From positions 1 through 45,100 of the forward strand of contig JAFSBX010000069.1 in NCBI GenBank assembly GCA_017437065.1: a stretch of DNA of 45,100 nt, written 5' to 3'. Source of the stretch: Lachnospiraceae bacterium (lineage in GTDB: Bacteria > Bacillota > Clostridia > Lachnospirales > Lachnospiraceae). Under the pieces are notes generated by a model. That model had not been told where the DNA came from, searched no databases, and worked only from the letters and a program-made list of their open reading frames with translations. Shown in pieces: positions 1 to 45,100 of the stretch. How positions within the stretch are numbered: position 1 is the stretch's first letter; each line of letters begins with the position of its first letter. The translations under genes were made by a program, and so were the position numbers.

Positions 1-47
1 CACCTCTATTATACAGGAAAGGTGATTGTGCTTTAAGCACTTATTGC

Positions 48-76
48 ACCACCCGCATAGCAGGTGGTTTATTGTT
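48..76 (+). terminator. Hairpin, probable terminator of an upstream plus-strand gene
   Basis: Inverted repeat ACCACC / GGTGGT (48-53 with 63-68) followed by a T-rich tail. No coding region lies between it and the window start, so it probably ends a gene to the left of the window. A second odd palindrome GTGCTT-T-AAGCAC lies just before it (28-40). Confidence 0.4.
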
Positions 77-144
77 TCGCGCATCTCCATTTTTCAATTT
101 AGAAAAACTCCGACGCGCTCAACAGACTAAAGTCCATAATATAA

Positions 145-177
145 AAGCTGTACAACTCAACACAGAGTCTACAGCTT
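145..177 (-). terminator. Terminator of the ABC exporter operon
   Basis: AAGCTGTA (145-152) pairs with TACAGCTT (170-177). It lies directly after the minus-strand permease stop at 190. The U-tail on the minus strand is short, so efficiency is uncertain. Confidence 0.5.
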
Positions 178-189
178 CTTTTCTCTTTA

Positions 190-990
190 TTAATTCCCGG
201 CACTTTCATACCTAGTCAACCCCTTTTTGAACAATCCATACGCAACCATCCAGAAAAGAATCGCAATCGCACATTCCGCGCCAATCGTCTTCCACACATT
301 CGCATTCACAAGGAAAAATGTAGACGGAATATACGCTACAAATGCAAACGGCAACACCGTCATTAAAATAATCTGTATGGGCTTCGAATAAATCTCTATC
401 GGGTATTTTGCAAAATCCGCCATTTCATACGCCGTTGTCAAAAAGGGCGAACTATCTTTTACCCAGAATGCAATTGCTGCAAAAAATAACTTAACAGAAG
501 TATAAATAACCGCACCCGCCAGCATAGAAACTAAAAAGAATAGCACCTTCAAAGGTGTAACCTCCACTGTTCCTTTCTGCACAGCCCGTATCACTAATAC
601 AATTCCTACCAGCAGCTCACCGAACGCATCCAACTGAACCTTTTCACACACAATCTGAAAAAATACATTCATCGGACGCAACATATACTTATCAAAAGTT
701 CCCCTTATTATCATCTGCCATGAAACCATCCAAAGATTGTCCGTAAGCAAATGGTCAAGTCCCCTGGGTATCTGCGCAAATCCATATATAAACAGCATCT
801 GTTCAAAAGACCAGTTCTGCATGGAAGGTATCTGTTCAAACACCAGATAAAGAAACGCGATTCCTGCTACCTGCGAAACTAAAAATCCGCCCAATCCGAT
901 AAAAAAATCCACTTTTGACTGCATTGTTGTCTTTATATACTGAACCGCAAAAATCCGGTACAGCCTAAGATAACGCCATAAACTTTTCAT
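190..990 (-). CDS. ABC-2 type transporter permease (DUF990-like), second subunit
   Basis: Integral membrane permease of about 266 aa with about six hydrophobic segments, resembling the ABC-2 permeases (ABC2_membrane_6/DUF990) that come in pairs with one ATPase. It would form the exporter channel with the adjacent permease and ATPase; the substrate cannot be told. I prefer the ATG at 990 because it gives the usual family N-terminus (KSLWRYLRLYRIF). A GTG at 1032, preceded by an AGGCGG-like site, would add 14 residues and remains possible. It is the last gene of a three-gene minus-strand operon, four bases after the preceding gene if GTG is used. Confidence 0.8.
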   Translation of the reverse strand: MKSLWRYLRLYRIFAVQYIKTTMQSKVDFFIGLGGFLVSQVAGIAFLYLVFEQIPSMQNWSFEQMLFIYGFAQIPRGLDHLLTDNLWMVSWQMIIRGTFDKYMLRPMNVFFQIVCEKVQLDAFGELLVGIVLVIRAVQKGTVEVTPLKVLFFLVSMLAGAVIYTSVKLFFAAIAFWVKDSSPFLTTAYEMADFAKYPIEIYSKPIQIILMTVLPFAFVAYIPSTFFLVNANVWKTIGAECAIAILFWMVAYGLFKKGLTRYESAGN

Positions 991-1035
991 TAGAATAACT
1001 ATACTCCCTTCTTCAAATTTGAGCACCGACACAAA

Positions 1036-1854
1036 TCAGCCGCCTAAAATAACAATTCTTTTCTCTACCTTTTTCCATAAAAAACTACCTAATAAAAAAA
1101 GCAGAATTGCCCAAATTAGCTGTTTTCCTAATTCCATCAAAATTTGTTCACCGGAATATTTTCCCAAATAAATCATAACCGGCACATATGTCATTGCTGT
1201 AAATGGTAAAAAGGAAAAAATCTTTTGGAATACAGCCGGAAAAAAGGAAATCGGAATCAATTTTCCCGTCAGGAAACTCAACAATGCATTTTTAATAATT
1301 GTCATTCCAAAAATATACGTTGTAACAAAAGCCAACATACCAAAACAATAATCAAAAAAAAGATACACCATAAAACTCAAAAACATACTGATGAAAAAGG
1401 CAAGTATCCTAATTGGACTTGTAACGCTCATTCCAAGCTTTATCACCTTATAAGCCTCCAGTCCAATCCATATAAACAAGGATGGCACTACCAATTTGTA
1501 TACCATAATTCCGAACGCTCTGAATATCAGACTCATCCGGTAATTAATCGGCTTAATCAGATTCATCGCTACATTTCCATCAACAACATCTCTGCCAATA
1601 TCCGATGAAATATTTATCATAATAATATCGGATAACGTGTATGACATAAACACATACAGCATCATTTCATTTCTTGTAAAACCACCAAGTATTTCAGACG
1701 ATGAACTGGCATAAATTGCCATCCAGAGATAATAATAAATAAACATTCCAAAAAACTTTCGCAACATGTACAAATAAAAGCTGCCTTTGTATGCAAAATT
1801 TGATTTTATCTGATTCGATGCAAAGGGCCAGTAAATTTTTAAACTTTTTATCAT
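1036..1854 (-). CDS. ABC-2 type transporter permease (DUF990-like), first subunit
   Basis: A 272-residue polytopic membrane protein, homologous in layout to the downstream permease: an N-terminal amphipathic start (IKSLKIYWPFASNQIKSNFAYK), then about six hydrophobic helices. The motif region SSDIGRDVVDGNVAMNLIKP resembles the cytoplasmic loop seen in this permease family. Its ATG overlaps the ATPase stop codon by one base (TAATG), so the two are translationally coupled. Together they make a heterodimeric exporter; substrate unknown. Confidence 0.82.
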   Translation of the reverse strand: MIKSLKIYWPFASNQIKSNFAYKGSFYLYMLRKFFGMFIYYYLWMAIYASSSSEILGGFTRNEMMLYVFMSYTLSDIIMINISSDIGRDVVDGNVAMNLIKPINYRMSLIFRAFGIMVYKLVVPSLFIWIGLEAYKVIKLGMSVTSPIRILAFFISMFLSFMVYLFFDYCFGMLAFVTTYIFGMTIIKNALLSFLTGKLIPISFFPAVFQKIFSFLPFTAMTYVPVMIYLGKYSGEQILMELGKQLIWAILLFLLGSFLWKKVEKRIVILGG

Positions 1855-2867
1855 TACACTGCCTCCGCTCCGTTCTGATAGATCCTCTTTACGATATCTG
1901 TCAGCTCTGTCTCCTTAATCTGCACATCGGTTACTTCCATATTTGCCATGATTTTTCCAATCACTTCCGCTACTGTAAAATCATCCTTATTGAAACTCAC
2001 AGATAATTTTTTCTTATTAATTTCACATTCCAGCTTTTCGCTCAGCACATGGATAGCCTGAACTTTATCCTGATTCGGTACTTCCTTCATTTCAAAATGA
2101 ATACTACAACTGCCACCATAGCTTCTTTTCAAATCCAACAAGTTTCCGTCATAAATCTTTTTCCCGGCATCAATAATGATAATCCGGTTACACAACTCCT
2201 CAATATCAACCAAATCATGTGTCGTTAGGATGACTGTTGTATTATATTTTTCATTAATTTCCCGAATTGCCTGACGGATTCTGTCCTTTACCACAATATC
2301 CAGTCCAATCGTCGGCTCATCTAAATACAGTACTCTCGGATTATGTAACAGTGCTGCTGCCAAATCTGCTCTCATACGCTGCCCTAAAGACAAAGTTCTA
2401 ACCGAACTGTGAATGAAATTTTCCAGCTCCAGCACCTCATAAAAAAAGTTCATCCGCTCTTTGAAGTCCTCATCGCTTACCTCGTAAATTTCTTTTAAAA
2501 CCGTATAGGTTTCACTAAGCGGTAAATCCCACCAAAGCTGTGTTCTCTGTCCAAATACCACTCCGATATTCTTTGCATTTATTTTTCGATTTTTATATGG
2601 CTCAATTCCGTTTACCAGACATGTACCGCTGGTTGGTGTCAAAATGCCTGACATCATTTTGATAGTCGTAGATTTTCCGGCTCCGTTGCTACCAATGTAA
2701 CCTACCATTTCCCCTTCCTTTATTGAAAAAGAAACGTCATCCACTGCAACCTTCGTTTCCGTTTCTTTGGTAAACAGCCCTTTTACAGCACCCTTAAAGC
2801 CAGGATAGTGCTTAGTTGATACAAATTCCTTGCGGATATTTTTCAGTTCTATTACACTCTGATTCAT
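1854..2867 (-). CDS. ABC transporter ATP-binding protein
   Basis: Cytoplasmic ATPase of 337 aa that energises the two downstream ABC-2 permeases. Visible motifs: Walker A GSNGAGKST (59-67), signature LSLGQRMR (159-166), Walker B VLYLDEP (179-185) and the switch histidine in ILTTHD. An insertion before Walker A (VSTKHYPGFKGAVKGLFTKE) is typical of the ATPases paired with DUF990 permeases. First gene of the operon: promoter at 2898-2926 and an AAGGGGG ribosome binding site. Family assignment is firm; the exported compound is unknown. Confidence 0.9.
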   Translation of the reverse strand: MNQSVIELKNIRKEFVSTKHYPGFKGAVKGLFTKETETKVAVDDVSFSIKEGEMVGYIGSNGAGKSTTIKMMSGILTPTSGTCLVNGIEPYKNRKINAKNIGVVFGQRTQLWWDLPLSETYTVLKEIYEVSDEDFKERMNFFYEVLELENFIHSSVRTLSLGQRMRADLAAALLHNPRVLYLDEPTIGLDIVVKDRIRQAIREINEKYNTTVILTTHDLVDIEELCNRIIIIDAGKKIYDGNLLDLKRSYGGSCSIHFEMKEVPNQDKVQAIHVLSEKLECEINKKKLSVSFNKDDFTVAEVIGKIMANMEVTDVQIKETELTDIVKRIYQNGAEAV

Positions 2868-2897
2868 GCGTTTTTATCCCCCTTGTTAATGTTTTCT

Positions 2898-2926
2898 ATT
2901 GTATCACACCATACTATCTTGCGCAA
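2898..2926 (-). promoter_or_regulatory. Sigma-A-type promoter of the ABC exporter operon
   Basis: On the minus strand: -35 TTGCGC (2921-2926), 17-bp spacer, -10 TACAAT (2898-2903), with an extended TGA just before the -10. Confidence 0.6.
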
Positions 2927-3053
2927 ATTTATGTGCTATCGACCTATCTTTGCTATGGAGTAAAGATAACCTGATACCTTGTGTCATATTCATTACTTTA
3001 TGCATTGTGAAACAAAAAGCATTTCAATCAGTTCGCCTGATCCATTCATAATG

Positions 3054-3062
3054 TGTTATACT
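3054..3062 (+). promoter_or_regulatory. Extended -10 promoter upstream of the CD3324-type gene
   Basis: TG-T-TATACT on the plus strand, with no clear -35 box. A transcript from here would include the small ORF at 3108 and the hairpin at 3159. Confidence 0.45.
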
Positions 3063-3107
3063 TTATTATGTGATTCCACAATTTGAATTTGGAAGGAGTG
3101 ATGCTGT

Positions 3108-3173
3108 ATGAGACGAAAAATGCGAGCATTATATCAAAATGGAGATAAGAACTCTTTTGCCCATGCAGAATAG
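3108..3173 (+). CDS. Possible 21-aa leader peptide
   Basis: Short ORF, MRRKMRALYQNGDKNSFAHA plus E, preceded by GGAAGGAG about 9 bases upstream of ATG. Its last codons and stop lie inside the left arm of the hairpin at 3159-3198, and the CD3324-type gene starts 92 bases after it. Very basic N-terminus. The position suggests a leader ORF that could couple translation to folding of the hairpin, but nothing shows that it is translated. Confidence 0.3.
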   Translation: MRRKMRALYQNGDKNSFAHAE

Positions 3174-3198
3174 CAGACATATAGAACTCTGTATGGGC
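3159..3198 (+). promoter_or_regulatory. Leader hairpin between small ORF and CD3324-type gene
   Basis: GCCCATGCAGA (3159-3169) pairs with TCTGTATGGGC (3188-3198): 11 pairs including one G-U, 18-nt loop. No U-run follows, so this is not a simple terminator. It overlaps the stop codon of the 21-codon ORF. Confidence 0.45.
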
Positions 3199-3265
3199 TA
3201 ATAACACTATATGTTCTGCTGTTTCTGCACTTTATTTATTCAAAGATAAATAAGGAGCGGTAAGA

Positions 3266-3523
3266 ATGAAATATATAAATGCAGCAGAAATATTGCCGGA
3301 AAAATTATTAAAGGAGCTTCAAACGTACATTGATGGAGATGTGCTGTACATTCCTAAGGCTTCAACGAAAAAGGAATGGGGTGCTGCCAGCGGTTCGCGC
3401 ATATTTTATCAAGAGCACAACCGGGAAATTAAAAGACTTTACAAAGAAGGCTGTTCCATAGATGCATTATCGAAGCAGTATGGTCTGGCATATAGTACTA
3501 TTAAAAAAATTGTATATGGATAA
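3266..3523 (+). CDS. CD3324 family HTH protein
   Basis: 85-aa protein matching the CD3324 family of small Clostridia DNA-binding proteins (Mor-like HTH). The N-terminal half (INAAEILPEKLLKELQTYIDG, then LYIPK) is the conserved family opening. The C-terminal half has a helix-turn-helix, IKRLYKEGCSIDALSKQYGL followed by AYSTIKKIVYG. Start chosen at ATG 3266 after AAGGAGCGG. Probably a transcription regulator; target unknown. Stands alone between a possible leader and a good terminator. Confidence 0.85.
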   Translation: MKYINAAEILPEKLLKELQTYIDGDVLYIPKASTKKEWGAASGSRIFYQEHNREIKRLYKEGCSIDALSKQYGLAYSTIKKIVYG

Positions 3524-3529
3524 GTGTAG

Positions 3530-3561
3530 GACGCTTGCCTAAAAAACGGCAGGCGTCTTTT
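3530..3561 (+). terminator. Rho-independent terminator after the CD3324-type gene
   Basis: GACGCTTGCC (3530-3539) pairs with GGCAGGCGTC (3548-3557), one G-U pair, followed by TTTT. Confidence 0.8.
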
Positions 3562-3658
3562 GTGGTAACATTAATTATAATTGTTCTCGCTACTTGTGTG
3601 AGTACTTTATTTTTCTATACAATGGTATAAGTAATCTTTATGGAAGGAGCATGAGCAA

Positions 3659-4540
3659 ATGAAAAACATTACAACAAGACAATTTAGTGTATTGGCAGAT
3701 TGTGGAAAAATATATCAGTTTATGTTGGATATTTATGAAAGGGATTGGAAGAATGGTGTACCGGCACCTTTTTTTGAATATGCTTTTTCATCATTTGCAT
3801 ATTGGATGGATATAACATATTCTTATAAAAATCGTATTTGGGAGGATCATGGTGAAATAGTTGCATTTTGCTTTTATGAAGCGCCTGTAACAGATATTTA
3901 TTTCAGTTTGAAGCCCGGATATGAGGAATTGGCGCCAGCAATGATATCATATGCAGATGAGCATATGTCAATTAAAGGCGAAAACATACAACTGATTCTT
4001 TTCGGAGGACAAGATGCATTGATGAAAGCAGCAATGGAGAAGGGATATTATCAAGCTTCTGAGACAATTGATATGCAATTTGATTTTGAAGAGATGTTAA
4101 ATTATCCATTGCCGGAAGGATTTCACTTTGTGAAGCCGGAGGAATATGATATAGACAAGGTAAGTAAATGCTGTTGGAAAGGATTTGATCATGAGCAAAA
4201 CGAAGGACCTTGGGAGCATCAGTATGAGCAGTCTAATTATTTATTGAAGGTCGCCCCACACGCAACATGGGAACATGCAGTTATAATTGCTGATGAAAAA
4301 GGCGAGTATGCCTGTTATGCAGGAATGTGGTGGACACCGGAAAATAAATTGGCCTATATGGAACCGCTTTGCACAATCCCGGAATATCGAAACATGGGGT
4401 TAGCATCAGCCGCTTTGTCAGAGCTTTATCGCAGAATGAAGAAATTAGGTGCAACCCATATGACTGGTGGTATGAATGAGTTTTATAAGAAAATTGGTTA
4501 CAGACAGGCAGTGAAATGGACATATTGGCAGAAAAATTAG
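3659..4540 (+). CDS. GNAT family N-acetyltransferase, two-domain
   Basis: 293-aa cytoplasmic acetyltransferase. The C-terminal GNAT domain (about 200-290) carries the acetyl-CoA loop CTIPEYRNMGLASAALSEL and ends with a typical EFYKKIGYRQ motif. The N-terminal about 190 residues form a second, degenerate GNAT-like half (EHGEIVAFCFYEAP-like strand region). Ribosome binding site GGAAGGAG, 8 bases before ATG. Substrate unknown; monocistronic as far as can be seen. It ends with a TAG stop, showing that TAG terminates normally in this genome. Confidence 0.8.
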   Translation: MKNITTRQFSVLADCGKIYQFMLDIYERDWKNGVPAPFFEYAFSSFAYWMDITYSYKNRIWEDHGEIVAFCFYEAPVTDIYFSLKPGYEELAPAMISYADEHMSIKGENIQLILFGGQDALMKAAMEKGYYQASETIDMQFDFEEMLNYPLPEGFHFVKPEEYDIDKVSKCCWKGFDHEQNEGPWEHQYEQSNYLLKVAPHATWEHAVIIADEKGEYACYAGMWWTPENKLAYMEPLCTIPEYRNMGLASAALSELYRRMKKLGATHMTGGMNEFYKKIGYRQAVKWTYWQKN

Positions 4541-4747
4541 GTGAACATTCATGATAAATTCCTTTTTGACCAGCCATGAGTCTTTGGTTGATTTCATCTT
4601 GATGTCAAAGTAGAATAGTTATCACAATTCGTCCGGTCAGAGGTGTATATAAATTATGTTATTTCATGAAAAGTATAAAATCAAAAAAAGAATATGTATA
4701 ATTCACGATTTTATAGTTCTAAAGCAATATGATTTTTATGATGATAA

Positions 4748-5129
4748 TTCAAAATATACAAGAAAACCTTTGGTCAGGAATTAAGAGCCCGATTTGGCGA
4801 TGATGAAATAATTGCTTCGAAATGAAAAGGTTATGAATTTAAGTGCATTAGAGTGGAACAATCTCATGGAACTGGAGAAAATAATCTTAAAGCTGTTAAA
4901 AGAAGCATTTTCCGCAGGCGACCCTCAAAGCGATATTGCGATGAGGGCTTGCGAATTACATAAGGAATGGCTTTGCCTTCAACGGAAAGAAGGAACCTAT
5001 ACGAAAGAGGCTCATCTGGCATTAACAGAAGGATACGTCGCTGATAAACGCTTTACAGCCTACTATGACAAGCTTGGACCCGGCTGTACTGAATTTTTCA
5101 GGGATGCTATCAAAAATTATGTCGGTTAA
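4748..5129 (+). pseudogene. Remnant of a TipAS-domain (MerR/TipA-type) regulator, frameshifted
   Basis: The C-terminal part is a TipAS drug-binding domain: ACELHKEWLCL, TKEAHLALTEGYVADKRFTA and YYDKLGPGCTEFFRDAI. Upstream, in another frame, FKIYKKTFGQELRARFGDD and EIIAS continue the family sequence and stop at TGA 4826; removing one A near 4822 would join the frames (EIIAS-NEKVMNLS). No MerR HTH or dimerisation helix is recognisable further upstream, so the N-terminal half is lost. A TTG at 4812 or ATG at 4833 could still make a free TipAS domain. Its end overlaps the convergent GNAT gene by 20 bases. Confidence 0.75.
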
Positions 5130-5682
5130 TTACCCAGTAATCCCCATAAATTGTACCATCAGATCCCACTATTTTTTCCTCGGATTTCACATAACCTGCC
5201 CTTTTTAATGCCGCAATTCTCTCAACTGCATATATTCTCGCTTTTGTGGCAATCATTGTGCAATCAAATAATTCGTATGTCGGTTTTGTAATGAATGTCA
5301 ACAGATTAAAAATAACATCTTCCCGCTCATAATCGCTCCTGACATCCAGACGCAATAAGCCGCAATTGTTGAAATAATCGTCTGCTTTTCTGTTAAATAA
5401 TTCTATTGTACCTATCGCCTCATTGCTCTCCTTGTCAATAATGGAAAAGCGGACAAATCCTTTTCCTTCATACTCCAAGTGCCAGGCTTCAATTACCTGC
5501 TTCATAATTTCTTCTGTCGGATAGTAGAAATTGTCACCATGACAGTTGTCGCTGTTGCAAAATGGCAAGGTATTTTTATCACTGTATACCTTTACCAGCT
5601 CTTTTGCATCTGTCACCTGCGCTCTTCTAATCAGGAATTTATCATTCTCTAAAATTGGGCATTCTTCATATATGTTTTTCAT
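5110..5682 (-). CDS. GNAT family N-acetyltransferase
   Basis: 190 aa, RimJ/RimL-like GNAT: an N-terminal FLIRRAQVTDAKELVKVYSD strand-helix and a central strand NEAIGTIELFN. The acetyl-CoA loop is weak (LDVRSDYEREDVIFNLL rather than a clear RxxGxG/A), but the C-terminus RIAALKRAGYVKSEE and GTIYGDYWVINR is typical. Monocistronic, minus strand, convergent with the broken TipAS gene, whose last 20 bases it overlaps. Substrate unknown. Confidence 0.75.
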   Translation of the reverse strand: MKNIYEECPILENDKFLIRRAQVTDAKELVKVYSDKNTLPFCNSDNCHGDNFYYPTEEIMKQVIEAWHLEYEGKGFVRFSIIDKESNEAIGTIELFNRKADDYFNNCGLLRLDVRSDYEREDVIFNLLTFITKPTYELFDCTMIATKARIYAVERIAALKRAGYVKSEEKIVGSDGTIYGDYWVINRHNF

Positions 5683-5799
5683 TTTATCTCATTTTCCTTT
5701 CTCAAATATTGTATATTTACCTGTAGTATAAATTTTCACAGAATACATTGTTCCGTAAAAGCTCTCCACACTTTAAACATCATTGTGCTGAATATTCTC

Positions 5800-6702
5800 T
5801 TAATACGAATGAATAATATCCATACACTGTTCAATAATTTTGTCTCGTATAAATTGTGGCGATGTAACCTTCGCATCTTTTCCAAACGATAAAACAGCGC
5901 CATACCAGAAGGTTTCATTTTCGGGAACTGTAAATTCAAACTCAAAGTCCCCATTTTCGAATGTATCAACAATTTTTCCATTCAGATATTCCCGACATTT
6001 GGACTTAAGGTACTTTCTGCATCTTAATCTGATTGTCACACATTCCGCTTCACTTTCTTTTGGAAAAGAAATATTCGTGCTGTCATGCTCCCTCTTGTTC
6101 TTTTTATCTGTAATCTCAAGCTGTTCCATTCTGGAAAGCTTAAACATACAGTAATCTTCATATTTCTCATAGTAACCAATCAAATACCAGTTGTACCATT
6201 TGTAAACTACCTTTACCGGTTCTGCTTCTCTGTATTTTGTTTCATTATTGCTATTTGTATATTCAAATCCGACAATTTGCTTGTCCGATATGGCTTTTTC
6301 CAAAATGCGAATCCTATCATTTAAGTCTTGATTTTCATGGACTACGCTTAAATCAATTGCAACTGCCGTATCTCCCGAGTCTGCAAATGAGTTCATTTTT
6401 TCAATGATTTGTTCTATCCTTTTGTCTTCATAAGCAGAAGAAAATCCCTTTAAAGCAATTATTATGGCACTGTATTCTTTATCCTTTAACAATTGTTTTT
6501 CCATGACATATGTGCTTAGAATTTCATAACCACCATTTATACCCACACTGGAAACAATCGGTATTCCTGCCTGCCCTAACGTATCCATGTCCCGCACTAT
6601 CGTTCTTACAGATACCTCGAACAATTGAGATAATTTCTGTGCGGATGTTTTTCCGTGGTTCAGAAGATAAATTGTAATGGCTAATAGACGGTCTATTTTC
6701 AT
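5800..6702 (-). CDS. WYL-domain (YafY-type) transcriptional regulator
   Basis: 300-aa regulator. N-terminal HTH_11-type winged helix (DRLLAITIYLLNHGKTSAQ, LSQLFEVSVRTIVRDMDTL), central WYL domain (about 135-215: WYNWYLIGYYEKYEDYCMFKL followed by SRMEQLEI), C-terminal WCX-like extension. WYL proteins bind nucleic-acid-type or other ligands and mostly repress. Start at ATG 6702 after TGAGGAG. A perfect 12-bp inverted repeat in its promoter region suggests autoregulation. A possible partner gene is not adjacent. Confidence 0.85.
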   Translation of the reverse strand: MKIDRLLAITIYLLNHGKTSAQKLSQLFEVSVRTIVRDMDTLGQAGIPIVSSVGINGGYEILSTYVMEKQLLKDKEYSAIIIALKGFSSAYEDKRIEQIIEKMNSFADSGDTAVAIDLSVVHENQDLNDRIRILEKAISDKQIVGFEYTNSNNETKYREAEPVKVVYKWYNWYLIGYYEKYEDYCMFKLSRMEQLEITDKKNKREHDSTNISFPKESEAECVTIRLRCRKYLKSKCREYLNGKIVDTFENGDFEFEFTVPENETFWYGAVLSFGKDAKVTSPQFIRDKIIEQCMDIIHSY

Positions 6703-6736
6703 AAGCGCTCCTCAAGACTTCTATATAATAACAAAC

Positions 6737-6764
6737 AAACTATGACATCATTATGTCATAGTTT
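6737..6764. promoter_or_regulatory. Perfect palindrome, putative operator of the WYL regulator
   Basis: AAACTATGACAT (6737-6748), 4-bp spacer, ATGTCATAGTTT (6753-6764). It lies 35 bp upstream of the WYL regulator start, where the -35 region of its promoter would be (a TATTAT-like -10 follows). Length and symmetry fit a dimeric regulator site. Confidence 0.6.
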
Positions 6765-6796
6765 ATCATAAAATTAAAGTATATTATTCACTCTCT

Positions 6797-6836
6797 AAAA
6801 AGGCATCCAGTACCTCCTACCTTAATACTAAATGCC
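6797..6836 (-). terminator. Terminator after the XRE regulator gene
   Basis: On the minus strand GGCAT-TT-AGTA pairs with TACT-GG-ATGCC (two-base internal loop) followed by TTTTTAG. It lies just past the XRE gene stop at 6845. Confidence 0.6.
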
Positions 6837-6844
6837 TCCCAGCC

Positions 6845-7882
6845 CTATTTCTTTTTCACCAACTCCTGCCACCTTTTATCTTCCATAAGAAATCCACACG
6901 TTTCCTCGTCCTTAAAACACTTAAACAAATTCCTCTTTAACTCCTCCACAAATTCCTGACTGGTTTCTTTGAAACCCATATGTTCGTATAGACGAGACTT
7001 TCTAAAATCGCCTATCTTTTCCACACTTACAAGCATTCTTTTCATTATTTCTATTGCGGTATCCACATCCTTTTCCATAATTGCCAACTCCAGCTGACAG
7101 GAAACCTCATGATACTCGCCCATCTCAAACAGCTTTGCCATTTCTTGTTGCTTATCCACAATCTCATGCACTTTCTGCATATCATTATCCTGCATTGCCA
7201 ATGCATAAATGCCATTAAACACAATACTTAGCATCTGATAGCCCGAAAATAACAGTTCTTCGTATGCTTTATATGCCTCATTCTCTCGATTTGTCTTACT
7301 ATAAATATATGCCTGTTTGCGTTTCCTTTCCGGATTCTGTTCTGAAAAATACACCAGATATTCTTCTGCCTTTTCATACTGTTCCTGTCTTGTATAAAGA
7401 CCAAACAACGAATCCGCAGCACTGGTTCGAATCATCTCATCTTCACTACTTAAAGCACGCACATAGCATTCCTTAATATAACTGTCATATTTCTCCGTCT
7501 CCGAAATCTCTTTTGTCATCCGCCACGCATCCAATATTACTGCCATCTGCCAAATCAAACGATGACAATTAGGGTACATTTCAATCTTTTCTTTTACCCA
7601 ATGGAATACTTCCTCATATGGTTCATTTTTCAATTTAGCATCCACTTCCAGGACAAAGTTTTCTATTTCCTCCGCTGTCAATTCCTCCCGAAAAGACAGT
7701 AATGTATCAAGTGTAATATCTAACAGTCTGGCGATTGGTGAAAGCAACATAATGTCCGGCAAAGAATTTCCATTCTCCCATTTATTCACTGCCGGGGCTG
7801 TTACTCCAAGACGATTCGCCATTTCCTCCTGCGTCATATTTTTTTGTTTTCTATATTTTCGTATTACTTCACCTATCTGCAT
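6845..7882 (-). CDS. XRE family regulator with C-terminal helical-repeat domain
   Basis: 345-aa cytoplasmic regulator. Residues 1-60 are a Cro/CI HTH (QIGEVIRKYRKQKNMTQEEM, GVTAPAVNKWENGNSLPDI). The rest is all-helical with TPR-like character (SLFGLYTRQEQYEKAEEYLV, AYKAYEELL), the layout common in Clostridia regulators of unknown targets. Start set at ATG 7882, where AGGGAGG stands 8 bases upstream; an in-frame ATG at 7930 has no ribosome binding site and would put the promoter inside the gene. Own promoter and own terminator. Confidence 0.85.
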   Translation of the reverse strand: MQIGEVIRKYRKQKNMTQEEMANRLGVTAPAVNKWENGNSLPDIMLLSPIARLLDITLDTLLSFREELTAEEIENFVLEVDAKLKNEPYEEVFHWVKEKIEMYPNCHRLIWQMAVILDAWRMTKEISETEKYDSYIKECYVRALSSEDEMIRTSAADSLFGLYTRQEQYEKAEEYLVYFSEQNPERKRKQAYIYSKTNRENEAYKAYEELLFSGYQMLSIVFNGIYALAMQDNDMQKVHEIVDKQQEMAKLFEMGEYHEVSCQLELAIMEKDVDTAIEIMKRMLVSVEKIGDFRKSRLYEHMGFKETSQEFVEELKRNLFKCFKDEETCGFLMEDKRWQELVKKK

Positions 7883-7929
7883 AAACAGAACCTCCCTTGA
7901 CTTGATATGCATCGGCCTTTGCAATTTCA

Positions 7930-7958
7930 ATCATAGCAAACAATGGTATGTTCCACAA
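7930..7958 (-). promoter_or_regulatory. Promoter of the XRE regulator gene
   Basis: Minus strand: -35 TTGTGG (7953-7958), 17-bp spacer, -10 TATGAT (7930-7935) with extended TGC. An ATTGAA...TTCAAT inverted repeat straddles the region just upstream (7957-7985) and may be an operator. Confidence 0.6.
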
Positions 7959-8020
7959 TTGAATGGTTGTTAATTATCGTTCAATAAATTTAACTATGAC
8001 TCATCTTGCATTATACATGT

Positions 8021-8410
8021 TTATTTTCCAATGATATCTTGTGGCGTTTTATCTTTGTATTCCCCAAACTGACATCCACACACATAGCACCATTTACTCT
8101 TATCCTTTAAATTCCGACTGCCACACGCACCACATTCATATCCATTTCCCTGAATCTGAATTTTTACATTCTTATGTGACAAATAATATTGATCTATCTT
8201 TTTATCCTGCCGAAATTCAATTGCTAAATGAACAAAAAAGAAGCTTATAATTATAACGCCAATCAAAAACACAATTTTTGCAACAGTACTCAAAATTTCA
8301 TTATTCAAAATCTGATTTATTCCCATAATGCCTGCCGGAAAAACACTCAGAAATAACCCACCCACTAACAATACTTTTCCACCATAATGAATCGAATTAA
8401 TTTTTTTCAT
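8021..8410 (-). CDS. Two-helix membrane protein with cytosolic zinc ribbon
   Basis: 129 aa. Two transmembrane helices (about 12-34 and 43-65), then a charged linker and a C-terminal zinc ribbon with CGAC and CYVC knuckles (about residues 94-110). Function not recognised. Its ATG overlaps the end of the condensation-domain gene by 14 bases, so it is translationally coupled to it and is the last gene of the TetR-led operon. The ribbon suggests binding to a protein or nucleic acid at the membrane. Confidence 0.7.
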   Translation of the reverse strand: MKKINSIHYGGKVLLVGGLFLSVFPAGIMGINQILNNEILSTVAKIVFLIGVIIISFFFVHLAIEFRQDKKIDQYYLSHKNVKIQIQGNGYECGACGSRNLKDKSKWCYVCGCQFGEYKDKTPQDIIGK

Positions 8411-9608
8411 ATGAACTTGTACACAACCTCATCTTATCATTTACAGTTACCACACCCAACGTACATTTTGCTGCCGGAGATGCAGGTGGAATAAACATTG
8501 CGGAACGTATACTTTCACATTGTATTTTTCCAAGATTAGTAATGCTATAACTTTGCGGGCTTGCAAATCCAAACATTCCTCCTCCGACGAAGACTCCTGC
8601 TTTACTTTCAAAACCACCCATTCCCGCTATTGCAGCCGCATCCAGCAAGGTAGGCTCTAATTTTAAGTAACAAGCAAGAACCAACATAAGCTTTCTGTTA
8701 TTGCCCATTTGCTTTCTTACAATTTTGTGTACTTTTTTTGCCTTTTTTATCACTTCTGTGTTTTTTGTCTTACATACAATTCCCATGGCAGAAGCATAGT
8801 TTCCGTATGCCCCTTTTCGGTAGCAGGCGAGCTTTTCTCTAATATCCACTGCAATAATAATTTTTTCTGTTCCGGTCTTTATGTACATATGAGCCATTAA
8901 CAAATCATTTATTGTAATTTCATTTTTCTTACATAATTGAATCATATTTTTATATTCTTCATCCACCATGCAGTGTTCTTCAAAATGTACCGGATGGTTC
9001 TTAGCATAACTTTCCACAAACTCAGCATATTCTTCATATTTTATACAGTGTTCTTCTGCCTTCCACTGCTTGTTTGCCTGCTTAATCAAAAGTTTACTTA
9101 TTCCTGCCAAATCACTTTTTTCAGGTAAATCATTTATTGTACGAATCAATGTTTCTTCCACATAATTGGGCTGGATACCTTGCACATAACACTCGGCAAA
9201 CTCTTTTGCAATTTCCAAAAGACACTTGCCATCCCCTAAAAGATGATGTGCCACAAATAACAATGTAAACTGTCCCTTATCGGTATAGGCATATACTTTC
9301 AGTAGCCCATTAACAAAAGGATTCCATTCACATTTTGATATGACTTTATAATCCTCCCACATTGTGTCCATGCTTTCCCGTTCCACAAAGGAAACCATTG
9401 AAGCATCCTTTACATCGTAGTAAAGCCTTGTTCCATCTTCGTCATAGCTTATTACGCTCCTCAAAAACGGATGCGCTTTTGCCATTCTGTTTAGTGTTTC
9501 CTTGACCTTATCCCTGTCATATTCCGCCGGTAATTCTACCTGCATGCCGAAATGCATGTTGGGACACATAAAGTGTGCCCTCTCTGTGATAATATATTGT
9601 CTTTTCAT
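8397..9608 (-). CDS. Condensation-domain / alcohol-acetyltransferase-like acyltransferase
   Basis: 403 aa. Carries the HHxxxDG active-site motif (HHLLGDG, H121-G127) of the CAT-like superfamily (NRPS condensation, PapA, wax and alcohol acyltransferases); the second His is the catalytic base. Stand-alone protein with no carrier or adenylation domain, so it probably acylates a small molecule or lipid. Start chosen at the second of two adjacent ATGs (9608), six bases after AGGGGG; the first ATG (9611) is too close. It follows the TetR gene by about 20 bases and is likely under its control. Confidence 0.75.
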   Translation of the reverse strand: MKRQYIITERAHFMCPNMHFGMQVELPAEYDRDKVKETLNRMAKAHPFLRSVISYDEDGTRLYYDVKDASMVSFVERESMDTMWEDYKVISKCEWNPFVNGLLKVYAYTDKGQFTLLFVAHHLLGDGKCLLEIAKEFAECYVQGIQPNYVEETLIRTINDLPEKSDLAGISKLLIKQANKQWKAEEHCIKYEEYAEFVESYAKNHPVHFEEHCMVDEEYKNMIQLCKKNEITINDLLMAHMYIKTGTEKIIIAVDIREKLACYRKGAYGNYASAMGIVCKTKNTEVIKKAKKVHKIVRKQMGNNRKLMLVLACYLKLEPTLLDAAAIAGMGGFESKAGVFVGGGMFGFASPQSYSITNLGKIQCESIRSAMFIPPASPAAKCTLGVVTVNDKMRLCTSSYEKN

Positions 9609-9627
9609 CATAATCCCCCTGCTTTTC

Positions 9628-10212
9628 TCATATAACAACCTGATTCACAAGTCCTTCCAGCATAATATTAATTACTTCTTTCTGTCTTTTGGGCTCTACA
9701 CTTTGTAACCCAACCCAAGAATTATATAAAGCCGAAAAAGCAATTGAAACAATCTGCACATCATATGCAAATACAATACCATGCTTTTGCATGGCATCTA
9801 CTGCATGAAACCCCTGTGCTGAAAACATAGCCAACCGTTCTTCGGAAACCTTTCTTGAAATAATATCAATTGTGTTCTTATCCACCTTTGTAAGAAGTGG
9901 AAAATCACTCATTAATTCGTACATCTTTCCAAATACCTGTTTGACTCGCAATTTTGCAGGCATATTACTGTTCTCTTCCAATACATTATCCAGCCTTTCA
10001 AACAGTTGTTTCTGCTCATGCTGAAGAATATCTAAATACAAATACTCTTTGCTATCATAAAACTTATAAAATGATGCCTTCGCTATTTTTACAGAATCAA
10101 CTAAATCATCAATGGTAACCTTCTGTAATCCATATTGCAAAAATAATTTTGCACCTTCTTTTAAAAGCTGTTCTCGTATTATTTTCTTTTCTTTTTCACT
10201 AAATTTCGGCAT
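9628..10212 (-). CDS. TetR family transcriptional regulator
   Basis: 194 aa. N-terminal TetR HTH: EGAKLFLQYGLQKVTIDDLV, AKASFYKFYDSKEYLYLDIL. The remaining helices form the ligand-binding core, consistent in length with the family. First gene of an operon with the acyltransferase and zinc-ribbon membrane protein. Start ATG 10212 behind GAGGTGGGAC. A palindrome 20 bases upstream is the probable operator. Confidence 0.9.
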   Translation of the reverse strand: MPKFSEKEKKIIREQLLKEGAKLFLQYGLQKVTIDDLVDSVKIAKASFYKFYDSKEYLYLDILQHEQKQLFERLDNVLEENSNMPAKLRVKQVFGKMYELMSDFPLLTKVDKNTIDIISRKVSEERLAMFSAQGFHAVDAMQKHGIVFAYDVQIVSIAFSALYNSWVGLQSVEPKRQKEVINIMLEGLVNQVVI

Positions 10213-10231
10213 GTCCCACCTCTTTATATGA

Positions 10232-10250
10232 ACTAAAAAATCATTTTAGT
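10232..10250. promoter_or_regulatory. Putative TetR operator
   Basis: ACTAAAA (10232-10238), 5-bp spacer, TTTTAGT (10244-10250): perfect 7-bp arms just upstream of the TetR gene, in the expected place for autoregulation. Confidence 0.6.
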
Positions 10251-10430
10251 ATATATAGTATAAATAATATCATATTAACAGTCAATAAAAAAGTCAAGCA
10301 CACCATATCAAAAAATAATATGTCTTATATAAAAAGAGATTTTTCCGACTTATATAATATTTTTATTGTATTTGCACAAACTAAACAAGGAAAAACAATC
10401 ATAGATTATAAGAAAGGCATGGTCATCAAT

Positions 10431-10865
10431 ATGGAAAATCAAGATACAATTCATTTACTAAAAGAATGTGATGCCGGCACAAAAATGGGCGTGACATCAA
10501 TTGATGAAGTTTTGGAAAATGTACGAAATTCTGAATTAAAACAATTATTATCCAAAAGCAAAGAACACCACGAAACCCTGGGCAACGAAATCCATTCCCT
10601 GCTCATGGAGTACCACAGTGAAGAGAAAGACCCAAATGCCATGGCAAAAGGCATGTCCTGGCTGAAAACAAATATGAAAATGTCCATGGATAACAGCGAC
10701 GCTACGGTTGCGGATTTGATTACGGACGGATGCAATATGGGAATAAAATCCCTCTATAGATATCTGAATCAGTATCCGACAGCAGATAAGAAAGTAAAAG
10801 ATATTTGTGAAAAGTTAATCAAAATCGAAGAAGAACTGCTTAGGGATTTGAGGGGGTATTTATAA
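10431..10865 (+). CDS. Helical-bundle (ferritin-like) protein of unknown function
   Basis: About 144 aa, almost entirely helical, with the layout of four-helix ferritin-like/DUF2383-type proteins: LLKECDAGTKMGVTSIDEVL, LLSKSKEHHETLGNEIHSLL, ATVADLITDGCNMGIKSLYR, KVKDICEKLIKIEEELLRDL. Acidic/His pairs (KEHHETLGNEIH) could bind metal but this is not proven. I place the start at ATG 10431, with AAAGG 13 bases upstream; the ORF is open back to 10320 but that part is not protein-like and overlaps promoter-rich sequence. Divergent from the TetR operon. Its stop codon lies in the loop of its terminator. Confidence 0.65.
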   Translation: MENQDTIHLLKECDAGTKMGVTSIDEVLENVRNSELKQLLSKSKEHHETLGNEIHSLLMEYHSEEKDPNAMAKGMSWLKTNMKMSMDNSDATVADLITDGCNMGIKSLYRYLNQYPTADKKVKDICEKLIKIEEELLRDLRGYL

Positions 10866-10890
10866 CCCCCTCCCCTTATTTTACTGTTTT
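10850..10890. terminator. Bidirectional terminator between helical protein and oxidoreductase genes
   Basis: GAGGGGGT (10850-10857) pairs with ACCCCCTC (10865-10872) around the stop codon at 10863, followed by a T-rich stretch. It separates two convergent genes. Confidence 0.7.
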
Positions 10891-10913
10891 TACCTCTCCG
10901 CCTTCCGCAGGTA

Positions 10914-11915
10914 TCAGTCCCAAACATTCTCCTTCTCTTCCTCAAATGGATATACCACTCCCCATGTATTTCGCAGAGCATCCATCTGTTCCATAATTAC
11001 CATGGTTTCTGCATGTGGCATCTCTGCACATTCTATTTTTCCGGCTTCAATTGCTTTTTTACAAGCTAAGACTTCATATTCATATCCGTTTACAAGCTGT
11101 GGCGGTACCAGTGTTTCCTGCAACTGTCCCATCGCATCAAATACCTGAATTTTTTCCAGATTATTCAAGTTTGAAACTTCAATATAACCTTTTGTTCCGT
11201 TAATTTTTCCTTCATTTCGGGAACCTGATACCATGGACGTACGAAGGAAAGCCTGTCTTCCATCCCGATAAGTTAGTTCGATATGGTCTGTCGCATCCAC
11301 TCCGGTAGCATACTTTATACAACGACTCCTTGTAGAAACAACATCGTCACCTAAAAACATAGATGCAAATGTCAATGTATATATACCAATATCCAGCAAA
11401 GCTCCACCTGCCAATGCTGGGGAATGTAATCTCTCCTTATGACTGATTGGAACAGAAAAATCTGCTTCCACAGAATCTACCTGACCAATTCTGCCTTCCG
11501 CGATAATATCCCGAATCATTGAAAGTCCCGGCATGTATCTTGTCCACATTGCTTCTGCAACAAACACTCCTTTATTCCGTGCTAAATCAATCAGTTCCTT
11601 CGCCTGACCTGCATTTGCCGTAAAAGCCTTTTCTATAAGAACATTTTTCCCATGCTCAATACACAGTTTTGCATTTTCATAATGCATTGCATGAGGGGTG
11701 GCAATGTAAATTAATTGTATTTCCGAATCCTCTACCATTTCTTCATAAGATCCATAGCTTTTGGCGAAGTTCCATTCTTTTGCAAACTGCTGTGCTTTCT
11801 CCAAATCTCTTGATGCTACCGCATAAGCCTCTATCTCATCCAAACCATTGATTGCTGCCGCCATTTTTGTTGCAATATGTCCGGCACCCATAATTGCCAT
11901 TTTAAGTTTTTTCAT
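10914..11915 (-). CDS. Gfo/Idh/MocA family oxidoreductase
   Basis: 333 aa NAD(P)-dependent sugar or inositol oxidoreductase. N-terminal Rossmann fold with GAGHIATKMA (9-18), then the family motif VLIEKAFTANAGQAKELID, where the EK(P/A) lysine is conserved. C-terminal alpha/beta domain GALLDIGIYTLTFASMFLGD carries the conserved D-I-G and Y. Located 46 bases after the sugar-binding lipoprotein gene, so probably co-transcribed with it. Likely processes a sugar released or imported by this block; the specific substrate is unknown. Confidence 0.85.
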   Translation of the reverse strand: MKKLKMAIMGAGHIATKMAAAINGLDEIEAYAVASRDLEKAQQFAKEWNFAKSYGSYEEMVEDSEIQLIYIATPHAMHYENAKLCIEHGKNVLIEKAFTANAGQAKELIDLARNKGVFVAEAMWTRYMPGLSMIRDIIAEGRIGQVDSVEADFSVPISHKERLHSPALAGGALLDIGIYTLTFASMFLGDDVVSTRSRCIKYATGVDATDHIELTYRDGRQAFLRTSMVSGSRNEGKINGTKGYIEVSNLNNLEKIQVFDAMGQLQETLVPPQLVNGYEYEVLACKKAIEAGKIECAEMPHAETMVIMEQMDALRNTWGVVYPFEEEKENVWD

Positions 11916-11961
11916 ACTTTTTCGCCTCTTTCAATTTAGATATGATATTCTTTAAAATTTC

Positions 11962-13272
11962 CTATTCTGCATAACCTGCGCGTGCCACTGCCCATTTTTT
12001 ATTCCATTCATCTAATAATGCCTGTGCCTTTTTATCATCAGCTTCCATAACATATACTAACAGAATCTGCTGACCATCCAGCTCAATCTCATTTTTGATA
12101 TTACTAAATGTTGCCCCTCCTGCACTCGGAAATATTGGTTCAACACCATAATCCAACAATTCTTTAACAAAAGGATTATCTATCGTTATATTAACATTGG
12201 AAGGAACTTCTGTTTCTGTAAAAGGATTATCAAGCATATATGTAAGGAATGCCTTTGCTAACTCCGGTGATTTAGTATCTTTTGAAATTCCCCACTGCTT
12301 TCCTGCTCCGGCTTTGATATTGACTGCCCCCGGAAATGGAAACATACCGATATCTTCTTCATTGGCACCTAACTCAACAATTTGTGACGGTAACCAGTTT
12401 TCGGAATAATGCATTGCAACTTTCCCCTGTGCCAAATCTAATTTTAACTGCTCCCAGTTAGCAGACATAATATCTTCTTCCAACTGCCCCTTCTTATAAA
12501 GTTCTCGAATAATACTAATAGAATTAATCATAACATCATCATAAATCACATCCTGCTCTATATACTTCGTCTCTCCTCTTTCATCACCTGCCGTCAAAGT
12601 TACTTCTTCCCAACCACACCATGCAAACATTGGCCAGATATCCTTGAAAGCCGTACCCATTGGTGTAATCCCCGCCTCCTGCAACGTATCGCATGCAGCA
12701 TAGAACTTTTCTACTGTCATAGGAATCTCTGTAACACCTGCCTGTGCAAATGCCTTCTTATTATAAATAATTCCACAATAGGATACAGTTAAAGGTAATA
12801 CATATAAGTTCCCATCTGTTCCCCTTCCTTTTTCATAAAAAAGAATATCATCTGCTGTAAATGGTAAATCATCTAAAGGAAGAAAATACTTAGCATAAGT
12901 ACTCTGGTTTATTGTATCCGGTGCGTAAAAAATATCCGGTGCCTCTCCAACCGCAACTCTATTTCCTATTACATCATCATATTCCTTAATCGTTTCAAAT
13001 TCAACAGTAGTACCGGGATGTAAATCCATAAACTCTTGCGCATATGCAACTAATGTGTCTTCAATATCCGTTCTGTTACTTGCTACGACAATTTTTCCTG
13101 ATAAAGCTTCTTCTGTTGTCGTGGATTCTTCTGCTGTATCTTTCTGCACTGCCTTATTTTTAGAATTATTAACATCTGTTGTTGATACCTCTTCCCTACT
13201 TCCACATCCGGTCACTAAACCCACGCACATTGCTATTGCTAAAATTAATGCTGTGATTTTTCCTACTTTCAT
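11962..13272 (-). CDS. Extracellular sugar-binding lipoprotein (ABC SBP, family 1)
   Basis: 436 aa. Signal peptide with lipobox LVTGC (Cys23 lipidated), then a Thr/Glu-rich linker and the solute-binding fold (GKIVVASNRTDIEDTLVAYA, PDIFYAPDTINQ, YNKKAFAQAGVTEIPMTVEK). Captures an oligosaccharide outside the membrane for an ABC importer, but no permease or ATPase gene is in the window, so partners are elsewhere. Own promoter right behind a terminator; followed by the oxidoreductase gene. Ribosome binding site GAAAGGAAA. Confidence 0.87.
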   Translation of the reverse strand: MKVGKITALILAIAMCVGLVTGCGSREEVSTTDVNNSKNKAVQKDTAEESTTTEEALSGKIVVASNRTDIEDTLVAYAQEFMDLHPGTTVEFETIKEYDDVIGNRVAVGEAPDIFYAPDTINQSTYAKYFLPLDDLPFTADDILFYEKGRGTDGNLYVLPLTVSYCGIIYNKKAFAQAGVTEIPMTVEKFYAACDTLQEAGITPMGTAFKDIWPMFAWCGWEEVTLTAGDERGETKYIEQDVIYDDVMINSISIIRELYKKGQLEEDIMSANWEQLKLDLAQGKVAMHYSENWLPSQIVELGANEEDIGMFPFPGAVNIKAGAGKQWGISKDTKSPELAKAFLTYMLDNPFTETEVPSNVNITIDNPFVKELLDYGVEPIFPSAGGATFSNIKNEIELDGQQILLVYVMEADDKKAQALLDEWNKKWAVARAGYAE

Positions 13273-13318
13273 TTTCGTTTCCTTTCTTTGGCCGTATGTT
13301 TCTATCCCGATATCTTTT

Positions 13319-13324
13319 ATTATA
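13319..13324 (-). promoter_or_regulatory. Extended -10 promoter of the sugar-binding lipoprotein gene
   Basis: Minus-strand TG-G-TATAAT, starting within the U-run of the preceding terminator; -35 is poor. Gives about 50 nt of leader. Confidence 0.55.
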
Positions 13325-13326
13325 CC

Positions 13327-13370
13327 AAAAAAGGACTACAAAGTCTTGAAAATACTTACTTCTTAGTCCT
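13327..13370 (-). terminator. Strong terminator between GH130 and sugar-binding protein genes
   Basis: Minus strand AGGACTA-AG-AAGT pairs with ACTT-TG-TAGTCCT (two-base internal loop, 13-nt loop) followed by TTTTTT. A second hairpin (GAAAGTC / GACTTTC, 13380-13409) sits closer to the GH130 stop. Confidence 0.8.
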
Positions 13371-13424
13371 ATTACATAAAGAAAGTCCATGACAAACGCC
13401 ATAGACTTTCCTTTTCCTGCCATA

Positions 13425-14630
13425 TTATTGTATTTCTGCTCCATCCTTGTCAAAACCGCTGACATAATCAACAATTTCTTCAAAGTTTGCCCAAGCGATA
13501 CCAACTTTCTGATCCGCTGCGCCATAACTCATAATTAACTCATCGTCTATAACGATTCCTCCGGTTGTAAAAATGCAAGGACACTCAAATTTATCCGGTA
13601 ATTCCCATTCTTGCTTTGCATACATTAATCTCTTAGAGCAACGATGTGTAATCTCCGGGAATGTATTCTCTCTTTCTTCTAAAATCATAAATGACTGTGT
13701 GTAACCATAATCCGGAAGCTGCTTTCCATGATATGAAACAAGCCATTTTCCCTTTTCTATTTCTATTGGCGGGAAACTTGCTCCGATTCTTTCTTCTTCC
13801 CAGTCAAAAACGCTTGTTGCCAATAACTTATGTGTACATTTATCAGTACAAAAATACTCCAGTTTTTCTGCTGCTGCAAGGAAAATAGATGGTTTATATA
13901 CCCCTTTTCCGGCTTCAAATTTATCCGGATTATCCGGGCGATGTAACATAACATACTGCATTTTTCCATCAATCAGCATCTTGTGTGAAAAGAAGAAAAC
14001 ATCTCTGTTATCTGTTATATTTCCATTTGTCAGATTACATACATAGGCAAACGCGTTTTCATAGTCACCTTTTTCTAACTTTTCTAAATTTAATTTAAAC
14101 AATACTGTTGTAGTATCATTACGAAATGCTGTCGTTCCAAATGGATTCTCAGGATCCATAGCCCAATCCGGAAGATTATCTCTTCTCTTATCACCTTCCC
14201 AATATGGTCCCGGCGGAAACATACGACATGCTGTGGTTAAATAAAGTTCACCCTCAATCATAAAAATTCTGGGATCTTCAACACACCCATTTGCATGATT
14301 TACTACCTGTTTTCCATTGATATCCGTAATGTACATCTTATCTAAATCATACTCTAATGCCGGTGCCAATGCAGGACGGCTAAAATCAGCCTGCCAGGTT
14401 TCACCTTTATCATTACTTTTTGCATATCCTAAGAAAATTGGATATGGGTCAGTTTTTCCTTTCAGATTTTTCTCCGGCCATGGTCCTGTTGCACGAAATA
14501 ACATATGTATAGTATCTGATTTTGGATCCTTTACAATTGCCGGATTTAAAACCATGGTATCTGCCCATAAACATCCTTTTTTCGGTTCTAATACGGGTTC
14601 CTGTGAATATCTGATTACTGGTTTTTTCAT
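13425..14630 (-). CDS. GH130 family glycoside phosphorylase/hydrolase
   Basis: 401-aa cytoplasmic beta-propeller enzyme of GH130 (beta-mannoside phosphorylases and beta-1,2-mannosidases). Conserved features: NPAIVKDPKSDTIHMLFRA, the EDPR motif in NGCVEDPRIF that carries the catalytic acid, ERIGASFPPIEIEKGKWLVS and YHG. Subfamily, and so phosphorylase versus hydrolase, cannot be settled by eye. Start set at ATG 14630 with AGGAGG 8 bases upstream; the ORF extends 15 codons further without support. Probably the cytosolic step after uptake by the adjacent lipoprotein. Confidence 0.85.
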   Translation of the reverse strand: MKKPVIRYSQEPVLEPKKGCLWADTMVLNPAIVKDPKSDTIHMLFRATGPWPEKNLKGKTDPYPIFLGYAKSNDKGETWQADFSRPALAPALEYDLDKMYITDINGKQVVNHANGCVEDPRIFMIEGELYLTTACRMFPPGPYWEGDKRRDNLPDWAMDPENPFGTTAFRNDTTTVLFKLNLEKLEKGDYENAFAYVCNLTNGNITDNRDVFFFSHKMLIDGKMQYVMLHRPDNPDKFEAGKGVYKPSIFLAAAEKLEYFCTDKCTHKLLATSVFDWEEERIGASFPPIEIEKGKWLVSYHGKQLPDYGYTQSFMILEERENTFPEITHRCSKRLMYAKQEWELPDKFECPCIFTTGGIVIDDELIMSYGAADQKVGIAWANFEEIVDYVSGFDKDGAEIQ

Positions 14631-14695
14631 TATCTCAACCTCCTGATTTCTTTTATCTTGTCTTAATATTAGCATTTAAAAAAATAAAAAAAAAT

Positions 14696-14756
14696 AGCTG
14701 GTTTTTTGATTCATATGCATCTTTTTAGATTCAATCATTACCAGCTGTTTTTTTAT
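14696..14756. terminator. Bidirectional hairpin terminator between yesN-like and GH130 genes
   Basis: AGCTGGT (14696-14702) pairs with ACCAGCT (14740-14746), an inner TGATT/AATCA extends the stem, and both sides carry A/T runs (TTTTTTT on the right, A-rich on the left). It ends the YesN-like gene and insulates GH130. Confidence 0.65.
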
Positions 14757-14757
14757 T

Positions 14758-16320
14758 TCAATATACAAAATTTCTATATTCTTTCGGGGACATTCCTATC
14801 TTTTTCTTAAATGCCCGTCCAAAAGATACTGCATCTTCATACCCTACCAGATTACCAATTTCGTATACTTTAATCGTAGGATCTTTCAACAGTCTTTTTG
14901 CATTTTCCATGCGAATATTCAACAGATATTCCGAGAAGTTAATTCCTTCTTCTTCTTTAAAAAGATTACTAAAATAAGATGCATTCAATTCTACATGTTC
15001 TGCAACATCATTTAACGTTATCTGCTTTTTATAATTTTCTTCTATGTATATTTTTGCTAATTCTATTCTTTTTTTACTCTTTTTACTTTTTTCTTCTTTA
15101 ATAAATTCGATAACTTCCTGCATAATCGAATTCATAAAACTCTTTAATTCACGATATGTATTAATATATTCTATCTGGAATTGCCAATCCTGAAACTGCA
15201 TCTGCAAAACTTTATCAAATTCCCGCATACGAATAATTAAAATCTCTATAAATTGAACCACATACTTTCTAAACTTATCCGGTCTGCTATAACTTAAATC
15301 CAGAAATAATTGTTCAATTGCACTTTTTGCCTCAATAATGTCATTTAACTCCAAACAGTGTATAATCTGTCTCGCCATAGGTTCTAAATCGTATTGAAAA
15401 TCTATATATTTATCTGCTATTTCATGATAATATATTCTTATATTTTTTCCCATATAAAATCTGGCTTGTACAGCATCAAATGCCTCCTGATACGCCACAC
15501 GCATTTCCTCTACACTATTATGAATATTACTAACGCCAATTGTATCAGTCACTAATTCTTCCCTATTGTTAAGAGTATTAAATAATTTCAATTCTAATTC
15601 TTTAGCAACTTCCTGATTATTACAGAAAAACAGACACACCATTTCCTGATTATTCACATAATAACAGTAGTCATATTCTTTTCTTTCTGTGCATTCACTT
15701 ATGATTTTCTTAACGTCTTCATTTAATCTGTTGACATATTCTTCAACGCCCTTAAATTGTCTATAATATTGATCCGCCCGTATAATACAGACAAAGAAGT
15801 TCGAAAAACTTGCATTTATTCCTAAATTCTCCAACTCCCGTATGTCTCTTGTTATATTCTCTCCACTTCCTTTTAGAAGTCTGTTTATTGTATCTGCCAA
15901 TAATACCGGTTTTCTTTCTTTGTCATATTGATTAATTTCCTGCTCTGCAACAATACTGTTTTCAATACTTTCAATTTTGGCCAATAATTCTGACTTCTGA
16001 AACGGTTTTAATAAATAATCCAGCGCGCCGTTAATAAACGCACCATGAACGTAAGAATAATCATCAAAACCACTTAATACAATTATCTTAAGTCCGGTAT
16101 CCTTTTCACGAATTTTTTTTATTAATTCTATTCCATCCATTATAGGCATTTTTACATCGGTAATTAATAACTCTGTTTCCGGATGCTCCCTTAACAGCTG
16201 TAAAGCACTTTCTCCATCTGCGGCTTCTGCTACAACATTCCAGTCATGCTCTGAATTTAATATTATTTTTTTCATGCCCTGCCTGATAATGTCATCATCA
16301 TCTACCAACATAATATTCAT
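14758..16320 (-). CDS. YesN-type response regulator (REC plus AraC)
   Basis: 520 aa. Receiver domain 1-120 with acidic pocket DDDD (7-10), phospho-acceptor D55 in LLITDVKMP and the conserved K of LLKPF. Long middle linker domain. C-terminal AraC DNA-binding domain (about 420-515: LNDVAEHVELNASYFSNLFK, YEIGNLVGYEDAVSFGRAFK, GMSPKEYR). Start taken at ATG 16320 because GGAGGAAGG precedes it; the upstream in-frame ATG (16335) has none. Divergent from its cognate YesM-type kinase. Such pairs usually control sugar import and glycosidase genes like those alongside. Confidence 0.9.
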   Translation of the reverse strand: MNIMLVDDDDIIRQGMKKIILNSEHDWNVVAEAADGESALQLLREHPETELLITDVKMPIMDGIELIKKIREKDTGLKIIVLSGFDDYSYVHGAFINGALDYLLKPFQKSELLAKIESIENSIVAEQEINQYDKERKPVLLADTINRLLKGSGENITRDIRELENLGINASFSNFFVCIIRADQYYRQFKGVEEYVNRLNEDVKKIISECTERKEYDYCYYVNNQEMVCLFFCNNQEVAKELELKLFNTLNNREELVTDTIGVSNIHNSVEEMRVAYQEAFDAVQARFYMGKNIRIYYHEIADKYIDFQYDLEPMARQIIHCLELNDIIEAKSAIEQLFLDLSYSRPDKFRKYVVQFIEILIIRMREFDKVLQMQFQDWQFQIEYINTYRELKSFMNSIMQEVIEFIKEEKSKKSKKRIELAKIYIEENYKKQITLNDVAEHVELNASYFSNLFKEEEGINFSEYLLNIRMENAKRLLKDPTIKVYEIGNLVGYEDAVSFGRAFKKKIGMSPKEYRNFVY

Positions 16321-16364
16321 AAGCCCTTCCTCCATTCTGCTACAATTTCTATATTCCTAATTTC

Positions 16365-16393
16365 TTGCATTCTTTACTATGTTTTTGTACAAT
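16365..16393 (+). promoter_or_regulatory. Promoter of the YesM-type kinase gene
   Basis: -35 TTGCAT (16365-16370), 17-bp spacer, -10 TACAAT (16388-16393), about 40 bases before the ATG. Confidence 0.6.
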
Positions 16394-16432
16394 ATTAACA
16401 TACTGATATGTTCATCAGAAAGGTGATGCCTA

Positions 16433-18220
16433 ATGAAAAAATTTTTTTATAAAATAAATAATACTCCCATTTTTTTTCGTCTATCAATGATTATTTCTGT
16501 TGTTTTTTTCCTGATACTTGGACTATTTTTTATTTCATTTAATAATTATCGTAAAGAAAAAGAATCCTCGATTTGTAATTCTGTCACTCAAAATAATTAT
16601 CTGGCTATTTCTAAAATTGATGACTATATAAATGATATTAATAATATTACGAAAATGCCTTTAACCTATAAACAGGGAGATGATATTTATATGAATTATT
16701 TATATGATTTTAATGCCACACAAACAAATCCCTATCCGTTTCAGCTTCTTAATGAACAGATATTTGAAGAAATATTTACATATAAAAACTCCATCGATTC
16801 CTGCTTTATTTATAATCTGCAAGGTAACGGTGATTACAAAGTAAAACATTCTATTTATTCACCATTTAATCCCATTGATGAGTCATGGTTTTCTGACTGT
16901 ATCGATTCCTTTGGTAAACCGATTCTCATTGATACTTATGAACTTCCAAATGTTGTTAATGAGCATCTTAAGCCACTTTATGTTTTTGGTATTGCCCGTG
17001 GCATTGTTCGCATCCAGGATGCCTCTGTAATAGGAGTTCTTCTTGTAAACACGGAAGTATCCTATTTTGAAGAGATATGTAATAATTTAAAAATGACTCC
17101 AAACCACCGTATCGTTATACTTCATGACGATTATACAATCTATGACACCAATACTTCCAACATTGCAACTAAAGCAGCTGATTTTTTTGAGGCGATTCCC
17201 GAAAACACTGCTAATAATATGGTATCCATATCTATTGATGGTGAAACTATACTTGCCAGTTCTATGAAATCAGCTTCCAATGACTGGCGTATTGTCAGCT
17301 TAATACCCCGGTCTGAGCTTTTTTCAAATATATCTCATATGCAAAAGCGTCATACTATTATGCTTGCCTGCATTATGGCTTTATCCATATTACTTATATT
17401 TTGGGTTTCCCGTCAAATTGTTACCCCTATTAAACGTTTGTGCAAGATAATGAAACTTGCTGAAGCCGGAGACTTTAATACCCATATCCAGGTAACTCAA
17501 TCAGATGAAGTCGGTATGCTTTCTATATCCTACAATTCTCTACTTGAGAAGATTAACGAACTAATTCAGGAAGTATATCTTCAACAAATTGCTTCCAATA
17601 AATTAGAGTTGCAGATGTTGCAATCTCAAATAAATCCTCATTTTCTTTATAATACACTTGAGTCTATCAGTATGATGGCTACTATAAACGATGATGATAC
17701 CACTTCTGATATGGCCACTAATTTAGGAAGTATTTTACGCTATAGTATTAGTAATATTAATCAGTTAGTCACTCTTGGTGATGAAATTTCACAATTACGG
17801 AAATACATTGCTCTTCAGGAATGCCGTTTTGGTTCTCAATATCATATTACTATTGATATTGAACCAAATTATTATTCTATCACTATGCCAAAACTTATTT
17901 TACAGCCTATTGTAGAAAATGCTATCTATCATGGGATGTCCACTATCCGCTCTAATGGAAAAATAGTAATAACCGCAGAAAAACCGGATGAAAATACTTT
18001 ACTTCTTATTGTATCTGATAATGGTATTGGTATGACAGAACAAAAATTGCAAGACTTAAATGACTATATACAGGAGAAAAATAATTTATTTAAAAGCATC
18101 GGCATGAGAAACGTAAACCGAAGAATTCAATTATTTTGCGGTTCGGAGTATGGTCTGAAAGTCGAAAGCACTCTCAATACAGGAACGACTGTTTATGTAC
18201 GAATTCAAACAAACAAATAG
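16433..18220 (+). CDS. YesM-type sensor histidine kinase
   Basis: 595-aa membrane sensor kinase. N-terminal TM helix (about 14-38), large extracellular dCache-like region to about 300, second TM helix (about 305-325), HAMP (IVTPIKRLCKIMKLAEAGDF), His_kinase domain with phospho-acceptor H403 in QINPHFLYNTLESIS, and HATPase with N-box IVENAIYHGM and G-box DNGIGM. Phosphorylates the divergently encoded YesN-type regulator. Presumed ligand is an extracellular carbohydrate, by family habit only. Ends with TAG. Confidence 0.92.
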   Translation: MKKFFYKINNTPIFFRLSMIISVVFFLILGLFFISFNNYRKEKESSICNSVTQNNYLAISKIDDYINDINNITKMPLTYKQGDDIYMNYLYDFNATQTNPYPFQLLNEQIFEEIFTYKNSIDSCFIYNLQGNGDYKVKHSIYSPFNPIDESWFSDCIDSFGKPILIDTYELPNVVNEHLKPLYVFGIARGIVRIQDASVIGVLLVNTEVSYFEEICNNLKMTPNHRIVILHDDYTIYDTNTSNIATKAADFFEAIPENTANNMVSISIDGETILASSMKSASNDWRIVSLIPRSELFSNISHMQKRHTIMLACIMALSILLIFWVSRQIVTPIKRLCKIMKLAEAGDFNTHIQVTQSDEVGMLSISYNSLLEKINELIQEVYLQQIASNKLELQMLQSQINPHFLYNTLESISMMATINDDDTTSDMATNLGSILRYSISNINQLVTLGDEISQLRKYIALQECRFGSQYHITIDIEPNYYSITMPKLILQPIVENAIYHGMSTIRSNGKIVITAEKPDENTLLLIVSDNGIGMTEQKLQDLNDYIQEKNNLFKSIGMRNVNRRIQLFCGSEYGLKVESTLNTGTTVYVRIQTNK

Positions 18221-18244
18221 TTTATTCCTTTTCTTATTTTATTA

Positions 18245-18281
18245 ATGCATAGCGTTGTTTCATGCAATCAACGCTATGCAT
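18245..18281. terminator. Hairpin between convergent YesM-type kinase and LacI-GGDEF genes
   Basis: 13-bp perfect stem ATGCATAGCGTTG (18245-18257) with its complement (18269-18281), 11-nt loop. Long stem but weak U-tails on both sides. Confidence 0.65.
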
Positions 18282-18309
18282 TTAATCTCCGGAAATATGA
18301 AAATCTGCT

Positions 18310-20598
18310 TTATTTTGCTACTTTCTTCACTCTATGCTTCTTCTCTTCGTATAACATCTCATCCGCATATGTCAAAGCCTCTTTAAGTGTTGTTTGACTA
18401 TCGGGCTGTATGATGTAAGTTCCTCCCGACACCGTAATAGTGTAATCCTTTGGGCTTGTCTCATTATAAGACTGAAATCTTGCATAAATTTTTTCTATTA
18501 TGTTACCTTCATCTTTACGCAACATCACAAAAGCAAATTCATCTCCTCCAAGCCTGCCTACAATTCCATTTTCTCCTACAACTTCCGTTAAAATCTCGCT
18601 TATCTTCTTAATGGAGAAATCACCCTCATCATGACCATATCTGTCATTGACAATCTTTAAATTGTTCATATCTATATATGCCACTATTATCTCATAACCA
18701 CAACCCTTATTCTTTTTCAACAGTTCTTCTGCTGCATCATAAAAACCACGTCTGTTGTAAATACCTGTAAGAACATCTATTTTAGACAAAGAATCCAATA
18801 CAATATTATTTTCTTTAAGTGCTGCTATATTATTCTCCAATTGATGTTGAATGGCATCATTTGTTTTAAGCAAATCTATCATTTTAACTGCGGAACCGAT
18901 ATGATTTACAAAATAATCTCCATTTTCATAAAAAATATCTGCCATATCACATAAAAGTACTCCATACACTGTTTCATATGAATACAGTGGAAACAAAACC
19001 TTCGGCAAACAATCATCATTAATATTTGCATTTGCAAATATATCTTTAATGTACGTTTCCTGATTGGCTGCATAAATAACCTGCGTTTCTCCGTCCTTAA
19101 GCGTTGCCTTTAAATAAAGTTTTTCAGGTAAAACAAACTCCTCCTGATACAAATGTAACATGGGTTTCTCAAATACATAAATACATGCATTCCTTATATC
19201 AAGCCAATTTAAATGTTGTAATAAAACTATATAACTTTGGTCATTTCCTTTTTCAAACTGCATGATATCTCTTGTAAAAAGCTTCATGGCTATATTTTTA
19301 TCATTCTGTGATTCTAATATTTCACCATAACGCTGATTTATTGCAAGAATAATCTTTTGATATGTAAGAGTAAAAATATCCGCAACATCCCGCTTCCACA
19401 CACCGGTGTACTTCCGCTTAAACATGCGGTATATTTCTTCTACATACACTACCAGCCTTTCCATATCTATATATTCTAAAGCACCTTGCGCCAGAAACTC
19501 TTCTAATAAATTTAAAATATCTTCTAAATTTTCCTGTTCTGTTTCTTCATAAGCACATATTAACTTTTCCATTAATTTCCGATAAACTTTTTTTATTCCT
19601 ACAAAGTAACTGCTGCCACCTTCATTTTCATAGCAATAAAATAAGTTATCAAAACAAACATCTATATATTCTTTATTCAATATCAGACTATGACCATTTT
19701 GATTGTCCGGCATTTCATTTCTTATCGAATCCCGCCGAATAAACTGTGATGGCAAAATCAGACTTTCAACCTTTTCTCCTTTTAACATCCGGACTGCAGT
19801 TTTTAATGCTGCTTCACCTAACTTTGCCTTATCTGACAGGACAGAAGATAATGCAGGCTTTAACTTCGTTGCAAGAAGTATATTATCATAGCCAAATATC
19901 ATAACCTGCCTTCCCGGTTTAATGTTATGCTTTCTTAACGCCTCATAAAAACCAACTGCAGTATCATCATTTACACAAAAAACTGCTTCTATATCAGGAT
20001 TCTGTTCTATGAATGTATCAAATGCAGCTTCTGAATATCTTGATAATCTTCCCTCTACATAATTCCGTTCTTCAAAGGGAATTCCGTTTTCTTTTAATAT
20101 TTCCAGAAAAACCAGCTTTCTTTCATAAGCATCCGTGTTATTATCCGGTCCTCCTATCATTCCGATTTTTTTACAATTCAAACGGTGAATCAGATACTCT
20201 AATGCTTCTTTAATACCGCTTCTATTATCATAGTTTACACTTACATATCCTTCTAATTTTGATGCAATTAATACACAAGGAATTTCTTTATATTGCCGGA
20301 GTATCATTTGTATTTTTTCTTTGGTTGTGCAAAACCCAATACTGTCAGCAGCTACAAGAATTGCATCTAAATTATCCTTTGTTGCGTAAGAAAGAAGAGT
20401 ATTGTATTGATACTCATACTTAAGTTCATTCGGTTTCAATAAATCTCTATCTAAATATTTAACAGGAAAAATCACCAACTTAATACCCATCTCTTTGGCT
20501 GTTTTTATAACACCCCGACAAACAGATATCGTAAAAGTATCTGTAATACCGCCTACAAGAAGACCTACCGTAAACTCTTTATCTTTCTTCATTTTCAA
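18310..20598 (-). CDS. LacI-type ligand-binding domain fused to diguanylate cyclase (GGDEF)
   Basis: 762 aa, no signal peptide or TM helix, so cytosolic. Residues about 8-290 form a LacI/PBP1 sugar-sensor fold (EFTVGLLVGGITDTFTISVC, KKIGMIGGPDNNTDAYERKL, DIEAVFCVNDDTAVGFYEAL) without the LacI HTH. A roughly 300-residue middle region (GAF-like toward the end) leads to a GGDEF domain with LTGIYNRRGFYDAA and the intact GGDEF motif at 684-688. Expected role: make cyclic di-GMP in response to an intracellular sugar. Start ATG 20598 behind TTGGAGG. Sits between a YesMN pair and an alpha-galactosidase. Confidence 0.87.
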   Translation of the reverse strand: MKMKKDKEFTVGLLVGGITDTFTISVCRGVIKTAKEMGIKLVIFPVKYLDRDLLKPNELKYEYQYNTLLSYATKDNLDAILVAADSIGFCTTKEKIQMILRQYKEIPCVLIASKLEGYVSVNYDNRSGIKEALEYLIHRLNCKKIGMIGGPDNNTDAYERKLVFLEILKENGIPFEERNYVEGRLSRYSEAAFDTFIEQNPDIEAVFCVNDDTAVGFYEALRKHNIKPGRQVMIFGYDNILLATKLKPALSSVLSDKAKLGEAALKTAVRMLKGEKVESLILPSQFIRRDSIRNEMPDNQNGHSLILNKEYIDVCFDNLFYCYENEGGSSYFVGIKKVYRKLMEKLICAYEETEQENLEDILNLLEEFLAQGALEYIDMERLVVYVEEIYRMFKRKYTGVWKRDVADIFTLTYQKIILAINQRYGEILESQNDKNIAMKLFTRDIMQFEKGNDQSYIVLLQHLNWLDIRNACIYVFEKPMLHLYQEEFVLPEKLYLKATLKDGETQVIYAANQETYIKDIFANANINDDCLPKVLFPLYSYETVYGVLLCDMADIFYENGDYFVNHIGSAVKMIDLLKTNDAIQHQLENNIAALKENNIVLDSLSKIDVLTGIYNRRGFYDAAEELLKKNKGCGYEIIVAYIDMNNLKIVNDRYGHDEGDFSIKKISEILTEVVGENGIVGRLGGDEFAFVMLRKDEGNIIEKIYARFQSYNETSPKDYTITVSGGTYIIQPDSQTTLKEALTYADEMLYEEKKHRVKKVAK

Positions 20599-20802
20599 CG
20601 ATCCTCCAATTTAAAATGCTATTCTTTTTTCTCTAGTCTGTATTCTGATTTTGCTTATATAATCTCCAATACTTCTATAAGTTATTTTTCATATTTATCT
20701 TATTTTTAAAACTAATTACATTCTCATAGACAAATTAACTAAAAAAAAGTAAACGCCTTTATTTTTTAACTGATTTTTATTTTTTTCGAATATTATTGTA
20801 TA

Positions 20803-20832
20803 ATTATATCATTATTTTAAACCCATTGTCTA
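20803..20832 (-). promoter_or_regulatory. Candidate promoter of the LacI-GGDEF gene
   Basis: Minus strand -35 TAGACA (20827-20832), 18-bp spacer, -10 TATAAT (20803-20808). It implies about 200 nt of untranslated leader; a closer promoter cannot be excluded. Confidence 0.4.
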
Positions 20833-20894
20833 TACCAACCACTTTACTAACTATATGAAAAATCATCCTCAGTTACTGTTCATTCTTCACCAAA

Positions 20895-20951
20895 AAAAGA
20901 CCTTAAAATGTGGAAATTTTCCTGGTTCATTTCATCATTTCAAGGTCTTTT
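20895..20951 (-). terminator. Terminator of the GH36 alpha-galactosidase gene
   Basis: AAAAGACCTT (20895-20904) pairs with AAGGTCTTTT (20942-20951), 37-nt loop; seven T follow on the minus strand. Confidence 0.65.
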
Positions 20952-20971
20952 ACTTATCTTTATTCTTTTAC

Positions 20972-23173
20972 TTAGAGTGGCTTCACTTCAAACAATCTCG
21001 CCATCACCGGTTTCTCATAGCAAACCGTTAACACATCACCCCGTACCTCAAATGTCACCGGTTCTTTTTCAGGATAGATACAGGAAACCTTTATGCCGTT
21101 CTTTGCAAAAGGCAGATTTCTCAAAGGGATAGAAAGCGTAGTCTCCGTACAATCTGTACCGGCTTTTTTTCGTCTGTGATTGTTTTTCCCTTCCATTTCC
21201 CGCTTCCAAACTGCCAGATATGCCTTATTTTCCAGTTGCAAACCTCCACACACCCACAAATCCTCATTATCTGCTACATCTAACGGCAGGAAAGGCAATG
21301 CCTTTTTGATGTCCTCGCGAATATTCTTATAGCATGCAATACCTTCCTTTACAAGATCCGTGCGCTCTGAAGGAAGCTCGGCCAGATGCCCGCTCTGATG
21401 AATACGCACCAGCATGGCATTTACCATATTATAAATAACTTCTTCCTTATTCCCCTGTATCATAGGATAGGACCAAATCGCTGCCTGCTCCGGAGTCACA
21501 CCTGCTGCCGCATTCGTTGCAATGGTTGCATAGTTTCTATAATCCTCCTGATCAGAAGTAGACTGAATACTATATCTGGAAAGTAGTGCATAGTCAATTC
21601 TAAGACCACCGCTGGAGCAGTTTTCAATTACCAGATCCGGATATCTTGCAAAAACATCATCCAGCCATGCCAGATACGCTTTCTCATGCTCTAACATCCC
21701 CTGTCCAAAGCTCTCTGCACCAATCTCCGTACCAATGCCGGGTTCAATATTGTAATCCATTTTAATATAACCGACTCCGTATTCATTTACTACACGGTCA
21801 ATTACTTCATTTACATGATTAATTACTGCAGGATTTCGGAAATCAAGCTGATATCTGCTTCTGTCAAATACTCGCTTTCCATGGCGAATAAAAAACCAGT
21901 CATCAGGAGCTTTTTTCGCCTTTTCACAGTTGATTCCCATTACCTCAAGCTCCAACCAGACACCGGGAACCATTCCCTTCTTGCGTATATAATCCGTCAC
22001 TTCCTTAATACCATTAGGGAAACGTTCTCTACATTCCTGCCATTCACCTACGCTGTCCCACCATTCCCCCGGTGCATACCAGCCGGCATCAATTACATAA
22101 TATTCACAGCCGCACTCTGCAGCAGCATCAATCAAAGGAAGCTCTTTTTCTGTTGTCGGGTCACCAAAAAGGCAATTCATATAATCATTAAAAATAACAG
22201 GTAAGTTTTCATCATCTTTGTTGGGTCTGCGAATCAGACGGCGGTATTTGGTAAGCTCTCCCATTGCCTCTTCAAAGCTGTCCCCTGCCACACCAACTGC
22301 AACCGGTACGGATTCAAAAGATTCACCCGGTGCCAGATTTTTAAACCAGTGGGACTGTACCTCTGTAGGACCACTGACACAAACATAAAAATGTGTATTC
22401 TGATCACTGATTTCATAATGCCAGGAGCCGTTGTGCTCAATCTGCCAAAACAGACTGGTATGAGCTTCTGTATTTGCAACATAACCCAGTGGAAGATATT
22501 TTTTGGAAGACCAGTTTCCCGTATTGGTTACTTCAAGCACCTGCGAAGTACGCTGGTATACTCCCGGCTGGGTCTGCGCAAGTCCTACATCACCAAAACT
22601 ATATTCCTTAATACTCATTTCCTTCTGCCATCCGTTATATGGAATGCGCACCTTCATCTTAGCATCAGAATTGCTCTTTCCTTCCTTTTCAATTCCTGTG
22701 TAACAGAAAGAAGAAATGTATTCTAATGTCTGAACTTCGTCTCCCTCATTTATTACTTTGCTATACATGCGGACAATGGATGTACCATTATAAAACTGCA
22801 TTACCGTTTCCACACGAACATGTGTAACCTCCTTGTCCTCCTGAAAAATGGTAAGCCTGCGTCCTGTCTCATTGACACAATCCTCCATTCCCGCATAAGT
22901 AAGCAGATACCCGGGAGCTGTTACAATGTGCTTATTTCCATGCTTTTCATAAGGACGATTATAACCGGATAAACTGACTTGTACTAACTGGAATGCTTCA
23001 TCCAAAAACTGTTGTTTTCTGACCAAATCCTCAGCCTTGCATTCTGTTCCAAATTTACATAAATCATCCTCGCAAAACTCTGCTTTGGAGAAATGAAGAA
23101 GCTTTAACTGCTTCTTTTCCGTAATTCCAAAAACAATATTGATACCATTTTCGTTAATTTTTACGTATTCCAT
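20972..23173 (-). CDS. GH36 alpha-galactosidase
   Basis: 733-aa cytoplasmic enzyme that removes alpha-galactose from raffinose-type or galactomannan oligosaccharides. N-terminal beta-supersandwich about 1-320, then a TIM barrel with YVIDAGWYAPGEWWDSVGEW, the nucleophile D473 in YIKMDYN and the acid/base D544 in TSDQEDYRNY, then a C-terminal beta domain. Length matches clostridial GH36. AAGGAGGAG precedes ATG 23173. It follows the OLD-type nuclease gene by 104 bases on the same strand, though the two functions are unrelated. Confidence 0.92.
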   Translation of the reverse strand: MEYVKINENGINIVFGITEKKQLKLLHFSKAEFCEDDLCKFGTECKAEDLVRKQQFLDEAFQLVQVSLSGYNRPYEKHGNKHIVTAPGYLLTYAGMEDCVNETGRRLTIFQEDKEVTHVRVETVMQFYNGTSIVRMYSKVINEGDEVQTLEYISSFCYTGIEKEGKSNSDAKMKVRIPYNGWQKEMSIKEYSFGDVGLAQTQPGVYQRTSQVLEVTNTGNWSSKKYLPLGYVANTEAHTSLFWQIEHNGSWHYEISDQNTHFYVCVSGPTEVQSHWFKNLAPGESFESVPVAVGVAGDSFEEAMGELTKYRRLIRRPNKDDENLPVIFNDYMNCLFGDPTTEKELPLIDAAAECGCEYYVIDAGWYAPGEWWDSVGEWQECRERFPNGIKEVTDYIRKKGMVPGVWLELEVMGINCEKAKKAPDDWFFIRHGKRVFDRSRYQLDFRNPAVINHVNEVIDRVVNEYGVGYIKMDYNIEPGIGTEIGAESFGQGMLEHEKAYLAWLDDVFARYPDLVIENCSSGGLRIDYALLSRYSIQSTSDQEDYRNYATIATNAAAGVTPEQAAIWSYPMIQGNKEEVIYNMVNAMLVRIHQSGHLAELPSERTDLVKEGIACYKNIREDIKKALPFLPLDVADNEDLWVCGGLQLENKAYLAVWKREMEGKNNHRRKKAGTDCTETTLSIPLRNLPFAKNGIKVSCIYPEKEPVTFEVRGDVLTVCYEKPVMARLFEVKPL

Positions 23174-23277
23174 TTGTATTTTCTCCTCCTTAGTACCTTA
23201 TTTTTTAAGTTTCATCAACAGTTTCGTTATACTGCGATGTCTCAGATGTCCTACCGGATTACTTTCATTTGATTACT

Positions 23278-25131
23278 TCACTTCTTCCTACGACTGTCAA
23301 AATAAACAAATGCATCAATCGCATCCAATATATCTTCAAAATCTTCTCTCGGAGCAAGCTCCAGATATTTACGAAGAAGTGACTTTTCCTGCTCCTTAAA
23401 ACGTCCATAAAAAATGTCATAAAGATTATGTCCGCGCATATAAATTTTAAATTCTTCAAAATGCTCTTTCAGCTCCGATATCGACCGGATTTCTTTTCCC
23501 AAAACTTCCGTAAGATGTTGGCCGCTGGATATTCGGTGTAAATACTGTTCCCACTTTGAAAACAAAATTTCCCAAAACTCTTCCTCGCTTTTTACAACTC
23601 CTATCTGTGCCATAACTTTCGGATTCAGGAAGTAATTTTCAAAAGAATAATATTTTAAAATCAGCACATTCTGTCTGCGGACTCTTGGTAATTTATCAAT
23701 ATCCTGCTGATTTCGCTCGCTGTAATAGCGACACAGCTGACCGGCAAGCTCCTCCGGATTTTTGCCGTCTCCATCACGAATCATCAAAAACTGATCCCTC
23801 AGATAGAGCTGATTCATATATTTTAAATTGGCATAAGTTTTGATGTTGGTACAACTATTCGTCGTAATAATGGAAATACGAGACAAATCACCCTTTTTAT
23901 CATAAACTTCCGAATAATATTTCTCCAAAAGAAGCGGAAATCTGGTTTTGTCCTGCTTTCCTTCTACAATAAAGACAAAATCCACATTCAAAAAGTCATT
24001 GGCACTATACCCCAGATCATTCAAAATATCATCTATATCAGTATTTTGTCGGGCTACGGAATAACCATCCTTATTTAGCACCATCTGACAAATCTGCCCT
24101 TTGGTGAAATTGGCAACCATATTCGGTGAATGTGTTGTAAACACCACCTGATTTTTCTTTGACAGGCGATAGAGAATTTTACTTGCCGTCTTCTGCAGGG
24201 ACGGATGCAGAAATAATTCCGGATATTCTACGATGATGATACTTGGAATTCTTTTTTCCTCCTCGATATATGTTTCCAGAAGGGAAAGCATATAAATACT
24301 TTTCATACCATTACCAAGCTGCTCTACAGGACTTACACGCTTCAATTCCTCATGCCATGCATTTGCCTGTACCCCAAACATTTTATCCATATCACAGGAC
24401 AAGGTATAAAGAATTTCTTCCACACCTCCGTTTTTTCGATAATTTTCATTTACCTTCTGAGATAATTCACTAAGATTCAACTGGTACATTTTGTACTCTA
24501 AAAGTCTTGCAGTCTCATACAACTGCAAATCCTCCGGCTTTTTCTGATTAATCAGACCGATACACTGAAAACAACGATTACATATTTTTGCCGCATCAAA
24601 CATACAGGCATCCGAACGCAGGCGACTCAGCTCTTCCGATTTCTGGAACATCAGCAAATCTTCCTGAAATGAAACCAGATTCCTTGTTGTATCAATAAAA
24701 TGAAGTTTTGGCAAAACTTCCGGAATGCAGTGGTTATTTTTATGGTAACCATCTTCATACCGTATTTTCCCATTATGATTAATGGAACAGGTAAACTTAA
24801 GCTTCCCATTTTGAAAAGACGGAAGCTTTTCACAAAAATCCCGTTTCCACGAGTCGTAACGTTTGTAAAGGCTGACAATTCCATGCGCGTGAAACTGACG
24901 TAAATCCTCTTCCGTAATCTCAAGTATCATCTCAATTTCAATATTCTGCTTTTTCTCATTAAAATCTGTTTCTCTGGCAATATAATTGCCGGTAACAGCA
25001 CGGATTGCATCCAGAACAACCGTCTTTCCTGTGTTATTTTTACCTACCAGAATCAATGAATTTTCGATGTCATTGATTTCCAGTTCACGGATGGATTTGA
25101 AGTTTTTTATGTGTAGGGACTTAATCTGCAT
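23278..25131 (-). CDS. OLD-type ATP-dependent nuclease (AAA/SMC-like ATPase plus TOPRIM)
   Basis: 617 aa. Walker A GKNNTGKT (30-37), ABC-type region ending in the Walker B-like IIIVEYPELFLHPS, and the switch histidine of VVFTTHSPNM. The C-terminal TOPRIM domain has E390 in FIVEGKQDK and the RDGDG acidic pair (D453, D455). This is the architecture of OLD-family nucleases, including Gabija GajA, but there is no UvrD-like helicase neighbour, so it is a stand-alone (class 1-like) OLD. Likely anti-phage or DNA-processing. Starts 41 bases after the broken GGDEF gene, with AAAGGAGTG as ribosome binding site. Confidence 0.82.
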   Translation of the reverse strand: MQIKSLHIKNFKSIRELEINDIENSLILVGKNNTGKTVVLDAIRAVTGNYIARETDFNEKKQNIEIEMILEITEEDLRQFHAHGIVSLYKRYDSWKRDFCEKLPSFQNGKLKFTCSINHNGKIRYEDGYHKNNHCIPEVLPKLHFIDTTRNLVSFQEDLLMFQKSEELSRLRSDACMFDAAKICNRCFQCIGLINQKKPEDLQLYETARLLEYKMYQLNLSELSQKVNENYRKNGGVEEILYTLSCDMDKMFGVQANAWHEELKRVSPVEQLGNGMKSIYMLSLLETYIEEEKRIPSIIIVEYPELFLHPSLQKTASKILYRLSKKNQVVFTTHSPNMVANFTKGQICQMVLNKDGYSVARQNTDIDDILNDLGYSANDFLNVDFVFIVEGKQDKTRFPLLLEKYYSEVYDKKGDLSRISIITTNSCTNIKTYANLKYMNQLYLRDQFLMIRDGDGKNPEELAGQLCRYYSERNQQDIDKLPRVRRQNVLILKYYSFENYFLNPKVMAQIGVVKSEEEFWEILFSKWEQYLHRISSGQHLTEVLGKEIRSISELKEHFEEFKIYMRGHNLYDIFYGRFKEQEKSLLRKYLELAPREDFEDILDAIDAFVYFDSRRKK

Positions 25132-25172
25132 AAGGTCACTCCTTTGACTTTATCAAGGTCTATTTCATATTG

Positions 25173-26387
25173 TTAACCAGCATATGCTGTCCTGTTGTAA
25201 ATTCCGGTCATTTCATCATGATATGCCAGTTTTTCATATTTTCGCGCTTCCTGTCCCATGGCAATCAGTTTACGCATTTCCTGCATAGAACTGAATCCTA
25301 ACACAAAAATATACACTACAAACCCCAGCATACCACAGAGCAAAGCACCCTGTCCTTTCGTTGAATAATAGAGTATCATATCTATTCCCAATCCTACGAT
25401 ACAACCTAAAATACAGAGTATATTTTTCTTCAGTCGTTTATCTATTCCATGCTTGCGTATTTCATAAATTATCATACCTACAACTACCAGCGCCATTGAC
25501 AAAATAGAAATGTGTGTCAGTATAAGTGTTTCTCTAAAGTCTGCAATGTGCAATAATTGCAGTACAATTTCCAGAAACATACTTATATAGCTAACCACAC
25601 ATGGAATATGCCATACCCCGTGGTTTTGAGAGGAATGCAGTCCACGTATAAAAATATTATAGGGTACACATGCCAGTGCCAGCATAAAAAGCGGAAGATA
25701 AGAAGCTATCAAATGTCCCTTTACAAAGAGCGAAAATACCTCCATATCCGTCAATTTCCAAAGACCTATTACAATTGCAAATGCACCCAGCATAACCAGA
25801 TTGCTGTCTGCATTCCCTTTTTTATATGCATATAAAACAAAGCATATGTATATAATTCCAGCCAGAATTGCAACCGCACTAAGGAACATCGCCGGAAGGT
25901 TGCGCAGAATAATAAACTTCATAATCTCATAACGGTCACCAAAATAAATAGTTGGTAGCGCGTCTACAGCAGAATCATATACCGGAATAAAATCAATCTG
26001 CACTTCTTTTCCTCTGTTTGTCTCGCTTAACGGAATGATGTTCCAGATACTTCCCGGAGTATGACCGAAGGAATTATTGTTATCTGCTGCCAGAGAATAG
26101 ATTTGTTCTCCATCGACGTACACTATGATTTCCTGATGTATTGAACAGAAAATTAAGTTGCAGAATGAGGCTTCAATCTGGGTAGGGACGAAAGTGTATC
26201 TTTGGCGGATTCCTTGTGGAGTGGTGGAATCTGACAAAGTCTCGACCGTGTAATCGGTTATGGTTGTATAGCCTTGTTTGTGAGGTTGGCTTTCGATGTT
26301 GATTTGAAAATTGGTTAGTATGTATAGGAAAAAAAGTATGAATGTAATGACGAAGATCCAGTATATGTTTTCTATTGATTTTTTCAT
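25173..26387 (-). pseudogene. Membrane-bound diguanylate cyclase truncated at the start of its GGDEF domain
   Basis: 404 aa. TM helix at 8-28, an extracellular sensor with a DISM-like beta region (IVYVDGEQIYSL, SIWNIIPLSET), seven TM helices (about 165-365), then LAYHDEMTGIYNRTAYAG, the opening of a GGDEF domain, and a stop. About 150 residues including the GGDEF active site are missing, and no remnant is visible before or after the OLD gene. The surviving part could still be made as a sensor without cyclase activity. Either a deletion removed the 3' end or the OLD gene was inserted with loss of it. Confidence 0.75.
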
Positions 26388-26578
26388 TCAAATCCCCCCA
26401 GACAGTTATTAATTATATAAAGTAAATCATTTGACTCTTTCAAAATCTTCTTTTAATTAAATTTTATTTCTCTATTAATTTTATCATATGTATCATAGAT
26501 ACTCTAGAAATAAAATTTAATATGTAAATACTTATGATGTAAGGAAAAAAATAAGGAATTGTGGCTTTTACTGCATAA

Positions 26579-26607
26579 TTGAATTAATCGAATCATGGTA
26601 GTATAAT
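26579..26607 (+). promoter_or_regulatory. Promoter of the AgrC/AgrA-type operon
   Basis: -35 TTGAAT (26579-26584), 17-bp spacer, -10 TATAAT (26602-26607). The start codon is 65 bases downstream. Confidence 0.7.
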
Positions 26608-26671
26608 TGGTATTCTCGAGGAAGGTGAAACTTTAAGCAATTAGCCAATCTTACATACGAGGTGTAGAACG

Positions 26672-27964
26672 TTGATTTATCTGGTAGACAATATTTTAAA
26701 TTATTTAATATATCTATTTATTATTTATTTTGGATTCAAGGTACACCCTAGAAAAAATAAATTTTTTTGTTGGATTTCCGTGTTGATTGTATTATGTGCC
26801 GGTATGTTCAATATGTACTTTGAGACCGATTCGCCGATTGTGTACATATTTTGGAGCGTTCTTTCCATATGCCTGTTTTTCGAAGAACGTTTATTACGTT
26901 TGGGTCTATTGAGTATAGCACTTATGTATTTTACAGGAATTATGGATACATTCAGTGTTATGCTCCTACAGATTTTGCTTATAGGAGGAGGCGTTGAAAC
27001 AGGTATAACATGGTGGATGGAAATAGCATATGTGATTTCATTTTTTATTTATTTTTTGATATATATGAAGCTTCTTAAAAAAAATGAAGTTTACTTGAAT
27101 GATATAGAATGTAGATATAAGGTTGCTATTTTGGTGCAAAGTAGCATTTTTCAAATGTTCTACAATTTTGTTTTTGTTTTTTTTAATGAAAATCATACAA
27201 TGTATGGTTGGGATGCATATGGTGTATTTTTTGTTAGTATCGTGGGAGCTATTTATGCTATTTTTTTAACGCTTAGTCTTGCCATAAAGAATGTTCTTTC
27301 AAATAAGCAAAATAAAGAACTTCAATCTTTTATGTATATGCAAAAAGAGCAATATGACTACCAGTTACAGCAGTCAATAGCGATACGACGCTTTAAGCAT
27401 GATTTAACAAATCATATAGGGGTTCTCAGGGAGTTGGTGAATCGAAAAAAGCTGGAAGAAGCCAAAGAATATATAGATACAATGTGGAACATTCAGGATG
27501 AATTTGAATTGAAAATTCATACAGGAGATAGTTTTTTGGATGTTATCATGAATTACTATTTATATATAGCAACTAAGGAAAATATTAAATTCACTGTATC
27601 AGGAAAGGTAACAACTATAACATATATAGAGATGTTTGATATTACAACTTTGATGGGAAATGTACTGCAAAATGCTATAGAAGCAACTCAAAAAACGAAT
27701 GCCCCCAAAATCAGAGTTGAACTTATAGAACATAAAAATGAAATTTTTATTGTTGTAAGCAATAGTGTAGTTGAAAAGATAAATACAAACAATAATTTTT
27801 TAAAAACTTCAAAGAGAGATAAAAAGAATCATGGATTTGGATTTAAAAATATTATTGCAACAGTTGAAAAGTATCAGGGGGAATACTATATGGATTCTTT
27901 CGTAGAAAATGGAGAACCGATATTTAAAATAAGTATTGCTATTCCGAAGGAGATAAATCGATGA
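26672..27964 (+). CDS. AgrC-type GHKL sensor histidine kinase
   Basis: 430 aa. Six or so TM helices in residues 1-210, then a coiled linker, the phospho-acceptor H243 in RRFKHDLTNHIGVL, and a GHKL ATPase with N-box LMGNVLQNAIEA and glycine-rich HGFGFKNI. Resembles AgrC/VirS-type kinases that sense peptides or other envelope signals; no AgrD/AgrB-like gene is nearby. TTG start at 26672 with GAGGTG 8 bases upstream. It overlaps the response regulator gene by four bases (ATGA). Confidence 0.87.
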   Translation: MIYLVDNILNYLIYLFIIYFGFKVHPRKNKFFCWISVLIVLCAGMFNMYFETDSPIVYIFWSVLSICLFFEERLLRLGLLSIALMYFTGIMDTFSVMLLQILLIGGGVETGITWWMEIAYVISFFIYFLIYMKLLKKNEVYLNDIECRYKVAILVQSSIFQMFYNFVFVFFNENHTMYGWDAYGVFFVSIVGAIYAIFLTLSLAIKNVLSNKQNKELQSFMYMQKEQYDYQLQQSIAIRRFKHDLTNHIGVLRELVNRKKLEEAKEYIDTMWNIQDEFELKIHTGDSFLDVIMNYYLYIATKENIKFTVSGKVTTITYIEMFDITTLMGNVLQNAIEATQKTNAPKIRVELIEHKNEIFIVVSNSVVEKINTNNNFLKTSKRDKKNHGFGFKNIIATVEKYQGEYYMDSFVENGEPIFKISIAIPKEINR

Positions 27965-28665
27965 AAATATGTGTTGTAGAAGATGAAGAAGTATGGCGGA
28001 ATAAAATACAGGAAATTATTGAAAAATACTGTATGGACAAGAATATTTTATTTCAAATCCATTTGTATAGTAATGGAAAAGACTTCATAAAAAATAACGA
28101 TGCAGACTTGGTATTTTTGGATATTGAACTTGCTGAAGGAGAAAATGGTTTTGAGCTTGCTGAGAAATTGATAGACGCAGGAAAACAATGTAAGGTTTGT
28201 TTTTTAACTTCTCATACAGAACTAGCCCGCTTAGGATATAGAGTAAATGCGTTCAGATATATTGATAAAAAACATTGTGAGGAGATAATAGAAGCACTTG
28301 ATTCTTTTGTTAAAACTAAAATACAAGAAAGAAACATTTTCTGTAATGACATTTCCGGCATATGTAGAAAAATACAATTAGATACACTCCTGCTTATTGA
28401 AACAAGTGGAAGAAAATTGAGATACCTTATGGTGGATGGTAATGAATACTTTTGCGAAGGGATTATATCTGAAATGTCACAAAAACTGGAGCAATTTGGA
28501 TTTTTTCAGATACAACGTTCGTATATTGTTAATATGAAGTATATTGAAAAAGTAGATAGCCGTAAGATTACTTTGTGTAACGGGTTGGAGGTAGTGATTG
28601 GACGAACTCATAGTACTGAGTTTAAAAAGGCATTTTTTAAATGGAGAATGTTATTTGATAACTGA
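27961..28665 (+). CDS. LytTR-type response regulator (AgrA-like)
   Basis: 234 aa. Receiver domain with EDEE (7-10), phospho-acceptor D54 in LVFLDIELAEGENGFELAE, and a conserved threonine/serine in FLTSHTE. C-terminal LytTR DNA-binding domain from about 130 (LLIETSGRKLRYL, FFQIQRSYIVNMKYIEKVD, SRKITLCNGLEVVIGR). Translationally coupled to the kinase. LytTR proteins bind paired direct repeats about two helical turns apart, and exactly such repeats follow at 28693-28728. Confidence 0.9.
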   Translation: MKICVVEDEEVWRNKIQEIIEKYCMDKNILFQIHLYSNGKDFIKNNDADLVFLDIELAEGENGFELAEKLIDAGKQCKVCFLTSHTELARLGYRVNAFRYIDKKHCEEIIEALDSFVKTKIQERNIFCNDISGICRKIQLDTLLLIETSGRKLRYLMVDGNEYFCEGIISEMSQKLEQFGFFQIQRSYIVNMKYIEKVDSRKITLCNGLEVVIGRTHSTEFKKAFFKWRMLFDN

Positions 28666-28692
28666 TTATGAGATATACTTTCTGCGGTAGAG

Positions 28693-28728
28693 ATGTGTCG
28701 TTTGTGCAAAAATTGTGTCGTTTGCGCA
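28693..28728 (+). promoter_or_regulatory. Paired direct repeats, putative LytTR binding site
   Basis: Two copies of TGTGTCGTTTG-T/C-GCA (28694-28708 and 28714-28728) with a repeat period of 20 bp. They end just upstream of a promoter with a poor -35 and a TATAAA -10 at 28759-28764, the arrangement of an activator-dependent promoter. The core CGTTTG resembles LytTR/AgrA half-sites. Confidence 0.7.
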
Positions 28729-28863
28729 CAGAGTATTTTCTTGGTTTTCCTTTTGTGATATAAAATAAAGCGTTCGGATAATTTTATTAAATTATCAAGA
28801 AGAAAGTTTATTTTTATTGCTTTATTGCTTTAAAAATTAGTCTAATTCTAGGGGGGTTGAAAT

Positions 28864-30255
28864 TTGAAGAAGAACGTTGTTGGTCTAATCGGTATCTTAA
28901 TTGTTATGTCATTGACTGCCTGTAGTAATAAACCGGAAAATTCAAAGGGGGCTACACAGAATGTGCAGACAGAACAAAAGGCTACCGGTATTGCGCAGGA
29001 AATTGAAACTATGACAGATGATTTTCCTAAACAACAGGGTGAAATAAGTCAGTCAGAGACTACAGTAATAGAGAGCCACAATCAAGATAAGGCTATTGAA
29101 CTTTATGTAAATGTACTTCGGAATTATATATCGACGGGCAAAACGGATTTAGCCGTTTCATTTATTGATTTAGATGATGACAGCACTAGAGAAATGGTTG
29201 TTTTCTTCGGAGAATCCCAAACAGATGGCGGCTATTTGTTCACAATTAAAAATGAGGAAGCAATCCAGGTTGTGGCTGAGGATGACGACTTTTTTGGACA
29301 GTATGGAGCATTTACATACAAAGAAAAAGGAAATGTTTTTATTACGGAAAATGAATCTGTAACAGAAACTCAAATTTCCAACCAAATTTTCTATTATACA
29401 ATGGAAAATGGGAACGCAGTCCGTAAAGATGTAACACAAAGTATCATGCAATTTGATAATAATGAAAGCAAGTTTTATGTAAATGATACCGAAGTAGAAC
29501 TTGAAAAATTTAATGACATAGCAGAAAATTATGGGTTATTGGAAATGTCAACTGTAAGCTATTCCGATAGTATTCGTGTAATGAATGATCAAATGGATAT
29601 GATATATAACGCTTATAATAACCAACCGTCAGTGCATAAGAAGATACAAAAAGATGAAGTCATAAATACAGAAAGTTCATCTGTAAATCAACAAGAAAGC
29701 AGTACGCAGATGGTTGAAACTACAGATTCGGAAATGACATCAGAAGAACTATTGGATTTATTTATCAATGGCTCAATAGATGCAATTGACGCCACCGATA
29801 TGACATCAACATTTCATATTACAGATTTTAACATGAATTCAGAAGAATGGGATTCGTATTCTATAGGGGAAAAAGTTGACCTTGACAATGATGGAGAAAA
29901 TGAACTGATTATTTGCGGTCCTTATGGTGGAATATATCTTGATGCTCGCGATAATAAAGTATATGAATTTGCAATGGGAGACGGCAATGCTAACATACTT
30001 TCCTATACCTATTACAATGGAGAGATATGGATTATGTATAGTAACAGTATGAATACAGGATATGAAGCTTACCATATGATAAAATTTGAAGGAGCTGATA
30101 ACATAGTTGCAGAAATGAATTTTGGCGAGGAACTTGTTGATGCAAATAACCCGGAATCTGGAATGAAATATTTATTGAATGGAAAAGAAATTTCTTATGA
30201 TGAATATGAAGCGTTTTGTAGCAAGATTTTCGTAGCCCAAGAAAGCACAAACTAA
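28864..30255 (+). CDS. Lipoprotein of unknown function, probable target of the AgrCA-type pair
   Basis: 463 aa. TTG start behind AGGGGGG. Signal peptide with lipobox SLTAC (Cys20). A Gln/Thr/Glu-rich low-complexity stretch (about 22-75) is followed by two related Asp-rich domains separated by a Ser/Thr/Glu-rich linker (about 255-295). The first contains VSFIDLDDDSTREMVVFFG, the second EKVDLDNDGENELIICGPYG; the DLDNDG-type loops look like calcium-binding (VCBS/EF-like) turns. Anchored outside the membrane. No enzymatic motif recognised. The LytTR repeats upstream make it the likely output gene of the preceding two-component system. Confidence 0.75.
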   Translation: MKKNVVGLIGILIVMSLTACSNKPENSKGATQNVQTEQKATGIAQEIETMTDDFPKQQGEISQSETTVIESHNQDKAIELYVNVLRNYISTGKTDLAVSFIDLDDDSTREMVVFFGESQTDGGYLFTIKNEEAIQVVAEDDDFFGQYGAFTYKEKGNVFITENESVTETQISNQIFYYTMENGNAVRKDVTQSIMQFDNNESKFYVNDTEVELEKFNDIAENYGLLEMSTVSYSDSIRVMNDQMDMIYNAYNNQPSVHKKIQKDEVINTESSSVNQQESSTQMVETTDSEMTSEELLDLFINGSIDAIDATDMTSTFHITDFNMNSEEWDSYSIGEKVDLDNDGENELIICGPYGGIYLDARDNKVYEFAMGDGNANILSYTYYNGEIWIMYSNSMNTGYEAYHMIKFEGADNIVAEMNFGEELVDANNPESGMKYLLNGKEISYDEYEAFCSKIFVAQESTN

Positions 30256-30293
30256 AAGAAAGATATTCACAAAATCGAGTAATTTCCTATAAC

Positions 30294-30365
30294 GATTCGG
30301 TTGTCGAAAGGTGCTGTCCTAAACTGCTACCGGCATATTGCACAGCACCTTTTGACAACCGAATC
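30294..30365. repeat. Long inverted repeat (24-bp arms); possible terminator or small mobile relic
   Basis: Arms 30294-30317 and 30342-30365 are complementary except for one G-U, around a 24-nt loop. The inner part (GGTGCTGT / ACAGCACC then TTTT) could work as terminator of the lipoprotein gene. The arms are unusually long and no U-tail follows the full stem. It directly abuts the TetR remnant. Confidence 0.7.
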
Positions 30366-30373
30366 CATTTATT

Positions 30374-30453
30374 GAAAGCCTCTTCCTTTGACTTGAAATG
30401 ATGATAAAATGCCCCTTTGGTCATACCACCCATATGTCAATCAATGATGCCTT
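30374..30453 (-). pseudogene. Fragment of a TetR-family HTH, decayed
   Basis: The minus strand encodes GGMTKGAFYHHFKSKEEAF (30374-30430), a textbook TetR recognition helix region, preceded in another frame by KASLIDIW (30430-30453), which matches the preceding TetR helix. A short deletion with frameshift separates the two pieces, and the sequence after EEAF no longer resembles TetR. No start or C-terminal domain remains. Confidence 0.75.
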
Positions 30454-30459
30454 AATTTT

Positions 30460-31281
30460 CTATTTTACCATCGTTCCAAAAAATACATTATCAAAGAATT
30501 TCTTAGTTTCTTCATCACCAAGTGCTTTTTTAAATACATCCGTTGAAATTCCACCTTTTTCAATCAGACCATCAGTATATTTCAAAGTAATATCCAATTT
30601 TTCATTTCGTTCATCTTCTGATAATAACGGAAACTGTTTACTGTGTTCAATATAAACCTTTAAGCTGTCAACCAGAATTCCTTCTAAATCTTTATCCACA
30701 TCTGATTTTCCGGCTTTATAAGATGTTACTGTCAATAAATGCTCATACCATGCGGGCGAAGTCTCAATATTTTCCAAATAATCATATTTACCCTGTGCAT
30801 CAGAAATAGCTGATAATAACTGATTGTACTGCTCATCTTTTTCTTTCACTACATCATAAAATTCCAAATAACATTTACGATTAGACAGTATGTACATATA
30901 ATCCGCGGAAAGCAATGGTATATTCTTATGTTTTGGTGTAATAACTACTGTAGCCATCTGCATGACCCCCATGTTCACACGCATAATGGAAAGATTACCA
31001 ATTTCTTCAATATCATATTGTTCCACATGAAATTTTAATAACCCGAAAAGTTTCATTTCTTCGTAATCACCTGTATCACAAGGCGTTACTGTATAATTCT
31101 TTTTCAATTCCGCTAATACAGAATCAACACAACTATTCATTGCTTTCACATTTTTATTTGCAATACATGATACTATAACTGCCACTATCAAAATAATAGC
31201 AACTACAACTCCTAATATAATAAAAAGCATCTTTTTCCCTCCATGTCCTTTACTTTTGTGTTTATTAATAACCTTTCCCAT
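30460..31281 (-). CDS. Membrane-anchored protein of unknown function
   Basis: 273 aa. Basic N-terminus with His/Lys/Gly stretch (NKHKSKGHGGKK), one TM helix (about 18-43, ending in IVSCIANK), then a roughly 225-residue extracytoplasmic domain. The Cys at about 39 sits at the end of the helix, but no proper lipobox precedes it. Central region MRVNMGVMQMATVVITPKHK, PLLSADYMYILSNRKCYLEF and YDVV is distinctive; I do not recognise the family. Ribosome binding site AGAGGAG. Ends in TAG. Confidence 0.65.
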   Translation of the reverse strand: MGKVINKHKSKGHGGKKMLFIILGVVVAIILIVAVIVSCIANKNVKAMNSCVDSVLAELKKNYTVTPCDTGDYEEMKLFGLLKFHVEQYDIEEIGNLSIMRVNMGVMQMATVVITPKHKNIPLLSADYMYILSNRKCYLEFYDVVKEKDEQYNQLLSAISDAQGKYDYLENIETSPAWYEHLLTVTSYKAGKSDVDKDLEGILVDSLKVYIEHSKQFPLLSEDERNEKLDITLKYTDGLIEKGGISTDVFKKALGDEETKKFFDNVFFGTMVK

Positions 31282-31462
31282 ACAGTTTCTCCTCTTTAAT
31301 AAAGTAGTACATTATTACAAAAACAAATGATAAAACTGAAAACTTTCGTATATTTTATCAAATTTTCTGTACACATTCAATTGTTATTAATATATTTATA
31401 CTTTTTTCCACAAAAGTCTGAAACATAAAAATTTCATACCTAATACGTCATAATACTTTTTC

Positions 31463-32524
31463 TTATCTGTCTATATATATCTTCTTCTGTTTCATATCCA
31501 CCCTTGCCATAGCACCATACGGCAAGGCACACCTCGGCGTAGAATGTCCAAAATTAACATTATATACAATCGGAAGTTGCTCATTGTTTATTACTTTTTT
31601 CAAAATAGCCTTATACTCTTCATAATAAATTTCATCCTGCGGCTTTCCAACCAAAACTCCACTAATAACGTCAAAAACCCCTTTATCCCTGAGTGTAATT
31701 ACTTCCTTTTCAAACAGTTCCGGTGCAGGCTTTTCTTCACAAGTTTCTATAAATAAAATCTTTCCTTCCCACTCTTCTTTACTTGGGAAAATCCCATATT
31801 TCTCACAAATACTTTTTTCATCATCATATCTTGCCTTTGTAAGCATATCATAAAGACTTTCCAGACAGCCTCCTAATAATCTTCCCTGAAAAAGTTCACT
31901 TCCCTGAAGAAGTTCAAATCCATGTTTTTCCATGTGTGCTATTCTTTCTGTTCCCATTGCCGCTCTGGAAAAATCTTCCCGTTCTTCATACCATGTTTCA
32001 CTAGATATTATCTCGTCCAAATTATTTCCTTCCAAATAACTCTCAAATGCTTTTTTACTATAAGGAAGCATCTCATTTGCTATTTCTCCCAGATCACATA
32101 TAAAATTGGGACCATAATAGGTTGATAGGCCTAATCTGTAAAACATCAGATGGTTAATTGTCGTATCAGAAAAGCCTGTAAATAATTTAGGATTTCTTTT
32201 TACCACATCAATAAATTCTGAATCATCCATCAAATACGGTAACAGTCTATATGTATCATCACCACCGATTGCGCAAATAATCCCCGCAATTGATTCGTCT
32301 TGAAAAGCGCGCTTCAAATCCTCTGCCCTTGCCTCCGGGTGTTCCTTTAAATACTCTATACCTTTCAATGCATTTGGCATAAATACAGGCTCTAATCCAT
32401 ACTCTTTTAACCGCTTTACACCGATTTCAATGTTATGGCTGCAAAATTCTTCACCTAACATTCCACTTGAAAGACTAACAATTGCTACTTTATCACCTTT
32501 TCGTAATTTTCTTGCCTGTTGCAT
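31463..32524 (-). CDS. S66 family peptidase (LD-carboxypeptidase / MccF-like)
   Basis: 353 aa cytoplasmic serine peptidase. The nucleophile S119 lies in the family motif LFTGFSDTT; the remaining triad residues fit the glutamate of ILFIETCEE and the histidine of YNVNFGHSTPR. S66 proteins either trim muropeptides (LdcA, peptidoglycan recycling) or hydrolyse aminoacyl-nucleotide antibiotics such as microcin C (MccF). The 353-residue length and GGDDTYRLLPYL are more like the MccF-type branch. A good start at ATG 32524. The GNAT gene upstream may share the transcript (48-base gap). Confidence 0.85.
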   Translation of the reverse strand: MQQARKLRKGDKVAIVSLSSGMLGEEFCSHNIEIGVKRLKEYGLEPVFMPNALKGIEYLKEHPEARAEDLKRAFQDESIAGIICAIGGDDTYRLLPYLMDDSEFIDVVKRNPKLFTGFSDTTINHLMFYRLGLSTYYGPNFICDLGEIANEMLPYSKKAFESYLEGNNLDEIISSETWYEEREDFSRAAMGTERIAHMEKHGFELLQGSELFQGRLLGGCLESLYDMLTKARYDDEKSICEKYGIFPSKEEWEGKILFIETCEEKPAPELFEKEVITLRDKGVFDVISGVLVGKPQDEIYYEEYKAILKKVINNEQLPIVYNVNFGHSTPRCALPYGAMARVDMKQKKIYIDR

Positions 32525-32572
32525 GATATCCTTCCTTAGTTCCTTTCTTCTTCACAATCGCCTACTTATATT

Positions 32573-33346
32573 TTACAGATTCATTTCATCTACTTCCGAA
32601 GCATCCTTTGCCGTCAATTCAATCCATGCCGGTCTAAATCCACTCTTTATGGCATTTCTTACAGATTTAAGATTGCTCCATGCTGCACAATAGAACGGAA
32701 CTTTTCCTTCCTTCAATATTTCCAATGCCAATTTACTTGTTAAAGCTGAGGCAATACCTTTTCTTCGATATTCCGGCAACACATCAACTCCTATCTGCCA
32801 CATAGAATCACAATCTGCCGAACATGCCGCAAGACCTATCATTTTATCACCATCATACGCAGCCACACCCAACACATCCAATTCTTGTCTCTTTTCACAA
32901 AGTGCATTTCCCCATTCCGGTTTATACAAATCAGCAAAATCTTTTTTATGCAGAATCTTTAATTCATAATCACACTTTAGTTCCTTTAAGCAATTCACGT
33001 CCGGCAAAAAATATTCTGCCATGAAGCAAATCCTTAAACCATATTTTTGTAATTCATCATTCAGCACATGCATATTAGGTGTTTCAAAACAATGTTCTAT
33101 CGGATATTTGTTAATATACGAAGTGACAATCTCCCTGTATTCCTCTTGTATGGATGCCACAATATTATTTCCATAGGAAATCAGGTTACAAGGTAATGGG
33201 AGATTTAAATACTTCCGTGCATTTTCATTAATCACTGATTCCACAATTATATTTTTTTCTGCATAAAAATCGGCAGCATTACAATTTGCATCTATTGCCG
33301 ATTGCTTCATAGCTGTATGTAGTATTTCTTTATTCTTAATATTCAC
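32573..33346 (-). CDS. GNAT family N-acetyltransferase
   Basis: 257 aa. The N-terminal about 110 residues are a family-specific lead domain; the C-terminal GNAT domain shows VLGVAAYDGDKMIGLAACSA, the acetyl-CoA loop VLPEYRRKGIASALTSKLAL and AWSNLKSVRNAIKSGFRPAW. Substrate unknown. Upstream of the S66 peptidase on the same strand. Together with an S66 enzyme, acetylation in self-protection against a nucleotide-peptide antibiotic is conceivable (RimL/MccE-like), but this is inference. Confidence 0.82.
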   Translation of the reverse strand: MNIKNKEILHTAMKQSAIDANCNAADFYAEKNIIVESVINENARKYLNLPLPCNLISYGNNIVASIQEEYREIVTSYINKYPIEHCFETPNMHVLNDELQKYGLRICFMAEYFLPDVNCLKELKCDYELKILHKKDFADLYKPEWGNALCEKRQELDVLGVAAYDGDKMIGLAACSADCDSMWQIGVDVLPEYRRKGIASALTSKLALEILKEGKVPFYCAAWSNLKSVRNAIKSGFRPAWIELTAKDASEVDEMNL

Positions 33347-33720
33347 TTAAATAAACTCCTCCATAGATATTTTTTATATAGTTATTCAGTGGATAAATGC
33401 TGTCTTTTAATCGGTTTTATATTCATAAATGTCATTACAAGTTCATCCTAATACTGTTAAAAACACTTCAACTAAAAAATTCTATCTTAATTATAATATC
33501 ATATCACATTAAAAAAAATCTCCAAGAACTACTTAAAATAAGTATTCTTGGGGATTTTTCTACTATTCAAACTCTTCTTTGCAAAGTTGCTCTGTGGTGT
33601 AATGTATTGATTTTGGTGGTAAAAAACCCGAAGTTTTGTCCGGATTGTACCTGTTGCGTAGATTTTTAAGGGATTGTATTGTCATTTTGTTGTCAGTGAA
33701 TTTACTTAACATACGAGCCG
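33347..33720. other. Intergenic region, 374 bp, left edge of the defence island
   Basis: It contains one strong bidirectional hairpin (33514-33559) and otherwise AT-rich sequence. A short plus-strand reading frame includes a CPDC pair but shows no coding character. Gene content changes abruptly from household to defence genes to the right of here, so an insertion point may lie within it; no attachment-site repeat was recognised. Confidence 0.5.
33514..33559. terminator. Bidirectional terminator-like hairpin
   Basis: AAAAATCTCCAAGAA (33514-33528) pairs with TTCTTGGGGATTTTT (33545-33559) with one G-U, A-run on the left and T-run on the right. Confidence 0.7.
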
Positions 33721-34695
33721 TCATTTAAAAAATATACATTTTATCAGTTCTAGCAAACCGCTACCGCAAGCCCCCAATATAATAACCACTAACACATATG
33801 TAATAATAACCTTCAAATTTGTTGAAGCAGTAGATATTCTTATTAGCTTACTAAAATTAAGGATTCCCTTTTCATCCTTACTCTTTTCTTTCCAGTGATA
33901 TGCCAAAACGTCAGTTACATCATAATTTTTTTCTAAGTAAGCATCCCAATCATGTTCTTCTAATTTTCGACATTCATAGATACCCGTTCCAAAGGAATCC
34001 ACGTCATCGCTGCTATTGCTCATTACCAACAAATGTATCTTTTTAAACACCGCAAATTTATATTTGTTTAGCCTGTAATCTTTACATATATTGTGAGGCA
34101 AATTTCTTTCCTGATTAATCTTTATGTCAACAATTTGTGTTTCCACAAATCCGCTCTCAAGAAACCAATTCTTCTTACGAACCGGACAAAATAACGATTT
34201 TTTAATGCTCCCACTATTTACTCGAAAACGAATATACAAATCATCATACTCAGAGAATTTTTCATCCTTTATCAATTCCTCAAAATCCATAGTAAAACTC
34301 GACAGTTCATTATCAATACTATGGCTTATAAACGATTCTAATTCCCCATCTTTCTTCACATTTACAAGCAACTTCGGTTTATCAAAATTATCTGATTCTA
34401 TTATTGTATATCTGTCCTTCGAAGATATCTCACATTCAACCTCATTAAAAATTAGTCTTGCTATATCTGGTGTTTTTACCAATTCATATAAATCAATAAT
34501 TTCACTATCATTAATTCTAAACGGCAATAAGATATCCAATGACTTTATTTTTCTAAAATCTGAGATACTGATTCCAAAGTCAACAAATGGGCTTGTACTT
34601 TTATTATTACCTTTTAAATTCCATAAATTAATATGAAATTCCAGTTGTGGCATCTCCTCTCCATACAATTCATACCAAATTCCTATACTTTTCAC
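33721..34695 (-). CDS. Tail-anchored protein of unknown function, defence-island cluster
   Basis: 324 aa. Residues 1-290 are soluble, beta-rich and unrecognised (EFHINLWNLKGNN, PFVDFGISISDFRKIKSLDI, LPFRINDSEIIDLYEL). A single C-terminal TM helix (about 297-318, NLKVIITYVLVVIILGACGS) is followed by a few residues, giving a tail-anchored topology. Last gene of the minus-strand cluster with the kinase, the PIN-GNAT-EVE-like fusion and the ASCH-like gene, eight bases after the latter. A membrane-linked effector is one possibility, by analogy with defence systems, but nothing in the sequence proves it. Confidence 0.65.
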   Translation of the reverse strand: MKSIGIWYELYGEEMPQLEFHINLWNLKGNNKSTSPFVDFGISISDFRKIKSLDILLPFRINDSEIIDLYELVKTPDIARLIFNEVECEISSKDRYTIIESDNFDKPKLLVNVKKDGELESFISHSIDNELSSFTMDFEELIKDEKFSEYDDLYIRFRVNSGSIKKSLFCPVRKKNWFLESGFVETQIVDIKINQERNLPHNICKDYRLNKYKFAVFKKIHLLVMSNSSDDVDSFGTGIYECRKLEEHDWDAYLEKNYDVTDVLAYHWKEKSKDEKGILNFSKLIRISTASTNLKVIITYVLVVIILGACGSGLLELIKCIFFK

Positions 34696-34702
34696 TAAAA
34701 TC

Positions 34703-35107
34703 TCACCTACCTTTCCTCAGTAATTCATACTGTTCTTGCGTCAAATATGAAAACGATTGTGGTGCCTGTTGAACTCCTATGTCCAACAATTTTTTATTTG
34801 ACTCATATTTAGTTACCTTTCCCAAGGCATACGCACATGCTTTTTTTCTACCTTTGAAATATTCTCTATATTTTTTTCTACTTATTCCAGCCTCCTTCTT
34901 TGTCTTTTCCCACAAAGAACTAGGAGCCATCTCAATTGTCCCAACCACCTCTACCTCACCAACAATTTCCATCACAGGCCATGTTGAATAGATTATTAAA
35001 GAACTCACATCTTTTTTAGCTAACATTCTTCTATATTCATACTTTTTAGTACCATTTAAGATTCTGTTTACATATTCCGGTTTAATAGAAATTAAAACTT
35101 TACTCAT
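34703..35107 (-). CDS. ASCH/PUA-like domain protein
   Basis: 134 aa. N-terminus SKVLISIKPEYVNRILNGTKKYEYRRM is the typical opening of ASCH-type PUA-fold proteins (COG4933-like), with the strand EIVGEVEVVGTIEMAP. ASCH/PUA domains bind RNA or modified nucleic-acid bases. I choose ATG 35107, with AGGTG upstream, over the GTG at 35116. It overlaps the end of the PIN-GNAT-EVE-like gene by eight bases, so the two are translationally coupled. Confidence 0.75.
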   Translation of the reverse strand: MSKVLISIKPEYVNRILNGTKKYEYRRMLAKKDVSSLIIYSTWPVMEIVGEVEVVGTIEMAPSSLWEKTKKEAGISRKKYREYFKGRKKACAYALGKVTKYESNKKLLDIGVQQAPQSFSYLTQEQYELLRKGR

Positions 35108-36632
35108 TCCTATCACCTACTTTATATAATTTTGTATTAGAATCTTTTATAATATTATTGTACTGTACATCATCTATTCTAACAAAAGGCCTCGGACCAT
35201 TCGGAAACGGAATAATATTATTATTCCATAAATATTGTAGATTAAGTCTGCTCTCTAAACTCTTTACATAAATGAATTTAACCACGCAAATATTATATCT
35301 ATGCTTTTCCCAAAAATCATTCAGTTCTTCCTTAGAAAAAACACTTCGATTTTCACAATAGTCCATAAATTGTTTTTTAGTCGCAAAATTTGAAACAAAC
35401 TCATCAATCACAGCAACTGTTGTCAAAACTGATGTATATCCTTTCCGACCTTCTTCCCCAGTTCGATAAAACAAGACAATATCTCCTACCCTAACATCTG
35501 ATTTCATCCCCCAAGTCACATATACTTTCTGTAACGCATATCGATGCGCAATGTTTCCAATAAAATCAACTTCATTTTCAGTCTTTAATTGTGAATCTGG
35601 AAGTAAGTTAGTATGATATTGTGGATAAATAGGCAAAATTCGTTTGGCCACATTATAGTTTATATTAGGGAAATTCTGCTTTATGGACAAACTTGGATTA
35701 TATGTTTTCATACTCTTAACCAAGACTTTCTCCTTCTTCCCATTTGATTCTTTTACTCCATAATCATTAAATCCCCAACGTTTTAACAAAGCTTCCAACG
35801 CTATTAATTCAGGACGATTCTCAAATAAAGTAACATATATTTCATCTACATTTCTTTCTATCGCATTATCAAAAATAATTTTTATAAACCTTTCTCCTAA
35901 TCTAAAACCTGTCGAATCAATTTTAAATGTTCCAATCTTTAATCGACGCTTAGGCGGAAAAATAGGTGAAATATCATGATAATCCGAATCTACATCTTCT
36001 GTTTTCAAATACAAAAAACCTAAAATCATATCACTATCCGAATAACAGATATAAGCTTCTTCATTACTTTTTTTCGCAAACCAAGTATCAAAGCCTTGAT
36101 AACTATCTCGTAGACTATCAAAAAAAACATTCGAAACATCTACATTACCAATATATTGTTTTTTTACTGACAAATGTTTATAGTTAATTAGTTCTGGATT
36201 TTCAGACGTTGCTTTTTCAATAAACGCATTTATAGAAAATACTCGCTCCGAAATACCTAATGCAATTGCCTTATTTCTCATACGACGATCTTCGGTAATT
36301 AGTATATCTACTCTTCCACAATACACTTCACATAATAATTGATTATCAATTTCATCATTTTCACTTATGGGTATTTGCTTTAATGAATTAATAAACACTT
36401 CACTTTGCGGTGCAACAGTTTTCATTTCAATATAAGAAGATAACTTGACATCATAAAGCTTTTGCATCTGTGCGTCTCCATATTTACGCAATTCTTTCAC
36501 AGAATATGGGTGAATCATTTTTTCATAATGCAGTTTATCCAACCAATAATAAAGCAAGCCAATACTCTGATTCGTTACCTTTGTATTCTCTCTATGTATG
36601 ATTATATTAGTGTCCAATAAAGTTTTCACCAT
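35100..36632 (-). CDS. PIN-GNAT-EVE-like three-domain fusion protein
   Basis: 510 aa, cytoplasmic. Residues 1-150: PIN nuclease-like domain (LLDTNIIIHRE with D7, a central acidic NDEIDNQLLCEVY, and ILITEDRRMRNKA). About 160-335: GNAT-like acyltransferase fold (EAYICYSDSDMILGFLYLKT, FRLGERFIKIIFDNAIERNV, LEALLKRWGFNDYGVKE). About 345-495: EVE/PUA-like base-binding fold (YVTWGMKSDVRVGDIVLFYR, SVLTTVAVIDEFV, IPFPNGPRPFVRIDD). PIN domains cleave RNA, so this looks like a regulated RNase effector. Its start overlaps the kinase gene by 26 bases. I know of no characterised protein with exactly this order. Confidence 0.75.
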   Translation of the reverse strand: MVKTLLDTNIIIHRENTKVTNQSIGLLYYWLDKLHYEKMIHPYSVKELRKYGDAQMQKLYDVKLSSYIEMKTVAPQSEVFINSLKQIPISENDEIDNQLLCEVYCGRVDILITEDRRMRNKAIALGISERVFSINAFIEKATSENPELINYKHLSVKKQYIGNVDVSNVFFDSLRDSYQGFDTWFAKKSNEEAYICYSDSDMILGFLYLKTEDVDSDYHDISPIFPPKRRLKIGTFKIDSTGFRLGERFIKIIFDNAIERNVDEIYVTLFENRPELIALEALLKRWGFNDYGVKESNGKKEKVLVKSMKTYNPSLSIKQNFPNINYNVAKRILPIYPQYHTNLLPDSQLKTENEVDFIGNIAHRYALQKVYVTWGMKSDVRVGDIVLFYRTGEEGRKGYTSVLTTVAVIDEFVSNFATKKQFMDYCENRSVFSKEELNDFWEKHRYNICVVKFIYVKSLESRLNLQYLWNNNIIPFPNGPRPFVRIDDVQYNNIIKDSNTKLYKVGDRNE

Positions 36633-37164
36633 AAACCTCCTTTAGGAACAAATAATTCTCTTCTATATCTTCATTTGAAAATTTCATATTATGAACAAAT
36701 AATGGAATATTTAATTTTTCCGCAATATGCTCTGCACAGTTTCTTTCAGTGTTCAAAAATTCCTCTATTTGTTGTATTGAATATTTCTTACCATCACGTC
36801 TATTCAAATTCCGCATAATAATTTCAGGACCTGCTTCTAATAATATAATTGCAGAAAGTTGTAACTTACTATATGTATGCTCTGGAAGCTGTTCCACCTG
36901 TCCGTTATTACCCAAAATGCAAAAATGTCCTGCTAATAAAATTATTTTCTCATGTTCTAACTTTTCAGACATTTTTTTAATTAAAATATCCTGATTTAAT
37001 TCTTTATTTTTTACAATTTTATTCGAACCGTACTTTTCGCCATTTTCCTCACTTATAACATCACCCGCAGAATAAAAATTGATATGACATTTTTGTGCTA
37101 ATTTATTGCACAAGGTACTTTTTCCAACACCATATACCCCCGAAACAAATACTACACTATTCAC
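36607..37164 (-). CDS. P-loop kinase (adenylate-kinase-like) of the defence cluster
   Basis: 185 aa. Walker A GVYGVGKST at 9-17, then FYSAGDVISEENGEKYGSNK, a Walker B-like strand IILLAGHFCILGN and an Arg-rich lid NLNRRDGKKYSIQQIEEFLN. Resembles small AAA_33/adenylate-kinase-type NTPases found in defence cassettes; could phosphorylate a nucleotide, RNA end or protein. GTG start at 37164 with AAAGGA nine bases upstream. It starts two codons after the TAG that ends the PIN-domain reading frame and is in the same frame as it. Confidence 0.7.
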   Translation of the reverse strand: MNSVVFVSGVYGVGKSTLCNKLAQKCHINFYSAGDVISEENGEKYGSNKIVKNKELNQDILIKKMSEKLEHEKIILLAGHFCILGNNGQVEQLPEHTYSKLQLSAIILLEAGPEIIMRNLNRRDGKKYSIQQIEEFLNTERNCAEHIAEKLNIPLFVHNMKFSNEDIEENYLFLKEVYGENFIGH

Positions 37165-37167
37165 TTT

Positions 37168-37947
37168 CTAAAATCCTTTCTTTATAATATTGTCTCTTCT
37201 AATCATAACCTTCCAACTATTATTCACATATCCCTTATTATCATTTTTTATCTCGTTTTTTTCATTACTTTCTTGATAAAATATGCTCGTTATTCCTTCT
37301 GAATATGCTGAAACATTTAAATACTCACAACATTTCTTTAATACTTTATTTAATTCTTTATCCTTTGAGATAATTTTTTCTTTCTTTTCAACAGCAGTTG
37401 CTACTATAAGTAAGTCCATAAACGAATTTCTATAATTGTCTTTTACATTATAATCATGTTTAATATCTTCATATATATCATGCATTCTATTGATAATTTC
37501 TTGGGTTATCGGTACTACTACAATATTATTATCAACTAAGAATTGGGCTCGTTCCCGAAATTTCTTATACTATTCTTTATCTAATGAAAGTTGTGCAAAG
37601 AGTAACAATGTATCCAAATCTTTCTCATTTATTAAATGGCTTATAGCTTCGTTTGAATATATAACACTACTATTAAACTCACCGTTGAAATCTATAACAA
37701 GTTTATCGGTACAATTTTTTCCAAGTTCAAATCCTCTTTTTTTATGTTCCAAATTAACCATAATCCCCAGATGAATTCCCTTTATTTTAACTGGATACAT
37801 TTTTGCCCGATTTTGTCCTTTTATCATAATTCCCAAGAATTCCAATGCTACTATAGATGATATCCATCTTCCATTTATATCACCGGCAAACAAGTCCTTA
37901 TTCCCCTTATATTTGTAAGAAATAATCTGTGTATCAAGAAATTCCAT
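37168..37947 (-). pseudogene. PIN-domain gene interrupted by one in-frame TAG
   Basis: One continuous frame of 260 codons broken only by TAG at 37570-37572. Before it: EFLDTQIISYKYKG (first acidic residue), WISSIVALEFLGI, and LLLFAQLSLDKE at the stop. After it: YKKFRERAQFLVDNNIVVVP, then SFMDLLIVATAVEKKEKIIS and KDKELNKVL, the classic C-terminal half of a PIN domain. The halves together make one PIN-type ribonuclease of about 259 aa. GAGG stands nine bases before ATG 37947. The frame ends in another TAG. Either an inactivated toxin-like nuclease or a rare readthrough gene. Confidence 0.75.
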
Positions 37948-37953
37948 AAAGTC

Positions 37954-38226
37954 TTACCTCACTTCATTTTTTAATTGACTACACAAAATTCCGCCCACCG
38001 GTACGCCTCTTGATGGATTTGGACGATGCGTATAACAATAACTCTGTGGACCATCTGGATGATTAGCCGTTTCTCTCTTATTTGATTTTCCAAAATCTTC
38101 AGGATAGGAAAAGAAAACATACTCTTCGCCGTTTATAACAGAACACCTTGGGCAAGACTTATATTTATTATTTTTTTCATATTGGGACTATTTTAAAAGT
38201 TTTCCACATGCTTTACACTTCATCAT
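37954..38226 (-). pseudogene. Small zinc-ribbon gene with an in-frame TAG at codon 13
   Basis: ATG 38226 has a perfect GGAGG eight bases upstream. The frame reads MMKCKACGKLLK, TAG (38188-38190), then SQYEKNNKYKSCPRCSVING and on to TAA at 37954, 91 codons in all. The paired CKAC and CPRC knuckles lie on either side of the TAG, so the intended product is one zinc ribbon; tryptophan (TGG) would be the simplest ancestral codon. The remainder, FFSYPEDFGKSNKRETANHP and YCYTHRPNPSRGVPVGG, is not recognised. Located between DpnII and the PIN gene, same strand. Confidence 0.65.
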
Positions 38227-38258
38227 ATTTTTCTCCTCCACAACATGTACACGTTTCA

Positions 38259-39122
38259 TTATACAAACAAATCACTCATAATATTTTGTTCCATATCATC
38301 AATACTGTAAATCGTATCCATGGCCTCGAATGTCTCTCTCAAATTCCCCCTTGCACTCTTCCAGCCGATTCCGTCTGTAAACCACACAAAAGTAAATCCA
38401 TCTATGGTATCTGCCTCCTGCGAAAGCATTTTATAGCTTCTTGCAGTTTCATTGAGTTTTGAGCCTCCACCACCATAGAAATTAGTTTCGATACCATAAA
38501 TCATCTTATCTGTCTTGATTACAAAATCAAATCGCTTAGCAGCCTTGCCCTGATTAGAAAGTGCTGATAAATCAATGCTCCACTTTTCTTCAATGTCCTT
38601 AAGATACATTTCCTTAAAGTAGCTGACATCCTTCTCAAACCCTGCTGCCACGATGTACTTCTCAACCAAATCTTCCATCTGGTGACCGCCACGATTTTTA
38701 CGACCATTAGAATCCAATCCTGTTTCGATACCCAAAGCATAATCTACAAGATTATTTACCAAGTGATTCGCAATCATCTCAAATAATCCGGTCTTACGCA
38801 TAAACACCTTGTACTGCTCTACACTGTAATTCATCTTTTTAAAGTTATACAAGAATGCACCTTCTTCATCCTGTGCGTAAATTTCATATCCTCTTACTGC
38901 TAGAAGTAATGGAATACATTGCAGTGTCTCCGGATACATTTTCACTATTCTCTCAAAGTCTTCCTCGATATTTTTCGAACCAATCAAAGAATTAAGAATA
39001 TTCAATTCCACCTTGATTTCTTCTACATTTCTTACGACTTTTTCAAAGTCGATATAGTAATCATAACTTGATATACTCGGTCTGAATTTACTTAGCCATT
39101 CATCAAAATCTCTATTTGCCAT
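38259..39122 (-). CDS. dpnB: DpnII-type restriction endonuclease (GATC)
   Basis: 287 aa, the usual length of DpnII/MboI-family type II enzymes. Family landmarks: FDEWLSKFRPSISSYDYYID, IPLLLAVRGYEIYAQDEEGA, NRGGHQMEDLVEKYI, and the nuclease core RFDFVIKTDKMIYGIETNFY with the acidic and Glu residues, followed by GGGGSKLNETARSYK. Cuts unmethylated GATC by family knowledge. Its ATG overlaps the end of the DpnA-like methylase gene by 11 bases. Arrangement methylase-methylase-endonuclease is that of pneumococcal dpnM-dpnA-dpnB. Confidence 0.9.
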   Translation of the reverse strand: MANRDFDEWLSKFRPSISSYDYYIDFEKVVRNVEEIKVELNILNSLIGSKNIEEDFERIVKMYPETLQCIPLLLAVRGYEIYAQDEEGAFLYNFKKMNYSVEQYKVFMRKTGLFEMIANHLVNNLVDYALGIETGLDSNGRKNRGGHQMEDLVEKYIVAAGFEKDVSYFKEMYLKDIEEKWSIDLSALSNQGKAAKRFDFVIKTDKMIYGIETNFYGGGGSKLNETARSYKMLSQEADTIDGFTFVWFTDGIGWKSARGNLRETFEAMDTIYSIDDMEQNIMSDLFV

Positions 39123-39915
39123 TTGCTACCTTCTCCAATCTTTTCTTGGATATCTCCAAGTATTCTTCACTTACATCTATTCCAATAAACTTCCGCCCAA
39201 ATCGCACAGCCTCTACTCCGGTAGTTCCGGAACCACAGAAAGGATCCAATATAACCTGTCCTTCCTCTGTAGATGCCAATACCATTTTCTCAAGCAGATA
39301 TTCCGGCTTCTGTGTAGGATGTTTACCTTCTGTTTTCTCTGAAGGCTTAGTTAACGCACCAGTCCAAACATCCTTCATCTGCTTGCCTTCATTCATTTCT
39401 TTCATTTTTTGATAATTAAAAAAATGCCGAGACTTCTTTTCATTCTTCTTTGCCCATAAAATGGTTTCAGTAGAATGTGTGAAGCATCGACATGCTAAGT
39501 TTGGTGGTGGATTTGTTTTCTGCCATGTTATGTTGTTGATTATCTTGAAGCCTTCCTGCTCCAATGCCATACCAATCGAATATATATTGTGTAATGTCCC
39601 CGATATCCAAATCGTGCCGTTAGGCTTTAGTACTTTCTTACATAACTTAATCCACTTTCTGTTAAACTTGTGTTTCTCTTCGACACTGGTTCCACTTTCC
39701 GAAAGCTTATCCCATGAGCCTTTATTTACCGAAACCATTTTTCCACCCTGACAGGTGATACCGTCATTACTTAAAAAGTATGGTGGGTCTGCAAATATCA
39801 TATCCACAGATTCCGGTTCCATTTTGGTTAGAATTTTAAAGGAATCACCTAGTATCAATTGTGATTCTTCTGTCTCGAAGTATAATGGCACTTTTTTTGC
39901 AAATAAGTTTTCCAT
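39112..39915 (-). CDS. dpnA: Beta-class adenine methyltransferase, DpnA-like
   Basis: 267 aa. Motif IV DPPY at 43-46 (MIFADPPYFLSNDGITCQGG) comes before motif I (LDPFCGSGTTGVEAVRFGRK, about 225-245), the order of beta-class N6/N4 methylases. Also HPTQKPEYLLEKMVLAS. This is the second methylase of DpnII systems (M.DpnIIB type, able to act on single-stranded DNA). Coupled by overlap to the endonuclease gene and 28 bases after the 121-aa unknown. Confidence 0.88.
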   Translation of the reverse strand: MENLFAKKVPLYFETEESQLILGDSFKILTKMEPESVDMIFADPPYFLSNDGITCQGGKMVSVNKGSWDKLSESGTSVEEKHKFNRKWIKLCKKVLKPNGTIWISGTLHNIYSIGMALEQEGFKIINNITWQKTNPPPNLACRCFTHSTETILWAKKNEKKSRHFFNYQKMKEMNEGKQMKDVWTGALTKPSEKTEGKHPTQKPEYLLEKMVLASTEEGQVILDPFCGSGTTGVEAVRFGRKFIGIDVSEEYLEISKKRLEKVANGK

Positions 39916-39943
39916 TATCCCGACTCCTTAATAAAATATCGTT

Positions 39944-40309
39944 TTATTTTGTAAATAGAATTTCAACATCACCATCTACAAATCCAATGCCGATACCTTC
40001 TTTACTCTTTAATATATGGGCATACTTCCCATCTTCAAGATACTGTCTCAAAATTGTAGACATCTCTTCAAGTACAACATCCCACTCTGAGTCTTTATCC
40101 CATGCTAAAAGACCTTCTCTAGTTCCAAAATCCGTCACTTCGTCACAAGGCCAATCCTCATCATCTGCATCAAAGCGTTCGGTTCCTACCAATTCCATTG
40201 ACCAAGCATTATCTCCATCTTCATATAAATTGAAACAAAATGCTACAACTTCTTCGGGAACATCTTTGCTTAGAACATTATTTAACCAATCTGCCACTTC
40301 ATTATACAT
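39944..40309 (-). CDS. Unknown acidic protein inside the DpnII operon
   Basis: 121 aa, very acidic, no TM. YNEVADWLNNVLSKDVPEEV, FCFNLYEDGDNAWSMELVG, FDADDEDWPCDEVTDFGTRE, WDVVLEEMSTILRQYLEDGK. I do not know the family by name; similar small acidic proteins occur near toxin or immunity genes. The strong negative charge could mean DNA mimicry or an inhibitor role, but that is inference. It lies 15 bases after the Dam-like gene and before the DpnA-like gene, so it is expressed with the methylases. Confidence 0.65.
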   Translation of the reverse strand: MYNEVADWLNNVLSKDVPEEVVAFCFNLYEDGDNAWSMELVGTERFDADDEDWPCDEVTDFGTREGLLAWDKDSEWDVVLEEMSTILRQYLEDGKYAHILKSKEGIGIGFVDGDVEILFTK

Positions 40310-40324
40310 GGTCTATTTTCTCCT

Positions 40325-41158
40325 CTAATAATTACATATAATCACTTCTTCGCCAACTCTGTTGGATGCATCTGAATTAATCATACGTTTAACGCTTACA
40401 ACATCTATTCTGTATCCCTTGTTACCATACAACTCATTTATCAAATCTGTATTATGATTTGTGAGCATACAATAACATCTTCTGGTAGTTAATTCATCAA
40501 ATAGCTTCGCAAGTCGTTTGTGACTTTCAATATCAAATCCTTCTTTAGTATATGATTCAAAAGAAGTTGGATTCAACGGTGCATACGGACTGTCAATAAA
40601 TACAAAATCACCCTTCTTGGCATCCTTACAAGCAGCTTCAAAATCTCCGTCAATAATTTTTACCCCCTGAAGATATTCTGAAATCTCCATAATAGCATTT
40701 TCATCAACGGAAGCTCTACGACTATTGTTGTATGGAACATTGAAAAGTCCCTTGCCATTTACACGATACAAGCCATTAAAACAATGCTTATTAATAAATA
40801 CAAACAATGCAGCTAACTCCACATCGAACTCTGCTTTCATCAGCTTATCATTGTAGTGCTCCCTGAGAGAATAATAATATTCCTTACCATCCTCCCACAT
40901 TTCCTCATCTAGCTGCTTTACAGCCTTTAGAAATGCTTCCGGCACATTACATATCTGCTTATAAGCATTTATCAACGCTTTGTTGATATCGTTTATCAGA
41001 GCATTTGCAGGTAGCAATTCGAATATCACCGCTCCACCACCTACAAATGGCTCAAAATAATTATTATATTTTTCAGGCATTCTCTCCTTTATCTGTGGAA
41101 GCAACTGACGCTTTCCGCCAGCCCATTTCACAAATGGAGCGACACTTGAATTACTCAT
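40325..41158 (-). CDS. dpnM: Dam-type adenine methyltransferase, DpnM-like
   Basis: 277 aa alpha-class N6-adenine methylase. N-terminal PFVKWAGGKRQLLPQI and FEPFVGGGAVIFELLPANAL (SAM-binding motifs X and I), target region in the middle, and motif IV FVFIDSPYAPL, where DSPY replaces the usual DPPY. Methylates GATC by family knowledge, protecting against the DpnII enzyme. AGAGGAA precedes ATG 41158. Own promoter at 41208-41236 with a controller palindrome just upstream. Confidence 0.9.
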   Translation of the reverse strand: MSNSSVAPFVKWAGGKRQLLPQIKERMPEKYNNYFEPFVGGGAVIFELLPANALINDINKALINAYKQICNVPEAFLKAVKQLDEEMWEDGKEYYYSLREHYNDKLMKAEFDVELAALFVFINKHCFNGLYRVNGKGLFNVPYNNSRRASVDENAIMEISEYLQGVKIIDGDFEAACKDAKKGDFVFIDSPYAPLNPTSFESYTKEGFDIESHKRLAKLFDELTTRRCYCMLTNHNTDLINELYGNKGYRIDVVSVKRMINSDASNRVGEEVIICNY

Positions 41159-41207
41159 TTTGATTCCTCTTCTCTATGTCCGCAAAAGGACAATCTTTTA
41201 CATATCT

Positions 41208-41236
41208 ATTATACTTGCAAACATACAAAATAACAA
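41208..41236 (-). promoter_or_regulatory. Promoter of the dpnM-dpnA-dpnB operon
   Basis: Minus strand: -35 TTGTTA (41231-41236), 17-bp spacer, -10 TATAAT (41208-41213), about 50 bases before dpnM. Confidence 0.65.
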
Positions 41237-41245
41237 CCACAAACT

Positions 41246-41269
41246 TTCACTCTTTGTGAATTAATTCAC
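41246..41269. promoter_or_regulatory. Controller-protein operator upstream of dpnM
   Basis: TTCAC-TCTTT-GTGAA (41246-41260), overlapped by a perfect GTGAATTAATTCAC palindrome (41256-41269). It lies about 10 bp upstream of the -35 box, the place for an activator, and overlaps the stop of the preceding methylase gene. Same arms as the two sites at 42275 and 42320. Confidence 0.7.
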
Positions 41270-41988
41270 TTCTGAAATACAAATATGTACTCATGCGACA
41301 GCAGGAGAAAATTATTATTCTGCTTTTCCCAATAATCTGTAGAACGGCAATTATGTTGCTCTTTAATAATAATCTCTTTATTCGTAAATCCCGCCTGTAA
41401 AAAGCACTCCATCATACGAAATCCTAACGGAATAACCTTGCCATATTTTCTTACATCTCCTATCATCACTGCACACATTTTACCCTTTTTCAGTACACGA
41501 AAGGATTCTTCAGCCACCTTACACATTTCAGCCAAGAACTCATCTACACCAAGTAATGAAATATCCCCTTCTATTCCTTTACTATACTTGATGATATTGG
41601 CATAAGGCGGATGCGTACAAATAAAATCAATACGACTATCTTTAATAAAATGCAAATCTTTAGCATTGCCATTTCGAGTAAATATTTTTGAATTTGTTTC
41701 ACATTGGAATTGTAAATTTGTTTCAGAGATTGAAACGGATTGCGGATTGATGTCAACACCTACCGCATTACGATTGAGTAGTTTCGCTTCGACTAAAGTT
41801 GTTCCACTACCCATAAATTGATCTAAAACCCATTCACCGGGATTAGAATAGCGAAGTATCAGATTTCTTGGTACATATGGCGACCAATTCCCTCGATACT
41901 TTCCTGAATGCGTTACCCAACTGCCTCTGTCCGGAAATGACCAGACCGTCGTTGGTTCAAGCCTGAAATTATTTGGTTGTAAACTTAT
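41266..41988 (-). CDS. DNA methyltransferase (N6-A or N4-C) without a normal start codon
   Basis: The coding frame reads LQPNNFRLEPTTVWSFPDRG, SWVTHSGKYRGNWSPYVPRN, LILRYSNPGEWVLDQFMGSG, then TTLVEAKLLNRNAVGVDINP, catalytic FICTHPPY and a C-terminus ending CFLQAGFTNKEI...EYIFVFQK; about 240 aa, an intact methylase. The only ATG with a ribosome binding site (GAGGAGG, ATG 41993-41995) is one base out of frame and stops after MSYKFTTK. In frame there is only ATA 41988 or a late ATG 41814 that would cut off half of the protein. Either a one-base loss near the start or a non-canonical ATA start. Lies between the small protein and dpnM. Confidence 0.7.
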   Translation of the reverse strand: MSLQPNNFRLEPTTVWSFPDRGSWVTHSGKYRGNWSPYVPRNLILRYSNPGEWVLDQFMGSGTTLVEAKLLNRNAVGVDINPQSVSISETNLQFQCETNSKIFTRNGNAKDLHFIKDSRIDFICTHPPYANIIKYSKGIEGDISLLGVDEFLAEMCKVAEESFRVLKKGKMCAVMIGDVRKYGKVIPLGFRMMECFLQAGFTNKEIIIKEQHNCRSTDYWEKQNNNFLLLSHEYIFVFQK

Positions 41989-42006
41989 AAGACATTCCTC
42001 CTCTTC

Positions 42007-42201
42007 TTATTTCCATTGATTGAAGTACTCTGAAACACCCACAATACCTTTGGCTGTGATTGCTCTCGTAACATCATTTTCAAATTTAATCTTATTTTCA
42101 TCAGAAAGTTTATTAAAGTCCTGTTGTATCTCTTGTACTTTATGTGCTAACCCTATCACAAACTTATCATATTCAATGTTTTCTTCTTGAATTGATTTCA
42201 T
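42007..42201 (-). CDS. Small helical protein at the head of the methylase transcript
   Basis: 64 aa from ATG 42201: MKSIQEENIEYDKFVIGLAH, KVQEIQQDFNKLSDENKIKF, ENDVTRAITAKGIVGVSEYF. Helical, charged, no known family. The open frame reaches back to a GTG at 42324, but that start lies in the operator and promoter, upstream of the likely transcription start. I therefore prefer ATG 42201 (AAGGGA nine bases upstream) with ATG 42219 as alternative. The methylase frame follows its TAA directly. Confidence 0.5.
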   Translation of the reverse strand: MKSIQEENIEYDKFVIGLAHKVQEIQQDFNKLSDENKIKFENDVTRAITAKGIVGVSEYFNQWK

Positions 42202-42274
42202 TATAGTTGATCCCTTCATTGATGATACCAATAAGTCTACATCAATTCTCTCAAAAAATCCACCTCTATTTTCT

Positions 42275-42289
42275 TTCACAATAAGTGAA
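42275..42289. promoter_or_regulatory. Controller-protein operator 1
   Basis: TTCAC-AATAA-GTGAA palindrome. Between the divergent small-protein/methylase transcript and the C-protein gene, near the start site of the minus-strand promoter. Confidence 0.7.
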
Positions 42290-42298
42290 TTTATATAA

Positions 42299-42326
42299 AT
42301 CATATCCCATGAGATAATATTCACAA
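42299..42326 (-). promoter_or_regulatory. Minus-strand promoter of the small protein and methylase
   Basis: -35 TTGTGA (42321-42326), 16-bp spacer, -10 TATGAT (42299-42304). The -35 lies inside operator 2, so binding there should block it. Confidence 0.5.
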
Positions 42327-42334
42327 ATAGTGAA
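42320..42334. promoter_or_regulatory. Controller-protein operator 2
   Basis: TTCAC-AAATA-GTGAA palindrome, 45 bp centre-to-centre from operator 1, ending 12 bases before the C-protein ATG. Confidence 0.7.
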
Positions 42335-42346
42335 AGAGGTATTTAT

Positions 42347-42589
42347 ATGCGTTTCAATAATGACACTGACCTATATCGTGTTATAGGTTCTAATATAAAA
42401 CATTACAGAGAACAAGCCAAACTAACCCAAGTACAACTAGCAGAACAGGCTCAAATCAGCATTAGCTATCTTTCTAAAATCGAGGCTGCCGGATGCAATA
42501 AAAGCTTGTCCATATCTGTTTTAAATCAGATTGCTAATGTACTTAATGTTGAGATTAGCGAATTTTTTAAGGAGGTATCTGAATCATGA
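42347..42589 (+). CDS. XRE-family controller (C) protein of the restriction island
   Basis: 80 aa, a single Cro/CI HTH: RVIGSNIKHYREQAKLTQVQ, LAEQAQISISYLSKIEAAGC, LNQIANVLNVEISEF. Size and position match C proteins that time expression of restriction-modification genes. The stop overlaps the start of the MutH-like endonuclease by four bases. GAGGT precedes ATG 42347. The three palindromes with TTCAC/GTGAA arms are its probable sites. Confidence 0.85.
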   Translation: MRFNNDTDLYRVIGSNIKHYREQAKLTQVQLAEQAQISISYLSKIEAAGCNKSLSISVLNQIANVLNVEISEFFKEVSES

Positions 42590-43245
42590 AACTTATCGAA
42601 GCACAGTCAAGAATAGAAAAACTTGCCTATATTCCCTTCAAAGAATACTTATCCCCTGAACAAGTTCAAGATGCCATGATGAAAATCAACAAAGGGAAAA
42701 CCGGACAACTTTTAGAACTGACCATCGGACTAAATCTTTCCAACACCACTCTAGATTTTGAAGATGGCGAATTAAAAACCAACAAGTGCGACCGAACCGG
42801 AAAGCCTCTAGAAACGATGTTTATCACACAAACAGCATCCATCATAGATGAATTATTATCAAGACGAAGATTTCAAGACACAAAGTTATACAAGAAATTT
42901 CAACGATTATTATATGTTCCAATCAGCAAGGATGGCAGTCCCGCGGACTGGATGTATTTAGCTCCAATCCAAGTAGACTTATCACTACCTAAATACTATG
43001 AACTTGCTCAACAGCTTGAAGCAGACTATTACAACATTTGCGACCAGTTAAATCAACAATTGTCTGAATCCAGTAGAGCAACTTTACATACTGCCAGCGG
43101 TGAATTTATTCAAATTCGTACTAAGGATTCAAAACCATATCACCCTATATATTCCGGTATTTACGGTCGTGAAATATCCGATAAAAACAGAGCATTTTAT
43201 TTCAAAAAAGAATTCATGAAATATATTACATCCCTTGAAGATTAA
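42586..43245 (+). CDS. MutH/Sau3AI-like restriction endonuclease
   Basis: 219 aa, one MutH-type nuclease domain. Characteristic GKTGQLLELTIGLNLSNTTL followed by D57-FEDG-E62-L-K64, the D-x4-E-x-K catalytic triad spacing of this family. C-terminal part GEFIQIRTKDSKPYHPIYSG and KNRAFYFKKEF matches the family end. MutH and Sau3AI recognise GATC, so this is probably a second GATC nuclease or nickase in the island. Half the length of Sau3AI, which has two such domains; comparable to MutH. Translationally coupled to the C protein. Confidence 0.82.
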   Translation: MKLIEAQSRIEKLAYIPFKEYLSPEQVQDAMMKINKGKTGQLLELTIGLNLSNTTLDFEDGELKTNKCDRTGKPLETMFITQTASIIDELLSRRRFQDTKLYKKFQRLLYVPISKDGSPADWMYLAPIQVDLSLPKYYELAQQLEADYYNICDQLNQQLSESSRATLHTASGEFIQIRTKDSKPYHPIYSGIYGREISDKNRAFYFKKEFMKYITSLED

Positions 43246-43246
43246 T

Positions 43247-43278
43247 AAGGTGGGGCCACGGCTCCACCTTACTATTTA
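43247..43278 (+). terminator. Terminator after the MutH-like gene
   Basis: AAGGTGGGGCC (43247-43257) pairs with GGCTCCACCTT (43260-43270), one G-U, very tight loop; short T-tail. Separates convergent genes. Confidence 0.65.
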
Positions 43279-43298
43279 CATTTCGCCTATCGACACGA

Positions 43299-44705
43299 TT
43301 AGTCCTCACATAAAATCCCATCATATAACTTGGACCAATTCATAGTTCCCTTTCTTCTCTCTACAATCATCTCTGTAGTAATATATTTCGCCAAGTTTTT
43401 CATATCAATATTTGTAACATATATTATATCTTCTATTGAATAACCGTCATAAAACATGCTAAGAATCAGGCAATTCTTCAGAAATTTAGGTGAATACACA
43501 TCTCCATACTCTTCTACCTTCTTAAATTCATTAAACACATCATTAATTGTAGATTCATTAACTTTTTTGTATTTACCATTATACAATGCAACAAACAGAT
43601 ATCCTTTTTTTCTACCTTGTTCTTTCTTAAATAACTGCAAATATCTTCTTAGCATATTATTTATTTCAATTTTTCTACCGTATAAAGTGATATACTTAAA
43701 TTCTGAATCAAAATCTTCCCATTTCATGTTGAGAATTTCCGATCTTTCCATCCCAAGAGATACACACATTAGGTAAACAACTATATTTCTCGCAGAATTC
43801 TTTTTACTATTGTACATATCAATAGCTTTTGATATGTCATTTCCTCTTAATCTTACCGGAATTTTTTTATTTTCAGTTTCCAGAAAACTTTCTAAACTCT
43901 TAGCTCTGTTTTCCTCAAAATTAAAATGACTAATCTTCCCTCTTTTTTTCATTAATGATAACATATCAAAAATATGTGTATGATTGTTCGCCACCGTTTT
44001 TATTGATGTTTTTGTACCATTTCTTTTACGAGTGCGTATAAATTCTTCAAAATCATCCTCTGACATTCTTCCATATATCCACTGATATTTGTTATACTTT
44101 TCCGCAATAAAATCATAGTAATTATATAATGTTGACTGATAAGCTACCCACGAAAGTTCTGAAAGACCATCTTCAACTTTCCATACTTTATATTGTGCTA
44201 TATCTGTAAAAAAGTTAGTTGTTTCCGTATCATATAGCTTTTCATAACTCAAATAACTAAAATACTGCAAATCTGTAAGTTCTTTTCCTTTATCCTTAAA
44301 AATATCAAACCAAAATACAATATTGGCTTTCAATGTATCCCCGGATATAACCGGTTGACTACTAATATTAAAATTCAACAAAATATATTCTTTTCCGTTT
44401 GTCAAAATAGCATATTCCTGCCCTCTGCTTGTAGCGTATTTCCTTACTTGTTCAATATCGTTGTTAGTCAAAACATGCTCTCCATTTTTCACTTCAATCA
44501 ATAAACTTTTGTTCTCTTTTATTGGTACTAGAATATCGCAAAATCCCTTCCCTATCGGTTCTTCCAATCTACAATTTTCAATATCATAATTCATAAGTGG
44601 CAGAAAGGTATTCAAAATAATATGAAATCTAACATGCTCTTCTCCCAGTTCCCCCTTCCATTTGTTAAAAACCATTCTCAACTGTTTAATTCTGCTATCC
44701 ACCAC
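43299..44705 (-). CDS. PD-(D/E)xK nuclease domain fused to a degenerate tyrosine-recombinase fold
   Basis: 468 aa. N-terminal domain (about 15-115) is a type I R-subunit-like nuclease: D57 in GKGFCDILVP, then E71-V-K73 in LLIEVKNGEH. Residues about 225-450 follow the phage-integrase fold: an N-terminal SAM-like region (TSIKTVANNHTHIFDMLSLM), then SLGMERSEILNMKWEDF, ITLYGRKIEINNMLRRYL, and SPKFLKNCLILSMFYDGYSI, ending at AKYIT. Catalytic positions are changed: Arg I is E320, HxxR is K407 and K410, the second His is Ile; only Y441 remains. So the recombinase part probably binds DNA without recombining. Convergent with the MutH-like gene. Function unknown; defence role inferred from place. Confidence 0.7.
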   Translation of the reverse strand: MVDSRIKQLRMVFNKWKGELGEEHVRFHIILNTFLPLMNYDIENCRLEEPIGKGFCDILVPIKENKSLLIEVKNGEHVLTNNDIEQVRKYATSRGQEYAILTNGKEYILLNFNISSQPVISGDTLKANIVFWFDIFKDKGKELTDLQYFSYLSYEKLYDTETTNFFTDIAQYKVWKVEDGLSELSWVAYQSTLYNYYDFIAEKYNKYQWIYGRMSEDDFEEFIRTRKRNGTKTSIKTVANNHTHIFDMLSLMKKRGKISHFNFEENRAKSLESFLETENKKIPVRLRGNDISKAIDMYNSKKNSARNIVVYLMCVSLGMERSEILNMKWEDFDSEFKYITLYGRKIEINNMLRRYLQLFKKEQGRKKGYLFVALYNGKYKKVNESTINDVFNEFKKVEEYGDVYSPKFLKNCLILSMFYDGYSIEDIIYVTNIDMKNLAKYITTEMIVERRKGTMNWSKLYDGILCED

Positions 44706-44794
44706 ACCAAATACCTCCTTTAGAATTTTCCTAATTATAACTCAATTTCCAAATAAAATCAATTTTTTGTTGTGTTTTCACTTTTAAAGTTTTT

Positions 44795-44817
44795 ATAAAA
44801 AAGTGTCTTCGACACTT
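44795..44817 (-). terminator. Orphan minus-strand terminator
   Basis: AAGTGTC (44801-44807), TTC loop, GACACTT (44811-44817); on the minus strand a TTTTTT tail follows. No minus-strand gene precedes it in the window, suggesting that the gene it served was separated from it by the insertion at right, or that it belongs to the element's end. Confidence 0.55.
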
Positions 44818-44875
44818 CAACTCCCCTGCCCCTCAATCTTGAGCAATGTCATTTAGATAAGAAAAAGATCCATTT

Positions 44876-44912
44876 AGAACAGATGTGTAGAAATGCATAC
44901 CTGTTCTTTTTT
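44876..44912 (+). terminator. Plus-strand terminator before the transposase
   Basis: AGAACAG (44876-44882) pairs with CTGTTCT (44901-44907), followed by TTTTTT. It would stop outside transcription from running into the transposase gene. Confidence 0.65.
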
Positions 44913-44968
44913 ATGTAAAAATTTAAGAAAAATCCGAAAAAGGCTTGACAAAATCATCAAAAAAATGC

Positions 44969-45009
44969 AGCGAAGCCCTTGAAATATATACATTTTAGGA
45001 GGTTTCGCT
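44969..45009 (+). promoter_or_regulatory. Hairpin covering the transposase ribosome binding site
   Basis: AGCGAAGCC (44969-44977) pairs with GGTTTCGCT (45001-45009) with one G-U; the right arm starts in the last two G of AGGAGG (44997-45002). Forming it would hide the ribosome binding site on longer read-in transcripts, as known for some insertion sequences. Confidence 0.55.
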
Positions 45010-45010
45010 T

Positions 45011-45100
45011 ATGAATTTTTCAGAAGAAGTAAAAACAGGACTATGGGTTATGATTGACGAAATGTCTAATGACACCACTCCCTTTACAATGCATCCGGGA
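45011..45100 (+). CDS. 5' end of a transposase, probably IS4 family (cut by window end)
   Basis: First 30 codons: MNFSEEVKTGLWVMIDEMSN, DTTPFTMHPG. AGGAGG stands eight bases before the ATG. The opening (short helix, then a Phe-x-x-x-Pro-Gly stretch) is what I associate with IS4-type transposases of Lachnospiraceae, but 30 residues carry no catalytic motif, so the family is tentative. Hidden ribosome binding site and upstream terminator fit a mobile element. Confidence 0.5.
   Translation, partial: MNFSEEVKTGLWVMIDEMSNDTTPFTMHPG

Follow-up and report, generated by a model that had tools for sequence, protein, structure and literature searches.

The four genes and their products

Between positions 33,721 and 37,164 the window (the whole 45,100-nucleotide stretch analysed here) contains four consecutive minus-strand genes, as had been proposed in an earlier sequence-only reading of this DNA; all four open reading frames were found where that reading had placed them. 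The genes, the parts recognized in their products and one neighbouring gene are the following.

36607..37164, minus strand: kinase gene, first in the unit; small P-loop (adenylate-kinase-like, AAA_17) kinase of 185 aa (Pfam AAA_17, E 3e-22)
35100..36632, minus strand: PIN-GNAT-EVE gene; 510 aa, candidate toxin/effector (PADLOC PDC-M11A, E 2e-192)
36249..36617, minus strand: predicted PIN RNase-type domain, residues 6-128, with D7, E47, D93, D96, E114 and D115 present
35736..36164, minus strand: GNAT-like domain, residues 157-299, in which the acetyl-CoA loop is unusual (phrog_13728, acetyltransferase, E 2e-26)
35145..35678, minus strand: EVE/PUA-like domain, residues 319-496, limits taken from phrog_30943 (PHROG family of unknown function, E 7e-25)
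34703..35107, minus strand: ASCH gene; 134 aa, candidate antitoxin/regulator (Pfam ASCH, E 2e-5; PADLOC PDC-M11B, E 2e-45)
33721..34695, minus strand: TAP gene; tail-anchored protein of 324 aa, a component newly linked on the basis of family alignment and co-occurrence
33754..33810, minus strand: predicted transmembrane helix of TAP, residues 296-314 of 324 (mean hydropathy 2.45 over 19 residues)
37168-37947: interrupted PIN gene, between the kinase gene and the DpnII genes

All four are genuine genes, arranged as a single operon-like unit. With ATG starts the overlaps are 26 bases (kinase and PIN-GNAT-EVE genes) and 8 bases (PIN-GNAT-EVE and ASCH genes), as read before; the gap between the ASCH and TAP genes, previously given as 8 bases, measures 7. 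The GTG at 36629 is better spaced from the AGGAGG sequence as a start for the PIN-GNAT-EVE gene and agrees with the start in relatives; if it is used, the protein has 509 aa and the overlap with the kinase gene is 23 bases. An alternative upstream GTG would extend the ASCH gene to 35116. Promoter and terminator patterns were no more numerous at the locus than in shuffled sequence. The module shares its island with DpnII restriction-modification genes, which it had been said to follow directly; this is true in a loose sense, the interrupted PIN gene lying in between.

The combination of PIN, GNAT and EVE/PUA-like parts ascribed to the 510-aa protein appears correct, judging from the Pfam and PHROG matches, and the PDC-M11A match spans residues 3-501. 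Taken alone, the window protein stays under the Pfam cut-off for PIN (PIN_4, E 0.027) and matches EVE weakly (E 0.12). Among 49 relatives, Pfam matches with E values up to 0.1 were obtained for PIN_3 in 30 (best 1e-4), for PIN_12 in 12 (best 1e-5) and for EVE in 21 (best 2e-4). The conserved acidic residues by which a PIN RNase is recognized are present in the 510-aa protein: D7, D93, D96 and D115 occur in all 82 full-length relatives, E47 in 80 and E114 in 81 of them. The canonical acetyl-CoA loop of GNAT proteins is Q/RxxGxG/A. Judged from its sequence, the PIN-GNAT-EVE protein deviates from this pattern: the position of the first glycine (residue 244) is occupied by R or K in 82/82 proteins, and the second glycine is found in 80/82. 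Because the usual first glycine is missing in all of them, acetylation by the GNAT part is not assured. A PDB sequence search with the PIN-GNAT-EVE profile yielded no relatives (best E 0.96), and no experiments on any (PIN)-GNAT-EVE protein were found in the literature searched.

The assignment of the first gene to the small P-loop kinases held, and the Walker-loop residues G9, G14 and K15, together with H80 and R123, are kept in 68/68 relatives. Among the PADLOC models it matches only kinases of other systems, and these weakly (VakA, E 1e-7).

The third protein was likewise identified correctly as ASCH-like, its Pfam match being above the cut-off. In the PDB sequences the ASCH family profile matches the Zymomonas ASCH structures 5gus/5guq (E 1.5e-25). 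According to the available text of the study on ZmASCH of Zymomonas mobilis, this protein binds nucleic acids and cuts ssRNA, and a tyrosine and a serine matter for RNA binding (PMC5615036). ZmASCH Tyr47 and Gln127-Ser128 (PDB 5GUQ, 5GUS) correspond to invariant residues in the ASCH family of the window (22/22 sequences for Tyr47 and Ser128), whereas Lys53 is not conserved, being Met in the window protein and varied among relatives. In the YqfB-type ac4C amidohydrolase the catalytic Thr24 lies within a K-x-x-T-x-R stretch (PMC6972931, available text). The corresponding position, inferred from motif spacing without a YqfB alignment, is Glu in 22/22 ASCH sequences. That ASCH is an amidohydrolase which removes the acetyl groups added by the GNAT part was judged less likely, the YqfB nucleophile being replaced.

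Relation to known modules

Gene neighbourhoods were compared in 80 genome loci, those of the best 80 of 499 relatives. The (PIN)-GNAT-EVE and ASCH genes are adjacent on the same strand in 75/80 of these loci, with or without the kinase gene, and all three genes adjoin on one strand in 35/80; this shared gene order exceeds chance. An ASCH gene lies within 3 kb in 76/80 of the same genome loci and in 62/65 distinct viral loci, and a kinase gene in 39/80 and 20/65, respectively; the kinase is thus optional in relatives. In one locus (L034) ASCH and PIN-GNAT-EVE are fused as a single ORF. Homologues of all four genes, PIN included, do occur together, namely in Paracoccus (L016) and in an alphaproteobacterial MAG (L051), and a PIN-less GNAT-EVE is accompanied by kinase, ASCH and TAP in Nitrosophilus (L015), M. 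bullatum (L017), Pseudomonas (L202) and Paenibacillus (L203).

Operons of (PIN)-GNAT-EVE, ASCH and AAA_17 genes were described as predicted toxin-antitoxin/defence modules by Bell, Wolf and Koonin 2020 (PMC7641849), whose available text credits Iyer et al. 2013 for the (PIN)-GNAT-EVE operons. The domain order, the partner genes and the defence-island setting are as in the window, where PIN, GNAT-like and EVE parts appear to be joined in one protein next to an ASCH gene and the optional AAA_17 gene. The available text mentions neither a membrane protein nor a second, stand-alone GNAT for these operons, and the restriction-modification neighbour is type I there but type II (DpnII) here. The 510-aa and ASCH proteins also match, side by side, models A and B of the PADLOC candidate PDC-M11, whereas TAP and the kinase are matched by neither. 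A further relative is a PIN-less pair in Escherichia phage PhiR47_2 (PV340567), annotated 'GevT toxin / GevA antitoxin' and located beside cI. It resembles the window module in consisting of GNAT-EVE and an overlapping ASCH gene (GevA matches PDC-M11B, E 7e-52) and differs in having no PIN and in its identity of 39%, which refers to the GNAT-EVE part only. Neither a kinase nor a TAP gene was present in the 11 kb examined around this pair, and literature searches for GevT, GevA, GevAT and PDC-M11 returned nothing relevant. The toxin label comes from this one deposited annotation.

Taken together, the domain reading and the idea of a defence or toxin system were right in kind. The suggestion that the system is undescribed was not: its first three genes are already in Bell et al. 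2020 and match PDC-M11. Three of the four genes are known, and what is new is the linkage of TAP.

Linkage of TAP to GNAT/ASCH modules

TAP, a family name coined in the present analysis, denotes a protein with a soluble part and a C-terminal transmembrane helix. The window protein matches the family profile over ~300 residues and, in agreement with the membrane anchor claimed earlier, has a single predicted hydrophobic helix at its C-terminus. Searches with the tested TAP members against Pfam, NCBIfam, PHROGs, PADLOC and PDB sequences gave no consistent match; none of seven members matched a PADLOC model below E 0.01, and the best PDB value was E 0.89, with no relatives. A weak match of a SLATT-type model to the membrane end of one TAP (E 0.033) was discounted as evidence. 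A pore-forming killer function is disfavoured because TAP relatives are set among signalling genes.

In plasmids, all seven records matched by three TAP queries have a (PIN)-GNAT-EVE gene at most 1.9 kb away, although such genes occur in only 33 of 72,556 plasmid records (hypergeometric P 2e-24 for seven). Two of the three queries were TAPs already known beside GNAT-EVE genes; the third was the window's own, and with this query alone the count was 5/5. Conversely, TAP is missing from 26 of the 33 plasmid records with (PIN)-GNAT-EVE and from 76 of the 80 genome loci (best 80 of 499 relatives), being present in four. It is therefore optional, not essential, to (PIN)-GNAT-EVE loci, with operons of which it associates in several bacterial phyla. 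In the window, L016, L018, L051, L070 and L087 the gene runs in line with the operon. In two of these loci it is placed within the operon: between the kinase and PIN-GNAT-EVE genes in L051, and between the PIN-GNAT-EVE and ASCH genes in L070. A stand-alone GNAT often adjoins TAP, and both loop glycines are present in 10/10 of these GNATs. On the GNAT-EVE tree, with losses weighted the same as gains, TAP requires 11 gains or losses, at least eight of which are forced by the starred branches; its distribution is mildly clustered (17 of 500 shuffles were as low). In single-protein scans of viral contigs the window TAP found none and a prophage TAP found three loci, one being the query's own contig. 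No TAP was found in the phage records searched.

Proposed function and alternatives

The reading that we prefer, with a probability of roughly one half, is a defence-island module that resembles toxin-antitoxin systems and belongs to the known (PIN)-GNAT-EVE/ASCH type, in which the toxin is restrained by ASCH and optionally supplemented by a membrane-tethered TAP. The PIN-GNAT-EVE protein would be the toxic effector. Its EVE part may select a nucleic-acid target, most likely RNA and perhaps tRNA, which would then be modified by the GNAT part and/or cut by the PIN part. Restraint by ASCH is suggested by its being encoded next to PIN-GNAT-EVE and once fused to it. The kinase could be an optional accessory phosphorylating nucleotide or RNA, and TAP might tether or sense at the membrane and, on infection, release or localise the GNAT toxin. 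What the analysis shows is the gene order, the domains, the retention of the PIN acids and, in part, of the RNA-pocket residues in ASCH, and the recurrent linkage of TAP to GNAT/ASCH genes. The module is widespread and yet, as far as found, mechanistically blank; a recurrent membrane partner with its accompanying second GNAT offers a way to approach the place and time of toxin action. The four- or five-gene variant defined here would be reported by the PADLOC models used minus its membrane part.

More tentatively, and with somewhat less than even confidence, TAP may be a membrane-anchored subunit, not named before, that is dedicated to GNAT toxins. GNAT/ASCH modules (with PIN-GNAT-EVE, GNAT-EVE or the stand-alone GNAT next to TAP) would have gained or lost it repeatedly, the membrane being the place where toxicity towards nucleic acids is gated or delivered, and a sister clade would serve elsewhere, apparently in signalling operons. 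That TAP is instead a separate defence or signalling cassette merely travelling in the same islands seems unlikely. TAP is present in four Clostridia genomes whose examined 10-14 kb hold no match to GNAT-EVE, a stand-alone GNAT or ASCH, in L108 and L109 it is set among signalling genes, most GNAT-EVE loci have no TAP, and in L017, L107, L148, L154, L202 and L204 the gene runs convergently to GNAT-EVE on the other strand. The four partnerless Clostridia proteins, however, are one tight clade (100/99), and the in-line position in six loci, the repeated gain or loss and the 7/7 plasmid linkage all speak against it.

A role in base modification or self/non-self marking, the interpretation of Iyer et al. 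2013 according to the available text of Bell et al. 2020 (PMC7641849), is also improbable. Here GNAT would acetylate a base, EVE and ASCH would read modified bases, and the module would aid or replace restriction. Two base-reader folds, the DpnII genes and the occurrence, noted by Bell et al., of PIN-GNAT-EVE near type I RM and of ASCH fused to HsdS fit such a role, but the PIN acids kept in 80-82 of 82 proteins and the kinship of ASCH to an ssRNA-cutting protein point to RNA, the GNAT loop is unusual, and the PIN-less pair was deposited as toxin and antitoxin. The position of that pair next to cI in a prophage-type phage, and the overlap of a PIN-bearing copy with the 2.8-kb inserted fragment of prophage psiM100, would suit a pure addiction module that maintains an island or prophage and has no anti-phage function; this appears decidedly unlikely given that the window copy shares its island with restriction-modification genes and that Bell et al., in the same text, find PIN-GNAT-EVE consistently close to other defence systems. 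Very unlikely, finally, is ASCH as the effector RNase itself rather than the antitoxin: the profile match to ZmASCH and the invariant RNA-binding Tyr and Ser would agree with it, whereas Lys53 is not kept and a relative was deposited as antitoxin. The match to a solved RNA-cutting ASCH protein leads to a testable view of the antitoxin.

The gene unit and its described components

The unit and its surroundings consist of the following features:

36607-37164, minus strand, small P-loop kinase (AAA_17)
35100-36632, minus strand, 510-aa PIN-GNAT-EVE protein
34703-35107, minus strand, ASCH protein
33721-34695, minus strand, TAP, 324 aa
37168-37947, minus strand, PIN-type gene with an in-frame TAG (37570-37572) that interrupts it
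38259-39122, DpnII restriction gene (PADLOC)
38259-41158, minus strand, DpnII-type restriction enzyme with two methyltransferases (matching REase_II and MTase_II of PADLOC)

The second and third genes each overlap the preceding gene, and putative ribosome-binding sequences lie upstream of the second and fourth. The last gap measures 7 bases, not 8 as in the sequence-only reading, which had also placed the unit directly behind the DpnII genes; the interrupted PIN gene sits between the kinase and the DpnII gene. Its second piece alone matches Pfam PIN (E 4e-4, just under the cut-off). The DpnII-type restriction and methyltransferase genes give the unit a defence-island setting. Its host is uncertain, because the source assembly is in 156 contigs with an estimated contamination of 5.58%.

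Of the PADLOC models, PDC-M11A was matched by the PIN-GNAT-EVE protein (E 2e-192) and PDC-M11B by the ASCH protein (E 2e-45), PDC standing for phage defence candidate (PMC11514479). The GNAT part matched a PHROG acetyltransferase family (E 2e-26) and the kinase matched AAA_17 (E 3e-22), its closest PDB sequences being adenylate kinases (E 4e-6). Among 49 relatives of the PIN-GNAT-EVE protein, Pfam at E ≤0.1 recognized PIN_3 in 30, PIN_4 in 16, PIN_12 in 12 and EVE in 21. The same architecture as that of the 510-aa protein is already present in Bell et al. 2020 (PMC7641849), according to which almost all (PIN)-GNAT-EVE operons encode an ASCH protein and many an AAA_17 ATPase; a toxin-antitoxin function was predicted there for these operons, none of the modules having been characterized at that time. 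Since that paper describes the kinase, PIN-GNAT-EVE and ASCH genes, the earlier proposal of an undescribed system fails for these three; what is new is the link of the fourth gene, TAP, to them.

Loci encoding (PIN)-GNAT-EVE proteins

A genome-contig scan with an alignment of ten proteins as query yielded 499 relatives. The best 80 of the 499 were analysed; these are nearest to the window's protein, so that the sample is biased to PIN-bearing forms. In these 80 loci the PIN part was within the main ORF in 78, and ASCH, kinase and TAP were found within 3 kb in 76, 39 and 4 (L021, L051, L070 and L087), respectively. The adjacent same-strand order was kinase-toxin-ASCH in 35/80, toxin-ASCH in 40/80, kinase-toxin in 2/80 and neither in 3/80. 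The same alignment found 93 relatives in viral contigs, of which 80 were analysed, representing 65 distinct proteins; their loci had PIN in 4, ASCH in 62, kinase in 20 and TAP in 3 cases.

One of the three loci without these orders (L034:5320-7236) encodes a natural single-ORF PIN-GNAT-EVE-ASCH fusion of 638 aa. In the archaeal prophage psiM100 (L009:2557-5849) the recorded inserted fragment IFa holds most of the PIN-GNAT-EVE gene, which extends 133 bases beyond the IFa end, with the ASCH gene directly next; IFa also has an ORF with weak DrmA likeness (E 3.5e-6). The ASCH protein of L020:3162-4259 carries a C-terminal extension that, by eye only, resembles an HNH-type zinc-binding region.

TAP and its linkage to the other genes

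Full-length TAP relatives have 311-455 aa and 18-31% identity to the window's TAP in alignments, except for one 81% relative cut by a contig end. A hydrophobic helix lies near the C terminus in all 21 TAP rows listed. No family in Pfam, NCBIfam or PHROGs matched more than one of the 16 members compared with each (best E 0.0045), nothing in PADLOC fell below E 0.01 for seven members, and the PDB sequences contained no relative (best E 0.89).

When 72,556 plasmid records were searched with three TAP queries, 7 distinct records matched (5 with the window's TAP alone). Each of the 7 also belonged to the 33 records that matched (PIN)-GNAT-EVE, which lay 0.46 to 1.84 kb from TAP; conversely, TAP was present in 7/33. 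The hypergeometric chance of this overlap, 2e-24, overstates the linkage, because it ignores the clustering of defence genes and because two of the three queries were chosen from TAPs already known beside GNAT-EVE genes; the overstatement is hardly large enough to cancel the linkage.

Counted from TAP, there were 18 places: seven plasmids, nine genomes (from searches over 299, 391, 398, 296 and 299 genomes) and two viral; this count excludes the genome of the window, the viral query's contig and the two centres, G1062 and G1063. GNAT/ASCH partners were found in 12/18, the seven plasmids among them. In genomes G568 and G1394 TAP is accompanied by a stand-alone GNAT, ASCH and GNAT-EVE, and in G274 by a stand-alone GNAT and ASCH, the EVE fusion not being found. 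One viral place (contig of L148), also recovered by the GNAT-EVE scan, has stand-alone GNAT, ASCH, GNAT-EVE and kinase; the other, at a contig end, has stand-alone GNAT and ASCH. Two places were uninformative (TAP at the contig end in G196; an interrupted fragment with no recognized partners in G022). In the remaining 4/18 (G347, G358, G401 and G409) GNAT-EVE, stand-alone GNAT and ASCH were all unmatched within the stretch fetched around TAP. The four partnerless TAPs (Clostridia; L108, L109, L110 and L111) form one clade (support 100/99). The genes near TAP encode a histidine kinase, a response regulator and a SpoIIE-type protein in L108, and GGDEF and RelA/SpoT proteins in L109; an amidohydrolase is the only neighbour identified in L110, and none was identified in L111, whose two neighbours were compared against PADLOC only. 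A signalling-operon setting thus holds for L108 and L109, from which we infer it for the whole clade.

TAP recurs in two arrangements, in line with the (PIN-)GNAT-EVE operon or beside a stand-alone GNAT. In line, it is the last gene in the window, Paracoccus and Rhizobium NXC24, lies between kinase and toxin in L051 and between toxin and ASCH in L070, and comes first in L087. The stand-alone GNATs have a normal loop with both glycines (10/10), and the four compared gave weak matches to PDC-M11A in its GNAT part (E 3e-7 to 4e-4). GNAT-EVE and ASCH, mostly with the kinase, were nearby in 8/10 of these loci, the other two being G274 and the cut contig L197. Also in line is the TAP of L021:3866-5992 (= L007), of which just the C-terminal half, helix included, is located before the toxin; it closely follows a 565-aa ORF, shares its reading frame, and this ORF had no match in PADLOC or PHROGs. 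On a Rhizobium anhuiense plasmid (L019:4282-10084) a single TAP lies between two different (PIN)-GNAT-EVE/ASCH modules.

A GNAT-EVE tree was built from 53 sequences; TAP accompanies 17 of them, a deliberate over-sampling. On this tree the presence of TAP requires 11 changes (bootstrap 10-11), gains and losses counted alike, with at least 8 changes forced by the starred branches. Shuffled labels gave a mean of 14.4 changes, and 17/500 shuffles were as low as observed. Either repeated uptake of TAP or frequent loss of an old partner may underlie this pattern, and both fit a functioning yet dispensable link.

Conserved residues, mechanism and rival explanations

The best-supported reading of the genes, their order, residues and linkage is an ASCH-restrained toxin acting on nucleic acid, with TAP as an optional component at the membrane. 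The PIN and GNAT parts would act on nucleic acid, probably RNA, on a target selected by the EVE part; ASCH would restrain this toxin, and TAP may be an optional sensor or scaffold tethered at the membrane. Toxicity, neutralization, target and every role of TAP are our inferences; for TAP, the signalling genes adjoining its relatives tentatively favour regulation or tethering over killing. In the PIN part D7, D93, D96 and D115 are present in 82/82 distinct full-length relatives, E47 in 80/82 and E114 in 81/82, as expected if the PIN domain is active. The usual GNAT acetyl-CoA loop motif has its first glycine where all 82 relatives have R or K, and E247 is invariant, so that the GNAT part may or may not bind acetyl-CoA in the usual way.

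Rivals to this reading are a base-marking system and TAP as a mere co-traveller. A pure addiction module is a further rival: in Escherichia phage PhiR47_2 (PV340567) a PIN-less relative is deposited as 'GevT toxin', overlapping a 'GevA antitoxin' gene, both beside cI. GevA matches PDC-M11B (E 7e-52); no paper on the two names was present in the literature collection searched. Finally, ASCH might itself be the effector rather than the restraint. The profile of the ASCH family gave a match to Zymomonas ZmASCH (PDB 5GUS/5GUQ, E 1.5e-25), and the equivalents of its Tyr and Ser are invariant (22/22), whereas that of its Lys is not conserved. In the amidohydrolase YqfB the nucleophile is reported as Thr24 (PMC6972931); at this position, assigned by motif spacing, the ASCH family has Glu instead.
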